A stretch of DNA of 51,606 nucleotides from Gaiellales bacterium (lineage in GTDB: Bacteria > Actinomycetota > Thermoleophilia > BMS3ABIN01), in assembly GCA_003599855.1 (NCBI GenBank), contig QZKG01000031.1:1-51606 (forward strand), read 5' to 3'. The first letter of the stretch is position 1. Each line of letters opens with the position of its first letter. Shown piece by piece: positions 1 to 51,606 of this stretch. The notes beneath the pieces were generated by a model. The model saw nothing but the letters and a program-made list of their open reading frames with translations, was not told the origin of the DNA and searched no databases. The translations under genes and the position numbers were made by a program.

Positions 1-90
1 GTTCTTCATGGCGTATCCTTTCTCTGGTTTTTCATCAATTCCAGTTAGGATACGCCACCTTTCATCCTTTGGTCATACACAACTTTCGAG
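1..90 (-). mobile_element. possible edge of an insertion sequence with the first codons of a gene leaving the window
   Basis: On the minus strand an ATG at 9-7 (Met-Lys-Asn...) is preceded at good spacing by an AAAGGA-type ribosome binding site and runs off the window. A 10-base inverted repeat (GGCGTATCCT at 10-19 and its complement at 47-56) surrounds the leader. The stretch is AT-richer than everything to the right. The leader layout reminded me of IS256-type transposase genes, but only three codons are visible, so the identity is a guess. It could equally be an ordinary gene start. Confidence 0.2.
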
Positions 91-138
91 CATAGCTCCT
101 CGGTAAGAAGATAATGTGCATGGATCGTTCCGGGCTTC

Positions 139-549
139 TTGGTTATATGGTTAATTTTTCTTGGATACAATTTCCATAGAGTTGCCGAACTAAAAAGATT
201 CATTGAGCAGTTAAAAAAAGGACTGGATGGGGTTCCAGATCTTAATAAGAAAAAGAAGCTAGGTGGCGCTTATCCCATAGGTATGGGTTTTGTGTTGGTT
301 GTAGCGATGGTTTTAATGTTTGGGGGGCTTTTCTATTACGGTGGCTGGTTATTAAGCGATCAAGGCGGATGGGCCATTGTTTTCTATGCATTTGTTCTTT
401 TATTAATAGTTGCTGGTCTGGGCATATGTATTATTGCTGATTTTTGCATTTGGCCGTTTACAGAAATTTTGGGAAGATGTCAGAAACAGATTAAGTCTAG
501 TCCGGGAAAAGAAGGAATAGACGCCGATCACCCTCCCGTTGAAGAGTAA
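139..549 (+). CDS. hypothetical membrane protein, possibly truncated at its 5' end
   Basis: I do not recognise a family. The 136-residue product begins at a TTG without a clear ribosome binding site. The frame stays open upstream to a stop at 112-114 and encodes further hydrophobic residues, so this may be the remnant of a longer gene cut by the element suspected at the left edge. Visible features are a hydrophobic N-terminus, a basic stretch around residues 36-41 (KKKK), two strong membrane segments near residues 48-70 and 77-102, and an acidic, soluble C-terminus. Base and codon use are clearly AT-richer than the neighbouring housekeeping genes, which suggests recent acquisition. No partner gene points to a function. 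Confidence 0.45.
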   Translation: MVIWLIFLGYNFHRVAELKRFIEQLKKGLDGVPDLNKKKKLGGAYPIGMGFVLVVAMVLMFGGLFYYGGWLLSDQGGWAIVFYAFVLLLIVAGLGICIIADFCIWPFTEILGRCQKQIKSSPGKEGIDADHPPVEE

Positions 550-687
550 ACAAAGTCATTTCTTTCACAGCCGAAGTTCATTAAATCTTCTTCGCAAGCC
601 CCGCGACCTGCTGTAGAATAAGGACATCAGGGCTGTTCAGATAACGTCCAAACAGCTCGACCAAGAAAAGCGCTCGCTGGCGTCCTC

Positions 688-1113
688 TCAGCGACGGCGC
701 CTGCGTCGGGAGGGGGGGACGAGCAATTCGCCCTTGGGCATGAGCACCAGGTCACGCCGGTAGCTCCGGTGTACCGCCTCTACCTCTTCCCTCAACTTCC
801 TGGTGGCGGCTTCCACCTCGGTGCGCAGAAAAGATATGCGCGAGCGCAGCTGCTCGATGTTCTCTTCGAGTTCGAGCACCTTCTCGACCCCGGCGAGGTT
901 CATGCCCATCTCGGTGGTCAGCTTCTGGATATAGCGCAGCCTCGCGATGTCATCGTCTGAGTAGAGGCGGGTGTTCTTGGGCGTGCGGGCGGGTGTTATT
1001 AGGCCTTTCTGCTCGTAGATCCGCAGGGTCTGGGGATGCATCCCCGCGAGCTCCGCGGCCACCGAGATCATGTACAGGGCCCGCCTGTCTTCATTCTTGT
1101 TCTTGCCGGTCAT
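688..1113 (-). CDS. hspR: HspR, MerR-family repressor of the heat-shock operon
   Basis: This 141-residue protein is the last gene of the dnaK-grpE-dnaJ-hspR operon, the standard actinobacterial position for HspR. The N-terminal MerR winged helix-turn-helix spans roughly residues 13-80 (ISVAAELAGMHPQTLRIYE, then TRLYSDDDI), followed by a dimerisation coiled coil to about residue 120 and a basic tail of six arginines. In the known family HspR binds inverted repeats near dnaK with DnaK as corepressor, giving feedback control. It follows dnaJ by 28 bases. I found no convincing HAIR repeat upstream of dnaK here. The C-terminal arginine codons lie just after a run of seven C residues, but the length matches known HspR proteins, so I keep this frame. 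Confidence 0.9.
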   Translation of the reverse strand: MTGKNKNEDRRALYMISVAAELAGMHPQTLRIYEQKGLITPARTPKNTRLYSDDDIARLRYIQKLTTEMGMNLAGVEKVLELEENIEQLRSRISFLRTEVEAATRKLREEVEAVHRSYRRDLVLMPKGELLVPPSRRRRRR

Positions 1114-1141
1114 TGAATCCGCCCTCCATGCCGGTCATGCG

Positions 1142-2239
1142 TTAATTCTTGAGAAGTTCGCGCGGATTCCACTCAGACAGGCGCGCGTATTCTTCCAGGG
1201 CCTCGCGCTGTTCATCGCTGAGCTCCTCGGGCACGACTACCTTCACCTTGACCAGCAGGTCGCCGTTTCCTGAGCCCTTCAGATGCGGCGCGCCCTTGCC
1301 TTTGACCCGCAGCTTCTTGCCGTACTGCGTCCCTTTGGGGATAGTCAGAGAGATATTGCCGTTGGTGGTGGGAACCTCCACTTTCGCACCCAGCGCCGCT
1401 TCAGCGAATGTGACTGGCACGGTGATGTGCAGGTCGTCGCCGTGGCGTTTGAACAGGGGGCTTGGCGCCACCTGTACCGTGACGTAAAGGTCTCCGGGAG
1501 GTCCTCCAGCACCCGAAGGCTGGCCCTTTCCCTTGAGGCGTATCCTGCTGCCGGTCTTGACGCCCGGCGGTATCTTGACAGTATAGTTCTTCCTGGCCCC
1601 TGTCTGGCCGCTGCCGCCGCATGCGGGGCAGGGGTTTTCGATGATCGTCCCCTTGCCGCCGCAGCGCCGGCAAGGCTGGCTGAGGGCGAAAAAACCCTGG
1701 TTCTGGGCGATGACCCCGCGACCCTGGCATTCAGGGCAGGTTACCGGCGACGTCCCAGGGGCAGCACCGCTGCCGTGGCATGTGGCGCAGACGACGTTCT
1801 TGTCCACCGCTATCTTCGTGGTTATCCCCTTGAGGGAATCATCGAAAGAGATGTTCAGCACGTAGTTCAGATCAGCGCCGCGAGAGGGCGCCGTTCTCTG
1901 CTGCCGGGAACCGCCGCCCCCGAACATGTCGAAAATGTCGGCGAACCCACCGGCGCCGCCCCCGAACATCTGGGCGAACATCTCGGGATCTATGTTCTGC
2001 CAGGTGGTTCCCTGGCCCTGGCCGCCGAAGTAGGCCGGGCCGGCGTCATAGGCCTTGCGCTTCTCCTTGTCCGAGAGGACTTCGTAGGCCTGGGATATCT
2101 CCTTGAACCTGGCTTCCGCTTCCTTGTTATCCGGGTTCGCATCCGGATGGTATTTGCGCGCCAGCTTGCGATACGCCTTCTTTATCTCTTCCCTGGAGGC
2201 GCTTTTGTCAACACCGAGTATTTTATATAGATCCTGCAT
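1142..2239 (-). CDS. dnaJ: DnaJ, Hsp40 co-chaperone
   Basis: The 365-residue type I DnaJ stimulates DnaK ATP hydrolysis and delivers unfolded clients in the cytoplasm. The J domain occupies about residues 1-70 with the essential HPD at about 31-33. A Gly/Phe-rich linker follows (about 72-125). The zinc-binding domain carries all four repeats: [24 protein letters not shown] and CPACGGSG. The two C-terminal beta domains complete the protein. Length and domain order are normal. It starts 20 bases after grpE and has only a weak ribosome binding site, so translation is probably coupled to the upstream genes. It resembles DnaJ1/DnaJ2 of other actinobacteria; only one dnaJ is in this window. Confidence 0.96.
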
Positions 2240-2259
2240 GGAACGGCACCATCAACAGG

Positions 2260-2829
2260 TCAACTGTCGTCGCCCTCGGATTCCCCCTCCGAGACTATCA
2301 CCCTGGCGGGCCTGACTACCTTGTCGTGGACACGGTATCCTTTTTCGAGGACGTCAATGACCCTTCCCTCGGGATGTTCTTCCGACGGCTGACAGAGCAC
2401 CGCCTCGTGGTGTGAGGGGTCGAAATCCTCGCCCGCCGCCTCTATCTCGCACAGGCCCCGCCTGTCCAGTACTTCACGTAGCTGGCGGTAGACCAGCTGG
2501 ACGCCTTCGCTAAGGACCTTCTCGTCATGCTCGACGGCTGCCTTGAGCGCCCTCTCGAAGTTGTCCAGGACCGGCAGCAGCTCCTCCACGATCTCAGCCG
2601 TGACCCTGCTGCTGGAAGCGTCGCTTTCACGCGCGACCCGCTTGCGGTAGTTGGCGAAGTCAGCCTGCAGGCGCTGCAGGGTGTCGAGATACTCGTCACG
2701 CTCCTTCAGCACCTGCCGGTGGATATCCTCGGACACTTCAGCCATGACCTCGCCGGCGGACGTTCCGGTTTCCTCCGTCGGGCCGCCGGCGCTCTCCGTT
2801 CGCTCATGCTGCTCTTTTTCGCTCATCAT
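2260..2829 (-). CDS. grpE: GrpE, nucleotide exchange factor for DnaK
   Basis: GrpE (189 residues) releases ADP from DnaK. The N-terminal 45 residues are acidic and low complexity. A long helical region follows (about 45-125) with the typical core LQADFANYRKRVARE, and a C-terminal beta domain contains the family hallmark ...FDPSHHEAV... and VLEKGYRVHDKVVRPARVIVS. It begins 7 bases after the dnaK stop, with an ATGATG start, so it belongs to the same transcript. Placement between dnaK and dnaJ is the usual arrangement. Length is normal for actinobacteria. Confidence 0.96.
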   Translation of the reverse strand: MMSEKEQHERTESAGGPTEETGTSAGEVMAEVSEDIHRQVLKERDEYLDTLQRLQADFANYRKRVARESDASSSRVTAEIVEELLPVLDNFERALKAAVEHDEKVLSEGVQLVYRQLREVLDRRGLCEIEAAGEDFDPSHHEAVLCQPSEEHPEGRVIDVLEKGYRVHDKVVRPARVIVSEGESEGDDS

Positions 2830-2836
2830 GGCAGGT

Positions 2837-4738
<1,902 letters not shown>

Positions 4739-4807
4739 TTCCTGTTCCTCCTTGTTCAGATAAAAAACGGGATTACAAAGCTAAATAAACCGTATTAGTC
4801 TGTTCCG

Positions 4808-4836
4808 ATTATAAAATCTAAGCCTATTACTGTCAA
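4808..4836 (-). promoter_or_regulatory. housekeeping promoter of the dnaK operon
   Basis: On the minus strand TTGACA (4836-4831) and TATAAT (4813-4808) are separated by exactly 17 bases, a perfect sigma-70/SigA consensus. Transcription would start about 60 bases before the dnaK ATG. I looked for the HspR HAIR repeat (CTTGAGT-N7-ACTCAAG) and the HrcA CIRCE repeat around it and found neither; only loose half-site-like sequence (ACTCAGG at 4844-4850) lies beside the -35. Confidence 0.85.
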
Positions 4837-4860
4837 ATATTAGACTCAGGTTTTTTCCCC

Positions 4861-5080
4861 AGGATTCAAGATGCCTAAACAATCATCCCTTTTGCCCGCA
4901 AGGCCGGCATAGGATAGAGTTAGGCAGGGGTACGCAAAGCTTGGACCCCCAGGCATGGAGCAGGCCGGACAGCCGTGGTTTCCGACAAGAGTGAGCGCGG
5001 GAAGGTTCGGGCGTTCGGAATCAGGCAGGGCCTCGGAGTTCCGGGGGCCACCTGCGGCGCGACCGGCCTTCAGACAGAAA
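4861..5080. other. gene-free stretch with a possible structured RNA, resembling a c-di-GMP-I riboswitch core
   Basis: No convincing coding frame. On the plus strand ACGCAAAGC (4932-4940) is followed by TTGGACC and, 23 bases later, AGCCGTGGTTTCCG (4971-4984). The spacing and the two blocks resemble the conserved GEMM-I (c-di-GMP-I) core, and a CC-a-GGC/GCC-GG hairpin (4949-4969) fills the gap as the distal stem would. However, the expected GNRA-capped 5' stem is not evident, a simple GGGGT/ACCCC hairpin overlaps the same bases, and the next plus-strand gene is pyruvate kinase about 500 bases away. I treat it as a weak candidate. Confidence 0.25.
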
Positions 5081-5082
5081 GA

Positions 5083-5100
5083 CGCCCCCTGGAGAGGGCG
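5083..5100 (-). terminator. probable rho-independent terminator of the small CX4C gene
   Basis: CGCCC (83-87) pairs with GGGCG (96-100) around an eight-base loop; on the minus strand it is followed by TCTTTCTGTCT, a moderate U-rich tail. It lies 40 bases past the stop codon at 5140. Confidence 0.45.
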
Positions 5101-5139
5101 CCTGTGATGCGTGGAAGTATATGAAGGATTATGCTGAAA

Positions 5140-5358
5140 TCAGAAAAGCAGCTCTTCTACGGTGCGGTTCTGCAGCAGGTAGGAAAAGAAGTTCACTATC
5201 CTCCTGTCGGACTCCATCTCTTCCGGCGACTTGTCCACATACAGCGCCGAAAGCGGGTCCAGCCTGCATTGATGGTCGGTACAGAAATCTGACTCCATGT
5301 CCTGCACCACCCATTTACCGCAACCTGGCGCTTTACACTTGTGAATCTTCTTGCTCAT
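5140..5358 (-). CDS. small probable zinc-binding protein (two CX4C pairs)
   Basis: I cannot name this 72-residue protein. Its N-terminal half has two cysteine pairs, CKAPGC (residues 8-13) and CTDHQC (26-31), spaced like a zinc knuckle or treble clef, with the additional His29. The C-terminal half is predicted helical and charged (SPEEMESDRR...). The gene is isolated, flanked by its own candidate promoter and terminator, and is divergent from pyruvate kinase. The start ATG has a weak GAGCGAG ribosome binding site. The cysteine layout and conserved-looking composition argue for a real gene, though the length leaves some doubt. Function unknown; nucleic-acid binding or a zinc-dependent regulatory role are possibilities only. 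Confidence 0.65.
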   Translation of the reverse strand: MSKKIHKCKAPGCGKWVVQDMESDFCTDHQCRLDPLSALYVDKSPEEMESDRRIVNFFSYLLQNRTVEELLF

Positions 5359-5425
5359 CTCGCTCTGAGCCTTGCCTGCCTGGAATCTTGGGATCTTCCA
5401 GCCAGAACCGCTACTAATTAAAGCT

Positions 5426-5454
5426 ATTATAAGTTATTTGACATGGTTTGAAAA
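5426..5454 (-). promoter_or_regulatory. candidate promoter of the small CX4C gene
   Basis: On the minus strand TATAAT (5431-5426) lies 17 bases downstream of TTTTCA (5454-5449). Transcription would begin about 60 bases before the ATG at 5358. On the opposite strand a TTGACA at 5438-5443 has no recognisable -10 at normal spacing. Confidence 0.35.
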
Positions 5455-5484
5455 GAGCCTGATCCATATCAGAACGGAGGACTG

Positions 5485-6900
5485 ATGGCAGAGAGGCGTA
5501 CCAAGATCATAGTGACTTACGGACCGGCGGTCGAGGCGGAGAGCCAGCTCAGGAGGGTGATCGACGCGGGCGCCAACGCATTCAGGCTGAACTTCTCCCA
5601 CGGCACTCACAACGAGTACGCCCAGGCGATCGCGAGGATCAGGGCCGTCGCGGCAGAGTCGGGCGTGCCGCTGGCCCTGATCGCCGATCTGCAGGGCCCC
5701 AAGATCCGCGTCGGGGACATGCCTGCGGAGGGCGTTGAATTGAGAAAGGGCAAGACTGTCACGCTCACCTCCAGGCGGATCAAGGGCGACGGGGAAACGG
5801 TGCCGGTATCGTTCCCCGATCTCGGCGGAGTCTTGCGGCAGGGGAAGAAGGTATTGCTGGATGACGGGCGGATCACGCTCAAGGTCCTCGAGGTCCAGGG
5901 TGGCGACGCTAACTGCAGGGTGATGATGGGGGGGCTGCTGGAATCGCGGAGAGGGGTTAATTTTCCTGGCATCGACATCAAGGCGCCGCCGATCTCCGGC
6001 AAGGACAGGCAGGACCTGGACTTCGCCCTCCAGGCCGGCGTAGATTATGTAGCCCTGTCATTCATCAGCAGCGCCGACGACATCGGCATGCTCCGCTCCC
6101 TGGTCGAGTCGCGCACGGAAAGGCGAGTGAGGATAATCGCCAAGATCGAGAACCAGGAAGCTATCAGGAACATCACTTCCATCATCGCGACAGCCGACGC
6201 CGTGATGATCGCCCGGGGCGACCTCGGAGTGGAGATCCCGCCTGAAAGGGTGCCTTACTGGCAGAAGGAGATCATCAGGCAATGCATCAGCAGCGCGAGG
6301 CCGGTGATAACCGCTACGCAGATGCTGGAGTCGATGATCGAGGACCCGGTCCCGACCAGGGCAGAGGCCAGCGACGTGGCCAACGCCATCTATGACGGCT
6401 CCGACGCGATAATGCTCTCTGGAGAAACAGCGATCGGACGCTACCCGGTGCGCGCTGTGAATACGATGCATCGCATCGCCAGGACCACGGAGGCAGCGCT
6501 CAGCCGGGAGCGTACCCGCCCAGGCGCGAGCCGCGCGTCTGTCTCTGACGCGATCAGCCATGCCGCATGCGAGATTGCCGAGAGTCTGGGAGCGCAGGCG
6601 ATCCTGACGCCCACCAGCTCCGGCAGCACGGCGCTGCAGGTGTCGCGACAGAGGGCTTCGGTGCCGCAGGTGGCGCTCAGCCCTGAGAAGGATGTGGTCA
6701 ACCAGCTGGCGATCGCCTGGGGGGTGATGCCTTTCATGATCAATCCCGCGCGCGACACGGACGACATGTTCGAGAAGGCGATAGCTGTCACCCGCGACAA
6801 CGGCATCGCGCAGTCAGGCGATGAGATCGTGATCACCGCGGGCGTGCCCGTCAACGTCGCCGGGACCACCAACCTCATCAAGGTGCACCGGCTTGATTGA
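5485..6900 (+). CDS. pyk: pyruvate kinase
   Basis: Pyruvate kinase converts phosphoenolpyruvate and ADP to pyruvate and ATP, the last step of glycolysis. The 471-residue length and domain order are normal: N-terminal barrel half with TKIIVTYGP (6-14) and NFSHG (36-40), DLQGPKIR (68-75) at the entry to the B domain (about 72-168), the active-site lysine region IIAKIENQEAIRN, the metal-binding loop MIARGDLGVEIP, and ATQMLESMIEDPVPTRAE, followed by the C-terminal allosteric domain from about residue 350. A GGAGG site precedes the ATG by a few bases. The first motif has TYGPA where most bacteria have TLGPAS, a minor change. It stands first in a plus-strand run with the FtsB-like, DUF501 and Ppx genes. 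Confidence 0.95.
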   Translation: MAERRTKIIVTYGPAVEAESQLRRVIDAGANAFRLNFSHGTHNEYAQAIARIRAVAAESGVPLALIADLQGPKIRVGDMPAEGVELRKGKTVTLTSRRIKGDGETVPVSFPDLGGVLRQGKKVLLDDGRITLKVLEVQGGDANCRVMMGGLLESRRGVNFPGIDIKAPPISGKDRQDLDFALQAGVDYVALSFISSADDIGMLRSLVESRTERRVRIIAKIENQEAIRNITSIIATADAVMIARGDLGVEIPPERVPYWQKEIIRQCISSARPVITATQMLESMIEDPVPTRAEASDVANAIYDGSDAIMLSGETAIGRYPVRAVNTMHRIARTTEAALSRERTRPGASRASVSDAISHAACEIAESLGAQAILTPTSSGSTALQVSRQRASVPQVALSPEKDVVNQLAIAWGVMPFMINPARDTDDMFEKAIAVTRDNGIAQSGDEIVITAGVPVNVAGTTNLIKVHRLD

Positions 6901-6983
6901 TTGAAGGTTCCGGCGCAGTGATGGCGAAATATCACAGGTAGAGACCGGGCAACGGCATGCCAGGTCATACGGAGGTATCGATA

Positions 6984-7397
6984 TTGACCAACAAATCGGC
7001 TGTAGCTGGCAGGACGGCGGTGACTGTGGCGAGGCGCAGGGGCCTGCTGCGGCTGGCTCTTGTGTCTGTGCTCATTTTGGTAGCTGCCGGATACGTCTCA
7101 CCTGCCTATAATTTTTACACCCGCAGCGTCGAGATCTCGGCGGAGAAAGGCACGCAGGAAGAGTTGCTGGCCAGGAACGGGGAACTGCTCCAGGAGAAGG
7201 AGCGCTTGCTGCAAGAGCCCTTCATCGAGGCTGCAGCCAGGCAGGAACTGGGCCTGGTCAAGCCTGGCGAGCAATCATATATCGTAGAGGAAATGGAGGA
7301 CCCGGCGCCGCTTGAGGAAATCGCTACGCCGGTGGTCGCCCCCGAAACGTCCCTTACCGGCCTGTATTCGATCCCTTTTATTTCAGCGACTGAATAA
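6984..7397 (+). CDS. FtsB/DivIC-like septum formation initiator
   Basis: This 137-residue single-pass membrane protein matches the DivIC/FtsB family, divisome scaffolds that bridge early and late cell-division proteins. A basic cytoplasmic N-terminus (ARRRG) precedes a membrane helix (about 28-46), then a coiled coil (EELLARNGELLQEKERLL) and the family signature ...EAAARQELGLVKPGEQSYIV, where the aromatic/Pro-Gly motif follows the coil. A Pro-rich extracellular tail ends it. I choose TTG at 6984 because GGAGG (6971-6975) sits 8 bases upstream; an in-frame ATG at 6957 has no such site. In other actinobacteria the same trio (DivIC-like, DUF501, Ppx) follows enolase. Confidence 0.85.
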   Translation: MTNKSAVAGRTAVTVARRRGLLRLALVSVLILVAAGYVSPAYNFYTRSVEISAEKGTQEELLARNGELLQEKERLLQEPFIEAAARQELGLVKPGEQSYIVEEMEDPAPLEEIATPVVAPETSLTGLYSIPFISATE

Positions 7398-7399
7398 AG

Positions 7400-7915
7400 A
7401 TGGGCGCGCTTCCCCGACGGAAGCTCCAGGAACTTGTCGGTCTGCAACTGGGCAGAAGGCCAGGCATCGCATTCCATGTGAGGGTGTATTGCGGGTACGG
7501 GTGGCCTGCGGTCATAGAGAATGACGCCTGCACGCCATCGGGAGAGCCTAACCCGAACCTGTACTATCTGACATGCCCCTATCTGCGCCGCGAGCTCGCC
7601 GTCCTTGAGGACGGCGGCTGGATCGAGCGGGTTCACCGGATGGCTTTACAACAACAGGCATTGAGGAAGCAGCTTGCCGCCGCCCAGAGAGAGCATGCCG
7701 CCCTCTGGCGCCGGAAGGCGGGCCGGGACTGGCCCGGCCCTGATGAAAGGGGCCCGCGGATAGCCGCCGCCGGCGACGATCTGGCAATCAAGTGCCTGCA
7801 CGCCCACTTTGCCTGGTTCCTGGTGAACGAGGACCATGAAGTGGGGCAGGTTCTGCTCAAGGCCATCGGGGAGAGGTGGTGCCGGGATGATCGCTGCGCA
7901 TCTCTCAGCCTTTGA
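7400..7915 (+). CDS. DUF501 family protein
   Basis: The 171-residue protein fits the DUF501 family, conserved in actinobacteria with no established function. Visible hallmarks are an N-terminal LGRRPGIAFHV..YCGYGWPAVIE block, then PNLYYLTCPYLRRELAVLEDGG, and the C-terminal IKCLHAHFAWFLV segment, which carries conserved Cys and His residues that could bind a metal. No membrane segment or signal peptide, so cytoplasmic. The ATG lies 2 bases past the stop of the FtsB-like gene, so the two are probably translationally coupled; Ppx follows 45 bases on. The arrangement is the same as in mycobacteria, where enolase rather than pyruvate kinase leads the group. Confidence 0.85.
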   Translation: MGALPRRKLQELVGLQLGRRPGIAFHVRVYCGYGWPAVIENDACTPSGEPNPNLYYLTCPYLRRELAVLEDGGWIERVHRMALQQQALRKQLAAAQREHAALWRRKAGRDWPGPDERGPRIAAAGDDLAIKCLHAHFAWFLVNEDHEVGQVLLKAIGERWCRDDRCASLSL

Positions 7916-7960
7916 CAGGATGATCCCGAACCAGGCGCGGTTCCTTGAAAAGGATGTCGT

Positions 7961-8890
7961 GTGAGCAATCGGGTTGCTGTCATCGACACGGGTACGAACT
8001 CGACGCGCCTGCTGGTGGCTGACGTCGATGACGGCATCCTGCGCGAGCTCGATCGCCGCACGGAGATAACCCGCCTTGGCGAGGGGGTGGAGATCGGAGC
8101 TCGCCTTCTGCCCGCGGCGCGATCGCGCGTCGAAGCAGCCGTTGAAGGATACAGCAAGGTGATCGATTCCCTGGGGGCGCTCTCGGTAATGGTCTTCGCT
8201 ACCAGTTCGGTGCGGGATGCTGCAGATGGGCCTGCTTTTATCGAGGATCTGGCGGGAACGCGGAATTACTCGTGGAGTGTGCTGAGCGGGGAGGAGGAGG
8301 CACGCTATGCTTTTTCCGGAGCAACGCTGGGTGAAAACGGCGAAGGCAAGATCCTTCTCTTCGACATAGGTGGCGGCAGCACCGAGATAGTCACCGGCTC
8401 GTGCGGCCGGGCTGTATATTCGCGCAGTCTGCAGACGGGATGCGTCAGGGTGAAGGAGCGTTTCTTCAGCAGCGATCCTCCCTCGGCGGCCCAGATGAAG
8501 GCCGCACGCACGCACGTCGGAGCCCTGCTGGAGGGGGCCTTGACTCCCGATGTCCTCGAGGATGTCACCAAGTCGATCGCGGTAGCGGGTACGATGACGA
8601 CATTGGCTGCTCTTGACCTTGGACTGGAGATGTACGACCGGGAGGCTGTGCACGGGCATGTCCTGTCCGCCGGCAGGATCGATGACCTGTTGGAGATGCT
8701 GAGCGGCATGACCGTATCCGAGCGTGAGGCGATCGGTATCATGGAGAGGGGGCGCGCCGATGTCATCACGGCAGGAGCTTTGATAGCTTCATTGCTGATC
8801 GAGATAGCAGGGATAGATTCTGTTGCTGTAAGTGAAAACGACATCCTGGACGGGGTGGCGCTAGCTTTCAGTTCGGGAGCTTTGCCATAA
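7961..8890 (+). CDS. ppx: Ppx/GppA family exopolyphosphatase or pppGpp phosphatase
   Basis: The 309-residue protein belongs to the ASKHA-fold Ppx/GppA phosphatases, which remove terminal phosphates from polyphosphate or convert pppGpp to ppGpp. Motifs: N-terminal phosphate loop VIDTGTNSTRLLVAD, ATSSVRDA (about residue 87), the catalytic-Glu region SGEEEARYAF, the second phosphate loop DIGGGSTEIV, and AVAGTMTTLAA. The length is that of the short actinobacterial type that lacks the C-terminal HD-like domain. GTG start with AAAGGATG upstream. From sequence alone I cannot tell polyphosphate from pppGpp preference. Follows DUF501 and precedes tRNA-Leu. Confidence 0.9.
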   Translation: MSNRVAVIDTGTNSTRLLVADVDDGILRELDRRTEITRLGEGVEIGARLLPAARSRVEAAVEGYSKVIDSLGALSVMVFATSSVRDAADGPAFIEDLAGTRNYSWSVLSGEEEARYAFSGATLGENGEGKILLFDIGGGSTEIVTGSCGRAVYSRSLQTGCVRVKERFFSSDPPSAAQMKAARTHVGALLEGALTPDVLEDVTKSIAVAGTMTTLAALDLGLEMYDREAVHGHVLSAGRIDDLLEMLSGMTVSEREAIGIMERGRADVITAGALIASLLIEIAGIDSVAVSENDILDGVALAFSSGALP

Positions 8891-8916
8891 ACCTGGCGTA
8901 GCGCCGGTGTGAAATC

Positions 8917-8922
8917 TATAAT
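8917..8922 (+). promoter_or_regulatory. candidate -10 element for tRNA-Leu
   Basis: A perfect TATAAT hexamer 15 bases upstream of the mature tRNA 5' end. No good -35 hexamer at 16-18 bases. A GGCG/CGCC hairpin (about 8892-8907), possibly marking the end of the ppx transcript, lies just upstream. Confidence 0.4.
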
Positions 8923-8937
8923 CAGGTCGGAATCATC

Positions 8938-9023
8938 GCCCGAGTGGTGGAACTGGCAGACACAAGGGACTTAAAATCCCTCGCCCTGCGGGCGTGTGGG
9001 TTCGAATCCCACCTCGGGCACCA
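8938..9023 (+). tRNA. tRNA-Leu, anticodon UAA, CCA encoded
   Basis: The acceptor stem GCCCGAG pairs with CTCGGGC, followed by discriminator A and a genome-encoded CCA (9021-9023). The anticodon stem AGGGA/TCCCT holds loop CTTAAAA with anticodon TAA. A long variable arm (CGCCCTGCGGGCG) marks it as class II, and the T arm has GTGGG-TTCGAAT-CCCAC. It reads UUA codons, rare in this GC-rich window. Confidence 0.97.
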
Positions 9024-9035
9024 GTAAAAAACGGC

Positions 9036-9458
9036 TTAACGCCTGGCAGTCATCGAAAGCTTGCTCATCAGGACGGAGGTCCCGTCATCAGCGGTCTCGA
9101 CGTCGACCTTGTCCATCAGGCTGCCCATGATGCCGAAACCCAGCCCTTCAGAAGGCGGCGGCAGTATCGGCATGCCGTGGCCGTGGTCAGTGACTTCGAG
9201 CAACAGGGAACCGTTGTCGTCATAACAGTTGATCTCGATGACCCGTTCGGCATATGGTGTGTCCGTTGCGTATGCGTGACGAATGACGTTCGAGGACGCT
9301 TCAGAAAGGGCTACCTTGATGTCAGCGATGCTGTCTGCGGAAAAACCCGAGCGCGCGGCGATCCCCGCCACCACCAGCCTGATCAGCGAAAGGTACTCGG
9401 CTCTGGCCGGCACGACGATATGCAGGACTCTCTGGCTGTTTATCGTTCTGGCGTTCAA
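9036..9458 (-). CDS. rsbW: RsbW-like anti-sigma factor, serine kinase of the HATPase fold
   Basis: The 140-residue protein has the full GHKL ATP-binding pattern of RsbW/SpoIIAB: N box LSEASSNVIRHAY (Glu53, Asn57), G1 box DHGHG (91-95) and G2 box GLGFGIMGSLMD (105-116). In the known family it binds SigB, blocking its access to RNA polymerase, and phosphorylates a STAS anti-anti-sigma factor. It starts at a TTG that overlaps the sigB TGA (TTGA), with GGGAGAG upstream, so its translation is coupled to sigB. This order (sigB before rsbW) is reversed compared with Bacillus. No STAS antagonist gene is nearby. A T6 run after a short GGC/GCC stem at the stop codon may terminate it against the convergent tRNA. 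Confidence 0.88.
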   Translation of the reverse strand: MNARTINSQRVLHIVVPARAEYLSLIRLVVAGIAARSGFSADSIADIKVALSEASSNVIRHAYATDTPYAERVIEINCYDDNGSLLLEVTDHGHGMPILPPPSEGLGFGIMGSLMDKVDVETADDGTSVLMSKLSMTARR

Positions 9459-10231
9459 GATGAAAAGCTCTCCCTGGTACTGGTTGTCAGTTCGTTCCGC
9501 AAAGACTGCAGTGTCTGGCGCAGCAGTCGTGAAACGTGCATCTGGGAGATGTCCAGCTTTTCTGCTATCTCCGACTGGCTCAGCCCCTCGATGAACCTCA
9601 GGTAGAGAAGCCGCTGTTCGCGCTCGTCCAGCCCTGACATGGCCCCCGCCAGGCTCAGCCGCTCGTCCAGCAATCCAAGGGTCTTGTCCTCGCCACCCAG
9701 GACATCCAGCAATGACAGTTCGCCATCGTCAGTGCGTGAATCCAGGGAGGCCAGCGTAGACGCTTCGTTGCTCTCCAGCCCCTCGATGACATCCTCTTCG
9801 TTTATACCCGTTATCGCAGAAATTTCAGCAATCGTCGGTGTGCGGCCATGCTCCTGCAGGTGATTCTGTACGGCTGTGTTCAGGATGTAGCTGCGCTCCC
9901 TGAGCCCGCGCGGGACACGGATCGTTGCCGCACGGTCACGGAAGTAACGCCTCAGCTCGCCAACGATGGTGGGAACTGCGTAGGTGGTGAACTGGATGTT
10001 GCGGTCGGGATCGAATCGGTCGATGGCCTTCAGCAGCCCCATGGAAGCGACCTGCACCAGGTCATCCAGCGGCTCACCGCGATTCGCAAAACGCCGGGCA
10101 AGCGAGCGGACCAGGTCCATATACGCATCTACTATCTGGCTCTTTGTCTCCGGGTTGCGATCTTCCCTGTACCGCTTGAATAAGATGTCTGTCTCGGCCC
10201 TGCTGAGCTTTTTCCCACCGTTGGAAGCCAA
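9455..10231 (-). CDS. sigB: SigB/SigF-type alternative sigma factor (group 3)
   Basis: The 258-residue sigma factor has region 2 (DLVQVASMGLLKAIDRFD, then FTTYAVPTIVGELRRYFRD), region 3 and region 4 with a C-terminal helix-turn-helix (LSQSEIAEKLDISQMHVSRLLRQ). The combination and its RsbW partner place it in the SigB/SigF/SigG general-stress and sporulation group. It starts at TTG 10231 with TAAGGAA upstream, 8 bases after the stop of an RsbW-like gene, and overlaps the following rsbW by four bases. The three genes therefore look like one transcript. The regulon cannot be read from the window; I saw no clear SigB-type promoters in it. Confidence 0.93.
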   Translation of the reverse strand: MASNGGKKLSRAETDILFKRYREDRNPETKSQIVDAYMDLVRSLARRFANRGEPLDDLVQVASMGLLKAIDRFDPDRNIQFTTYAVPTIVGELRRYFRDRAATIRVPRGLRERSYILNTAVQNHLQEHGRTPTIAEISAITGINEEDVIEGLESNEASTLASLDSRTDDGELSLLDVLGGEDKTLGLLDERLSLAGAMSGLDEREQRLLYLRFIEGLSQSEIAEKLDISQMHVSRLLRQTLQSLRNELTTSTRESFSS

Positions 10232-10239
10232 AAAATTCC

Positions 10240-10626
10240 TTAGAGGTCTGAGGTCTTTTCGATGATTATCGCGTACCTGCCCTGCTCGGAGACTTCATGG
10301 AAACTGTCAGTGAACTTGTCAAGTATGAAGCGGCAGTACCTGCCGATCTTCGAGTTGTTCTCTGCGAGGCTGTTGAGGCTGTCACCGGCCCTTACCCTGA
10401 GACTGTCGTTCTCGATAACGAAATCCAGCTTGACTTCAGTGCCGTCCATGGAACAACTCGTGCAATAGTAGCGGAACACCTCTTCCATGGCGGTGTTGAT
10501 GTCATCCGACTGGTCAAGGTCGAAACCGGCGCGGTTGGCTATGGCTGTCGTAGCCAGCCTGATTATATCAGCCATCTCTTCACTGGCGGGGATCTGGATG
10601 TGGATATTGTCCCCGAGCTTATCCAA
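10240..10626 (-). CDS. degenerate RsbW-like protein upstream of sigB
   Basis: The 128-residue protein aligns in layout with RsbW: an N-terminal IQIPASEEMADIIRLATTAIANRAGFD strand-helix unit, then an N-box-like helix TAMEEVFRYYC and a beta-sheet core. Unlike RsbW, the N-box Asn is missing, no DxGxG G1 box follows the IENDSLRVRAGDS strand, and the glycine-rich lid is replaced by SLAENNSKIGRYCRF. I infer a HATPase-fold protein that no longer binds ATP, perhaps a sigma-binding or regulatory partner. TTG start with AAGGCG upstream; it leads the sigB-rsbW transcript. The alternative is an unrelated small protein with chance similarity. Confidence 0.65.
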   Translation of the reverse strand: MDKLGDNIHIQIPASEEMADIIRLATTAIANRAGFDLDQSDDINTAMEEVFRYYCTSCSMDGTEVKLDFVIENDSLRVRAGDSLNSLAENNSKIGRYCRFILDKFTDSFHEVSEQGRYAIIIEKTSDL

Positions 10627-10713
10627 TACGGACGCCTTGCCGGAAGTAGAAAGAAACAGTCATCAATTCATTGCTTCCCATGTCTATTGAACTCCAAACT
10701 ACGCGATTATTGA

Positions 10714-10719
10714 TTATAT
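10714..10719 (-). promoter_or_regulatory. candidate -10 element of the sigB operon
   Basis: TATAAT on the minus strand inside TATATAATC, about 88 bases before the TTG at 10626. No matching -35 at 16-18 bases and no SigB-type motif was visible. Confidence 0.35.
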
Positions 10720-10763
10720 ACGAACCAAGTTGACAAATTTTGGGGGTTCCGTCAATCATGGGC

Positions 10764-10769
10764 TATAAT
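10764..10769 (+). promoter_or_regulatory. -10 element of the Cys-rich small gene
   Basis: A perfect TATAAT (preceded by GGGC) lies 32 bases before the TTG start at 10802. A TTGACA at 10730-10735 is 28 bases away, too far to be its -35. Divergent from the sigB operon promoter region. Confidence 0.45.
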
Positions 10770-10801
10770 CGAGCTTGAGGGATTCAATCACGGAGGGAAA
10801 C

Positions 10802-11071
10802 TTGGCTGCGAAGAAGGAAAAGTGCCAGCTGCACAAGGCTAACGGACTAGAGGCATGGTGCACGCGGGATGAATGCATCTACTGGCGCCTGATCGACGCC
10901 CAAGATGAGGGGATCTCCAACCGCGAGGCGTGCGGCTTGCAGCATTTTGGCATACTCGAGCGGCTGGAGCCGGATATGGCTGAATGGCTCCTGCAGGTAA
11001 AGAAGCAGCTGGAGAGCTCGGATCCCGTAACGGAGAAATCAAGGATTACCTTTCGACGCAGAGAAATGTAA
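10802..11071 (+). CDS. small Cys-rich hypothetical protein
   Basis: I do not recognise the family. The TTG start at 10802 is chosen because GGAGGG sits 4-9 bases upstream and the candidate -10 at 10764 would leave a 26-base leader; an upstream in-frame TTG (10775) would lie at the transcription start. The 89-residue product has Cys8, Cys20, Cys25 (CTRDEC) and Cys44, with His11 and His48 close by, a plausible metal site. The remainder is charged and helical (LERLEPDMAEWLLQVKKQLES). It stands between the sigB operon and a DJ-1-fold gene 70 bases downstream, which could be co-transcribed. Function unknown. Confidence 0.7.
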   Translation: MAAKKEKCQLHKANGLEAWCTRDECIYWRLIDAQDEGISNREACGLQHFGILERLEPDMAEWLLQVKKQLESSDPVTEKSRITFRRREM

Positions 11072-11139
11072 GGCAGGTGTTTGTCGATTATCGCCTCAGG
11101 GTAACCTTGACTTGAGGGGAAGATTGGCAGGCGGTTGCC

Positions 11140-11682
11140 ATGAGATTCAAGGACCGGACAATCGGTTTGCTGGTAGCACCTGGGTTCGATGATTACCAGG
11201 TGTTCTGCCTGGCGAGCAAGTTACGTGAGCGGGGCGCGTCTGTCTCGTTGATAGCGGTCGGCGAAGATGCCAGAACGGCTGTGTACGGCAATAGCGGGTC
11301 TATGCTAAAGCCTGACACCACCCTCGAACGGATAACTTCCAGGGATATCGACGCAGTAATCATTCCCTCCAGGACCTCACAGGAAGACCTGACCGGTGAT
11401 GAAGGGGTCATGACGCTGGTTCTGGGTCTGGACTCCGAAGGAAAGCCGATAGGCTCCGTGGGTAACGGAGTGATGGTTATAGCGGCTGCGGGCCTATTGG
11501 CAGGCAGGCGCATCGCTTCGCCGGATTCGGGCAGTGAAAGCCTTGAGGAGCACGAGGTCAGGCAGATCGACCAGGAACTGGTCGTCGATAGAAACATCGT
11601 CACTGCCCGTTCTGCAGAGGGCCTCGATCATATAGTAGACGTGATCGCTTTCCTGCTAGAGCCAGCCCCATCGTATTCCTGA
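11140..11682 (+). CDS. DJ-1/PfpI-fold protein lacking the catalytic cysteine
   Basis: The 180-residue protein has the DJ-1/ThiJ/PfpI architecture: IGLLVAPGFDDYQVF at the N-terminus, the central GNSGSMLKPDTTLE block, DAVIIPSRTS, and the nucleophile-elbow region around residues 105-112. Active members carry an elbow Cys followed by His and Gly; here the sequence is GSVGNGV, so Gly108 and Asn109 replace them. The only cysteine (Cys23) is near the N-terminus. The acidic residue of the usual GFE motif is Asp. I infer the protein is not a glyoxalase or protease of the classical type, and may be a binding or structural member. It follows the Cys-rich small gene. ATG start with a weak ribosome binding site. 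Confidence 0.8.
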   Translation: MRFKDRTIGLLVAPGFDDYQVFCLASKLRERGASVSLIAVGEDARTAVYGNSGSMLKPDTTLERITSRDIDAVIIPSRTSQEDLTGDEGVMTLVLGLDSEGKPIGSVGNGVMVIAAAGLLAGRRIASPDSGSESLEEHEVRQIDQELVVDRNIVTARSAEGLDHIVDVIAFLLEPAPSYS

Positions 11683-11790
11683 CAGCAGGATGTTTTTCAA
11701 CACCGGGTAATTGTTTCAGTTAAGGGTGGTCTCTGCCGTTATATATGCAGATGTAAGGAAGAAGCACGCCTGGCGGAGCCGGTCAAGGTT

Positions 11791-11818
11791 TTGATTCAAA
11801 TGAGGAATTAGCTAGAAT
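11791..11818 (+). promoter_or_regulatory. promoter of the Wzz/BY-kinase gene pair
   Basis: TTGATT (11791-11796) and TAGAAT (11813-11818) are 16 bases apart. Transcription would start near 11825, which excludes the upstream TTG at 11821 as start codon and supports the TTG at 11890. Confidence 0.55.
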
Positions 11819-11889
11819 CATTGTGGCTGCAGGCCGCCTCATCCGATGGCAGGCTTAGGCGGTTTTCGTATCGAGACAGGAAACCATAC

Positions 11890-12576
11890 TTGACTTTTAT
11901 TGAAGCCCTGAAGATCTTCAACAGGTACAGGCTGCTGATAGTGGCGGCGCTGATAATGGCTGCCATGTTCGGCTACCTGTGGAGCGTGCGGCAGGACAAG
12001 GTATACGAGGCATCGATAACCTTGCTGGTAGGTCAGAATCAGGGCCTGGCTGAGAACCTGAACTATACCACCGCCCTGCAGGACGTAGCTAACAGCATGA
12101 GCAGGATGATCAGTTCGAGGACCGTTGCCGACAAGGTCATCGACGATTACGGGCTGGACCTTGCTGCCGATGACGTATTGGCCAACCTGGCTGCGCAGCC
12201 GCTGCAGCAGACCCAGTTGATAATCGTTTCCTTCAAAGATACAGACCCGGAGCGAGCAGCCCTGGTGGCGAACGGGACGGGCAAGGCTTTTTCCGAGTTG
12301 ATCAGCCGGACTGAGTCGTCTCGCAGCGGCTTGACCGCTCAGGTCTGGCAGGAGGCGGTGAAGCCGGGAGCGCCGATCAGCCCCAAACCGGTGCGTAGCG
12401 GTATCCTGGCAGGTTTTCTCGGACTTCTAGGCGGCATCGCTCTTGCGCTCGGCCTCGACCGGGTAGACACCAGGTGGAGGACGCCACAGCAGGCCGAGGA
12501 AGTCATGGGCCTGCCAATCCTGGGAGTCATCCCCCAGATGAGTTCCAGCACGCTGAACGAAAGCAGAAAGTACTGA
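11890..12576 (+). CDS. Wzz/CpsC-type polysaccharide co-polymerase (BY-kinase modulator)
   Basis: The 228-residue protein is a chain-length determinant of the Gram-positive YveK/CpsC kind, which anchors and activates a separate cytoplasmic tyrosine kinase. Two membrane helices flank an extracellular domain: one near residues 15-33 (LLIVAALIMAAMFGYLW) and one near 170-190 (SGILAGFLGLLGGIALALGL), the second preceded by the family motif PGAPISPKPVRS. The cytoplasmic tail runs LDRVDTRWRTPQQAEEVMGLPILGVIP. TTG 11890 (MTFIEALKIF) is chosen over TTG 11821 because an AGGAAA site and the promoter fit it and it matches family N-termini. The kinase gene begins 1 base after its stop. Confidence 0.85.
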   Translation: MTFIEALKIFNRYRLLIVAALIMAAMFGYLWSVRQDKVYEASITLLVGQNQGLAENLNYTTALQDVANSMSRMISSRTVADKVIDDYGLDLAADDVLANLAAQPLQQTQLIIVSFKDTDPERAALVANGTGKAFSELISRTESSRSGLTAQVWQEAVKPGAPISPKPVRSGILAGFLGLLGGIALALGLDRVDTRWRTPQQAEEVMGLPILGVIPQMSSSTLNESRKY

Positions 12577-12577
12577 T

Positions 12578-13264
12578 GTGGCGATGAAGACCAAGTCAAG
12601 GGGCAGCAAGTATCTTTACACAAAGGATTTCCCGGCTTCGGTGCTGGCTGAATCCTACAGGACCCTGAGGGCTAACATCCTGCTCACCAACGTCGACTCC
12701 GAAATCGGATCGGTGGTGGTCACGAGCCCCGACAGGGGAGAGGGCAAATCCACCATTTGCGCCAATCTGGCGATCGTCATGGCCCAGGCGGAAAAACGTG
12801 TCCTCTTGATAGACTGCGACCTCAGGTTGCCGACACAGCACGAGCTGTTCCAGATAACACTCGATCATGGCCTTACACGGATGATCTCCACATATGACGA
12901 GGGTGACGATCCTTTTGCTTTCGGCGACCAGGTGATGGACGGGCTCACCGTGATCGGCAGCGGACCGCCGCCCCCTAACCCTTCGGAGATTATCAGTTCG
13001 AGGCGTTTCAGGAAGTTCATCAAGAATGCCAGCGCTGCATATGACACGGTGATAATCGATACGCCCCCCGTAGGCATTGTGAGTGACGCGGCGATCATAT
13101 CGACGATGGTGGACGGTACGATACTGGTCCTTGATCTCAAGGGTGGTCATCGCAACATGTCTGTCAGGGCAAAGAAGACCCTGGAAAAAGTGAATGCGAA
13201 CATCCTGGGGCTGGTCATGAACAATCTCAAGATAGACAAGGACGCCAGGCCTTATCAATACTGA
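12578..13264 (+). CDS. CpsD/CapB-type tyrosine autokinase (BY-kinase)
   Basis: The 228-residue cytoplasmic BY-kinase has Walker A SPDRGEGKST, Walker A' VLLIDCDLRLPTQH, and Walker B TVIIDTPPV. The C-terminus ends in ARPYQY, a short two-Tyr cluster for autophosphorylation. In known systems its phosphorylation cycle controls capsule polymerisation and it is reversed by a PHP-type phosphatase such as the one at 41948. GTG 12578 follows the Wzz stop by one base; an ATG at 12584 is the alternative. A perfect terminator follows, so this pair forms its own transcription unit, separate from the fused kinase at 36155. Confidence 0.92.
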   Translation: MAMKTKSRGSKYLYTKDFPASVLAESYRTLRANILLTNVDSEIGSVVVTSPDRGEGKSTICANLAIVMAQAEKRVLLIDCDLRLPTQHELFQITLDHGLTRMISTYDEGDDPFAFGDQVMDGLTVIGSGPPPPNPSEIISSRRFRKFIKNASAAYDTVIIDTPPVGIVSDAAIISTMVDGTILVLDLKGGHRNMSVRAKKTLEKVNANILGLVMNNLKIDKDARPYQY

Positions 13265-13290
13265 ACTTTCTGGCGAATTGAAAGGGATAA

Positions 13291-13322
13291 AAGAAGTGCA
13301 GGCCTTGCGGCCTGCACTTCTT
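13291..13322. terminator. bidirectional rho-independent terminator
   Basis: A perfect 14-base stem (AAGAAGTGCAGGCC with its complement) closes a TTGC loop. T-rich tails follow on both sides (GTTTTGGG on plus; TTTTATCC on minus), serving both the BY-kinase gene and the convergent LPSTG protein gene. Confidence 0.92.
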
Positions 13323-13342
13323 GTTTTGGGTGTTTTCTGACT

Positions 13343-13783
13343 CTAACGGCTACGCCTGAGCAACTGCGCGGCTGCGCCGATACCGACAACACCAGAACCT
13401 ACGAGCAACGCTATGGCGATACCTGTGCTCGGCAGAGCCCCTCGAGTCGATGCTGCCGCCAGACGGTTACTGCAGCCAAGGTTGTTGTACACTGTGTTGT
13501 AGTCCGACAGTACGGAGGTGTACGATGAGAGACTGCTCAGAACCTCACATGCGCCGTCCAACTGGGCGGAGCTATAAGCGCCTACGTTGCCAGCGACCGC
13601 TGCATTATAGATATCCACGAACGTCTCAGGAGTCATGCCGACTCCTGCGACCGCGTTCTCCATGGCCGTGTTCGCAGCCGCGTACTGATCCCCCTGCGCA
13701 CCACTGGGCCAGTCAGCAAGTGCTGTTGCGCTGAACAGCAACATAGTCAGGACACTCACTATGATAAGAATGGCGTATTTCAC
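13343..13783 (-). CDS. small secreted LPXTG-type surface protein
   Basis: The 146-residue protein has a signal peptide (MKYAILIIVSVLTMLLFSATALA, cut before DWPSG), an Ala/Ser/Asn-rich domain with a repeated D/Y pattern, two cysteines (in GACEV and LGCSN) able to form a disulfide, and a full sortase sorting signal: LPSTG, an 18-residue hydrophobic helix, and RRSR at the end. It is therefore predicted to be covalently anchored to peptidoglycan. GTG 13783 is chosen because a GGGGGTG site lies just upstream; a longer frame reaches 13810. I find no known domain. It neighbours the polysaccharide genes; the only sortase in the window is at 41102. Confidence 0.85.
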   Translation of the reverse strand: MKYAILIIVSVLTMLLFSATALADWPSGAQGDQYAAANTAMENAVAGVGMTPETFVDIYNAAVAGNVGAYSSAQLDGACEVLSSLSSYTSVLSDYNTVYNNLGCSNRLAAASTRGALPSTGIAIALLVGSGVVGIGAAAQLLRRSR

Positions 13784-14011
13784 TGAATCACCCCCTATCC
13801 AACGTGCCATTTCATGTTATAAGCTTGATTTCGGACTCCATTGAATCCAGATTGCCAATTCAATCAATTAATAAACATCAAAATTAACTCAAATCAAGGT
13901 AGATTTCGATGTTTCCCTCCTGCTTCCTTCCTATCGAAAGAAGGTAATCATATCTTTAGCCCGGATAACTATTGCCTTCCAGCCTGAACATCAATATCGT
14001 CTATGAAAATC

Positions 14012-14017
14012 TATAAT
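14012..14017 (+). promoter_or_regulatory. candidate -10 element before the TPR gene
   Basis: TATAAT 45 bases before the ATG at 14062; no consensus -35 at normal distance. The 278-base region between 13783 and 14062 is AT-rich and otherwise holds only loose promoter-like sequence for the divergent LPSTG gene. Confidence 0.35.
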
Positions 14018-14061
14018 AAGCTGGGAGAGAATACCAGCGACGAAAGGCTGGATGAGGCAGC

Positions 14062-14514
14062 ATGAGCAAAGCAGGCAGGCCAGCAGGACTATATTCCAGG
14101 GTCGTCATGGGTATGTGCGCCCTGGCGATCCTGCTGGCGCTGCTGCCCTGGTATTCCCACCACCTTCAGACCGAGGCTCTGCGGCATGCTGAGCTGGGCG
14201 AACAGGTGAAATCTCTGCATGTGGCCGAGCGGACGGTCAGCGTCAACCCTCTTTCGATGCAGGCTCGTTTCGTGCTGGCGGGGGCCCAGCAGCGTGTTGG
14301 GCGGACTGTGGAAGCAAGGAGGACCCTGGTTTCGGCAGTTGAAATGCAACCTTTGAACTATGAGGGCTGGCTGCAACTGGCCCTGTACGAGAGGGACCGC
14401 TGGGGGGAATCAGAGAGGGCCAGGGAGCATTTCGCTATCGCCATCTCCCTCAACCCCTATGATGACCACCTGCAGGTGGAAGCGGGCGTCAAGGACGTGG
14501 AGGATCTGGAATGA
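14062..14514 (+). CDS. small membrane-anchored TPR protein
   Basis: The 150-residue protein has a basic N-terminus, one membrane helix (about residues 13-31, VVMGMCALAILLALLPWY) and two to three tetratricopeptide-like helical hairpins (residues 45-140; for example NPLSMQARFVLAGAQQRVG and NYEGWLQLALYERDRWG). Such proteins usually act as scaffolds; O-antigen ligases often carry a similar TPR tail, so this could be a detached module of that kind. GAGG lies 5 bases before the ATG. It ends 7 bases from the convergent dehydratase gene, on the other strand from the main polysaccharide operon. Confidence 0.75.
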   Translation: MSKAGRPAGLYSRVVMGMCALAILLALLPWYSHHLQTEALRHAELGEQVKSLHVAERTVSVNPLSMQARFVLAGAQQRVGRTVEARRTLVSAVEMQPLNYEGWLQLALYERDRWGESERAREHFAIAISLNPYDDHLQVEAGVKDVEDLE

Positions 14515-14521
14515 TGGGAGG

Positions 14522-16492
14522 CTAGCGCTCCGTTTCCAGCCTGCCGTCAACCCACTTGTACTTCACCCAGGTACTGTCTTCCTGCAGCTGGTCTCCTGGG
14601 GTTGCATCTCCCGTTCGGAAATCCGATGCTGCGTAGTCGCCGACATCTCCTACGAGGCTCATGTCGAAAGGCGTGTATGAAGGGATCAGCTCCACGAGCA
14701 ACTGCCGTATCCGTTTCTGGTCGCGCGCGTCCGCCGCAGCGAACACAGAGGGGAGCCTGGAAGTAACGGGTTTGTCCTGCCAGGGTGAGGTGCTGACACG
14801 ATAGATCATGGGGTGAGCTGAGTCTTCACGGCGCTCCATTTTGTCAAAAAGCTGCTCGTGCAGTTTTTCGCCAGGCCTGAGGCCGGTGAAAGTTATCGGG
14901 ATGTCGTCATGCGGGCGCATGAAATCAATCATCTGCCTGGCCAGGTCCACGATCCGCACTGGAGTCCCCATCTCCAGGACATAAATGCCCTCACGGTCGG
15001 GAAAGGCCGCCGCTTGCAGGACGAGGTCCACAGCCTCCGAGATGAGCATGAAGTAACGCGTCATCTCCGGATGGGTCACTGTGATCGGTCCGCCGCGGCG
15101 TATTTGCTCGCGGAAGATGGGGATGACGCTGCCGCGGCTGCCAAGCACGTTGCCGAACCTGACCGAACAGTAGCTGGTGTCGCTGAACTCGGCCCCCAGG
15201 TCGACGACGACCCTTTCGCTCAGATGCTTGGTGGCGCCCAGTACGTTCACCGGTTCTACCGCCTTGTCGGTGGAGATGTTGACGAAGCATGAGGAGCCGT
15301 ATAACCCCGCCAGGCGCGCTACGTTGTAGGTTCCGAAAACGTTGTTCATGACCGCTTCGCCGGGATGGGTCTCCATCAGCGGCACGTGCTTGTAAGCAGC
15401 GGCATGGAATACCAGGCTTGGCCGGTATTTGTTGAACAGGGACTCCATCTTTCCCTCGGAGCGGATATCCGCTACGCAAAGCACGTGGTTGTTGGACAAA
15501 GTGCCGGTAAGCTTCTCATGGATGGCGTAGAGAGCCGACTCCTCATGGTCGACAAGTATCATCGAAGCAGGGTTGTGTCGCGATATCTGCAGCACCAGTT
15601 CCGAGCCGATCGAGCCGCCGGCGCCTGTGATGAGTACGTTCTTGCCTTTGATGAACTCGCTGATCTGCCCGTAATCCGTATGGACCGGCTGGCGACCCAG
15701 GACATCCTCGACCTCTATCTCACGGATATCGTCGAGGCCTACCTTGCCCAGGTGCACGCTCTGTAGCGGGCGCAGGGCCTTGGTCGCTGTTCCCGTGCGC
15801 GAGCAGATCTGCCAGATACGCTGGAACTCGGGCAAAGTAGCGCTGGGAATGGCGATGACGATCTCATCGATATCCTGCTGCCGGACGATCTCCGGGATCG
15901 ATTCTATGGGGCTGTGGATCGGCACACCATGTATCTCCATGTCTTCCAGCCTCGAGTCGTCATCGACCAGCGCCACCGGATTTATCTCTGAGCCTGGCCC
16001 TTTCTGCATGCTCCGGATCAGCATCTCACCGGCCGCGCCGGCGCCCACTATCAGTACGTTCAACCGCGGCTTTACCTCGCGCAGGGAACGCTCATAGAAA
16101 ACCCGCGGGTAGAACCTGACACCTGTCATGAGGATGAATGTGATAGTGCCGCCGATCGGAACCATGGCCAGCACATGCATGATCGAAGATGACATGATTA
16201 CGGAGCCTGCCACCAGTAACAGCGCTACACTGATGATGCAGGCCTGGATAAGTCGCAGCACCTGGTCGAGGCCGACATAGCGGCCCACGGCGCGGTAGAG
16301 GCCGAACTTGAGGTTAAGGCCGCTGTGGATCGCGAGCGCGAATGGGAGGAACAGCAGCAGCTCTTCGTAATAAGTCAATGGAGCCCAGCGGGCAAAAAGG
16401 ACCAGCGATGCCAGGGTATAGGCGTTTATGATGATGCAGGCGTCTACGAAGATCGCCAGCGGCTGCCGCTTGAGTTGGCTTATGGATTTCAT
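14522..16492 (-). CDS. membrane-bound NDP-sugar 4,6-dehydratase (FlaA1/CapD/PglF/WbpM family)
   Basis: The enzyme probably converts UDP-GlcNAc to UDP-2-acetamido-2,6-dideoxy-4-keto-hexose. The 656-residue product has four N-terminal membrane helices, a first Rossmann-like domain (VLIVGAGAAGEMLIRSM) and the catalytic SDR domain (NVLITGAGGSIGSELVLQI, HAAAYKHVPLME, STDKAVEPVNVLGATK). This is the long form, like PglF and WbpM. I start at ATG 16492 because AAGGAAG precedes it; the open frame extends to a TTG at 16564 with a poor site. It lies 170 bases after the PglC-like transferase, probably still in the long operon. With the aminotransferase at 29115 it could make a 4-amino sugar such as bacillosamine. 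Confidence 0.92.
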   Translation of the reverse strand: MKSISQLKRQPLAIFVDACIIINAYTLASLVLFARWAPLTYYEELLLFLPFALAIHSGLNLKFGLYRAVGRYVGLDQVLRLIQACIISVALLLVAGSVIMSSSIMHVLAMVPIGGTITFILMTGVRFYPRVFYERSLREVKPRLNVLIVGAGAAGEMLIRSMQKGPGSEINPVALVDDDSRLEDMEIHGVPIHSPIESIPEIVRQQDIDEIVIAIPSATLPEFQRIWQICSRTGTATKALRPLQSVHLGKVGLDDIREIEVEDVLGRQPVHTDYGQISEFIKGKNVLITGAGGSIGSELVLQISRHNPASMILVDHEESALYAIHEKLTGTLSNNHVLCVADIRSEGKMESLFNKYRPSLVFHAAAYKHVPLMETHPGEAVMNNVFGTYNVARLAGLYGSSCFVNISTDKAVEPVNVLGATKHLSERVVVDLGAEFSDTSYCSVRFGNVLGSRGSVIPIFREQIRRGGPITVTHPEMTRYFMLISEAVDLVLQAAAFPDREGIYVLEMGTPVRIVDLARQMIDFMRPHDDIPITFTGLRPGEKLHEQLFDKMERREDSAHPMIYRVSTSPWQDKPVTSRLPSVFAAADARDQKRIRQLLVELIPSYTPFDMSLVGDVGDYAASDFRTGDATPGDQLQEDSTWVKYKWVDGRLETER

Positions 16493-16662
16493 ACTCTTCC
16501 TTGTGGCTCCAGCCCTGCCAGTGGCTCTGCCTGAGTTTGCCATGGGCAATCCAGCTTTAAACAACGCCTTGACTATTTTTCCTGCAACCCGGCTCCCGCA
16601 AACATGCTACAGCCGTTCACCAGATATTCGAGGAAAAAGGCGCATGCCCTGCCACAGAGCGT

Positions 16663-17253
16663 CTATCCGCTTCTGAAGGGCAAGAGCAGCGTCCTGAAGA
16701 TGATCTCCAGGTCGAGGATGATGCCGTGGTTGTAGACATAATCAATGTCCAGCGCCAGCTTGCGCGGCATGATTTCTTCGACGTATTTCCGCTCATAATC
16801 ATCAACGTCAAGCATGGCTGATTCTTTACTGAATGACAGCTGGGAAGGCCCGGTGATGCCCGGCCTCACGTCCAGGACGCGCTTCTGTTGTTCGGAATAA
16901 AGACTAACGTACGCCGGATCTTCGGGGCGAGGGCCGACCAGGCTCATGTCACCCTTCAGCACGTTGATGAGTTGGGGCAGCTCGTCCAGTCTGGCTCTCC
17001 TGATGAACGCTCCTATGCGGGTGACGCGTTGGTCGTTGTCGCGGGTCAAAGGAGGCCCCATGTCGTCGGCACCGGCAACCATCGTCCGCAGCTTCAGCAT
17101 ATCGAACTCACGGCCGCCCAGGCCGACGCGCCTGGCGCGGTAGAAAGCCGGGCCTTTGGAGGTCAGCTTGACGGCTATCGCCGATAGCAGCATCACCGGC
17201 GCGCTGACCAGCAGCAGCGGCAGGCCCACGGCTATGTCGATGATCCGTTTCAT
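16663..17253 (-). CDS. PglC-like initiating sugar-phosphate transferase (small monotopic type)
   Basis: The 196-residue enzyme transfers a sugar-1-phosphate from a UDP-sugar to undecaprenyl phosphate at the inner face of the membrane. It is the minimal phosphoglycosyltransferase: a re-entrant membrane helix (IIDIAVGLPLLLVSAPVMLL), the basic KGPAFYRARRVG region, KLRTM, the Asp-Glu catalytic motif in RRARLDELPQLINVLKGDMSLVG (quoted discontinuously: LDELPQ, then LKGDMS), and VGPRPE. The size matches PglC, which uses bacillosamine, rather than the long WcaJ/WbaP type found at 39624. Its ATG shares a base with the stop of the methyltransferase (TGATG). Confidence 0.92.
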   Translation of the reverse strand: MKRIIDIAVGLPLLLVSAPVMLLSAIAVKLTSKGPAFYRARRVGLGGREFDMLKLRTMVAGADDMGPPLTRDNDQRVTRIGAFIRRARLDELPQLINVLKGDMSLVGPRPEDPAYVSLYSEQQKRVLDVRPGITGPSQLSFSKESAMLDVDDYERKYVEEIMPRKLALDIDYVYNHGIILDLEIIFRTLLLPFRSG

Positions 17254-17957
17254 CAGGGCAGCCGTGTTTTGCTGATCGCGCAGAGATAGTGGCTGCGCAG
17301 GAAAGGCAGCTTTTCCAGCAGCATGGCGGCTACCTGTGAGCGAGGGGCGACCAGTCGCGCGAGCGGCGGCGCCAGCGTCACCTTGCGCAGGTCGATTTCA
17401 CAGCCCGGGAACAGATCGAGGATCTCCCGCCGGCGGACGCCGCGGACATCCCTGTTTGCGGGACTGCTGATGAAATAGTCATACCAGACGATCAAGCCGG
17501 ACGGTCTGAGCACCCTGATCATCTCGGAAGCAACCCGCTTCCTGACTGCCGGGTCCAGGATGGAGGTGAACATCACGAACTGGCAGACGAGGTCGAATGA
17601 GCTGTCCGCGTAGGGCAAGCGCTCGGCGCTTCCCTGGCGCAGGTCGATATTGGGGCTGAGCGCGCGGCCCTGCTCGATCCGCTCCTCCATGATGTCGATA
17701 CCGTGGATACTTGAAGGCGCAGCGCCGTACTTGATGAAGTTGCGCAGCTCCGAGCCGCCTCCGCAACCGACTTCGAGTATCTCCAGCCACTGGAAGCTGC
17801 CTATGCCATGGTCCCTGAACAGTTTCAGGACGGCCTGCTCCTGCCTTTGCAGGTGGAAGGCGGTGGCGGGGTTGAGCCACGTATAGGTGGAACCGCTGTC
17901 GCGGGTACGCCGCCCTTCATAGACCTCCCTGATCCTTTTCTCCTCGGAGCCTTTCAC
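17253..17957 (-). CDS. SAM-dependent class I methyltransferase
   Basis: The 234-residue protein has SAM motif I LEVGCGGGSELRNF, an acidic motif II (IHGIDIMEERIEQG), QGSAERLPYADSSFDLV and the post-motif LRPSGLIVWYDYF. It fits the Methyltransf_11 group. The N-terminus (RRTRDSGSTYTWLNPATAFHLQRQE, about residues 16-40) resembles methyltransferases in glycan loci, so a sugar or terminal glycan residue is a reasonable substrate, but this is inferred from context. GTG start, one base after the glycosyltransferase stop; overlaps the next gene by one base. Confidence 0.82.
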   Translation of the reverse strand: MKGSEEKRIREVYEGRRTRDSGSTYTWLNPATAFHLQRQEQAVLKLFRDHGIGSFQWLEILEVGCGGGSELRNFIKYGAAPSSIHGIDIMEERIEQGRALSPNIDLRQGSAERLPYADSSFDLVCQFVMFTSILDPAVRKRVASEMIRVLRPSGLIVWYDYFISSPANRDVRGVRRREILDLFPGCEIDLRKVTLAPPLARLVAPRSQVAAMLLEKLPFLRSHYLCAISKTRLP

Positions 17958-17958
17958 C

Positions 17959-18975
17959 TCATGCCGCCTTGGCGATCACCGGCAGGCCACGAATGAAGCC
18001 CAGCGCGTATGAAAGGTGCAGTGTCGCAAAGGCGAGCGGCAGCATGAAGCAGGCTGCTCCGTTCCTGGTCACTGCCTTCAGCGTTACCGCCAGGGAGACG
18101 GCAAGATAGGCTGCCAGCAAAGAAAGCGGCAACCAGGCTGCATCCCGGTGGACCAGGCCAGCGAGCACAGACGCGGCAAAGACTGTGAGCGCGAGCGCTG
18201 GGGCGATATGCCTGCCGGACGGCAGGCGGCCGTGTTTCTTAAAGATGCGCGTCTTCCAGCGGCCATACTGGTAGTACTGCTTCCAGAGCGACCTGAGCGT
18301 AGTCCGGCTCCAGTAGGATGATCTGATCGATGGGTCCAGGTAGATCCTGCCCCCGCTTCTCGTCAGGCGGAAATTGAACTCATCATCCTGGTTCTTGACC
18401 AGCTCCTCGTCGAATAGGCCGATGCGGTCGAATACCTCGCGGCGGTAAGCGCCGAACGCCACCGTGTCAACGTAACCGGGTTTGTCAGAAGTGCGGAAAC
18501 GGGCGCCGCCGACCCCGAAAGGCGACGACATGGCCAGGGAGATGACGCGGCCCGTGGCGCTGTCGCTTATAGTCTCGATGCGGCCACCGACGCAATCGGC
18601 GCCGGTCTGAGCCAGCGCCTCGACGTTGCGGCGGACGAAGTCGGGTTCGACGTAGCTGTGGCTGCCAAGGATGACGACCACGCCGCCCTTCGAGTGCAAT
18701 ATGCCCGTGTTCAAAGCATTCGGGGTCACCCTTGCAGGATTATCCAGCAGCGTCACCGGAGGGGTGCCTCTGGCGAAGCGTGAGACTATCTCGCGTGAGC
18801 GGTCACTGGAGAGGCCGTCCACCACGAATATCTCGAGCCTGCCGGCCGGGTAGTCCTGCCGGGTCAGGCTGCTCAGGCACCGCTCGATATGGAGTTCTTC
18901 ATTCAGCATCGGTATCACAACCGACACCAGCGGTTCCTGCTCAGATTCTCTTCCTGTGGCGTCCACGGGAGTCAT
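17959..18975 (-). CDS. family 2 glycosyltransferase with C-terminal membrane helices
   Basis: The 338-residue enzyme has a GT-A domain beginning VSVVIPMLNEELHIERCLSS, with IFVVDGLSSDRS and a catalytic acidic segment ELVKNQDDEFNFRL (the ED/QDDE region). The C-terminal third holds three hydrophobic helices (about 255-330), as in succinoglycan-type transferases that stay on the membrane. The usual DxD metal site appears degenerate: the equivalent strand reads VVVILGSHSYVEPDF, with SHS in place of DSD. This type is common in exopolysaccharide clusters. Overlaps the upstream radical SAM gene by four bases. Sugar specificity unknown. Confidence 0.88.
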   Translation of the reverse strand: MTPVDATGRESEQEPLVSVVIPMLNEELHIERCLSSLTRQDYPAGRLEIFVVDGLSSDRSREIVSRFARGTPPVTLLDNPARVTPNALNTGILHSKGGVVVILGSHSYVEPDFVRRNVEALAQTGADCVGGRIETISDSATGRVISLAMSSPFGVGGARFRTSDKPGYVDTVAFGAYRREVFDRIGLFDEELVKNQDDEFNFRLTRSGGRIYLDPSIRSSYWSRTTLRSLWKQYYQYGRWKTRIFKKHGRLPSGRHIAPALALTVFAASVLAGLVHRDAAWLPLSLLAAYLAVSLAVTLKAVTRNGAACFMLPLAFATLHLSYALGFIRGLPVIAKAA

Positions 18976-20366
18976 ACGGATTCCACCATGTATTTGAGTT
19001 TGTTGAGAATGCGGCGCCAGAAACGCCAGTTGATGCCGCCGGACCTGAGTGAGTAGTAGCTCTGGATGATAAAACCCTTGAGGCGCTGGTGCTTCATGCG
19101 CCGTTCGGATATGCCCGGCAGCCGCAGGCTCATGTCCCAGACACCCTTGACCCCGCCCCGGACCAGGTCGTGGCGAGCCACTATGTCGTACATGCGCGAC
19201 CCCGGAAAAGGCGTGGCGAATTGCCAGGACATGTAGTCCAGCAGGCCGCTCTTCATCATCCTGCGGGTGGTGCGGATGGTATGGTCTACCTCGTCAGCCG
19301 TCTCCCAGCGCAGCTCGCCATCCTCCTCCCAGACCTGGTAGAGCATCAGAAAGCCATAGACGCTGATGCCGGCGCGCTTGAGTGTCCTGCAGGCGGATAT
19401 TACGTCCTCGACCTTGATGTGTTTCTCGATGCCGTCCAGGACACGCTGGTTCCAGCTCTCGATGCCGAGGTGCACCATCCAGCAGTTGATGCTCACCAGC
19501 GCAGCGGCGAGCTCGTCGTCCACCTTGTCTGCTCTCAGGTTGCACTGGAAATACAGATCAGTGTGGCCCAGGGCGGCGATGGCGCGGCAAACCTCCAGTG
19601 ACCACTTCAGGTCCGCGTTGAACTCGTCTGCACGGATATAGAGCTCGCGCACGCCGCGGCCGTACAGGTAATCCACTTCCGCGGCGATGCTCTCAGGTGC
19701 GCGCATCCTCAGCCAGGGCCTGGCGCTCTTCCACACCGGGTTTGAGCAGAAGACGCAGTCATAAGGGCAGCCGCGAGAGGTGAGGATGCAGGTGCCGGGC
19801 TTGTTCTTGCAGAGCTGGTTGCCCATGTAATCGCCCAGGTCCACGAGGTCCCAGGCTGGCATGGGGATATCGGCGATCGGCAGGAACCCCCGCGGTTCAC
19901 TGAATACGATCTCTCCGTCATGGCGGTAGGCAAGGCCGGGTATCGAGCCCCAGTCATCGCCGCCGGCCATGATGTGCCCTACGACCTCCAGGAACGTCTG
20001 TTCTCCCTCGCCGACGACGCAGATGTCGGCTTCGCAGTTTTCCATAACCTCGGCGGGCAGAGCGGTGGGGTGGGGGCCTCCGGTTATGATCGGGAGGCGG
20101 GGTAGCCGCTCCCGCACCCTGTTGATCAGTTCATAGGAAAGCTTCTCCATGCAGGTGGCGAACGAGACCCCGTAGACGTCAGGCTCCAGGCTGGCTATGC
20201 GCTCTACATGCTCACCGATGTCGAGGGACCCGACATAGATCAGTTCGTGGCCGGGGAGCCGCTCCCGCAGATAGCCGAAGAGGCTCAGCACGCCGATGTT
20301 CGGGTAGCTGATCATGTCTGCCTGCCGGTCGCCGGTCAACGGCGGGTCGGCGAGAACGATCCTCAT
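18972..20366 (-). CDS. B12-binding-domain radical SAM enzyme (second of a tandem pair)
   Basis: The 464-residue protein has an N-terminal cobalamin-binding domain (about 1-140; PDVYGVSFATCMEKL, TGGPHPTALPAEV, VVGEGEQTFLEV) and a radical SAM core with the cluster motif CPYDCVFC near residue 205, followed by a C-terminal extension. The B12 domain lacks the DxHxxG histidine, as in many of these enzymes. Family members perform methylations of unactivated carbons or other radical chemistry. In this locus a modification of a sugar, glycolipid or lipid carrier is plausible; no specific reaction can be read from the sequence. It starts 10 bases after the first radical SAM gene and overlaps the GT2 gene by four bases. 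Confidence 0.88.
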   Translation of the reverse strand: MRIVLADPPLTGDRQADMISYPNIGVLSLFGYLRERLPGHELIYVGSLDIGEHVERIASLEPDVYGVSFATCMEKLSYELINRVRERLPRLPIITGGPHPTALPAEVMENCEADICVVGEGEQTFLEVVGHIMAGGDDWGSIPGLAYRHDGEIVFSEPRGFLPIADIPMPAWDLVDLGDYMGNQLCKNKPGTCILTSRGCPYDCVFCSNPVWKSARPWLRMRAPESIAAEVDYLYGRGVRELYIRADEFNADLKWSLEVCRAIAALGHTDLYFQCNLRADKVDDELAAALVSINCWMVHLGIESWNQRVLDGIEKHIKVEDVISACRTLKRAGISVYGFLMLYQVWEEDGELRWETADEVDHTIRTTRRMMKSGLLDYMSWQFATPFPGSRMYDIVARHDLVRGGVKGVWDMSLRLPGISERRMKHQRLKGFIIQSYYSLRSGGINWRFWRRILNKLKYMVESV

Positions 20367-20376
20367 GCCTGCTCCT

Positions 20377-21813
20377 TCAACGCGGTTTCGTCCTGCGGTT
20401 CAGCCTCCGGTACAAGGGATTGCTGACCAGCTTGGAATAAGAATATACGAGGAAGTGCCTGAGTTTAAGGTTGCCCTTGGTGAGCACATAGACTCCCCGC
20501 ACCAGCCTGCCCATCCTGCGCCCGCCGAACTTCATCCCCAGGATCTCCTCGGCTCCCGCGCGGGCTGAGTCATAATCGACACCCTTTATCTTCTCCTTCT
20601 CCGGGGAGAAGGAGAGCAGGTCATCGGGGTCCTTTACCAGGGACAGGTCGTTCTTCTCGCAGTATTCGTAAAGGTATGACCCCGGCAGCGGCGTGAAAAA
20701 TGCCACGCTGGTGAAGTAGGGGCGGGCTTTTTGCGCCAGCTCGACGGACGCTCTGATGTCGGTCGGGGTCTCGGTGGGCACGCCGAACATGAAGCTGCCC
20801 CCGAACATGATGCCCTGCCTGCGGCAGATCTCGGCGGAGCGGAAATTGTCCTCGACGCTGCAACCCTTCTGGAGGAAGTCAAGGATCCTCTGGCTGCCGC
20901 TCTCCCAGCCCATCAACACCAGCTTGAGACCGACATCCCGCAGGGCGGCGAGGGCGTCCTCGTGGCGGCAGAGGGAGGACGCGCGTGTCTGGATCATGAT
21001 GTCCGCGCCTATGCCCGAACGGCCGTAGAGATCGCAGAACTCGTGGACCCATCCGGGCCTGGCCAGGAAGTCAGAGTTGTAGAACTTTATGCTGCGGTAG
21101 CCCCAGCGGTGGTGCAGTTCCGAGAGCTCTTCCAGCACACGTTCCGGGCTGCGGTAGCGCATCCTTTTGCCGAACATCTTCTCAGCGTGGGGGGCGCAGA
21201 AGCCGCAGCGAAAAGCGCAGCCGCGGCAGGTGACCATGGTGACCATGGGGGGCTTGAAGATGCCGGGATAGTTGGCCATGCGCACGGTGCGGGCGTAGTC
21301 GTAAAGCTCACGGTCCTCGAAGGGCAGGTCGTCAAGCACGGGGCTGGCGCCATGGATGAGCCTGGGCGGAGTCCTGCCCGCGCAGATGTCGTCCAGGAGT
21401 TCCCTGAAAGCGATCTCGCCCTCGCCGACCACCACGTGATCGACCAGGTCATCGCGCGGCAGGTCGGCGGGCAGGGCGGTGGGGTGGGGGCCGCCGATGA
21501 CGGTCCTGACCGACGGGTTGGCCGTTCGTGCTGACTCCAGCGCCCGGGCGACGTTCTTGTGGTCGCAGCTGCGCATGGTGATGGCGACGACGTCCGGCCT
21601 GGCCTCCTTCATGCGCCTGTCAAAATCCTCCCAATCCTTGAGCTGGCGCACGTCGAGCAGGGAAATATCAGCATAACCATGAGACTTCACGTAAGCGCTG
21701 ATGGAGCAAAGCCCGTGGTTGATCACTGAGGACCAGTGGGAGTCACGGTAAGAGTCGAAGCTGTCCGGCCCGAAGCCGGGGTCCACCATGATGATCCTGG
21801 GATCGCTGTTCAT
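20377..21813 (-). CDS. B12-binding-domain radical SAM enzyme (first of a tandem pair)
   Basis: The 478-residue protein shares the architecture of the gene after it: N-terminal cobalamin-binding domain (VVAITMRSCDHKNVA, IGGPHPTALPADL, VVVGEGEIAFREL), radical SAM core with CAFRCGFC near residue 205, and a C-terminal region rich in basic residues. The two are clearly related but far from identical, so they look like an old duplication with separate roles, possibly sequential steps. HpnJ/BchE-type proteins have the same layout. It overlaps the GT4 gene upstream by four bases. Substrate unknown; context suggests glycan or membrane-lipid modification. Confidence 0.88.
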   Translation of the reverse strand: MNSDPRIIMVDPGFGPDSFDSYRDSHWSSVINHGLCSISAYVKSHGYADISLLDVRQLKDWEDFDRRMKEARPDVVAITMRSCDHKNVARALESARTANPSVRTVIGGPHPTALPADLPRDDLVDHVVVGEGEIAFRELLDDICAGRTPPRLIHGASPVLDDLPFEDRELYDYARTVRMANYPGIFKPPMVTMVTCRGCAFRCGFCAPHAEKMFGKRMRYRSPERVLEELSELHHRWGYRSIKFYNSDFLARPGWVHEFCDLYGRSGIGADIMIQTRASSLCRHEDALAALRDVGLKLVLMGWESGSQRILDFLQKGCSVEDNFRSAEICRRQGIMFGGSFMFGVPTETPTDIRASVELAQKARPYFTSVAFFTPLPGSYLYEYCEKNDLSLVKDPDDLLSFSPEKEKIKGVDYDSARAGAEEILGMKFGGRRMGRLVRGVYVLTKGNLKLRHFLVYSYSKLVSNPLYRRLNRRTKPR

Positions 21814-22937
21814 GGCGTCACCACCGACTTCTCGCTGACGAGTTGCTCATAAAGGGATTCCATGCGGGCAGCGGTGTCTTTCCAGTCGTACCTGTCCAGG
21901 ACCAGTTCACGTGCTGCCTGGCCCATGCTCCTGCGCAGGGAAGCATCACCGGCCAGCTCGAGAATCCTGGCAGCGGCCCCATCGGTATCCAGCGGGTCCA
22001 CCAGGAAACCGGTCTCGCCGTCGACGACGACCTCAGGCAAGCCGCCGACATCAGCGACGACCGAGGGCATGCCGCAGGCGGAGGCCTCGACGACGGATAC
22101 GCCAAAAGTCTCTGACTCAGGAAGCGAGACGAAGACATCGATCTGGTCGAAGAAATCCATCACTTTCTCATGGGGCAGGTTGCCGACGAAGGTTATCCTG
22201 TCTGAGACTCCCAGGTTGTGTCCGAGCTCCTTCAGGCTTTGCTCCAGCGATCCGCCGCCGACGATCAGGAGCGAGATGCGAGGATCGGTGCTGGCAGCGA
22301 TCACCTTTCTGAAGGCCTTGATCAGGCGGTCGATGCCGTAGTTCTGCTCCAGTATCTTGACCGTGCCGACCACCACCGGGCGCGTGTCGTCGTAATCCCT
22401 GCCCCTGGGAGAGAAGCGGTCGCTGTCGACCCCGAAGGCGATAGTGTCGATGCTGGTGCCCTGCGGGCAGTAGGCCTGGGTAGCTGCGGCCAGGAATCTG
22501 CTCGTGGCGGTGACGCGGTCGGCACGCTTCAGGTTGAATCTGAGCAGTTTCCGGTAGAAGAGGGAGCGCTCAGGCAACACCACAACCTCGGAGCCGAGAG
22601 AGGATACCACCAACGGGTGGAAACCGCTGCAGGCGCCGGCGAAGGCATAGCTCGTAGCCAGGAAGGCGTGCAGCACATCGGGCCTTATCCTTTTCACGAG
22701 ACGGCGCACCGAGTGGGCGCAGAACAGGTAGGCGACTTTCTGGAACCTGCCCCTGCCGGCGTGGAGAAGGTCGATCTCACTGTCCATGTATGGCGGCGGC
22801 ACGTGGTGTACCGTGGCGCCGGGGATGTCATGAGGGCGGAACGAGATCACGTGTACCTCATCTCCGCGATCGGCGAAGTGCCTTACCCATTTTTGCGTAT
22901 GGGGGCTCTTGGCGTCTGCCAGATAACAGATCTTCAT
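21810..22937 (-). CDS. family 4 glycosyltransferase
   Basis: The 375-residue GT-B enzyme begins MKICYLADAKSPHTQKWVRHF, a typical GT4 start with the acceptor site, and has the C-terminal donor-site motif SLPESETFGVSVVEASACG (E-x7-E pattern) followed by PSVVADVGGLPEVVVDGETG. The length is normal. It acts in the cytoplasm on the lipid-linked oligosaccharide. Four-base overlaps with both neighbours place it inside the long operon. The donor sugar cannot be predicted. Confidence 0.9.
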   Translation of the reverse strand: MKICYLADAKSPHTQKWVRHFADRGDEVHVISFRPHDIPGATVHHVPPPYMDSEIDLLHAGRGRFQKVAYLFCAHSVRRLVKRIRPDVLHAFLATSYAFAGACSGFHPLVVSSLGSEVVVLPERSLFYRKLLRFNLKRADRVTATSRFLAAATQAYCPQGTSIDTIAFGVDSDRFSPRGRDYDDTRPVVVGTVKILEQNYGIDRLIKAFRKVIAASTDPRISLLIVGGGSLEQSLKELGHNLGVSDRITFVGNLPHEKVMDFFDQIDVFVSLPESETFGVSVVEASACGMPSVVADVGGLPEVVVDGETGFLVDPLDTDGAAARILELAGDASLRRSMGQAARELVLDRYDWKDTAARMESLYEQLVSEKSVVTP

Positions 22938-24094
22938 CGGTTAGAGGACCTTTCGAGTTCCATGATCTTTTCGGAAATCACATCGACACGCTGCTCCCAG
23001 GTGTTCATGCGTGCCAACTCGGTGCGGCGTTCGGTCGCTTCAGGGCTATCCTCGGCCAGCGCATCGCCGATCAATTCGAGCATCTCATCCATGTTCGCGC
23101 CGACATAGACAAGGTCACGCAGACCGTCCAGCGCCCTGATCGCCGGTGCGACCACCGGTTTTCCCGAAGCCAGGTATTCGAAGAGCTTGGTTGGAGAGAT
23201 ATTGCGGACGAAATCGTTGAGCACGTATGGTATGAGGCAAACGTCGAAACCCTTCACATAGGTCGGCAGCTTTTCCACCGGCCTGTTCCCCAGCAGGTAT
23301 ATGTTCTCTTTTCGTTCGAGCTCCGGAAAAGCCTTTCGCGCCGGGCCGACGAGGACGAAACGGGCTCGCGGGTAACGGTCGGCTGCCCGGAGCAGCAGCT
23401 CCGTGTCGAGACGGTCATCAAGGACGCCGCTGAAGCCGATGACCTGGTTGCCGTCATGGATGCCAAGCTCTGGAGCCACGGGCGTGTGCTTCTGTTGAAC
23501 GCGGAAATAATGCTCGAAATCGACCCCGTTCGGGACATTCATGATTTCCGACGCCGCGCCCCTCTTATTCTCGAAAACCTGCTTGGAGCAGGTCACGGTC
23601 AGATCAGCGGAGCCTAGCATGCGCTGCTCCTGGGAAGCGATTACCTGGTTTCGTCCCCAGGGCACCGCTTCGAACTCATCGATGCAGTGGTAGAGGACGA
23701 ACGACTCATCGAGCTTACCCACAAGCTCGACGGCGGTGGGCAGATAGATCCAGAGCAGGGGGTCGGTGAAACCGGCCTTCACTGCCGCCCTGCGGGTCCA
23801 GGAAAGGACCAGGCGTTGGCTGGCGCGGTTGATGAGGTCGACGGAGCGCTTGAGGGGCGGGGCCGGGGGGCAGGTGGTGATCCAGAGGTTGTCACCTTCG
23901 CGCCTGACGCCATGCCGAAAAGCCGTGAGCTTGCTCCAGCGTTCAGGGTAGCGGAACGGAAGGTAGGACATGGGTGGCTCCACGTAGAGCACCCTGTTCT
24001 TGCGCGCCAGTACCCGCATGAACTGCTGGTGTGTGATCCAGGGCGAGTCCCAGTACCCGGGCGAGATGCAGATTATGTCCCTGCCCTCGATCAT
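22934..24094 (-). CDS. GT-B glycosyltransferase, TuaH-like
   Basis: The 386-residue protein has a GT-B fold with an unusual N-terminal block (DIICISPGYWDSPWITHQQFM, split as seen: GYWDSPW then HQQFM) and VLYVEPP, which is characteristic of the TuaH group of teichuronic-acid glycosyltransferases. The C-terminal half reads VIGFSGVLDDRLD, FVLVGPA, and SPTKLFEYLASGKPVVAP, the donor-binding region. Four-base overlaps on both sides. Acts on the nascent repeat unit; specificity unknown. Confidence 0.85.
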   Translation of the reverse strand: MIEGRDIICISPGYWDSPWITHQQFMRVLARKNRVLYVEPPMSYLPFRYPERWSKLTAFRHGVRREGDNLWITTCPPAPPLKRSVDLINRASQRLVLSWTRRAAVKAGFTDPLLWIYLPTAVELVGKLDESFVLYHCIDEFEAVPWGRNQVIASQEQRMLGSADLTVTCSKQVFENKRGAASEIMNVPNGVDFEHYFRVQQKHTPVAPELGIHDGNQVIGFSGVLDDRLDTELLLRAADRYPRARFVLVGPARKAFPELERKENIYLLGNRPVEKLPTYVKGFDVCLIPYVLNDFVRNISPTKLFEYLASGKPVVAPAIRALDGLRDLVYVGANMDEMLELIGDALAEDSPEATERRTELARMNTWEQRVDVISEKIMELERSSNR

Positions 24095-25245
24095 CGGTTA
24101 GCACCTCGTCTTGCAAGTATCCTTCCGTACAGTTCGATACAGCGCTCAGCGGCGTCATCCCAGGAATATTTCCCTGCCTGTTCGAATCCGGCGGCGCCTA
24201 TGCTTGCAGCCAGGCTGCGGTCGTCCATGAGCGCACCGATGGCGGCGGCCATATCAGTCACATCGTACGGGTCGATGAGGATGGCCCTGCCGCCGGCGAT
24301 CTCTTCCATGGCTGAATCGCGTGAGGTTATCACCGGCGTGCCGCAGGCCATCGATTCGATCACCGGCAGGCCGAAACCCTCGTTTAACGACGGGTAGATG
24401 GACGCCAGCGCGCCACGGTAGAGGCCCGGCAGCGCATCGTCGTCGACGTAGCCCGCGAATTCGATGAAATCCCCATAGCCCTTATCATCACTATATCGCA
24501 TGAGGGCGCTGCCGACCTCCGCCAGCTCTCCCGTAATCACAAGGCGAACGCCAGACGCGTTGACTTCTCTCGCCAAAGCGAAGGCGTCCACCATGCGCCT
24601 GAGGTTCTTGCGCATCCCCAGTCCGCCTGCGTACAGGAAGTATTCATTGCTACTCGACTTGCTGACGGGAGACGCGTGGGTATCTGCTAGCAGAGTCTCC
24701 CGGAAGTTGTCAGCAAGGCCGTCATAAATGACATGCACCTTCTCCCGGGGGATATCAAGATAACGCATGATCTCGCCACGTGAATATTCAGAGATGGTGA
24801 TCACTGCATCTGCACGCCTGGCCATTATCCGCGCCAGGTTGTTATGGTACGCGCGCGTCCAGGCAGAATGTCTTCCCGAAGGAAGGAAGGTATCCAAGTC
24901 ATGGATGGTCACGATGAACGGCTTCCTGGTGAGGGCTGGCTCGACGTAGTAGGGGAAGTGAACGAGATTCGGCTTCTGGCGCGCGATGGCGGCCGCCAGA
25001 GAGAACTGCTCGTAGATAAGCGACCCCAGCCGCCCGCCGGCGGGAAACCTGACAGCGCCGACCTCATGGATGTGAACGTGATCGTAGCCCGTAAACTCAT
25101 CCAGCGAAGAGGCGTCGCTGGTGAAAAGGCAGAAATCATAACGGGAACCCTGGCCGATCAGCGCGGAGAGCAGCGACCTCGAGTAAGTGCCCAGGCCGGT
25201 CCGGGATGAGGAGATAAAACGGGTGTCAAAGCCCACGGTGGTCAC
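24091..25245 (-). CDS. family 4 glycosyltransferase, mannosyltransferase-like
   Basis: The 384-residue GT-B enzyme starts VGFDTRFISSSRTGLGTYSR, with the Gly-rich acceptor loop, has TIHDLDTFL, then ISEYSRGEIMRYLDIPREKV and the donor motif YPSLNEGFGLPVIESMACG. This type resembles WbdB/MtfB mannosyltransferases, but the sugar is not certain. It overlaps the flippase gene and the next glycosyltransferase by four bases each. Normal length. Confidence 0.9.
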   Translation of the reverse strand: MTTVGFDTRFISSSRTGLGTYSRSLLSALIGQGSRYDFCLFTSDASSLDEFTGYDHVHIHEVGAVRFPAGGRLGSLIYEQFSLAAAIARQKPNLVHFPYYVEPALTRKPFIVTIHDLDTFLPSGRHSAWTRAYHNNLARIMARRADAVITISEYSRGEIMRYLDIPREKVHVIYDGLADNFRETLLADTHASPVSKSSSNEYFLYAGGLGMRKNLRRMVDAFALAREVNASGVRLVITGELAEVGSALMRYSDDKGYGDFIEFAGYVDDDALPGLYRGALASIYPSLNEGFGLPVIESMACGTPVITSRDSAMEEIAGGRAILIDPYDVTDMAAAIGALMDDRSLAASIGAAGFEQAGKYSWDDAAERCIELYGRILARRGANR

Positions 25246-26699
25246 GAGACTGTTGTGTTGTGGCGCGTGAAGGCCGGGCGAGCCAGCGACAGCGCCAGAT
25301 CCAGGTCGGCGCGGCCGAGCGCCCGCAGCAGGATAAGCGCCAGCAGGTAGATGGCAGCGCCGGCAGCTACCAGGACTCCCAGCGGCAGGAACCCGAGCAG
25401 AAGCAGGCAGACCGCCATAAAGCCGCCGGCAATCACGGGTTTATAGATCGCCGGGAGCAGCCTGAGACTGCCGATGCTGCGACCGAACAGGAAAAAGAAC
25501 AGGGCTGACGTCACGATCTCGGTCGCGGTAGTGGCTATGCTGGTCCCGACCGCCCCGTACGGGGGTATGAGCACGAGGTTCAGCATCACGTTGACGATGA
25601 TGCCGACCCCGGTGACAAGCACACTCAACGACTGGCGGCCGACAGCGTTGAGCCCCACTGGGCAGACACAGTTGAGGAAGATCAGGACCATCGCCCAGAT
25701 TATTATCCTGAGGGGCAGCACCGACCCGGAGTAGGCGTCGCCGAACAGCAGCAGGATGATCCTGTCCGCCAGCACCATCGTTCCGAAACCCACGGGTATC
25801 CCGATCATCGCCATGTAGCGCAGGGTCTTGCCTGACGCGCTCAGGACAGCCTCCCTGCCCGTAGACGATATCCTCGACAGGGTGGGGTAGACGGCGCCCA
25901 TGAAGGCGGCGGGCACGAACAGGAGCGACTCCATCAACCGGTAGGCTGCGGCATATGAACCGACCATGGTCTCATCCTTCATCCATGCCAGCATGATGAA
26001 ATCGATCTTGAAATAGATGACGAAGAACAGCCCCAGGAACATGAAGGGCAGAGCCTCACGCGCCATCACGAGCGTATCCCTGGCGCCGGGTTTAGCATAC
26101 AGCCCGCGGAGCCTCATACGCGCGACCGCGGTCATTGCAGCAGCGAGCACGGAGACCGAGATCACATAGGTCCATGCCACCCCTTCGAGGCCGTAGCCAG
26201 CCAGGAGCACCAGCGCGATCAGACCCAGGCGCAACAGTTCTCCCAGGGAATTGGCCAGGGCAGTATAGGCCATCCTCTCCAGCCCCATGAAAAGGGCGAT
26301 CAGCGAATGGTAAAAGCCGGCGGGCAGCATCGCGAACGTCAGTATGATGATGATTGTGGCGCTCACAGACGAGAGGCCGGTCAGCCTCAGCGCCGCGATG
26401 GTGATTGGTAACGCTGCCAGCGCCAGTGACGCTTTTATCAGGGAGGCGCTCGTGAACAAATATGGTATCCTGCTGTGGTCCCGGGCGACCTCGCGGATCA
26501 TCAGCTGGTCGAGCCCCAGCTCGACGAAAAGTGAAACGATCCCGGTCACCGCCAGCGCCAGCGACAGAATGCCGAAATCATCGACTTCGAGGATGCGCGC
26601 CAGCAGGATGACCCCGGCGAAGGCAGCCAGCTTGGCGAAGACCTGAGACGCCAGCAGCAGCGTAGAATTCCTGGCGGTAGTCACTGATCCGGAAACCAA
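25242..26699 (-). CDS. wzx: Wzx-type oligosaccharide flippase
   Basis: The 485-residue MOP-superfamily protein has about 14 membrane helices. The N-terminus is typical of Wzx (NSTLLLASQVFAKLAAFAGVILLARIL...VDDFGILSLALA), and a later block reads LALIPPYGAVGTSIA-like in the segment VLIPPYGAVGTSIATTATE. It would move the undecaprenyl-linked repeat unit across the membrane. I start at TTG 26699 because GGAGAGGG lies 3 bases upstream; the frame opens to TTG 26741, which would overlap the methyltransferase. It is the only flippase in the window, although two polymerases and two initiating transferases are present. Confidence 0.9.
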   Translation of the reverse strand: MVSGSVTTARNSTLLLASQVFAKLAAFAGVILLARILEVDDFGILSLALAVTGIVSLFVELGLDQLMIREVARDHSRIPYLFTSASLIKASLALAALPITIAALRLTGLSSVSATIIIILTFAMLPAGFYHSLIALFMGLERMAYTALANSLGELLRLGLIALVLLAGYGLEGVAWTYVISVSVLAAAMTAVARMRLRGLYAKPGARDTLVMAREALPFMFLGLFFVIYFKIDFIMLAWMKDETMVGSYAAAYRLMESLLFVPAAFMGAVYPTLSRISSTGREAVLSASGKTLRYMAMIGIPVGFGTMVLADRIILLLFGDAYSGSVLPLRIIIWAMVLIFLNCVCPVGLNAVGRQSLSVLVTGVGIIVNVMLNLVLIPPYGAVGTSIATTATEIVTSALFFFLFGRSIGSLRLLPAIYKPVIAGGFMAVCLLLLGFLPLGVLVAAGAAIYLLALILLRALGRADLDLALSLARPAFTRHNTTVS

Positions 26700-26724
26700 T
26701 TTCCCTCTCCTCAGCTGAGGCTGT

Positions 26725-27390
26725 TCATCGCTTTTCGGCAATTACGAGGACACCCTGGGCATAGTCCATGTCCATCAAGCGATATATCATCTTCTGCACT
26801 GGCGCTATCAACGTTCTCCTGATCAGATGGCGGGCTGTGCTGGATGACGTGCCTGGAATGAATTGACGGTAGACTTCGACAGGTTTTGCGAAACCGATGC
26901 TTACCAGCAGCGCCCAGAGGTCCCTCGCCGGCCACGGCCTGACGTGTGTGATATCGCTGCGCCAGATGTGGTTTGGGTGATCAGCGTTGGGTGTTGATAT
27001 GAACAGCACGCCTTCACTATTGAGCAGGTCGTATGCATGCCGCATGAACCTCAACCCGTATTCGATATCGAGATGTTCCAGCAGTTCAAACATGCAGATG
27101 CAATCATACTTCCCGCTCATCGATAGAAAGTCGTTACTGTCATGACCGCTACCCGAATCGACACTCCCGTATTCGCCTTTGAACCCGGCGTCTCTGAGGA
27201 TCGGCAACAGGCCCCGGTCGTTTGCGCCGACATCCAGCAGCGAAACCCTGTCGCCGATCCGACTGACCAGCAAGCGCGCCACATCCGAGCCAGGCCCCAT
27301 GCGCCAGCTGCCGGTAACCAGACCAGCTCCGGGATATTCCTTCTTCAGGCTATAGAACGCGCCGTAATCTGAAATCGCTGGATCAGTCAT
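26725..27390 (-). CDS. SAM-dependent methyltransferase (Methyltransf_23 type)
   Basis: The 221-residue protein has SAM motif I SLLDVGANDRGLLPIL, and CICMFELLEHLDIEYG with the conserved E-H pair, followed by LLNSEGVLFISTPNADHPNH. The family modifies small molecules and sugars. DxGxN in motif I (DVGAND) replaces the common DxGCG. It overlaps the GT2 gene by eight bases. A sugar O-methylation is plausible from context only. Confidence 0.82.
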   Translation of the reverse strand: MTDPAISDYGAFYSLKKEYPGAGLVTGSWRMGPGSDVARLLVSRIGDRVSLLDVGANDRGLLPILRDAGFKGEYGSVDSGSGHDSNDFLSMSGKYDCICMFELLEHLDIEYGLRFMRHAYDLLNSEGVLFISTPNADHPNHIWRSDITHVRPWPARDLWALLVSIGFAKPVEVYRQFIPGTSSSTARHLIRRTLIAPVQKMIYRLMDMDYAQGVLVIAEKR

Positions 27391-28156
27391 TTCCCGACCA
27401 CTTCTTTCTGAAGATGGCTCTGTTGCGCTTGCTTAACTCGAACGTGCCGATTGAACTGTTGAAATAATCGATTGTTGTGTCCATCGAGCTCACACCGGAT
27501 GTCCCATGATGGGTAATGCCCGACCGGGGCACGACGAGACATTTATAACCGGCTTCCCTGACTGAAAAAGAAAAGTCTATCTCTTCGACACCGGCAGGTG
27601 TATAAGTGACATCGAAACCTCCTGCCTGGTCGAAAACCGGTCTCTTTACCATGAAGGCGTAGCCGGATATCGCGTCTGCTTCCTCCATATCCTCCTGACC
27701 GACATAACGCCCTGGCTCCAGGTCGGTCCACAGGGCTCCTTCCGGACCGACCTGGCCGATGTCGTCCCGGGCCGTGAGCGCATCGCGCAGAATGGCGATG
27801 CTGTCATGCTTTATCGCGACATCATCGTTCAGGAAGCAGAGGAACTCACCTTCTGCCATCATGGCGCCCATGTTCCAGGAGCGGGCCACGCCGGCATTGA
27901 CGCTGTTCAGGCAATACTTGTCTACGCGGCTGTCAGCGGCAATGAGCCCGACCAGGTCATCTTCGCGCGAATTGCAGACGACTATGACCTCGGTTTCGAC
28001 GCCCTCGGTCTTTACCAGGTCTTCCAGCAGGTCTGAGATATTGCGCCGCGGCGCCAGCGGGTAGCGTAGACGGCGCTTGCGCTTCAGTTCGAGGACCGGC
28101 ACGATAATGCTCACCAGGCCTTCTTGCCAGTGGTGGTATCTTTCCTGCCCATCCAT
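27383..28156 (-). CDS. family 2 glycosyltransferase
   Basis: The 257-residue GT-A enzyme has VSIIVPVLELKRK at the nucleotide-binding site, VIVVCNSREDD, and the metal motif FLNDDVAI (DD) about residue 120. A C-terminal EEIDFSFSVREAGYKC segment is the catalytic ED-like region, followed by VPRSGITHHGTSG, resembling rhamnosyltransferase-type GT2 proteins. The start ATG 28156 shares its A with the TGA of the preceding gene (TGATG), which I prefer to a longer frame from 28201. No membrane helices, so cytoplasmic. Confidence 0.85.
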   Translation of the reverse strand: MDGQERYHHWQEGLVSIIVPVLELKRKRRLRYPLAPRRNISDLLEDLVKTEGVETEVIVVCNSREDDLVGLIAADSRVDKYCLNSVNAGVARSWNMGAMMAEGEFLCFLNDDVAIKHDSIAILRDALTARDDIGQVGPEGALWTDLEPGRYVGQEDMEEADAISGYAFMVKRPVFDQAGGFDVTYTPAGVEEIDFSFSVREAGYKCLVVPRSGITHHGTSGVSSMDTTIDYFNSSIGTFELSKRNRAIFRKKWSGND

Positions 28157-29118
28157 CAACTGTCGTCCCGTCCGTGGGCGCATTCTTCGATCTTGCGCCA
28201 AAATTCCGCGGCTGCACCTTCGAGGTTCCCTGGGTCGCTGATGTCGAAATCGAAGGACGTCGCTCCGACATTCGCGTTAGTTACGAGGTTGCAGCCGCAG
28301 AGGGCGGCTTCGATGACCACGCGGCCCATGGGCTCGGGCCAGCGTGGCAGAAACACGAAGTTGATTGCGCGATTCATGTAAACGGGCATGTCTCTGTAAT
28401 CGACCCGTCCGACACGATAGCCGAAGGCGTCGTCCTCCCTCAGCGAGTCAGGACCGACGAAGACGATGTTCCCATCCGGATAACAGCGCCTCATGTTCTC
28501 AAGCCCCTTGGCTTCATTCAGCGGCCCGACGAACAGATTCTCAATATCCCTTGTACGCCCTTCGTCGAAAAAAACCGAAGTATCGACAGTCGGCCTCATT
28601 TCAAAGTAATCGCCAAGCGTCTCCACGCCGATCACACGCTGCACAGTCTGTCGGTGCAGCGGCGAGAGGAAGACGTTCAGCAGCGAGTTGGTGTATATGC
28701 TCCTCGAAAGGGAGGAGAAACATCCCCGGCGCCTGAACATGCGATGCTTCTGAACGTCCAGACTGCGCTTGTAGGGACAACGCTCGCCGTCGGTGTCGCC
28801 ATTACAGAGGAGGTAGGGGAGGTCGCAGATATCCACATAGGCATTGTCCAGGTGGATATAAGGCTCTTCCTTGATGACCCTCTCGACAAGATCCGACGGC
28901 AGGCGATGGCGGGCCGACGGCTGGTTGTAGATGTCGGACAGCAGGTAGATATCCGCCTCGGGAAAGAAGTTGTGCTCCTGCTCCGGCCAGGCGGCGCTGA
29001 CCCTGACTTCATGACCCATTGACTCGCCGGCGAGGATGAGCTCCCTGTTCACCATCTCGCCGCCGCCGCTCGCCTTGAGCGGATTGATCTGCGCCAGGAA
29101 GTTGACCTTGAGGCTCAT
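28156..29118 (-). CDS. GT-B glycosyltransferase-like protein
   Basis: The 320-residue protein starts VNFLAQINPLKASGGGEMVNREL, resembling the acceptor site of GT4 enzymes, and ends with FLPRWPEPMGRVVIEAALCG, the donor E-x7-E motif. The middle is shorter than usual and includes a Cys-containing block (CDLPYLLCNG, GERCPYKRS). That four-cysteine insertion (plus CFSS downstream) is uncommon and could be a metal site. It overlaps neighbours by four bases and one base. Glycosyl transfer is likely but the Cys block leaves room for a variant role. Confidence 0.78.
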   Translation of the reverse strand: MSLKVNFLAQINPLKASGGGEMVNRELILAGESMGHEVRVSAAWPEQEHNFFPEADIYLLSDIYNQPSARHRLPSDLVERVIKEEPYIHLDNAYVDICDLPYLLCNGDTDGERCPYKRSLDVQKHRMFRRRGCFSSLSRSIYTNSLLNVFLSPLHRQTVQRVIGVETLGDYFEMRPTVDTSVFFDEGRTRDIENLFVGPLNEAKGLENMRRCYPDGNIVFVGPDSLREDDAFGYRVGRVDYRDMPVYMNRAINFVFLPRWPEPMGRVVIEAALCGCNLVTNANVGATSFDFDISDPGNLEGAAAEFWRKIEECAHGRDDS

Positions 29119-30323
29119 GATGAAAAACGCTCAAGAACCGACTTGAGAACCGTCGCGGCCACGGCTGCGTCATCATCGCTCATGGACGGATAGATGGGCA
29201 GGGAGAGCGCCGCATCAGCTGCCTTCAGGGCGTTAGGGAAGTCCCCGGGGGCGAAGCCGAAGGTCTCGCGATAATACGGGTGCAGATGCAGCGACCTGAA
29301 ATGGACGGATACGCCGACGTTCAGGCTTTCCATTGCCTGGGCTACCTGGTCGCGTGAGACGCTCAGTGAATCGAGATCCAGCACCACGACGTACAGGTGG
29401 TGGGCCGGTTCGCGATCATCCCTGCTCCCGTCGATGCGAGCAAGCGGCAGGCCGGCCAGCATGCTGCCGTACATCGCCGCGATCTCGCTCCGCCGCTCCC
29501 TCATCTGGCTCTCCCGGCCCAGCTGCACGCAGCCTATTGCGGCCTGTATGTCGAACATATTGTATTTAAATCCCGGCACCACCACTTCATAGTATGAGTG
29601 GCCCTCCCTGCTGTAGCGTTTCCAGGCGTCTGAACTCATGCCGTGCAGGCTGAGCACGCGTACCATGTCTGCCAGTTCACTATCATTGGTCGTAAGCATC
29701 CCCCCTTCGCCGGTGGTGATGTTCTTGGTGGCGTAAAAGCTGAAGGCGGTGAACGGTGAGATGGAGCCGATCATCTTCCCGCCGTAGCTGGCCCCCAGCG
29801 CGTGGGCGGCGTCCTCGATGACAGTCAAACCGTATTCCGTAGCAAGGCTTCCTATCCGATCCATATCGCAAGGGATCCCGCCGAAATGCACGGGGATGAC
29901 AGCTTTGGTCCTTTCCGTGATTCTGGCGGCTATCTCTTCCGGGTCGATGTTCAGTGACGCGGGGTCGATATCGGCGAACACCGGGCGTGCGCCGGTATGG
30001 ATGATGGTATTGGCGGTGGCGGCGAAGGTATAGGGTGTGGTGATCACTTCATCTCCAGCTCCTACGCCTGCGGCTAGCAAAGCGAGGTGCAGCGCCGCAG
30101 AGCATGAGTTGAGGCCTACCGCATGATGCGACCCTACGTGTGCAGCGAACATCCTTTCAAAATCTGCGGTTACTTCACCGCGAGTAAGCCAGCCAGATCT
30201 CAGGACCTCGAGGACGGCTCGTTCCTCCTCATCCCCTAATATGGGACGATGAAACGGGATATATTCTTCCGCTGCGGGCAGCCCGTGAAGCCCGCGTGAT
30301 GCCATGTTGCGCTCCATTCCCAC
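29115..30323 (-). CDS. DegT/DnrJ/EryC1/StrS-family sugar aminotransferase
   Basis: This 402-residue PLP enzyme transfers an amino group to a keto-sugar nucleotide. Motifs: SGWLTRGEVTADFE (substrate/dimer), GLNSCSAALHLAL (PLP phosphate), VIPVHFGGIPCDMDRI, VIEDAAHALGASYGG (Asp contacting the pyridine), and FYATKNITTGEGG with the Schiff-base Lys. The GLNSCSAA and GGIPC motifs resemble PglE/WbpE-type 4-aminotransferases. With the 4,6-dehydratase at 14522 it could make UDP-4-amino sugar (bacillosamine precursor). GTG 30323 follows the polymerase stop directly, with AGGAGG 8 bases upstream. Confidence 0.92.
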   Translation of the reverse strand: MGMERNMASRGLHGLPAAEEYIPFHRPILGDEEERAVLEVLRSGWLTRGEVTADFERMFAAHVGSHHAVGLNSCSAALHLALLAAGVGAGDEVITTPYTFAATANTIIHTGARPVFADIDPASLNIDPEEIAARITERTKAVIPVHFGGIPCDMDRIGSLATEYGLTVIEDAAHALGASYGGKMIGSISPFTAFSFYATKNITTGEGGMLTTNDSELADMVRVLSLHGMSSDAWKRYSREGHSYYEVVVPGFKYNMFDIQAAIGCVQLGRESQMRERRSEIAAMYGSMLAGLPLARIDGSRDDREPAHHLYVVVLDLDSLSVSRDQVAQAMESLNVGVSVHFRSLHLHPYYRETFGFAPGDFPNALKAADAALSLPIYPSMSDDDAAVAATVLKSVLERFSS

Positions 30324-31799
30324 TCAGCTTGCCTCCTGGATGGCTGAAACCGGGACCTCCCGGTTTATCCTGCTGATTATTTGCGGCAGGGCGACCGCCA
30401 GCCCGATGAAATATGCGCCCTCCATGTTGGATATGCGGTTCACCAGCAGCGTCATTATCATGAGGGAAGCCAGCGCTATCCCAAACCCCAGGGATATGGC
30501 GCTCAGGGTACGCTGACCGGCATGGAAGGACATCCTGATCAATTGCCAGCAGGTGGCGGCGATCCCCAGGTAAAAGACCGCCATTCCGGCGAGCCCGGAC
30601 TTGAGCAGCAGCCAGAGGTGACCGTTGTGGGCCCAGTTTACGCTGGTGGCGCCGCGGAACTCCAGGAAGTCGAAGCTGGCCCCCAGGCCGTTGCCGAGCA
30701 CTAGATGTTCCTGTGCCTGGTCGATGAGAGCCTTGCTCTCCATTATCCTGTAGTTGAGGTTGCCTGCCCCTGTATATGGATTGGGTTCAAGGCGGCGGGA
30801 CATCAGCTCGCCGAGGTCATACGTGTTGCCCCCGAACGTGATCATGGACGATACAGCAAGGGCCAGGATGCATATGAGCAGGACAGCGACGCCGATGCGC
30901 ACCACCTGCCTGCCGGCGGTGCGCATTCCCAGAAGCATCACCAGGAGGATAGCGACAAGAACCGTGGCCCAGTTGGTCCTGGTGAGGCTGATGAACAATC
31001 CGTAAAGGGTAAGAACGAAAGCAGCCGACAGCCAGGCGATATACCTGCGCTCCCGGAAGAACAGCGCGAATGAGGCTATCAGGGGCATGGACAGGACAAA
31101 GAAGGTGTCAGCGCCATTGAGGATGGTCCTTTGGCCCCCGAGCTCTCGGCTGGCCGTTGTGCTTGCCTGCCATAGTTGGGAATAACCCTCGCTGAAATGA
31201 CTCACGAAAAAGCTGATATAGATGGACTTGAAGCCCGCAACAGCCGTGGCGGCGATGAGAGCGATGGACGCCAGCCACACGTCCCTGGGCGTCCGCAGCT
31301 CGACGATGGCCCAGAAGTAGGCCAGCACGATGAAGAAAAGCACGTGCAGCTCATTGCGAACCAGGCTCAGCGAGTTGCCGTAATATACGCCCAGGGCGGT
31401 GGCTAGCACCAGCCAGACGAATATCAGCAGCGCCGGCACAGAAGGGTAGGAAAGGTCGCGACGGCCGGCCAGTACCTTGGCGATAGTGGGCGCCAGCGCC
31501 GGCAGCAGCAGTACGTCCGCCAGGTTGATGCTTGCCCCGCCGATATTGAGGCCTGAAGATACACCGATCCCCATGACGATGAAGATCACCAGAGGCGAAA
31601 CCACCGCGAGCCAGGGATAACGTGCAGCAAGGAAGGCGGTCAGCGCCGACAGGGCAAAAATGAAGAACAGCGCCTGGGTGAAACCATGGGCGGCGATCAC
31701 GTAGCCGGTGAGGATGCCGGCCACCAGCAGCGCTGAGACCCTGGCTAGCGGCCTGCTCCCGCCAAGCTGCGACTGCAGCGTCTGGCTCATCTGGCTCAT
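30324..31799 (-). CDS. O-antigen polymerase/ligase-type membrane protein (Wzy)
   Basis: The 491-residue protein has 11-12 predicted membrane helices and a large extracellular loop (about 310-390) of the Wzy_C/O-antigen-ligase type, with SLTRTNWATVLVA before it and GNGLGASFDFLEFRG...VNWAHNGHLWLLLKSGLAG at the loop end, including the conserved H of the HNxHL-like signature. In this class the protein joins repeat units on the outer face of the membrane. It shares one base with the aminotransferase upstream and is immediately followed by the second aminotransferase. A second protein of the class is at 37832. Confidence 0.88.
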   Translation of the reverse strand: MSQMSQTLQSQLGGSRPLARVSALLVAGILTGYVIAAHGFTQALFFIFALSALTAFLAARYPWLAVVSPLVIFIVMGIGVSSGLNIGGASINLADVLLLPALAPTIAKVLAGRRDLSYPSVPALLIFVWLVLATALGVYYGNSLSLVRNELHVLFFIVLAYFWAIVELRTPRDVWLASIALIAATAVAGFKSIYISFFVSHFSEGYSQLWQASTTASRELGGQRTILNGADTFFVLSMPLIASFALFFRERRYIAWLSAAFVLTLYGLFISLTRTNWATVLVAILLVMLLGMRTAGRQVVRIGVAVLLICILALAVSSMITFGGNTYDLGELMSRRLEPNPYTGAGNLNYRIMESKALIDQAQEHLVLGNGLGASFDFLEFRGATSVNWAHNGHLWLLLKSGLAGMAVFYLGIAATCWQLIRMSFHAGQRTLSAISLGFGIALASLMIMTLLVNRISNMEGAYFIGLAVALPQIISRINREVPVSAIQEAS

Positions 31800-32935
31800 C
31801 AGCGGCTCACCGCCTCTATGAGCGAAGCTGCAACACGTTCCACCTGCGTTTCTGACAGCTCCGGGCCGATGGGCAGAGACAACACCTCACCAGTGGCCTT
31901 CTCAGCCTCAGATAGTCCGGCATCAGGCACCAGGGCTGAATCGAAAAGTGGCTGCCGGTGCAGCGGCACCGGGTAATAAACGGCTGTCGCGACGCCTGCG
32001 GCCGCCAGCTCTTCTCGCACGCGTTCCCTTTCGCGGACCCGGACCGTATACTGGTGGTATACATGCTCCGAACCATCGCTGACCGCGGGGGTGACAATGC
32101 CTTCATGCCCTGCCAGCAGGCTGTCATAGAGGCACGCGTTCTCACGGCGCTTCAGGTTCCAGCTGTCGAGGTGCGGCAGCTTTACCCTGAGGAAGGCCGC
32201 CTGCAGCTCGTCGAGGCGGCTGTTCAAACCCAGTTCCTCGGAATAATACTTCCTGGCGGCGCCATGAACGCGCAGGCTGCGCAGGCGCGCGGCCGCAGCT
32301 TCGTCGTCGGTGATTACCATGCCGCCGTCGCCGAAACACCCGAGGTTCTTGCTGGGGAAGAAACTGATGGCGCCGGCATCTCCGAGGGAGCCGGTCCTTT
32401 TTCCGCCCAGGGTAGCACCCAGAGCCTGGGCGTTGTCCTCGATCAGCAGGAAATCATGCCTGTCGGCCAGCGCGCGGAGTCGCTGGAGGTCGGCAGCCTG
32501 GCCGTAGAGGTTGACCGCGATGACAGCCCTGGTCCTTCCGGTCAGGGCAGATTCAACCGCTCCGGGATCGATATTGAACGTATGCGGGTCGATGTCGGCG
32601 AACAACGGGCGCGCTCCGGCAAGCATGATGCTGTCCGCGGTGGCGCAGAAGGTGAATGGCGAGGTTATCACGTCGTCGCCCGGACCAACGCCGTAAGCCC
32701 TGAGCGCCAGGTGGATGGCATCCGTGCCGGACGCGACGCCGACGGCATGGCCTGTGCCGCAGTACGCAGCGATCTCCTCTTCCAGGGCCGCCACGTTGGC
32801 GCCCAAAATGAAACTGCCTGAGGAAACGACATCGCGGTAGGCAGCCTCCAGCTCTTCCGACAGCGGCTCATGCAGGGCGTCCAGATCCAGAAAGGGGATC
32901 TGCCTGTTTTCTGCCTTTTTCGCATTCGCTTCCAT
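31799..32935 (-). CDS. wbpE: WbpE-like sugar aminotransferase
   Basis: The 378-residue DegT-family PLP enzyme has IPFLDLDALHEPL at the N-terminus, GVASGTDAIHLAL, VIAVNLYGQAADLQRL, LIEDNAQALGATLGG and SFFPSKNLGCFGDGG with the catalytic Lys. This N-terminal and ASGTDA pattern is that of WbpE, which adds the 3-amino group to UDP-3-keto-GlcNAcA. It lies with WbpA-, WbpB- and WbpD-like genes, giving the complete UDP-2,3-diacetamido-2,3-dideoxy-glucuronate pathway. It follows the acetyltransferase gene by 18 bases. Confidence 0.9.
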   Translation of the reverse strand: MEANAKKAENRQIPFLDLDALHEPLSEELEAAYRDVVSSGSFILGANVAALEEEIAAYCGTGHAVGVASGTDAIHLALRAYGVGPGDDVITSPFTFCATADSIMLAGARPLFADIDPHTFNIDPGAVESALTGRTRAVIAVNLYGQAADLQRLRALADRHDFLLIEDNAQALGATLGGKRTGSLGDAGAISFFPSKNLGCFGDGGMVITDDEAAAARLRSLRVHGAARKYYSEELGLNSRLDELQAAFLRVKLPHLDSWNLKRRENACLYDSLLAGHEGIVTPAVSDGSEHVYHQYTVRVRERERVREELAAAGVATAVYYPVPLHRQPLFDSALVPDAGLSEAEKATGEVLSLPIGPELSETQVERVAASLIEAVSR

Positions 32936-32953
32936 ATACCCTGCCTGTCTGTC

Positions 32954-33745
32954 TTACCCTGGCCGGTCCGTCAGCTTCTTTTCAGTATCAGCGATGTGCT
33001 CTTCGAGCCTCTGCTCCGGGGGCACGTCTCCTCTGATCCTTGCCGGGACTCCCATCACGACCTTGCCCGGCGCCACATCCGATGTAACCACCGCTCCGGC
33101 GGCCACTACGGCGTCACTGCCTATCTCTATGCCCGGGAGCAGCGTCGCGTTGGCCCCGATGCGAGCGCCGTCCCGTATGACTGGACCGCGCATCGCCTTC
33201 AGACGGGCCTCGGTCCTCCCCAGGAAATTGTCGTTGGTCGTCACGGCGTGGGGGGCGATGAAGACATGATCGCCAAGGGAGGCATAGGCGGTCACGTAAC
33301 AGCCGGTCTCCAGCTTGCAATAGCGGCCCACACCGGTGGAGTTCTCGATGCAGACACCGCGCCCGACGATCGTGTTCTCCCCGATGCTCACGTCCTCACG
33401 CACCGTAGCCTGGTCGGCCACGACCACGTAGTCGCCGATGGAGCTTCCGCGATATATCACCGCTGCGGTTCCCACGATGCAATCGCGGCCCAGCCGGGTT
33501 GCGGGCAGATCCACGGCCGTTCTGTCGAAGGCGCTGGTCCGGGCCCTGTATGGCTTCCTGCCGATCACGGCATAGTCGCCGATGGACGTCCCTGGACCGA
33601 CCACGGTACCATCGTAGACGATGGCGCCTTCGCCCACGGCGCAACCTTCTCCGAGAACGGCTTCAGCGCCGATGATGCAGCTCCGGGACAGGCGGCAGCC
33701 TGCGCCTATTTCCGCGGTACTGTCGATATTCGCACCCGTTTTCAT
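32954..33745 (-). CDS. wbpD: WbpD-like hexapeptide N-acetyltransferase
   Basis: The 263-residue left-handed beta-helix protein is built of hexapeptide repeats ([LIV]-G-x4) through nearly its whole length: CIIGAEAVLGEGCAVGEGAIV, TIVGRGVCIENS, and others. A loop with APHAVTTNDNFLGRT carries the active-site region, and VVMGVPARIRG ends the domain. WbpD acetylates the 3-amino group made by WbpE using acetyl-CoA. Here it is longer than Pseudomonas WbpD (about 190 residues) because of extra N-terminal repeats. Its ATG shares a base with the stop of the Gfo/Idh gene. Confidence 0.88.
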   Translation of the reverse strand: MKTGANIDSTAEIGAGCRLSRSCIIGAEAVLGEGCAVGEGAIVYDGTVVGPGTSIGDYAVIGRKPYRARTSAFDRTAVDLPATRLGRDCIVGTAAVIYRGSSIGDYVVVADQATVREDVSIGENTIVGRGVCIENSTGVGRYCKLETGCYVTAYASLGDHVFIAPHAVTTNDNFLGRTEARLKAMRGPVIRDGARIGANATLLPGIEIGSDAVVAAGAVVTSDVAPGKVVMGVPARIRGDVPPEQRLEEHIADTEKKLTDRPG

Positions 33746-34770
33746 CAGGCGCCTCCTGTCCCGGCCCGTCCGGCAGCGCCTGTCAGGACCGGCGAGCCTC
33801 CGGAATCAAGCGAAGACTGGGCGGCTTCCAGCACACGCAACACATCGGCGCCGTTTACGCCGTCGGTATCCGGCCGTGAGCGCCGCGCGACGCATTCCAG
33901 GAAATGAGAGCATTCGACCTTGAGCGGTTCCGCCCGGTCGAAAGGCACCGGCTCGTAGCCATTGCTCCTGATGGCGGTCACGTCATCCCCGGCGACGCCC
34001 TTGTCGTAAAGCCTGATCTTTTCCTCGCTCTCGAGGTCGTCGAACACCAGCATCCTGCGGCTGCCGATCAGCACCAGTTTATGGTCCTTGAACGGGTGCA
34101 GCCAGCTGACATAGATGTGCCCACGGATGCCTCCGGGGAACACCAGGTTCGTGATCGTCGTGTCAAAGACGTCTTCCTGCAGGTAGGCGCCGCCGCTGGC
34201 CGCGACGGACTCCGGCATGCCCGCAATCATCAGCATCACCGATACGTCATGGGGCGCGAAGCTCCAGAGGACGTTCTCCTCACGGCGCACACGCCCGAGG
34301 TTCAACCGGTTGGATGACATGTAATAAAGGTCACCCAGCTCACCCGAGCCGATCACTGCACGAACAGCCTTCATCGCCGGGTGGTAATGCAGCAGGTGGC
34401 CGACCATCAGGACGCGGCCGCGCGCGGCGGCCAGCCGCTCCAGCTCATCGCCTTCCGCGCTGGCCAACGCCAGTGGCTTCTCCACGAATACGTCCTTACC
34501 GGACTCGAGCGCCTGCCGCGCCATGGGAAAGTGGGTTTCCGCCGGCGTGGCCAGGACGACAGCGTCGATATCATCGCTTAGGAGCAGCTCGCTGAAATCC
34601 CGGTATCCCGAAACGGTGGGGTAGAGGCCCTCGAATTGCGCAAGGATGGCCTGGTCCCGGTCGCATACGGCTGCCAGCGCGCCCAGCTCGGAGAAGTTGC
34701 GGACGAGGTTCTTCCCCCAATATCCGGTACCAACCACTGCGACACGCGGTTGTCTGCTGTCGGCCTTCAT
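33745..34770 (-). CDS. wbpB: WbpB-like Gfo/Idh/MocA oxidoreductase
   Basis: The 341-residue NAD-dependent dehydrogenase has the Rossmann motif VAVVGTGYWGKNLVRNF, LATPAETHFPMARQAL, the conserved VFVEKPLAL (EKP) and a C-terminal alpha/beta domain with SFAPHDVSVML containing the catalytic His/Asp pattern. In the WbpA-B-E-D pathway it oxidises the C3 hydroxyl of UDP-GlcNAcA before transamination. Four-base overlap with the upstream dehydrogenase gene and one-base overlap with the acetyltransferase argue for joint synthesis. Length is normal. Confidence 0.9.
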   Translation of the reverse strand: MKADSRQPRVAVVGTGYWGKNLVRNFSELGALAAVCDRDQAILAQFEGLYPTVSGYRDFSELLLSDDIDAVVLATPAETHFPMARQALESGKDVFVEKPLALASAEGDELERLAAARGRVLMVGHLLHYHPAMKAVRAVIGSGELGDLYYMSSNRLNLGRVRREENVLWSFAPHDVSVMLMIAGMPESVAASGGAYLQEDVFDTTITNLVFPGGIRGHIYVSWLHPFKDHKLVLIGSRRMLVFDDLESEEKIRLYDKGVAGDDVTAIRSNGYEPVPFDRAEPLKVECSHFLECVARRSRPDTDGVNGADVLRVLEAAQSSLDSGGSPVLTGAAGRAGTGGA

Positions 34771-36080
34771 ATGGAAAAACTCTTCCTGCCGTCATGGGGT
34801 ATGACGTTGCGCGCGTCCAGGACCAGCCGCGCATTGCGGTACACCAGTTCCCAGTCGACGGCGCTGTGGGGAGTCAGGATGACGACGCAGTCGGCATCAG
34901 AAAGCGAGTCCTTTGTCAGCGGGATGCTGTATAAAACAGCCTCCCCGATCATGAAAGAACCGACATGGGGATCATGATAGGTGATCCTGGCGCCCTTCTC
35001 GATGAGCAGCTGGGCCACCTTCAGAGCCGGTGACTCCCTCAGGTCCGCCACGTCTGCCTTGTACGCTGCGCCGATTATCATGACGGCTGACCCGCGGATG
35101 CTCCGCGAAGCGTCATTGAGCATCTGGGTCACACGGTCCACGACATAGGCCGGCATGCGTGTGTTGACCTTTCCCGCCAGTTCGATGAACTCGGTGGCGA
35201 GTCCAAGCTCCCGCGCCTTCCACGAAAGGTAAAAGGGGTCTATGGGGATGCAATGACCGCCCAGGCCTGGACCGGGATAGAAAGGCGTGAAGCCGAATGG
35301 CTTGGTGGCGGCTGCGTCGATGACCTCCCAGACGCTGATCCCCATGCTGTTGCAGATGACTGCCAGTTCGTTCACCAGAGCTATGTTCACCGACCGGTAC
35401 ACGTTCTCAAGCAGCTTGGCCATCTCGGCGACCTCGGCGCTCGACAGCTCGACCACCTCTGTAAAGCAGCAACGGTAGAAAGCTGAGGCCGCATCGAGGC
35501 TTGCAGGGGTGACGCCGCCGACGAGCTTGGGGGTCGAGCGCGTCTGCTCCATGCCGTTGCCGGGATTGACCCTCTCCGGGGAGAACGCCAGTAAAAAATC
35601 GACATCAGGACGGAGGCCTGACTGCTCGAGGATGGGAAGGATGTCATCACGGGTACAGCCGGGGTAAGTGGTGCTCTCGACGATGACCATGCATCCTGGG
35701 CGCAGGCGGCGCGACACCGTCTCCGTTGCGGCATGAAGGAAGGATACGTCAGGCACCTGGTTCGGCGTCAGCGGCGTCGGCACGCAAATCACGAAGATAT
35801 CGGCTCCATCGAGTCCTTTCTCATCACTGACGGCACTGAACCTTCCGTTCTCCAGCGCCGTGCCCAGCTCCGCCTCGCCGAGGTCGGAAAGGTAGCTCTC
35901 GCCACGTTCCAGCTGCGCTACGCGATCACCATCGACATCGAAACCGACGACGGTGAAACCGGAACGTTCGGCGTAGATGCAGAGGGGGAGACCGACATAT
36001 CCAAGCCCGAGCACGCCAACGACCGCCTCGCGGCTGTCGATGCGGCGGCGCAGGTTCAAGATTGAATCATTCACGGTCAT
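34767..36080 (-). CDS. wbpA: WbpA-like UDP-sugar 6-dehydrogenase
   Basis: The enzyme oxidises C6 of UDP-GlcNAc to the uronic acid with two NAD+. The 437-residue product has VVGVLGLGYVGLPLCI, VICVPTPLTPNQVPD, the STTYPGCTRD loop, LLENVYRSVNIALVNEL, the catalytic Cys in GPGLGGHCIPIDPFYL and AYKADVADLRESPA. This is the WecC/WbpA/WbpO type rather than UDP-glucose dehydrogenase, based on the VESTTYPG block and context. I place the start at ATG 36080; a longer frame opens to 36239 overlapping the kinase gene but the extra residues look non-protein-like. It precedes WbpB, sharing four bases. Confidence 0.92.
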   Translation of the reverse strand: MTVNDSILNLRRRIDSREAVVGVLGLGYVGLPLCIYAERSGFTVVGFDVDGDRVAQLERGESYLSDLGEAELGTALENGRFSAVSDEKGLDGADIFVICVPTPLTPNQVPDVSFLHAATETVSRRLRPGCMVIVESTTYPGCTRDDILPILEQSGLRPDVDFLLAFSPERVNPGNGMEQTRSTPKLVGGVTPASLDAASAFYRCCFTEVVELSSAEVAEMAKLLENVYRSVNIALVNELAVICNSMGISVWEVIDAAATKPFGFTPFYPGPGLGGHCIPIDPFYLSWKARELGLATEFIELAGKVNTRMPAYVVDRVTQMLNDASRSIRGSAVMIIGAAYKADVADLRESPALKVAQLLIEKGARITYHDPHVGSFMIGEAVLYSIPLTKDSLSDADCVVILTPHSAVDWELVYRNARLVLDARNVIPHDGRKSFSI

Positions 36081-36154
36081 GGCCGCGGCTACCTCACCGT
36101 CACCGTTAACGCCATCGGTCTGCCGGATCCCCCTGGACGGAGTCTCGGGTCGCA

Positions 36155-37729
36155 TCAACCGTAATGGCCGCTGTAGTAGTAAGAACCGTAGGAGCCTTCG
36201 CTGGCTGCGTTGGTTATGACGACGCCCAGGACATTGCACGGGACGGCATTGATGAACTGGTTATTGACGAAATCGAGCGACTTCTTCGTTGTCTGGGCCA
36301 TCTTGACCACGAGCACCACGCCGTCGACCCTCGAGGCGATGCTGGCGGCATCGCCGACGGCAGCCAATGGAGGGGCGTCGACCAGTACGTAGTCAGCGTA
36401 CTCGCAGGCCTCCTCGATTATGGCCGCCAGCCTGTCAGAGGCTACCAGTTCACCAGGGTTGGGGGGCAACGGACCGGCGGTGGCGCAGTAGATCGGCATG
36501 GCGCCATTGGAGGAAGCGGCTGCCTCAGCCGCGCCTTTCAGGTTCTGGGTGAACTGCGGCATGGAGATCTCCTTGGCGTCGATCATCTGCATCGACTCCC
36601 GCAGGGTGCAAGAATCCACGATGGCGTTCGACAGCCCTATGGAGTTCTCCAGTCCCAGGTACTTGTAGAGCATCGGGCGCCTGAGGTCGGCTTCGAGGAT
36701 GATCACTTTCTTGCCGGCGCGGGCAAGCGTGACCGCCAGGTTTGCGATGGTCGTCGATTTACCCTCGCACGGGTCCGGGCTGGTGACCATGATCGACTTG
36801 AGCTTCTGGTCCGGCATCACGTAGCTCAGGTTCGTCTTCAACAGGCGGTACGCCTCTGAGGAAGGGGATGCCGGTTCGCTGAGCGTGACCAGGGGACCGT
36901 TGCTCGACCACGGGACCGCAGAAAGCACAGGTTTGCTGATCCGCCGCGTGACCTCATCCGTGCTCCTGATGCGCGTGTCGAACCTGTCGATCGTCAACAC
37001 CGCGCCGACGCCGAAGATGAGGCTGACGAAGAAAGCTACCACACCCGTCCTCACCGGTTGGGGAGAAGAAGGCGAGGTTGCCGCCGTCGCAGGCTTCACC
37101 ACCTCGATATCGTTCCCCCGGATGGACTCGATCAGCTTCATCGTTTGCAGCTTCTCGGTCATCACCTGGTACTCGATGGACTGCTTCTGCTCTTCGGGAG
37201 TAGCCTCAACCTGCGCTTCGATGGGGGCCCGCGCTTCCCTCAACGCCCTCTGGTCTACTTCGCGACGCCACTCTATGTACTCGGAGGCGAAGGTGTTCGC
37301 AACCAGGGCTGCCAGTTCGGGGTCGGAGTCCGTGGCCGTGATCCTGAAAATGTCAGTCTGCTTCACCAGGCCGACATCGACCAGCGATGATGCGTTCTTG
37401 CCATCCAGCTCGGATTCGAGCTCCTCGTTCACGCGGTCGACCACCTCAGGCGCGAGAACCAGTTCCGCCGCCGTCTGCAGGGTCCTCTCTGGCTGGTAGC
37501 TGACGTCCAGGAAGATATCTGATCCAAGCAGGGCCCGATCCAGGCCGCTGTCACGCTGCATGAGCTCAGTTGATGACTGATAGAGGGGTGTTTCCAGCAC
37601 CAATGTCGCCGTTACCGCGACGGCTGTGATGGAGAGCACGGAGAGGATGATTACCAGCTTACGGCGCCAGAGCACCTCCAGATAGCCTCTGAGATCAGAA
37701 CCTCCGGCCCTCATGGTCGAGCTATCCAT
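36155..37729 (-). CDS. fused Wzz/BY-kinase (polysaccharide co-polymerase plus tyrosine autokinase)
   Basis: This 524-residue protein combines both functions that are split in the pair at 11890-13264. The Wzz part has two membrane helices (about 29-48 and 225-245; RTGVVAFFVSLIFGVGAVL) around an extracellular coiled-coil domain. The kinase has Walker A SPDPCEGKSTT, Walker A' VIILEADLRRPMLYK, and Walker B YVLVDAPPL. The C-terminus is a Tyr cluster (YGSYYYSGHYG), five Tyr in 11 residues, for autophosphorylation. It is the first gene of the 23-kb minus-strand operon and probably controls polymer length and assembly. ATG 37729 has only a weak ribosome binding site. Confidence 0.92.
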   Translation of the reverse strand: MDSSTMRAGGSDLRGYLEVLWRRKLVIILSVLSITAVAVTATLVLETPLYQSSTELMQRDSGLDRALLGSDIFLDVSYQPERTLQTAAELVLAPEVVDRVNEELESELDGKNASSLVDVGLVKQTDIFRITATDSDPELAALVANTFASEYIEWRREVDQRALREARAPIEAQVEATPEEQKQSIEYQVMTEKLQTMKLIESIRGNDIEVVKPATAATSPSSPQPVRTGVVAFFVSLIFGVGAVLTIDRFDTRIRSTDEVTRRISKPVLSAVPWSSNGPLVTLSEPASPSSEAYRLLKTNLSYVMPDQKLKSIMVTSPDPCEGKSTTIANLAVTLARAGKKVIILEADLRRPMLYKYLGLENSIGLSNAIVDSCTLRESMQMIDAKEISMPQFTQNLKGAAEAAASSNGAMPIYCATAGPLPPNPGELVASDRLAAIIEEACEYADYVLVDAPPLAAVGDAASIASRVDGVVLVVKMAQTTKKSLDFVNNQFINAVPCNVLGVVITNAASEGSYGSYYYSGHYG

Positions 37730-37780
37730 TTACTTGTTTATCACTCCAGGAATAATGCCATTTACTCTGATATAACCATA

Positions 37781-37808
37781 TATAATATCCGGAAACATTG
37801 GAAATCAA
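37781..37808 (-). promoter_or_regulatory. candidate promoter of the long polysaccharide operon
   Basis: On the minus strand TTGATT (37808-37803) and TATTAT (37787-37782) are 15 bases apart, about 52 bases before the kinase ATG. A plus-strand TATAAT (37781-37786) overlaps the same AT-rich spot and could serve the divergent gene at 37832. Both are weak; the region is the only AT-rich gap between the divergent genes. Confidence 0.35.
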
Positions 37809-37831
37809 TCCCTGACTGGAAACTTGGCCTG

Positions 37832-39439
37832 ATGCCCCAGGAAAACACTGATCCCGACACGCTGGCAACTATGAAAAACGCCGCTGCGGCAACGCCTGAT
37901 CACGGGCATATCTGTTATTGGCTATTATTCGCCGTTGTCTTAATGGAAACCTTTGCTGTTTTCGCTAACGGCGCCTATTTCCTGGTATCCATGACCGTGT
38001 GCGTCGTCGGTTCCTGGGCTCTGCTGGCCGGGGCGCTCTACGCCCGCGGGGGCGCTGCGGTCCTTTTTCTCGACCGTGCGGCAGCCTTCCCCCTGCACCT
38101 GATGGCGGCCTTCTGGGTATGGGTCGGCGCATCCATCTTCTGGGCTCATGCGCCTGACCTCGCCTGGATCGAGTTCAACCGCACCGGTGGCTACCTTGCC
38201 CTGCTGGCAATCGGCATTCTTGTCGGCGCAGCCCGGATGCCGCGGCATCTGCCTCTGTTGCTCTTCCTGCTGGTCACGGTCGCGGGCTCCGCCTACGGGC
38301 TCGGCGCCAAACTGTTCCCATCCTTGATCGAGAACACCGACTCTCTCGCGCGCATATCGGTGCCCATGGGCTACACCAACGCCATGGGCCTGCTGGCAGC
38401 CCTGGGCGTACCCCTGGCCCTCAGCCTGGCGGTGAACGCCGCCACGGGCTGGTATTACCGGTTGATAGCCGCAGCATCGCTGCCGCTGCTGTTCATTAGC
38501 CTTTTTTTCACTGTCTCACGGGGGGCCATGCTCGCTCTCTGCATCGGCCTTCTGGTCATGTTCATGGTCGCGCCGGCGCGTTTGCGGATACTGGCGATGC
38601 TGCTGCTGGCTCTCGTTCCCGCGGTGCTCGTATCCTGGTGGGGCAATAACCAGGAGGCCCTGATGCTCGACAAGGCCGATCTGGGGCTGAGGCTGCAGGC
38701 CGCCGGGCCGCTGCGCCTTTATACGGCCATCGCCATCGCTTCCGTTTCGCTGACATTCGTGGCGGCGCTGCTCGCCGGAGCCAGGGTGTCGTTCCCGTCA
38801 TGGGTGAGAAATACCGCAGGCGTCGTCATCATCACCGCGCTGGTTTGCGCTTCAGTCCTGCATGTCTGGTTTTTTCTGGCAGAAAAACCTTCGACAACGG
38901 AGTGGGCCCGCGACGCCTATCATGAGTTCACCACAGGGAAGACCAGCAAGCTGGGGGCTGCGCGCCTCCTGCAGGTCGGTTCTCAGGGACGTTTCCGACT
39001 CTGGCAGGAAGCCATGGATAACTGGTCCGACAACAGGTTGGCTGGCACCGGCGCACAGTCATTCCCATTGGTTCATCTACAGAGGCAGGATTTCGACTCC
39101 CCCTTCGTGAAGCAGCCGCACGGCCTGCCGTTCCGGTTGCTGACCGAGCTGGGCGCGGCGGGCTTCATCATCGGCTACCTGGCAATCGCGGCCATATCCG
39201 TATCATCGCTGATGCTGGTCTGTTCGCTGAGACCGCGCCGCTGGGACAGGCTCTATGCCTCCGGACTGATAACTTTCATGACTGTCTACCTGGTCCACAG
39301 CGGCTATGACTGGGACTGGAACATGTTCGCGCTGACGGCGGGCTACTTCTTTCTGGGAGGCTTGTGCATCGGCTGGCAGACCATGTCGCACTGCGAAGTT
39401 GGGGGAAGAAGCCGCGGACGCAGATACCATCAGCTGTAG
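37832..39439 (+). CDS. O-antigen ligase/polymerase-type membrane protein (second Wzy_C protein)
   Basis: The 535-residue protein has about 12 membrane helices. The family signature is present: helices leading into TVSRGAMLALCIGL, a large extracellular loop (about 340-425) with LLQVGSQGRFRLWQEAMDNW and GTGAQSFPLVHLQ, then membrane helices to the end. WaaL/Wzy_C proteins of this layout join polysaccharide to a lipid or protein or extend it on the outer face. It is on the opposite strand from the main operon and divergent from the fused BY-kinase. It may be the ligase and the protein at 30324 the polymerase; the sequence does not decide. Confidence 0.85.
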   Translation: MPQENTDPDTLATMKNAAAATPDHGHICYWLLFAVVLMETFAVFANGAYFLVSMTVCVVGSWALLAGALYARGGAAVLFLDRAAAFPLHLMAAFWVWVGASIFWAHAPDLAWIEFNRTGGYLALLAIGILVGAARMPRHLPLLLFLLVTVAGSAYGLGAKLFPSLIENTDSLARISVPMGYTNAMGLLAALGVPLALSLAVNAATGWYYRLIAAASLPLLFISLFFTVSRGAMLALCIGLLVMFMVAPARLRILAMLLLALVPAVLVSWWGNNQEALMLDKADLGLRLQAAGPLRLYTAIAIASVSLTFVAALLAGARVSFPSWVRNTAGVVIITALVCASVLHVWFFLAEKPSTTEWARDAYHEFTTGKTSKLGAARLLQVGSQGRFRLWQEAMDNWSDNRLAGTGAQSFPLVHLQRQDFDSPFVKQPHGLPFRLLTELGAAGFIIGYLAIAAISVSSLMLVCSLRPRRWDRLYASGLITFMTVYLVHSGYDWDWNMFALTAGYFFLGGLCIGWQTMSHCEVGGRSRGRRYHQL

Positions 39440-39623
39440 GTGATTCGTCCGTTCGGCCTTTTCTGCTGATAACTCCCGCGAAAAGCAGGGAAAATTCATT
39501 GCCTTCATGGTAATATATTTAGTAGCCGGGCCCAGCCGGAAAGATGGTCTTCTCCAGTCAAAGAAAGCTCACGATCTGGCGGTTGCGAGCCGGATGGCGT
39601 CCGTAGGCAGGGTGTAAGGAAAT

Positions 39624-41051
39624 ATGTCAGGAAAAAGCAACCTATCACGATGGGTATTCGCAGCTGACTTGCTGGCTGGAGCCCTGTCAATCCTGGCGTT
39701 ATACAGGCTGTCCATCTCCTACCAGGTATTTCGCTCCACCGGCACTGACAGTTTTTCCGTCCTCGACGTCCTCTTCTATGCCAGTTTCGTGCTGATAGCA
39801 CTGATGGACATCGCCCTCGCCGGCGATTACAACAAGACTTGGCGCTATTCAAGGCTGAACGAGGCGCTGATACTCATGAGGAGCTTCACCATAGCGTTCC
39901 TCCTGCTGGTGGCCTCGGCGTTCTTTCTCGAGAGCTTCGCCGTAGGAGAGCAGCATCAGTTCTCCCGCTTCGGCATCCTGGCTCTGATCGCGGTCTTTTT
40001 GCCGCTGCTGTTCTTCATCAGGGTAGCGGCGCATCACCGGCAGGCCAGACTGTTCGGCAGCGGCGGCTGGCGCAAGAAGATGATAATCGTGGGGGCGGGG
40101 GAAGAAGGCAAACAGGTCTATGAGCATTTCCAGAAGAAGAACTGGCTGGGGGTGAACTGCCTCGGTTTCGTCGATCCGCGCATCAAGACGTCGCCCATCG
40201 GAGGCACCCCCGTGCTCGGCAGCGTTGGCGATCTTCCCAGGCTGGTGCGGCAGGAGGGCGTCGAGGAGGTAGTCATCGCGCTGCCGCCCACCGACCACGC
40301 GATCATGGAAGAGATAGTCAACAACGGCGTCCGCCATGACGTGAAGGTGCGGATCATCCCGGATTCCTTCGCTTACCCTTACAGCGAACTGGACATCCAG
40401 GAGTACGACGGCCTGGCCATGATCGAAGTCAAGCAGCCGCACCTCGACGCGATGCACAAGGGGATCAAGCGGGCGCTCGACATCTTCTTCGCTTCGTTGA
40501 TGCTATTGATCCATCTGCCGCTATGGACCATCATCGTCATCGCTGTCAGGCTGACCTCGAGCGGTCCTGCGATCTTCAGGCAGACGCGACTGGGGAAGGA
40601 CGGCAAGACTTTCGAGATGATGAAGTTCCGTTCCATGGTCGAGGGAGCTCACGACATGCGCAAGAAGCTCGAGGAAGACAACGAGGCGTCCGGCCCCATG
40701 TTCAAGATGAAGGAAGACCCGCGCATCACACCGCTGGGCCGGTTCCTGCGGCGCGCCAGTCTCGACGAGATCCCGCAGATCCTCAATGTGCTCAAGGGCG
40801 ACATGAGCTTCGTCGGGCCGCGGCCTCCGCTGCCCGAAGAGGTGAGCCGCTACCGTGCCCATCACCTGAAACGGCTCGCCGTGAGGCCGGGGATCACGGG
40901 ACTCTGGCAGGTGAGCGGACGCGACCGCAGGGATTTTGAAGAGATGGCCAGACTCGACCTGTACTACATAGAAAACTGGTCGACCTGGCTCGACCTGAAG
41001 ATCATCCTCAAAACGATACCGACCGTCCTCTCGCGCAAAGGCGCCTACTAG
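39624..41051 (+). CDS. WcaJ/WbaP-like initiating sugar-phosphate transferase (long type)
   Basis: The 475-residue enzyme links sugar-1-phosphate (commonly glucose or galactose) to undecaprenyl phosphate. Four N-terminal membrane helices (residues 10-130), a CoA-binding-like Rossmann domain (IIVGAGEEGKQVYEHF), a fifth helix and the catalytic C-terminal domain, with MKFRSMVEGAHDM, RRASLDEIPQILNVLKGDMS in two parts (LDEIPQ, LKGDMS), VGPRPPLPEE and RPGITGLWQVSGR. AAGGAAAT precedes the ATG. The 184-base leader after 39439 has GC-rich self-complementary stretches. A second, minimal initiating transferase (16663) implies two separate repeat-unit pathways. Confidence 0.93.
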   Translation: MSGKSNLSRWVFAADLLAGALSILALYRLSISYQVFRSTGTDSFSVLDVLFYASFVLIALMDIALAGDYNKTWRYSRLNEALILMRSFTIAFLLLVASAFFLESFAVGEQHQFSRFGILALIAVFLPLLFFIRVAAHHRQARLFGSGGWRKKMIIVGAGEEGKQVYEHFQKKNWLGVNCLGFVDPRIKTSPIGGTPVLGSVGDLPRLVRQEGVEEVVIALPPTDHAIMEEIVNNGVRHDVKVRIIPDSFAYPYSELDIQEYDGLAMIEVKQPHLDAMHKGIKRALDIFFASLMLLIHLPLWTIIVIAVRLTSSGPAIFRQTRLGKDGKTFEMMKFRSMVEGAHDMRKKLEEDNEASGPMFKMKEDPRITPLGRFLRRASLDEIPQILNVLKGDMSFVGPRPPLPEEVSRYRAHHLKRLAVRPGITGLWQVSGRDRRDFEEMARLDLYYIENWSTWLDLKIILKTIPTVLSRKGAY

Positions 41052-41101
41052 CGCTCAAGAGTGGACCTTCCCCCCGGGGCCCGCACAAGGCCTGAAGGGT
41101 A

Positions 41102-41806
41102 TCAGCCCTGGATGGTATCCAGCAGCCTGGCTTCCACCAGTTCACCCTTGACTACCAGACGGTTCGAGGTCGACCAGGGTGGGTCGCAGGTGATCAGGGT
41201 GATCTCATCCTTGCCGCGGCCGCCGAGGACCGAGGTATCTTCAGGGACGATTATCACGCTGCTGGTGACCTTGTACTTGAAGTCGGCATATGTAGTCTTG
41301 AGGCGGATGGCGTCGCCTGGCGCGAGGTCATCCAGGTTGAGGAAGGGGCCGCCCCACAGCACCCGGTCACCAGCGATGGCGAAATTGTCTTGCATGCCCG
41401 GCAGCGCAGTCTCTTCAAGGTGGCCGATCCCCTTGCGCAGAGAACCCTCTTCGGTCCCCTCGACCACTACCGCGTTGATGCCTATCTTCGGTATCTCCAG
41501 AATGGCGATAGTCTGCTCGGTGCTCAGCTGGGCGCGCTTGGCTATGGCCAGCTGCTTGATCTTTTCCAGCTCCGCCTCTCCGGTCAGGCGGTCGATGAGC
41601 TCCTGGTTGGCCGAAAGGGAACTGACGAGCTCCTGGTCGAAATCCTCCCTGAGGCCCCATCGTTCATAGTAGCCCCAGAGCCAGGTAGCCGGCACAGAAA
41701 GGATCACCATCGCGCCTGCAGCCATGAGCAGAATGCTGAGTTTTTTAAAGGAAGGTTTAAAGATCTTTTTCAAATCGTTCCTGTTCTGCCTGTCAAGACC
41801 TAGCAT
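41102..41806 (-). CDS. sortase-family transpeptidase with Asp in place of the catalytic His
   Basis: The 234-residue protein has an N-terminal membrane helix (about 23-45), a helical spacer and a sortase barrel: LEIPKIGINAVVVEGT, GIGHLEETALPG, NFAIAGDRVLWGGPF, ITLITCDPPW, SNRLVVKG. The catalytic Cys207 and Arg216 are there, but the His of the usual IAGHR motif is Asp147 (GAC at 41368-41366 on the minus strand). A single base change gives His, so sequencing error or recent inactivation is possible. The layout is of the class D/E kind of Gram-positive bacteria. Candidate substrate: the LPSTG protein at 13343. It converges with the initiating transferase gene and is divergent from the phosphatase. 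Confidence 0.88.
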   Translation of the reverse strand: MLGLDRQNRNDLKKIFKPSFKKLSILLMAAGAMVILSVPATWLWGYYERWGLREDFDQELVSSLSANQELIDRLTGEAELEKIKQLAIAKRAQLSTEQTIAILEIPKIGINAVVVEGTEEGSLRKGIGHLEETALPGMQDNFAIAGDRVLWGGPFLNLDDLAPGDAIRLKTTYADFKYKVTSSVIIVPEDTSVLGGRGKDEITLITCDPPWSTSNRLVVKGELVEARLLDTIQG

Positions 41807-41881
41807 AAACAAGGAAACCCAGTTTCACAAGCAACGGGTTCCCCCTGGCTCCATGAACAACGTGATTTCGTGCTGGATATA

Positions 41882-41887
41882 TATAAT
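41882..41887 (+). promoter_or_regulatory. candidate -10 element before the phosphatase gene
   Basis: TATAAT in GGATATATATAATG, 60 bases upstream of the ATG at 41948. No clear -35 at 16-18 bases. Confidence 0.3.
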
Positions 41888-41947
41888 GATGATGTTCCAC
41901 GACAGGCAGTCAGTTGAAACGCAGCTACGGGCGATAACAGGTGGAAG

Positions 41948-42727
41948 ATGGAGTTCATAGACACGCATAACCACATACTACCCGGCGTCGACGACGGCGC
42001 GCCTGACCTGGAGGCAAGCCTTGAGATGGCTAGGATCGCCCGGGAAGACGGGATCACGACGATAGTAGCGACACCACACGTGGTGGAGGGGATCTATGAA
42101 GGGCGGGATCTTGACAAGAGGGTGGAGTCGCTGCAGCAGGAACTCGACAGGAACGGCATCGGTGTAAGGCTGCTCAGGGGCGCGGAGGTCCCCATCAGCA
42201 CCTGCATGACCGGGGACCGCGCACTGCTTGCCGACCTCGCCATCGGCGGGCGCTACATTCTGATGGAATCTGCAGAGACGGGTTTCGAACAACTGGTTCT
42301 GGCGATCTACCAGGTTCGCCTGTGCGGTTTGTCCCCGGTGCTCGCCCATCCCGAACGCACAACATACGCCCGGGACCATCTCGAGCGCCTTGCGGAGATG
42401 ATCGATCACGACGACGTCTATTGCCAGCTGACGATCGCCAGCCTGTCCGGTCTGTTCGGACAGTCGGCCAGGAAGACTTCGATAGCCATGGCCAGGAGAG
42501 GGCTGGCGCACCTGCTGGCCTCTGACGCCCACTCGGCCGGCAGGCGTTCTCCCCAGCTTTCCTGGGGTTACCAGGAGCTGGCGCGGCTGGCCGGGGAAGA
42601 GGCTGCCATGATCGCCGTCAATGTCAACCCCCGGTTGTTGACGGAAGGAAAGAAGCTGCGCCTCGTGGAACCCGCATCCGGGAAGCACACGCCTGGATAC
42701 CTGAGGCGCCTGCTGCGACGCGGCTAA
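41948..42727 (+). CDS. CpsB/CapC/YwqE-type PHP phosphotyrosine phosphatase
   Basis: The 259-residue manganese-dependent phosphatase reverses BY-kinase autophosphorylation. All PHP metal motifs are visible: FIDTHNHILPGVDDGA at residues 3-18, VATPHVVEG near 40, GAEVPIST near 80, LAHPERTT near 136 and LASDAHSAGRR near 190. A strong AGGTGGAAG site precedes the ATG. It completes the regulatory set with the two BY-kinases at 11890-13264 and 36155 but stands apart from both. The chemosensory operon begins about 100 bases downstream on the same strand, so some co-expression is possible. Confidence 0.93.
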   Translation: MEFIDTHNHILPGVDDGAPDLEASLEMARIAREDGITTIVATPHVVEGIYEGRDLDKRVESLQQELDRNGIGVRLLRGAEVPISTCMTGDRALLADLAIGGRYILMESAETGFEQLVLAIYQVRLCGLSPVLAHPERTTYARDHLERLAEMIDHDDVYCQLTIASLSGLFGQSARKTSIAMARRGLAHLLASDAHSAGRRSPQLSWGYQELARLAGEEAAMIAVNVNPRLLTEGKKLRLVEPASGKHTPGYLRRLLRRG

Positions 42728-42834
42728 CGGTCCCGGTTCCGCAAACCACCGCCCCCGCTAGAAATTCCGGTTAAAGCATGGCCTGCTTGTTTCCGACTTA
42801 ATCCCTGACAGGGCAAGCGGCAAATCCCCAGGCT

Positions 42835-43359
42835 ATGGGCAAACTGGAACAGGCAAAAACCTATGGGGATGTGGGTGGAGGCGAAATCCCCCAAATCCCG
42901 GGCCAGGAAGGCGATGAGAAATTGTCGTACCTGGTATTCAGGCTCGCGGGCGAGACCTTCGCAATCGAGGTCGAGAAAGCGCGTGAGGTGATACGTGCGC
43001 AGAAACTCTCCTGGATACCCGGATCTCACGAGACAGTCCGCGGCGTCATCAACCTGAGGGGCAACATCATCGCCGTCCTGGAGCTGGCTCTGCTGCTGGG
43101 GTTGCCCGCTGCCGAAGAACTCGACAAGGACAGCCGCATCATAATCGTCGAGTCTGAAGGCATGGTAGTCGGCATGCTGGTGGATTCCGTAGATGAGGTG
43201 GCCCTGGTGGACCCGCGCGAGATCTCGAAAACCATGCGCACTCTCGACAGCAGGCAGCGTAACATCGTCGTTTCGCAGACTACCGTCAGGGACAGGATCG
43301 TGGGAATGCTCGATATCGACCAGGTCGTCTCGGACGCCAGGGAGCAGCAGGGGCAATGA
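42835..43359 (+). CDS. cheW: CheW coupling protein
   Basis: The 174-residue protein links receptor to CheA. After a 30-residue non-conserved tail, the CheW domain covers about residues 32-165, with [48 protein letters not shown] in parts ([16 protein letters not shown]) and [11 protein letters not shown]. The single CheW domain with no fusion corresponds to WspB/WspD. The ATG has only a weak ribosome binding site. First gene of the chemosensory operon and 22 or 121 bases upstream of the receptor, depending on which receptor start is used. Confidence 0.92.
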
Positions 43360-43480
43360 CAACCGGATCTGGAGAAATCACATGGCAGTCGAAGGAATGA
43401 AAAAGCCGATCAACCGTGATTCATTTAGCGCTATGAGGCCAGAAGCATACCCAGGCAAGCCGGTCACGGGGGGAGAAAAG

Positions 43481-45079
43481 ATGAAGCGGATAAATTTTTT
43501 AACGAGCAGGATCGAGCTGAAGATCCTGAGCCTGGTGGCGCTGATACTCAGCATCGGATTCGGCGTCTTCGGCTACGTCAACATCAATCACGAACGGCAA
43601 ACCCTGACCGAGCAGCAGGAAGTGAGCAACCACAACCTGGCAAGCTCGGTGGCAACCAGTCTCAAGACCAGCATGCTGGTGAACAATGCCGCTCTCACCG
43701 TCCAGGCAGTCGATGACCTCAGGGGCGGCGAAGTAGAGCAGATCAGGATCTTCGGCAACGATGGCCAGGAAGCATTCCTGGACGGAGGCGGCCTGAGCAG
43801 CGCCACGCGCAGCGAACTGGCACAGGTGCTGGACAGTGGCGAGACTGCCGTATTTTACGAGGGTGAAGGCGCGGACCGGGTGATGTCGGAGATCCTGCCG
43901 CTCCAGAACGAGCAGTCGTGCCAGCAGTGCCATGACAGCAAAGAGTCGCTGCGCGGGGCCGTACTGGTCTCTACTGCGACTGATCGCATGGACAGCGCGC
44001 TTGCCGACAACACATATCTGACGGTATTCGCCCTGGTGCTGACCCTGGTCACCATCCTCGTGACCCTGAAGATCCTGCTCAACATCGCGGTTCTCAAACC
44101 GCTCAAGGATGTGGTCGGCGCCATCAAGCGCATAGCAGCCGGGGATCTGACTGAGCAGGTGCCGGTCAAGTCCAGCGACGAGCTCGGTCAGCTTGCCGTC
44201 AATTTCAACGAGATGACCAGAAACCTGCGCAACCTGAGCTACAAGATAATCGAAGTCGGGGAGCAGAGCACGGCCGCATCGGCGGAGATTTCCGCGACTG
44301 TGGAGCAGCAGGCGAGCGCCTCGGCCGAGCAGTCGTCCGCTGTCGCCGAGACCACCGCCACGATAGAGGAGCTCGCCGGCACGGCCAAGCAGATCGCCGA
44401 GACGTCGAAGTCGGTAGCAGAAGTGGCGAGCGAGACGCTCAATCACGCTGAGGATGGCCAGGAAGCGGTAGCCGCCACCATCAACGGGATGCACATGATA
44501 AAGAGCAAGGTCAACAAGGTAGCTGAGAAGACCTTGACCCTGGGCGAGAAGTCCCAGCGCATCGGCACTATCCTCGAGATCATCAATGACATAGCTGACC
44601 AGACTAACCTGCTGGCCCTCAACGCCGCCGTCGAGGCAGCGCGCGCAGGCGACCAGGGGCGCGGTTTCGCAGTAGTCGCCGGCGAGGTCAGGAGACTCGC
44701 AGAAGAGAGCGTGGAGGCTACCACCAAGATAAAGGCGCTGATCGACGAGATCCAGTCAGAGACCAACAGCACCATCATCGCGACCGAGGAGAGCACCAAG
44801 GAAGCGGAGCGCGGCGTGACCCTGGCCAAGAACGCGGGCAAGTCTCTGGACAGCATCGTCTCTGTGGTGGTGGAAAACACCAACGCCGCCAAGGAGATAT
44901 CGATAGCGACGCAGCAGCAGAAGAGCGCCAGCGAGCAGGTAGTGGTTGCCATGACCAACATCTCGGAAGCCAGCAAACAGCAGGCATCCGGGGCCAAGCA
45001 GACCGCCTCAGCCGCAGAACAGCTGAACAGGATCGCTGCCGATCTGAAAGCTGCCATTTCCAGCTTCAAGGTCGATTAG
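43481..45079 (+). CDS. methyl-accepting chemotaxis protein with a periplasmic-side CxxCH haem motif
   Basis: The 532-residue receptor has a membrane helix (about 12-34), an extracytoplasmic domain (35-178), a second helix (179-203), HAMP (205-257) and a cytoplasmic signalling domain with the hairpin tip [18 protein letters not shown] (just before [10 protein letters not shown]). The sensor domain contains CQQCH (147-151), a c-type haem attachment motif, close to the second helix, reminiscent of haem-binding PAS-like receptors of Geobacter. I choose ATG 43481 because of the GGGGGGAG site 6 bases upstream; ATG 43382, also with GGAG, would add 33 residues. Glu/Gln pairs in the signalling domain offer methylation sites for the CheR and CheB here. 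In the Wsp scheme this is the WspA equivalent. Confidence 0.93.
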
Positions 45080-45157
45080 GTGATCGCGAGATGCGGGGCT
45101 CAGCCGTGTGCGAGGCTCGCGCCATGGGATATCAACTGACAAGAGGGCGGACTGCAA

Positions 45158-47539
45158 GTGGATAACTGGTCTACAGACAAGGAATTCCTGGAAACGTTCA
45201 GGGCTGAGGCAGAAGAACATCTGCGCAACCTGAACGAGGGACTGCTGGAACTGGAAAGCTCTCCGGGCAGCGACGACCTGGTGAAGAAGCTGTTCCGTGA
45301 GGCCCATACGCTAAAAGGCTCCGCTGGCATGATGGGCTTTACCTCCATCAGGGACCTCGCCCACCATGCTGAGGATATCCTTTCCGCTGTACAGAAAGGG
45401 CAGACTGCCCTGACCAAGGAAGTCGCTGACCTGCTGCTGGAAAGCCTTGACCGCATCGAGGAGCTGCTCCCCGTAGCCGGAGAAGTCGACGCAGAAGCGG
45501 ACGTCTCGGACCTGATCGAGAAACTCGACAACGTAGAGAGCTCTGCGCCGGCAGCAGGAGAGGCAAGCGGCCGGGAAGAAGAGCAGCCTGCCGGGCCCCC
45601 GGAGCTTTCCGTGGTGGAAGCTGAAGAGGCGACCGAAAAGAAGCAGCCCGGCGAGGAACAGGTTCAGGAAGAAGAGGCCAGGGTCCCGGCGCCGGGCGCA
45701 GCCCAAGGCGGACAGCCACCGGCCGGTCGCACTGCTACCGCAGCGAGTCAGAAACCAGTCGCCTCCTCAGCTGAAAGCCGTGCGAAGCGCTCCGACCCGA
45801 CGATCCGCGTGAATATCGAACGCCTGGACAAGCTGCTGAACCTGATGGGAGAGGTCCAGGTGAACCAGCTGGATACTGAAAGTCAGGTGAACAACCTGTC
45901 GGAGATACATGGTCAGGCACGGGAGCTCAAGGATGCTTTCGCCAGGATCATCCGGGAGGTCGAGGACCTGAAAAAGGAGATCGACCCGGACAAGATCGCC
46001 ACCCTTGACCACCACTTGCACCAGGCGGACGAGAACACCCATGAGATCCTCGAGAAGCTCGACCGTACCGCTTCGCACATCAAGGAGAACACCAGCAGCC
46101 GGAAGATAGCGCTCGACGAGCTGCAGGACAGGACGCTCCACGTCCGCATGCTGCCGGTCTCCACCATTTTCGGACTCTACCCGCGGGTCGTCCGCGATGC
46201 CGCCGGTTCCTGCGGCAAGAAAGTGCGCCTCGAGATGGAGGGTGAGCAGACCGAGCTGGACAAGCGCATCCTCGAACAGATATCAGACCCCCTGATGCAT
46301 ATCATCCGTAACAGCGTCGACCACGGGATCGAGCTGCCGAGCTACCGCACGCAGTCGGGAAAGCCCGAGGAGGGCGTTGTCCGCATCTCGGCGGCGCAGC
46401 GCGGTGACAAGGTGGAGATCACGGTGGAGGACGATGGCGCCGGGATAGATCCTGCGGCGTTGAAACGGACGGCCGTCGAGAAAGGTTTGGCGGTGTCGGT
46501 GGATGAGATCTCCGACGAGGAAGCCTTCGACCTTATCTTCAGGAACGGATTTTCCACGGCTCGCGAGGTCACATCCATCTCCGGCCGCGGCGTCGGACTG
46601 GATGTGGTCAAGAACAATATCGAGAAACTGGAAGGCTCCGTCAATATTGATTCGAAGCCTGGAACGGGAACGCGTTTCACGGTATCCCTGCCGGTCTCTC
46701 TGGCGATCTTCGCCGGACTGCTGGTAGATTGCAACGGGACCAAGTTCGTCATCCCCCTGGCTTCGGTCCAGGAGATGGTGTCGGTCAGGAAATCAGATAT
46801 CCAGACCCTGGGGAACCATCGCGGTTTCATCATGCGCGGCGACGCGACACCTCTGGTAGACCTGCTCGACTTCCTGGGAGGCGAATCGAACGAATCCGAC
46901 AGCGATAGCATCCATGCGGTTGTCGTGGGAAACGGCAGGAGCAGGATGGCACTCCAGGTGGAACGGCTGCTCGGTGAACAGGAAGTCGTCATCAAGTCGC
47001 TCGGATCGTTCCTGCCACGGCTGCGCAATATCGCCGGAATCACCATTCTTGCCAGCGGTGAAGCCGTGGTGGTACTCAACGTGAACGAGCTGATCTCAAG
47101 CATCAAGGCGGGCGGTGAAACGGTAGCACTGCGCGCCCCGAAGGACTCTGGCAACGGCAAGGCTGTCGAGCGCAGGATCAGGGTCCTGGTGGTGGAAGAT
47201 TCACTGGTTGTCAGGGAGCTTCAGCGAAACATTCTCGAATCAGCAGGCTACAAGGTGGAGACCGCCGTTGACGGCGAGGACGCTCTGGCGCATCTGTCAA
47301 AGGACAAGATCGACTGCATCGTCACTGATCTGGAGATGCCACGTATGAACGGTTTTGAACTGACCTCCGCTGTACGCAAGAACGAAGCGACCAAGGACAC
47401 GCCGGTGATCATGGTTTCCTCACTCAGCAACGACGAGGACAAGCAGCGGGGCATGGAGGTAGGCGCTAACGCCTACGTCGTGAAAGGGACCTTCGACCAG
47501 CACAACCTGCTTTCCACCATTGAGAGACTGGTCGCCTGA
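45158..47539 (+). CDS. cheA: CheA-REC hybrid histidine kinase (WspE-like)
   Basis: The 793-residue kinase has an HPt domain with the phospho-accepting His50 (REAHTLKGSAGMMG), a long acidic/Pro-rich linker (about 125-210) in place of a clear P2 domain, a dimerisation/HATPase core (LMHIIRNSVDHGIELP N box; VEDDGAGIDP G1; SGRGVGLDVVKNNI G2), a CheW-like domain, and a C-terminal receiver (VLVVEDSLVVRELQ, Asp in VTDLEMPRMNG). CheA-REC fusion is typical of alternative chemosensory systems (Wsp, Frz) rather than flagellar ones. GTG start, weak site; 78 bases after the receptor. It phosphorylates CheB and most likely the diguanylate cyclase receiver. Confidence 0.95.
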   Translation: MDNWSTDKEFLETFRAEAEEHLRNLNEGLLELESSPGSDDLVKKLFREAHTLKGSAGMMGFTSIRDLAHHAEDILSAVQKGQTALTKEVADLLLESLDRIEELLPVAGEVDAEADVSDLIEKLDNVESSAPAAGEASGREEEQPAGPPELSVVEAEEATEKKQPGEEQVQEEEARVPAPGAAQGGQPPAGRTATAASQKPVASSAESRAKRSDPTIRVNIERLDKLLNLMGEVQVNQLDTESQVNNLSEIHGQARELKDAFARIIREVEDLKKEIDPDKIATLDHHLHQADENTHEILEKLDRTASHIKENTSSRKIALDELQDRTLHVRMLPVSTIFGLYPRVVRDAAGSCGKKVRLEMEGEQTELDKRILEQISDPLMHIIRNSVDHGIELPSYRTQSGKPEEGVVRISAAQRGDKVEITVEDDGAGIDPAALKRTAVEKGLAVSVDEISDEEAFDLIFRNGFSTAREVTSISGRGVGLDVVKNNIEKLEGSVNIDSKPGTGTRFTVSLPVSLAIFAGLLVDCNGTKFVIPLASVQEMVSVRKSDIQTLGNHRGFIMRGDATPLVDLLDFLGGESNESDSDSIHAVVVGNGRSRMALQVERLLGEQEVVIKSLGSFLPRLRNIAGITILASGEAVVVLNVNELISSIKAGGETVALRAPKDSGNGKAVERRIRVLVVEDSLVVRELQRNILESAGYKVETAVDGEDALAHLSKDKIDCIVTDLEMPRMNGFELTSAVRKNEATKDTPVIMVSSLSNDEDKQRGMEVGANAYVVKGTFDQHNLLSTIERLVA

Positions 47540-48621
47540 TGGAAGCGCAGGCAGTCAGGCAGCAAGACCAGGTCAGGGTGCTTGTGGCCGACGACTCACC
47601 GACGGTGCGGCTCATGATCTGCCGAATGCTGGAGAGCGATCCGGGGATAAAGGTCATCGGCACTGTCGGTAACGGTCGGGAAGCCACCGAACAGGTGGCT
47701 TTACTCAAGCCGGATATCGTGACCATGGACGTCGAGATGCCGGTGATGAACGGACTTGACGCCATCGAGCACATCATGGCGTACAACCCGGTTCCGATCC
47801 TTGTTGTCAGCTCTGTGGTGGACAAGCTGCACACTGCCAATGCAGCCAGGGCGCTCGGGGCCGGCGCCGTTGACGTGATGCCCAAACCCACACCCGCCAC
47901 CATGCAGGAGTTCGAGGCGGTCGCGGAGGAATTAAGGCACAAGATCAAGCTGCTTTCCAAGGTGCGCGTGATTACTCACCCGAAAGCGCGGCTGTCTTAC
48001 TGCCCTGTTCCCGCGCCGGAGAAGAAGGAACAGAAAAGTGAAACCCTGAATGCTTTCCGGCTTGTGGCGATAGGATCCTCCACCGGCGGCCCCCAGGCGC
48101 TGCAACGGATACTCAGCAACATGCCGGCGGACGTCAACGCGGCTATCCTCATTGTCCAGCATATAGCAAAAGGCTTCACCGAGGGCCTGGTCGAATGGCT
48201 GGGAGCTTCCTGCGCTCTTGACGTATGCTCCGGCACCAACGGCATGGCCATCGAGCCAGGCAAGGTTATCATCGCCCCCGAAGGCAGGCACATGGCGGTC
48301 AACGGCAACGGCCAGGTGAGGCTGGTCGACTATGAATATCCAGGGCCGCACAAGCCCGCCGCCAACGTCCTGCTCGATTCGGTGGCGGAGCATTACGGCA
48401 GCCGCTCCATCGGAGTGATCCTGACAGGCATGGGTAGCGACGGCGCTCTGGGCATCAGGGCGATCCACGACCGTGGCGGACATACCATCGCCCAGGACAG
48501 CGAGACCTCGGCCATCTTCAGCATGGCCAAGGAAGCCATCAAGATGGGCGGCGTCGATGAAGTGCTCCCCTTGCCGGACATCACGGACGCCATCGTCAGA
48601 TACCTTTACCGAAAAATATGA
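47539..48621 (+). CDS. cheB: CheB chemoreceptor methylesterase
   Basis: The 360-residue response regulator has a receiver (VLVADDSPTVRLM; phospho-Asp64 in VTMDVEMPVMNG; KPTP loop) and a C-terminal methylesterase domain with the catalytic triad: Ser in IGSSTGGPQAL, His in LIVQHI, and Asp in LTGMGSDGALG. It demethylates receptor glutamates, giving adaptation (WspF equivalent). Its ATG shares a base with the CheA stop (TGATGG); it overlaps the next gene by four bases. Length and motifs are complete. Confidence 0.96.
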   Translation: MEAQAVRQQDQVRVLVADDSPTVRLMICRMLESDPGIKVIGTVGNGREATEQVALLKPDIVTMDVEMPVMNGLDAIEHIMAYNPVPILVVSSVVDKLHTANAARALGAGAVDVMPKPTPATMQEFEAVAEELRHKIKLLSKVRVITHPKARLSYCPVPAPEKKEQKSETLNAFRLVAIGSSTGGPQALQRILSNMPADVNAAILIVQHIAKGFTEGLVEWLGASCALDVCSGTNGMAIEPGKVIIAPEGRHMAVNGNGQVRLVDYEYPGPHKPAANVLLDSVAEHYGSRSIGVILTGMGSDGALGIRAIHDRGGHTIAQDSETSAIFSMAKEAIKMGGVDEVLPLPDITDAIVRYLYRKI

Positions 48622-50123
48622 TGGAAGCGGCTGAAAAACAGGAAAAGAGGCACCGCATCCTGATAGCTGAGGACAGCGCTACCCAGCGTCAGATCATCAC
48701 GATGGTACTCAAGCGTGAGGGGCACGAAGTGGTGATTGCAAAAGATGGCATCGAGGCGGTGACCCAGGTATACCAGGAGAGCCCTGACGTCGTTGTCCTG
48801 GACATCGAGATGCCAAAGATGAACGGCTACCAGGTATGCCGCCTGCTCAAGGAAGACCAGCGCACAGCGCATATCCCCGTGATCATGCTGACCAGCCGCG
48901 ACCAGGAAACCGACAAGTTCTGGGGCCTGAAGACGGGCGCCGACCGCTACGTGACCAAGGACTTCCAGCTCACAGGCCTTGCTGCGGCTGTCCAGGAGAT
49001 GATAGAGAAGGGGCCGGGGCCCCTGGGTCCAATACCAATGGAGCTGCACGGCCAGCATGACATGGAGAGCGGTGACGTGGACGTGCTTTCCCGGGTCAAT
49101 GACCTGCTGGACCGCAAGCTTTATGAGGCTACTGTCATCAACGAGATCAGCAAGCTCAATACCCTGAGTGAGGACAGCGCCGTGACCATCTCATCGGTCC
49201 TGTCTGTGCTGGCCAAGGTCACGGACTGTTACGTCGGTTCCGTGTTGCTGCTGGAGGAGAAAGAGCTCTACTTGCATGTCGACACGCGCGTGGGCAAGGA
49301 TTATTATGATGACTCCCAGAGCAGCGCGCTGCACGAAGCTAAGGGATATTTCCCGCCGGCTACCAACTTCAGCCAGTTCAACGTCATATCCGACGCCGAG
49401 CCCGGGGCGATCGAAGGCGACGAGCCCGAGTGCAGGACGATCCGTTCCATAGTCTCGCTGCCGCTGAGGGCGAGGGGCGAGGTGATCGGCGTGATGACCC
49501 TGAACAGCCCCAAGACTGACGCCTTCACCGAAGACATCCACCAGGTGCTGAAGATCATAGAATATCCGGCCAGCGTCGTCGTGGATAACGCCCGCCTGCA
49601 TGAGCGGACGAAGCGGATGGCGGTCACAGACGGCCTCACCAGGCTGTACAACCATCGCCATTTCTATGAGCTGCTCGAACAGGAGTTCCATCGCACCAAG
49701 CGATACCAGTCCAGCGTTGCGCTGGTGATGATCGATATCGATTTCTTCAAACAGATAAATGATACCTATGGCCATCAGGTGGGTGACGATATCCTCAAGG
49801 AGCTGGCCCTCGTCGTGAGGGGCCAGGTGCGCGAGGTGGACATCCTGGCCCGTTACGGCGGTGAGGAGTTCGCAGCGCTGCTGCCGCAGACTTCGCTTGA
49901 CCAGGCCCAGGTAGTGGCCGAAAGGATAAGGGAAGCGGTTGAAAAGAATGAATTTTCGACCTCGAAGGGTATTATAAAGATAACGGTCAGCCTTGGAGTG
50001 GCCGGGTATCCTGAGATGGACATCCACAGCCAGGTAGAGCTGGTGCAGCAGGCGGATTCCGCGCTGTACAGGGCCAAGGAAGCAGGCAAGAACAGGGTAG
50101 TCGTGGGCGGCGATGAAACTTAA
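48618..50123 (+). CDS. REC-GAF-GGEEF diguanylate cyclase (WspR-like output)
   Basis: The 501-residue protein has an N-terminal receiver (ILIAEDSATQRQI; phospho-Asp62 in VVLDIEMPKMNG), a GAF-like domain (about 185-325; LKIIEYPASVVVDNARL at its end) and a C-terminal GGDEF domain with the active ARYGGEEF motif. The allosteric I-site RxxD (REVD) lies five residues before GGEEF, so feedback by c-di-GMP is possible. WspR itself lacks the GAF insertion. As the only stand-alone receiver output in the operon, it is the probable target of CheA, converting the receptor signal into c-di-GMP. Four-base overlap with cheB and eleven-base overlap with cheR. Confidence 0.93.
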   Translation: MMEAAEKQEKRHRILIAEDSATQRQIITMVLKREGHEVVIAKDGIEAVTQVYQESPDVVVLDIEMPKMNGYQVCRLLKEDQRTAHIPVIMLTSRDQETDKFWGLKTGADRYVTKDFQLTGLAAAVQEMIEKGPGPLGPIPMELHGQHDMESGDVDVLSRVNDLLDRKLYEATVINEISKLNTLSEDSAVTISSVLSVLAKVTDCYVGSVLLLEEKELYLHVDTRVGKDYYDDSQSSALHEAKGYFPPATNFSQFNVISDAEPGAIEGDEPECRTIRSIVSLPLRARGEVIGVMTLNSPKTDAFTEDIHQVLKIIEYPASVVVDNARLHERTKRMAVTDGLTRLYNHRHFYELLEQEFHRTKRYQSSVALVMIDIDFFKQINDTYGHQVGDDILKELALVVRGQVREVDILARYGGEEFAALLPQTSLDQAQVVAERIREAVEKNEFSTSKGIIKITVSLGVAGYPEMDIHSQVELVQQADSALYRAKEAGKNRVVVGGDET

Positions 50124-51579
50124 GAGATACAATCTCACAGAATATGATTTCGAGCGGTTCCGGGCTCTGATCAACAGGACCAGCGGCATTTATTTCGATC
50201 GCGGCAAGATGGACCTGCTGCGCCTGGGTCTCGCCGAGCGGGCCGAGGTTGTCGGCGCCGAGGACCTCGGGGACTATTACGAGATGCTCACCAGCGACCC
50301 ACAGCGGGAGAACGAGCTGCGGCAGCTGCTCGGCCACCTCTCCGTCCAGGAAACCCACTTCTTCCGCAACCTGCCGCAGTTCGACGCCCTGCGAAAATAC
50401 GTCATCCCGGAGATCGCACGGCGCAAGGCGGCTGGCAACCGGGTGCTCAAGTTCTGGAGCGCGGGCTGTTCGACAGGCCAGGAGCCTTACTCCATAGCCA
50501 TGAGCGTCCATGATGTCCTGCCGGACCCCGGCAGCTGGGAAGTCCAGATCCTGGCGACGGACCTGAACGATCATGCTCTTGAGGTCGCTGCCAGGGGCTG
50601 GTACCCGGAGAGCAAGATCACCGGCCTGGACCGTGATCATCTCAACCGCTATTTCATCGAGCGTGACGACGGTTACCAGGCTCGCGATTTCCTGCGGGAG
50701 ATGATCAGCTTCTCCCGCCACAACATGGTCACGGACAGCCTGCCGATAGAGCTTTTCGGCACCTGCGACGTCATCTTCTGCCGCAACGTCATCATCTATT
50801 TCACGCACCAGACGGCCAAGCACGTGATCGAGCTGTTCTTCGACATCCTGAACCCGGGAGGCTATCTCTTCCTGGGACACTCCGAGACGTTATGGAAGAT
50901 GTCCGCCAAGTACAGCCTGGTGGAGATGGGCGACGCTTTCATCTACAAGAAATCCCTGCCGCGTGCAATCGACGGCCGGCGCTTCATCGCCGATCGCCGC
51001 ATGCGCGACATGCCGCTGCCTCCAGGAGTGCAGAAGGACAGGCGCAAGTCGCACGACCGGCGGGGCGAGCCTGTGACAGACGACCTGCTGATCAGGGGGT
51101 CAAAACCGGCTATCCCGGAGCCTGAACATGAAAACCCCGCCGCTCCGCAGCCCGCGGGGGCCAGGGATGAGATCCGTGAGACTTGCGGCAAGGCTCGCAA
51201 CATGATCGACCTGGGAGAGCACAGCAAGGCCATCGAGATGCTGTCAGACGCCGTCAACGGGACGAGCACCGACTGCGAGAGCTACTTCCTGCTGGGCCTG
51301 GCCTACCAGAAGCTGGGACAGTCAGACGAAGCCGCTGAGGCGTTTCGCAAGGCCATCTACTGCAATGACAGTCACAGCCTCGCATATTTCCACCTGGCGA
51401 ATGTCCTGGAAGACCAGGGCTTTTTGCAGCAGGCGGTCAAGGAATACCGCAACGCGTCGCGCAGCCTGGCAGCGGACCCGCCTGACAGCTGGGAGCAGGA
51501 CCTGGAAGCCTTCGACATCCAGTCGCTGGTGGACCTCTGCCAGTGGAAGATCGAGAACCTCGGCAGCGTCGAGAACTGA
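50113..51579 (+). CDS. cheR: CheR chemoreceptor methyltransferase with C-terminal TPRs (WspC-like)
   Basis: The 488-residue protein has an N-terminal all-helical domain, a SAM-binding domain with VLKFWSAGCSTGQEPYS, LATDLNDHAL and the DVIFCRNVIIYF motif, and an Arg/Lys-rich linker (about 290-350) leading to tetratricopeptide repeats (about 355-465; SKAIEMLSDAV, SYFLLGLAYQKLGQSDEAAE in parts, AYFHLANVL). CheR with TPRs is the WspC form and is seen in alternative chemosensory systems. It methylates receptor glutamates. The start lies 11 bases inside the preceding gene. It closes the operon, followed by a possible terminator hairpin. Confidence 0.94.
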   Translation: MKLKRYNLTEYDFERFRALINRTSGIYFDRGKMDLLRLGLAERAEVVGAEDLGDYYEMLTSDPQRENELRQLLGHLSVQETHFFRNLPQFDALRKYVIPEIARRKAAGNRVLKFWSAGCSTGQEPYSIAMSVHDVLPDPGSWEVQILATDLNDHALEVAARGWYPESKITGLDRDHLNRYFIERDDGYQARDFLREMISFSRHNMVTDSLPIELFGTCDVIFCRNVIIYFTHQTAKHVIELFFDILNPGGYLFLGHSETLWKMSAKYSLVEMGDAFIYKKSLPRAIDGRRFIADRRMRDMPLPPGVQKDRRKSHDRRGEPVTDDLLIRGSKPAIPEPEHENPAAPQPAGARDEIRETCGKARNMIDLGEHSKAIEMLSDAVNGTSTDCESYFLLGLAYQKLGQSDEAAEAFRKAIYCNDSHSLAYFHLANVLEDQGFLQQAVKEYRNASRSLAADPPDSWEQDLEAFDIQSLVDLCQWKIENLGSVEN

Positions 51580-51584
51580 ACCCT

Positions 51585-51600
51585 GCAGGCGGTTGCCTGC
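51585..51600 (+). terminator. possible terminator hairpin at the end of the chemosensory operon
   Basis: GCAGGC pairs with GCCTGC around a GGTT loop, 6 bases after the cheR stop. The window ends before any T run can be seen. Confidence 0.4.
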
Positions 51601-51606
51601 CAGCAG

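Follow-up and report, generated by a model that had tools for sequence, protein, structure and literature searches.

The window analysed here, 51,606 nucleotides from a Gaiellales bacterium, is a whole contig, and its positions 42835-51579 hold six genes running in the same direction, which encode CheW, an MCP, CheA-REC, CheB, a REC-GAF-GGDEF protein and CheR-TPR (Table 1). This gene set had been proposed from the letters of the DNA (hereafter the sequence-only reading), and all six open reading frames were found where that reading placed them, with the domains it named; the overlaps of 1-11 bases that it gave for cheA to cheR measure 1, 4 and 11 bases. For the MCP gene we set the start given in Table 1; the listed start at 43193 is an ATG further upstream, and the MCPs of relatives begin with MAVE or similar. 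The operon contains no cheY, cheC or cheD and, as had been claimed, its output gene encodes a diguanylate cyclase in place of CheY. The contig ends 27 bases past cheR.

Table 1. Features of the operon and of its upstream neighbour (positions in the window)
Feature	Position	Strand	Evidence or remark
CpsB/CapC-type PHP phosphatase, neighbour outside the module	41948..42727	+	PF19567 E 4.9e-41; 107 bases 5' of cheW
CheW coupling protein	42835..43359	+	PF01584 E 1.1e-32
MCP, class 40H	43382..45079	+	PF00015, PF00672, PF21563
Met98 codon, predicted distal haem ligand	43673..43675	+	aligned to 3b47; 12/12 invariant
CQQCH haem-c attachment motif, MCP residues 180-184	43919..43933	+	aligned with CQSCH of 3b47
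CheA: Hpt, dimerisation, HATPase, CheW-like, C-terminal REC	45158..47539	+	Pfam
CheB receiver-methylesterase	47539..48621	+	PF00072 + PF01339; NF001965 above cut-off
REC-GAF-GGDEF response regulator diguanylate cyclase (output)	48618..50123	+	Pfam
Cyclase sites RxxD (inhibition) and GGEEF (active site)	49830..49871	+	REVDILARYGGEEF
CheR methyltransferase with C-terminal TPR repeats	50113..51579	+	PF03705, PF01739, TPR families

The catalytic and phosphorylation sites of the operon proteins are intact, and in relatives they are invariant or nearly so. CheA has a WspE-like domain architecture, with His50 in AHTLKG (H-box AHTLKGSAG) as the phospho-accepting residue and Asp724 as the aspartate of its REC domain. 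In the cyclase, the receiver residue Asp62 is unchanged in 13 of 13 sequences, and so are R405, D408 and GGEE, the fifth residue of the latter motif being F, I or M. Our statements on the whole genome come from profile searches of an assembly in which about one tenth of the genome is missing; these searches gave one stand-alone CheW and one CheA, with no second copy of either, which also ruled out a second CheW overlooked by ORF calling.

The MCP is made of a transmembrane segment, an extracytoplasmic haem-c sensor, a second transmembrane segment, a HAMP domain and a signalling hairpin, the two hydrophobic segments lying at about residues 44-68 and 210-238 and the sensor domain taking in about residues 70-205. 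Compared with E. coli Tar (36H) it has one 14-residue insertion per arm, and compared with WspA none, which places it in class 40H. The PF21563 sensor domain was found in all 12 MCPs (12/12), and phmmer matched it to 3b47 and 3b42 (E 1.7e-8 and 5.7e-8), the PDB entries of the Geobacter receptors GSU0582 and GSU0935. The same two structures were its best Foldseek matches, as distant homologues with 23-30% identity; the AlphaFold model of the sensor is moderate (pLDDT 77). Both Geobacter proteins are MCPs whose homologous extracytoplasmic sensor carries CxxCH and a distal methionine, Met60, of which Met98 is the counterpart here, and CxxCH, in the extracytoplasmic part, is unchanged in 12 of 12 MCPs. 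By domain homology, CxxCH and the predicted distal methionine, the sensor is of the haem-c kind (Mcp40H-20 / sCache_heme). Since the genome encodes CcsB, a protein of c-cytochrome maturation, haem attachment to the sensor is possible; CcoN (cbb3 oxidase) is encoded as well.

In GSU0582/GSU0935, Met60 switches with redox state and is displaced by NO or CO (PMC8396549). The c-haem family sCache_heme takes in these two proteins, and NO binding has been described for a related haem-Cache domain that forms a fusion with a signalling module (PMC12889525). This family is reported as rare or absent in Actinomycetota (PMC12889525), whereas here it occurs throughout an actinobacterial family. The Geobacter haem-c receptors were proposed to steer motility (PMC8396549); the receptor studied here is instead the sole one serving a kinase whose output is a cyclase. 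The sequence-only reading had taken the system for a surface sensor, a view that the receptor does not support, as its domain resembles that of GSU0582/GSU0935 while the sensor of the two WspA references is a four-helix bundle (4HB_MCP, PF12729).

A search of related genomes for the same operon, suggested at the outset, recovered the six genes in identical order, with no gene inserted among them, in at least 10 other genomes, so that the operon is more than a chance arrangement. It has moved as an intact unit in four genomes (L044, L046, L049 and L050), where it adjoins polA and rpsA. Its 3' side is occupied in most relatives by gatCAB and otherwise by housekeeping genes or slt/uvrB; cheY and flagellar genes were never seen there, and we discarded the idea that they lie just past the contig end. 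Every genome with the system, including this one, has a single MCP, and a profile search for FlhA gave 0 of 19 genomes of the Thermoleophilia family. Receptor and kinase are thus without other partners of their kind, and this is the sole chemosensory system in this actinobacterial (Thermoleophilia) family. The system is dispensable there, since a CheA ortholog is missing from 4 of 18 sampled relatives, including G006, whose assembly is rated 100% complete. The actinobacterial host and the non-flagellar character had both been claimed and were borne out, the latter by FlhA and by the AU test on CheA.

The phylogenies of CheA and CheB against Wsp and flagellar classes, also proposed beforehand, rejected the flagellar grouping of CheA and left the Wsp grouping unsupported, for CheA without rejecting it. 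On the maximum-likelihood trees CheA formed a clade of its own (100/100) outside the Wsp clade, and CheB fell outside a 100/100 WspF clade. In the AU test, which covered CheA, one group with flagellar CheA was rejected (p=0.011), while a joint clade with WspE was not (p=0.29). It is therefore hardly credible that the operon is what remains of flagellar chemotaxis: F1 systems are reported for flagellated Thermoleophilia (PMC10746217), but besides the AU result the receptor is 40H and not 44H, none of the 19 genomes has FlhA, and cheC, cheD and cheY are lacking from the operon. Tree and receptor class largely refute this reading.

With Wsp the system has in common a 40H membrane receptor, CheA-REC, CheB, a receiver-GGDEF protein, CheR-TPR and the lack of CheY, and its CheA-CheB-cyclase run is that of the Wsp reference on plasmid pAZKH of Azoarcus sp. 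KH32C (locus L141). The designation Wsp-like thus stands for the output; for membership and surface sensing it does not. The departures already noted were all seen, namely one CheW where Wsp has two (WspB and WspD), a GAF domain in the cyclase and a haem motif in the receptor. The gene order, CheW-MCP-CheA-CheB-cyclase-CheR, differs in all relatives from the MCP-CheW-CheR-CheW-CheA-CheB-cyclase of Wsp, and the host is an actinobacterium. A true Wsp operon from Proteobacteria, in which surface contact would act through a WspR-like cyclase on exopolysaccharide, would fit the shared protein kinds and receptor class, the Azoarcus-type gene run, the CheR-TPR found in both, the polysaccharide genes that adjoin the operon in eight genomes and the CheA-WspE clade that was not rejected. 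We nevertheless hold it to be very unlikely, given the haem-c sensor in place of 4HB, the single CheW, the other gene order, the GAF domain, the separate positions of CheA and CheB, and the four genomes in which the operon lies away from polysaccharide genes.

As judged by the AU test, FlhA (0/19), the GGDEF output and cluster content, the system is of the ACF kind. The cluster holds, conserved in relatives, a multidomain response regulator (REC-GAF-GGDEF) and CheR-TPR, and CheR-TPR together with REC regulators containing GGDEF and GAF/PAS is typical of ACF clusters (PMC3447774). In the same source CheR-TPR is almost confined to Gram-negatives and Actinobacteria are missing among the listed ACF phyla. 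ACF systems were later reported from six actinobacterial species (PMC10746217), and the mere presence of ACF in this phylum is no novelty; the passages of that report consulted here describe neither this receptor nor this output. With this operon the known distribution of both haem-c chemoreceptors and CheR-TPR/ACF systems extends to a family of Thermoleophilia. The Esn network of Geobacter sulfurreducens, required for growth on electrodes, also combines a class 40H MCP, CheW, CheA and a diguanylate cyclase; however, its genes are scattered, and it was rejected as a direct homologue because EsnA lacks a periplasmic domain, its GAF domain being cytoplasmic (PMC5585712). Acidobacterial REC-x-GGDEF regulators (L084/L085) align end to end with the operon cyclase at 35-37%; they were rejected as orthologues, having no recognisable GAF and a CheA that is distant in the tree.

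The capsule-regulator neighbourhood described earlier (PHP phosphatase, sortase, BY-kinase) is present upstream: in addition to cpsB there are a class E-like sortase on the opposite strand, a sugar transferase and an O-antigen ligase-like protein, and Wzz/BY-kinase lies about 5 kb upstream of the operon, on the opposite strand. A promoter/terminator scan of the cpsB-cheW interval gave no usable signal. The operon adjoins cpsB in eight genomes, ours included, and not in four. Upstream cpsB and sortase are found in our contig and in L041, L042, L043, L045, L048 and L051, with one additional gene lying in between in L042 and L048; L052, whose contig starts there, has cpsB without the sortase. These arrangements would suit a dedicated regulator of the adjoining capsule/exopolysaccharide locus, which is nonetheless unlikely, as the four relocated operons adjoin polA and rpsA, the distal neighbour is gatCAB and no PilZ c-di-GMP-binding protein was detected. 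The exopolysaccharide link put forward earlier thus keeps its adjacency in eight genomes, loses it in the other four and is suggestive only.

A PilZ effector of c-di-GMP was also considered and set aside, none being recognisable in a profile search of our whole genome that could miss a divergent PilZ. PilB (L057:12014-13729, minus strand) carries an MshEN domain whose c-di-GMP motifs are near consensus, RLGEILVEDGILTQEQLNAALAER (consensus from PMC11731258), motif I deviating in position 1, where P replaces R. The lack of a PilZ match and the MshEN domain on PilB make type IV pili at least as likely a target as exopolysaccharide. One locus encodes ATPases resembling PilB and PilT along with an N-methylated pilin-like protein, and with the MshEN domain, the complete adaptation set (CheR, CheB) and no detected flagellar export gene these could suggest twitching taxis, in which c-di-GMP would mediate a directional setting of pilus activity. 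We consider this quite unlikely: the operon has no CheY/PilG-type single receiver, a cyclase is the output gene in every relative, and the connection with pili is not genetic.

The operon is probably a self-contained, adaptation-equipped pathway of the ACF kind, with a single c-haem receptor as input and c-di-GMP as its single output. Haem oxidation or the binding of NO or CO would displace the distal methionine and shift the receptor, the ligand and the sign of the response being extrapolated from the distant homologues (23-30% identity). This shift would alter CheA autophosphorylation via CheW, and CheA would in turn phosphorylate the receiver domain of the REC-GAF-GGDEF protein, the cyclase that would produce c-di-GMP. 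The RxxD site would cap the product, the GAF domain is probably a second input, and the REC domain of CheA may be a phosphate sink or timer. For adaptation, CheR-TPR would methylate the receptor and phospho-CheB demethylate it. Since no flagellar export gene was detected, the likeliest targets of c-di-GMP are type IV pili, by way of PilB MshEN, and possibly also the neighbouring polysaccharide, and the outcome would be a redox- or NO-set switch between dispersed and attached life. The wider reading, a distinct lineage independent of Wsp in which the c-haem receptor turns redox or NO directly into c-di-GMP governing pili and matrix in non-flagellated monoderms, so that the array would be complete with one input and one output, is put forward tentatively, as a possibility we do not favour. 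The operon also suggests that an output of the Wsp type can be combined with a sensor that is not related to the WspA one. Chemosensory arrays are known almost wholly through flagellar taxis, and here one occurs in a lineage with no detectable flagellar system. With the sole receptor and sole CheA of the cell, one CheW and one operon-borne cyclase, it is a minimal natural array of which both the input, c-haem chemistry, and the output, c-di-GMP, are measurable in vitro. The genome has 18 GGDEF matches, so the operon cyclase is one of many.

The six open reading frames of the operon were confirmed by the ORF and domain check, their coordinates, overlaps and domains agreeing with the sequence-only reading, and the catalytic and phospho-accepting residues of the encoded proteins were intact on inspection. 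The window covers contig C13 from end to end; the assembly it belongs to totals 2.35 Mb in 77 contigs and is rated 90.7% complete, and 27 bases separate the end of cheR from the contig end. Whole-assembly searches returned one stand-alone CheW, one CheA and one MCP.

A CheA profile search gave named-genome matches at 51-58% identity in Thermoleophilia bacterium, Actinomycetes bacterium and Bacterium BMS3Abin01. In the class-wide search, CheA orthologues (53-60% identity) were confined to the window's own family, where 13 of the 18 sampled relatives had one; one further match, in genome G066, was cut by a contig end, and the best CheA in the class outside these orthologues reached 39% identity. 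Among the relatives with long enough contigs, the unbroken order cheW-mcp-cheA-cheB-REC-GAF-GGDEF-cheR was found at loci L041-L046, L048-L050 and L052, and the first five genes stood in the same order at L051. Every family genome having the system had exactly one MCP gene (the two G042 matches, lying at contig ends, were counted as one gene in pieces). Where no MCP was matched, the genome was incomplete or its contigs broke at the operon (e.g. G108, G066), or else it was missing CheA as well (e.g. G006). Altogether, the operon is real and well conserved.

The operon had been linked to the neighbouring polysaccharide genes. This adjacency recurs in some relatives but is not a fixed bond: one genus supplies four genomes (L044, L046, L049, L050) in which polA and rpsA adjoin the same six genes on one side, and a transglycosylase gene (slt) and uvrB are annotated on the other side in L044. 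Since the operon is intact at this site, it moves as a unit and is not tied to polysaccharide genes. Three of the four were in the CheA tree, where they formed a single clade (support 100/100); one relocation therefore explains them. In most genomes gatC, gatA and gatB, then in several of them PEP carboxylase, lie downstream of the operon.

Coordinates of the operon and of other features
Location	Strand	Feature
window:42835-51579	+	chemosensory operon (CheW, MCP, CheA-REC, CheB, REC-GAF-GGDEF, CheR-TPR)
window:41102-41812	opposite to operon	class E-like sortase within the polysaccharide locus; kept there in relatives
window:20377-21813		B12-binding radical SAM protein amid glycosyltransferase genes of the polysaccharide locus
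L183:1-2028 (own genome, C45)	-	second haem-c sensor, same Pfam family as the MCP sensor, fused to HAMP region, histidine kinase and REC
L059:7053-9176 (own genome, C30)		REC-REC-GAF-HD-GYP-type protein adjoining a PAS-GAF histidine kinase
L072:8392-15606 (Acidimicrobiales MAG)		MCP-CheW-CheA-REC-CheB-CheR, REC-GGDEF protein just downstream
L084:7601-15301 (acidobacterial)		cluster with MCP, CheA-REC, CheB, REC-x-GGDEF and CheR-TPR; second MCP with Cache-like domain C-terminal to signalling domain
L085 (acidobacterial)		cluster with the same kinds of protein

That the system is not of the flagellar type was borne out. A profile search found FlhA in 0 of 19 family genomes, and an AU test rejected grouping the family CheA with flagellar-type CheA (p 0.011, an indicative value, the flagellar group having been completed after the tree was viewed). 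When aligned with E. coli Tar (36H), the window MCP had one additional 14-residue block per hairpin arm; it had none relative to reference WspA proteins. On this alignment the receptor is of class 40H, the heptad class being read by the accepted naming of MCPs. For flagellar systems of Actinobacteria, receptors mainly of class 44H (F1) or 38H (F5) are reported (PMC10746217).

We then considered descent from Wsp, on trees whose taxon sampling was opportunistic. The family CheA formed a clade (100/100) whose nearest neighbours (94/84, under the star threshold) were CheA-REC proteins of other Thermoleophilia, Acidimicrobiales and an acidobacterial MAG, the WspE clade standing elsewhere; in the CheB tree the family was separate from the 100/100 WspF clade, with a weak deeper placement. 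Both proteins thus fall outside the Wsp clades, but grouping the family CheA with WspE was not rejected by the AU test (p 0.29). A full wsp-type operon on an Azoarcus plasmid (L141: MCP, CheW, CheR, CheW, CheA-REC, CheB, REC-GGDEF) encodes a receptor with a four-helix-bundle sensor and a cyclase without GAF. The window system is built from the same kinds of protein and has CheA, CheB and the cyclase in the same succession; in contrast, the sensor, CheW number, gene order and GAF domain of the cyclase differ, as does the lineage as far as the trees go. The system resembles Wsp in output but is probably not itself a Wsp system, and the surface-sensing label is to be dropped, as a haem-c sensor takes the place of the WspA-type four-helix bundle.

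Indeed, PF21563 was matched by 12/12 MCPs (Pfam), and CxxCH and Met98 were invariant among the MCPs. In sequence searches the window sensor region alone retrieved 3b47 (GSU0582, E 1.7e-8) and 3b42 (GSU0935, E 5.7e-8), and structures of these two proteins were the best Foldseek matches of its AlphaFold model; a modest global TM-score is expected, because 3b47 and 3b42 are domain-swapped and the model includes TM helices. In the GSU0582-type sensor the CxxCH histidine is His143, and Met60 is the distal haem ligand, which comes off the haem on oxidation and gives way to NO or CO (PMC8396549). With the CxxCH histidine set as His143, the 3b47 alignment makes Met98 the counterpart of Met60. Genome searches found a cbb3 oxidase in the organism, and c-haem maturation of the CcsB type. 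The sCache_heme family of a 2026 preprint takes in GSU0582 and GSU0935, has a member with a signalling module for which NO binding is reported, and is called rare or absent in Actinomycetota (PMC12889525); a sample of 397 actinobacterial genomes gave 12 with PF21563, eight of them from the window's family. Redox or NO sensing is the proposed reading of the operon. The L183 hybrid kinase has 675 aa, and relatives, including G006, which is without the che operon, have proteins of 656-742 aa with the same domain.

Haem-c MCPs as such are known, as are ACF systems that combine CheR-TPR with GAF/PAS-GGDEF regulators (PMC3447774), ACF in Actinobacteria (PMC10746217) and the MCP-to-cyclase logic of Geobacter Esn (PMC5585712). 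L072 is another actinobacterial chemosensory cluster, with a possible cyclase output. The papers searched, open-access full texts, did not contain the pairing of a haem-c receptor as sole input with a cyclase as sole operon output, kept throughout a family in which no flagellar export genes were detected.

As for the output, profile searches of the own genome gave 18 GGDEF matches and no PilZ match. Type IV pilus ATPases are present in the assembly, and the MshEN domain of PilB carries motifs (II, RLGEILVEDGILTQEQLNAALAER; I, PIGEILVARGYISREQLESVLQKQ) near the published c-di-GMP consensus (PMC11731258). Because PilB has MshEN and PilZ gave no match, the pilus would be the most economical target; we infer that c-di-GMP may act foremost on the pilus, polysaccharide being the second possibility. 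The L059 protein is a candidate c-di-GMP phosphodiesterase partner, and many family genomes had, among their matches, REC proteins of about its length (700-742 aa).
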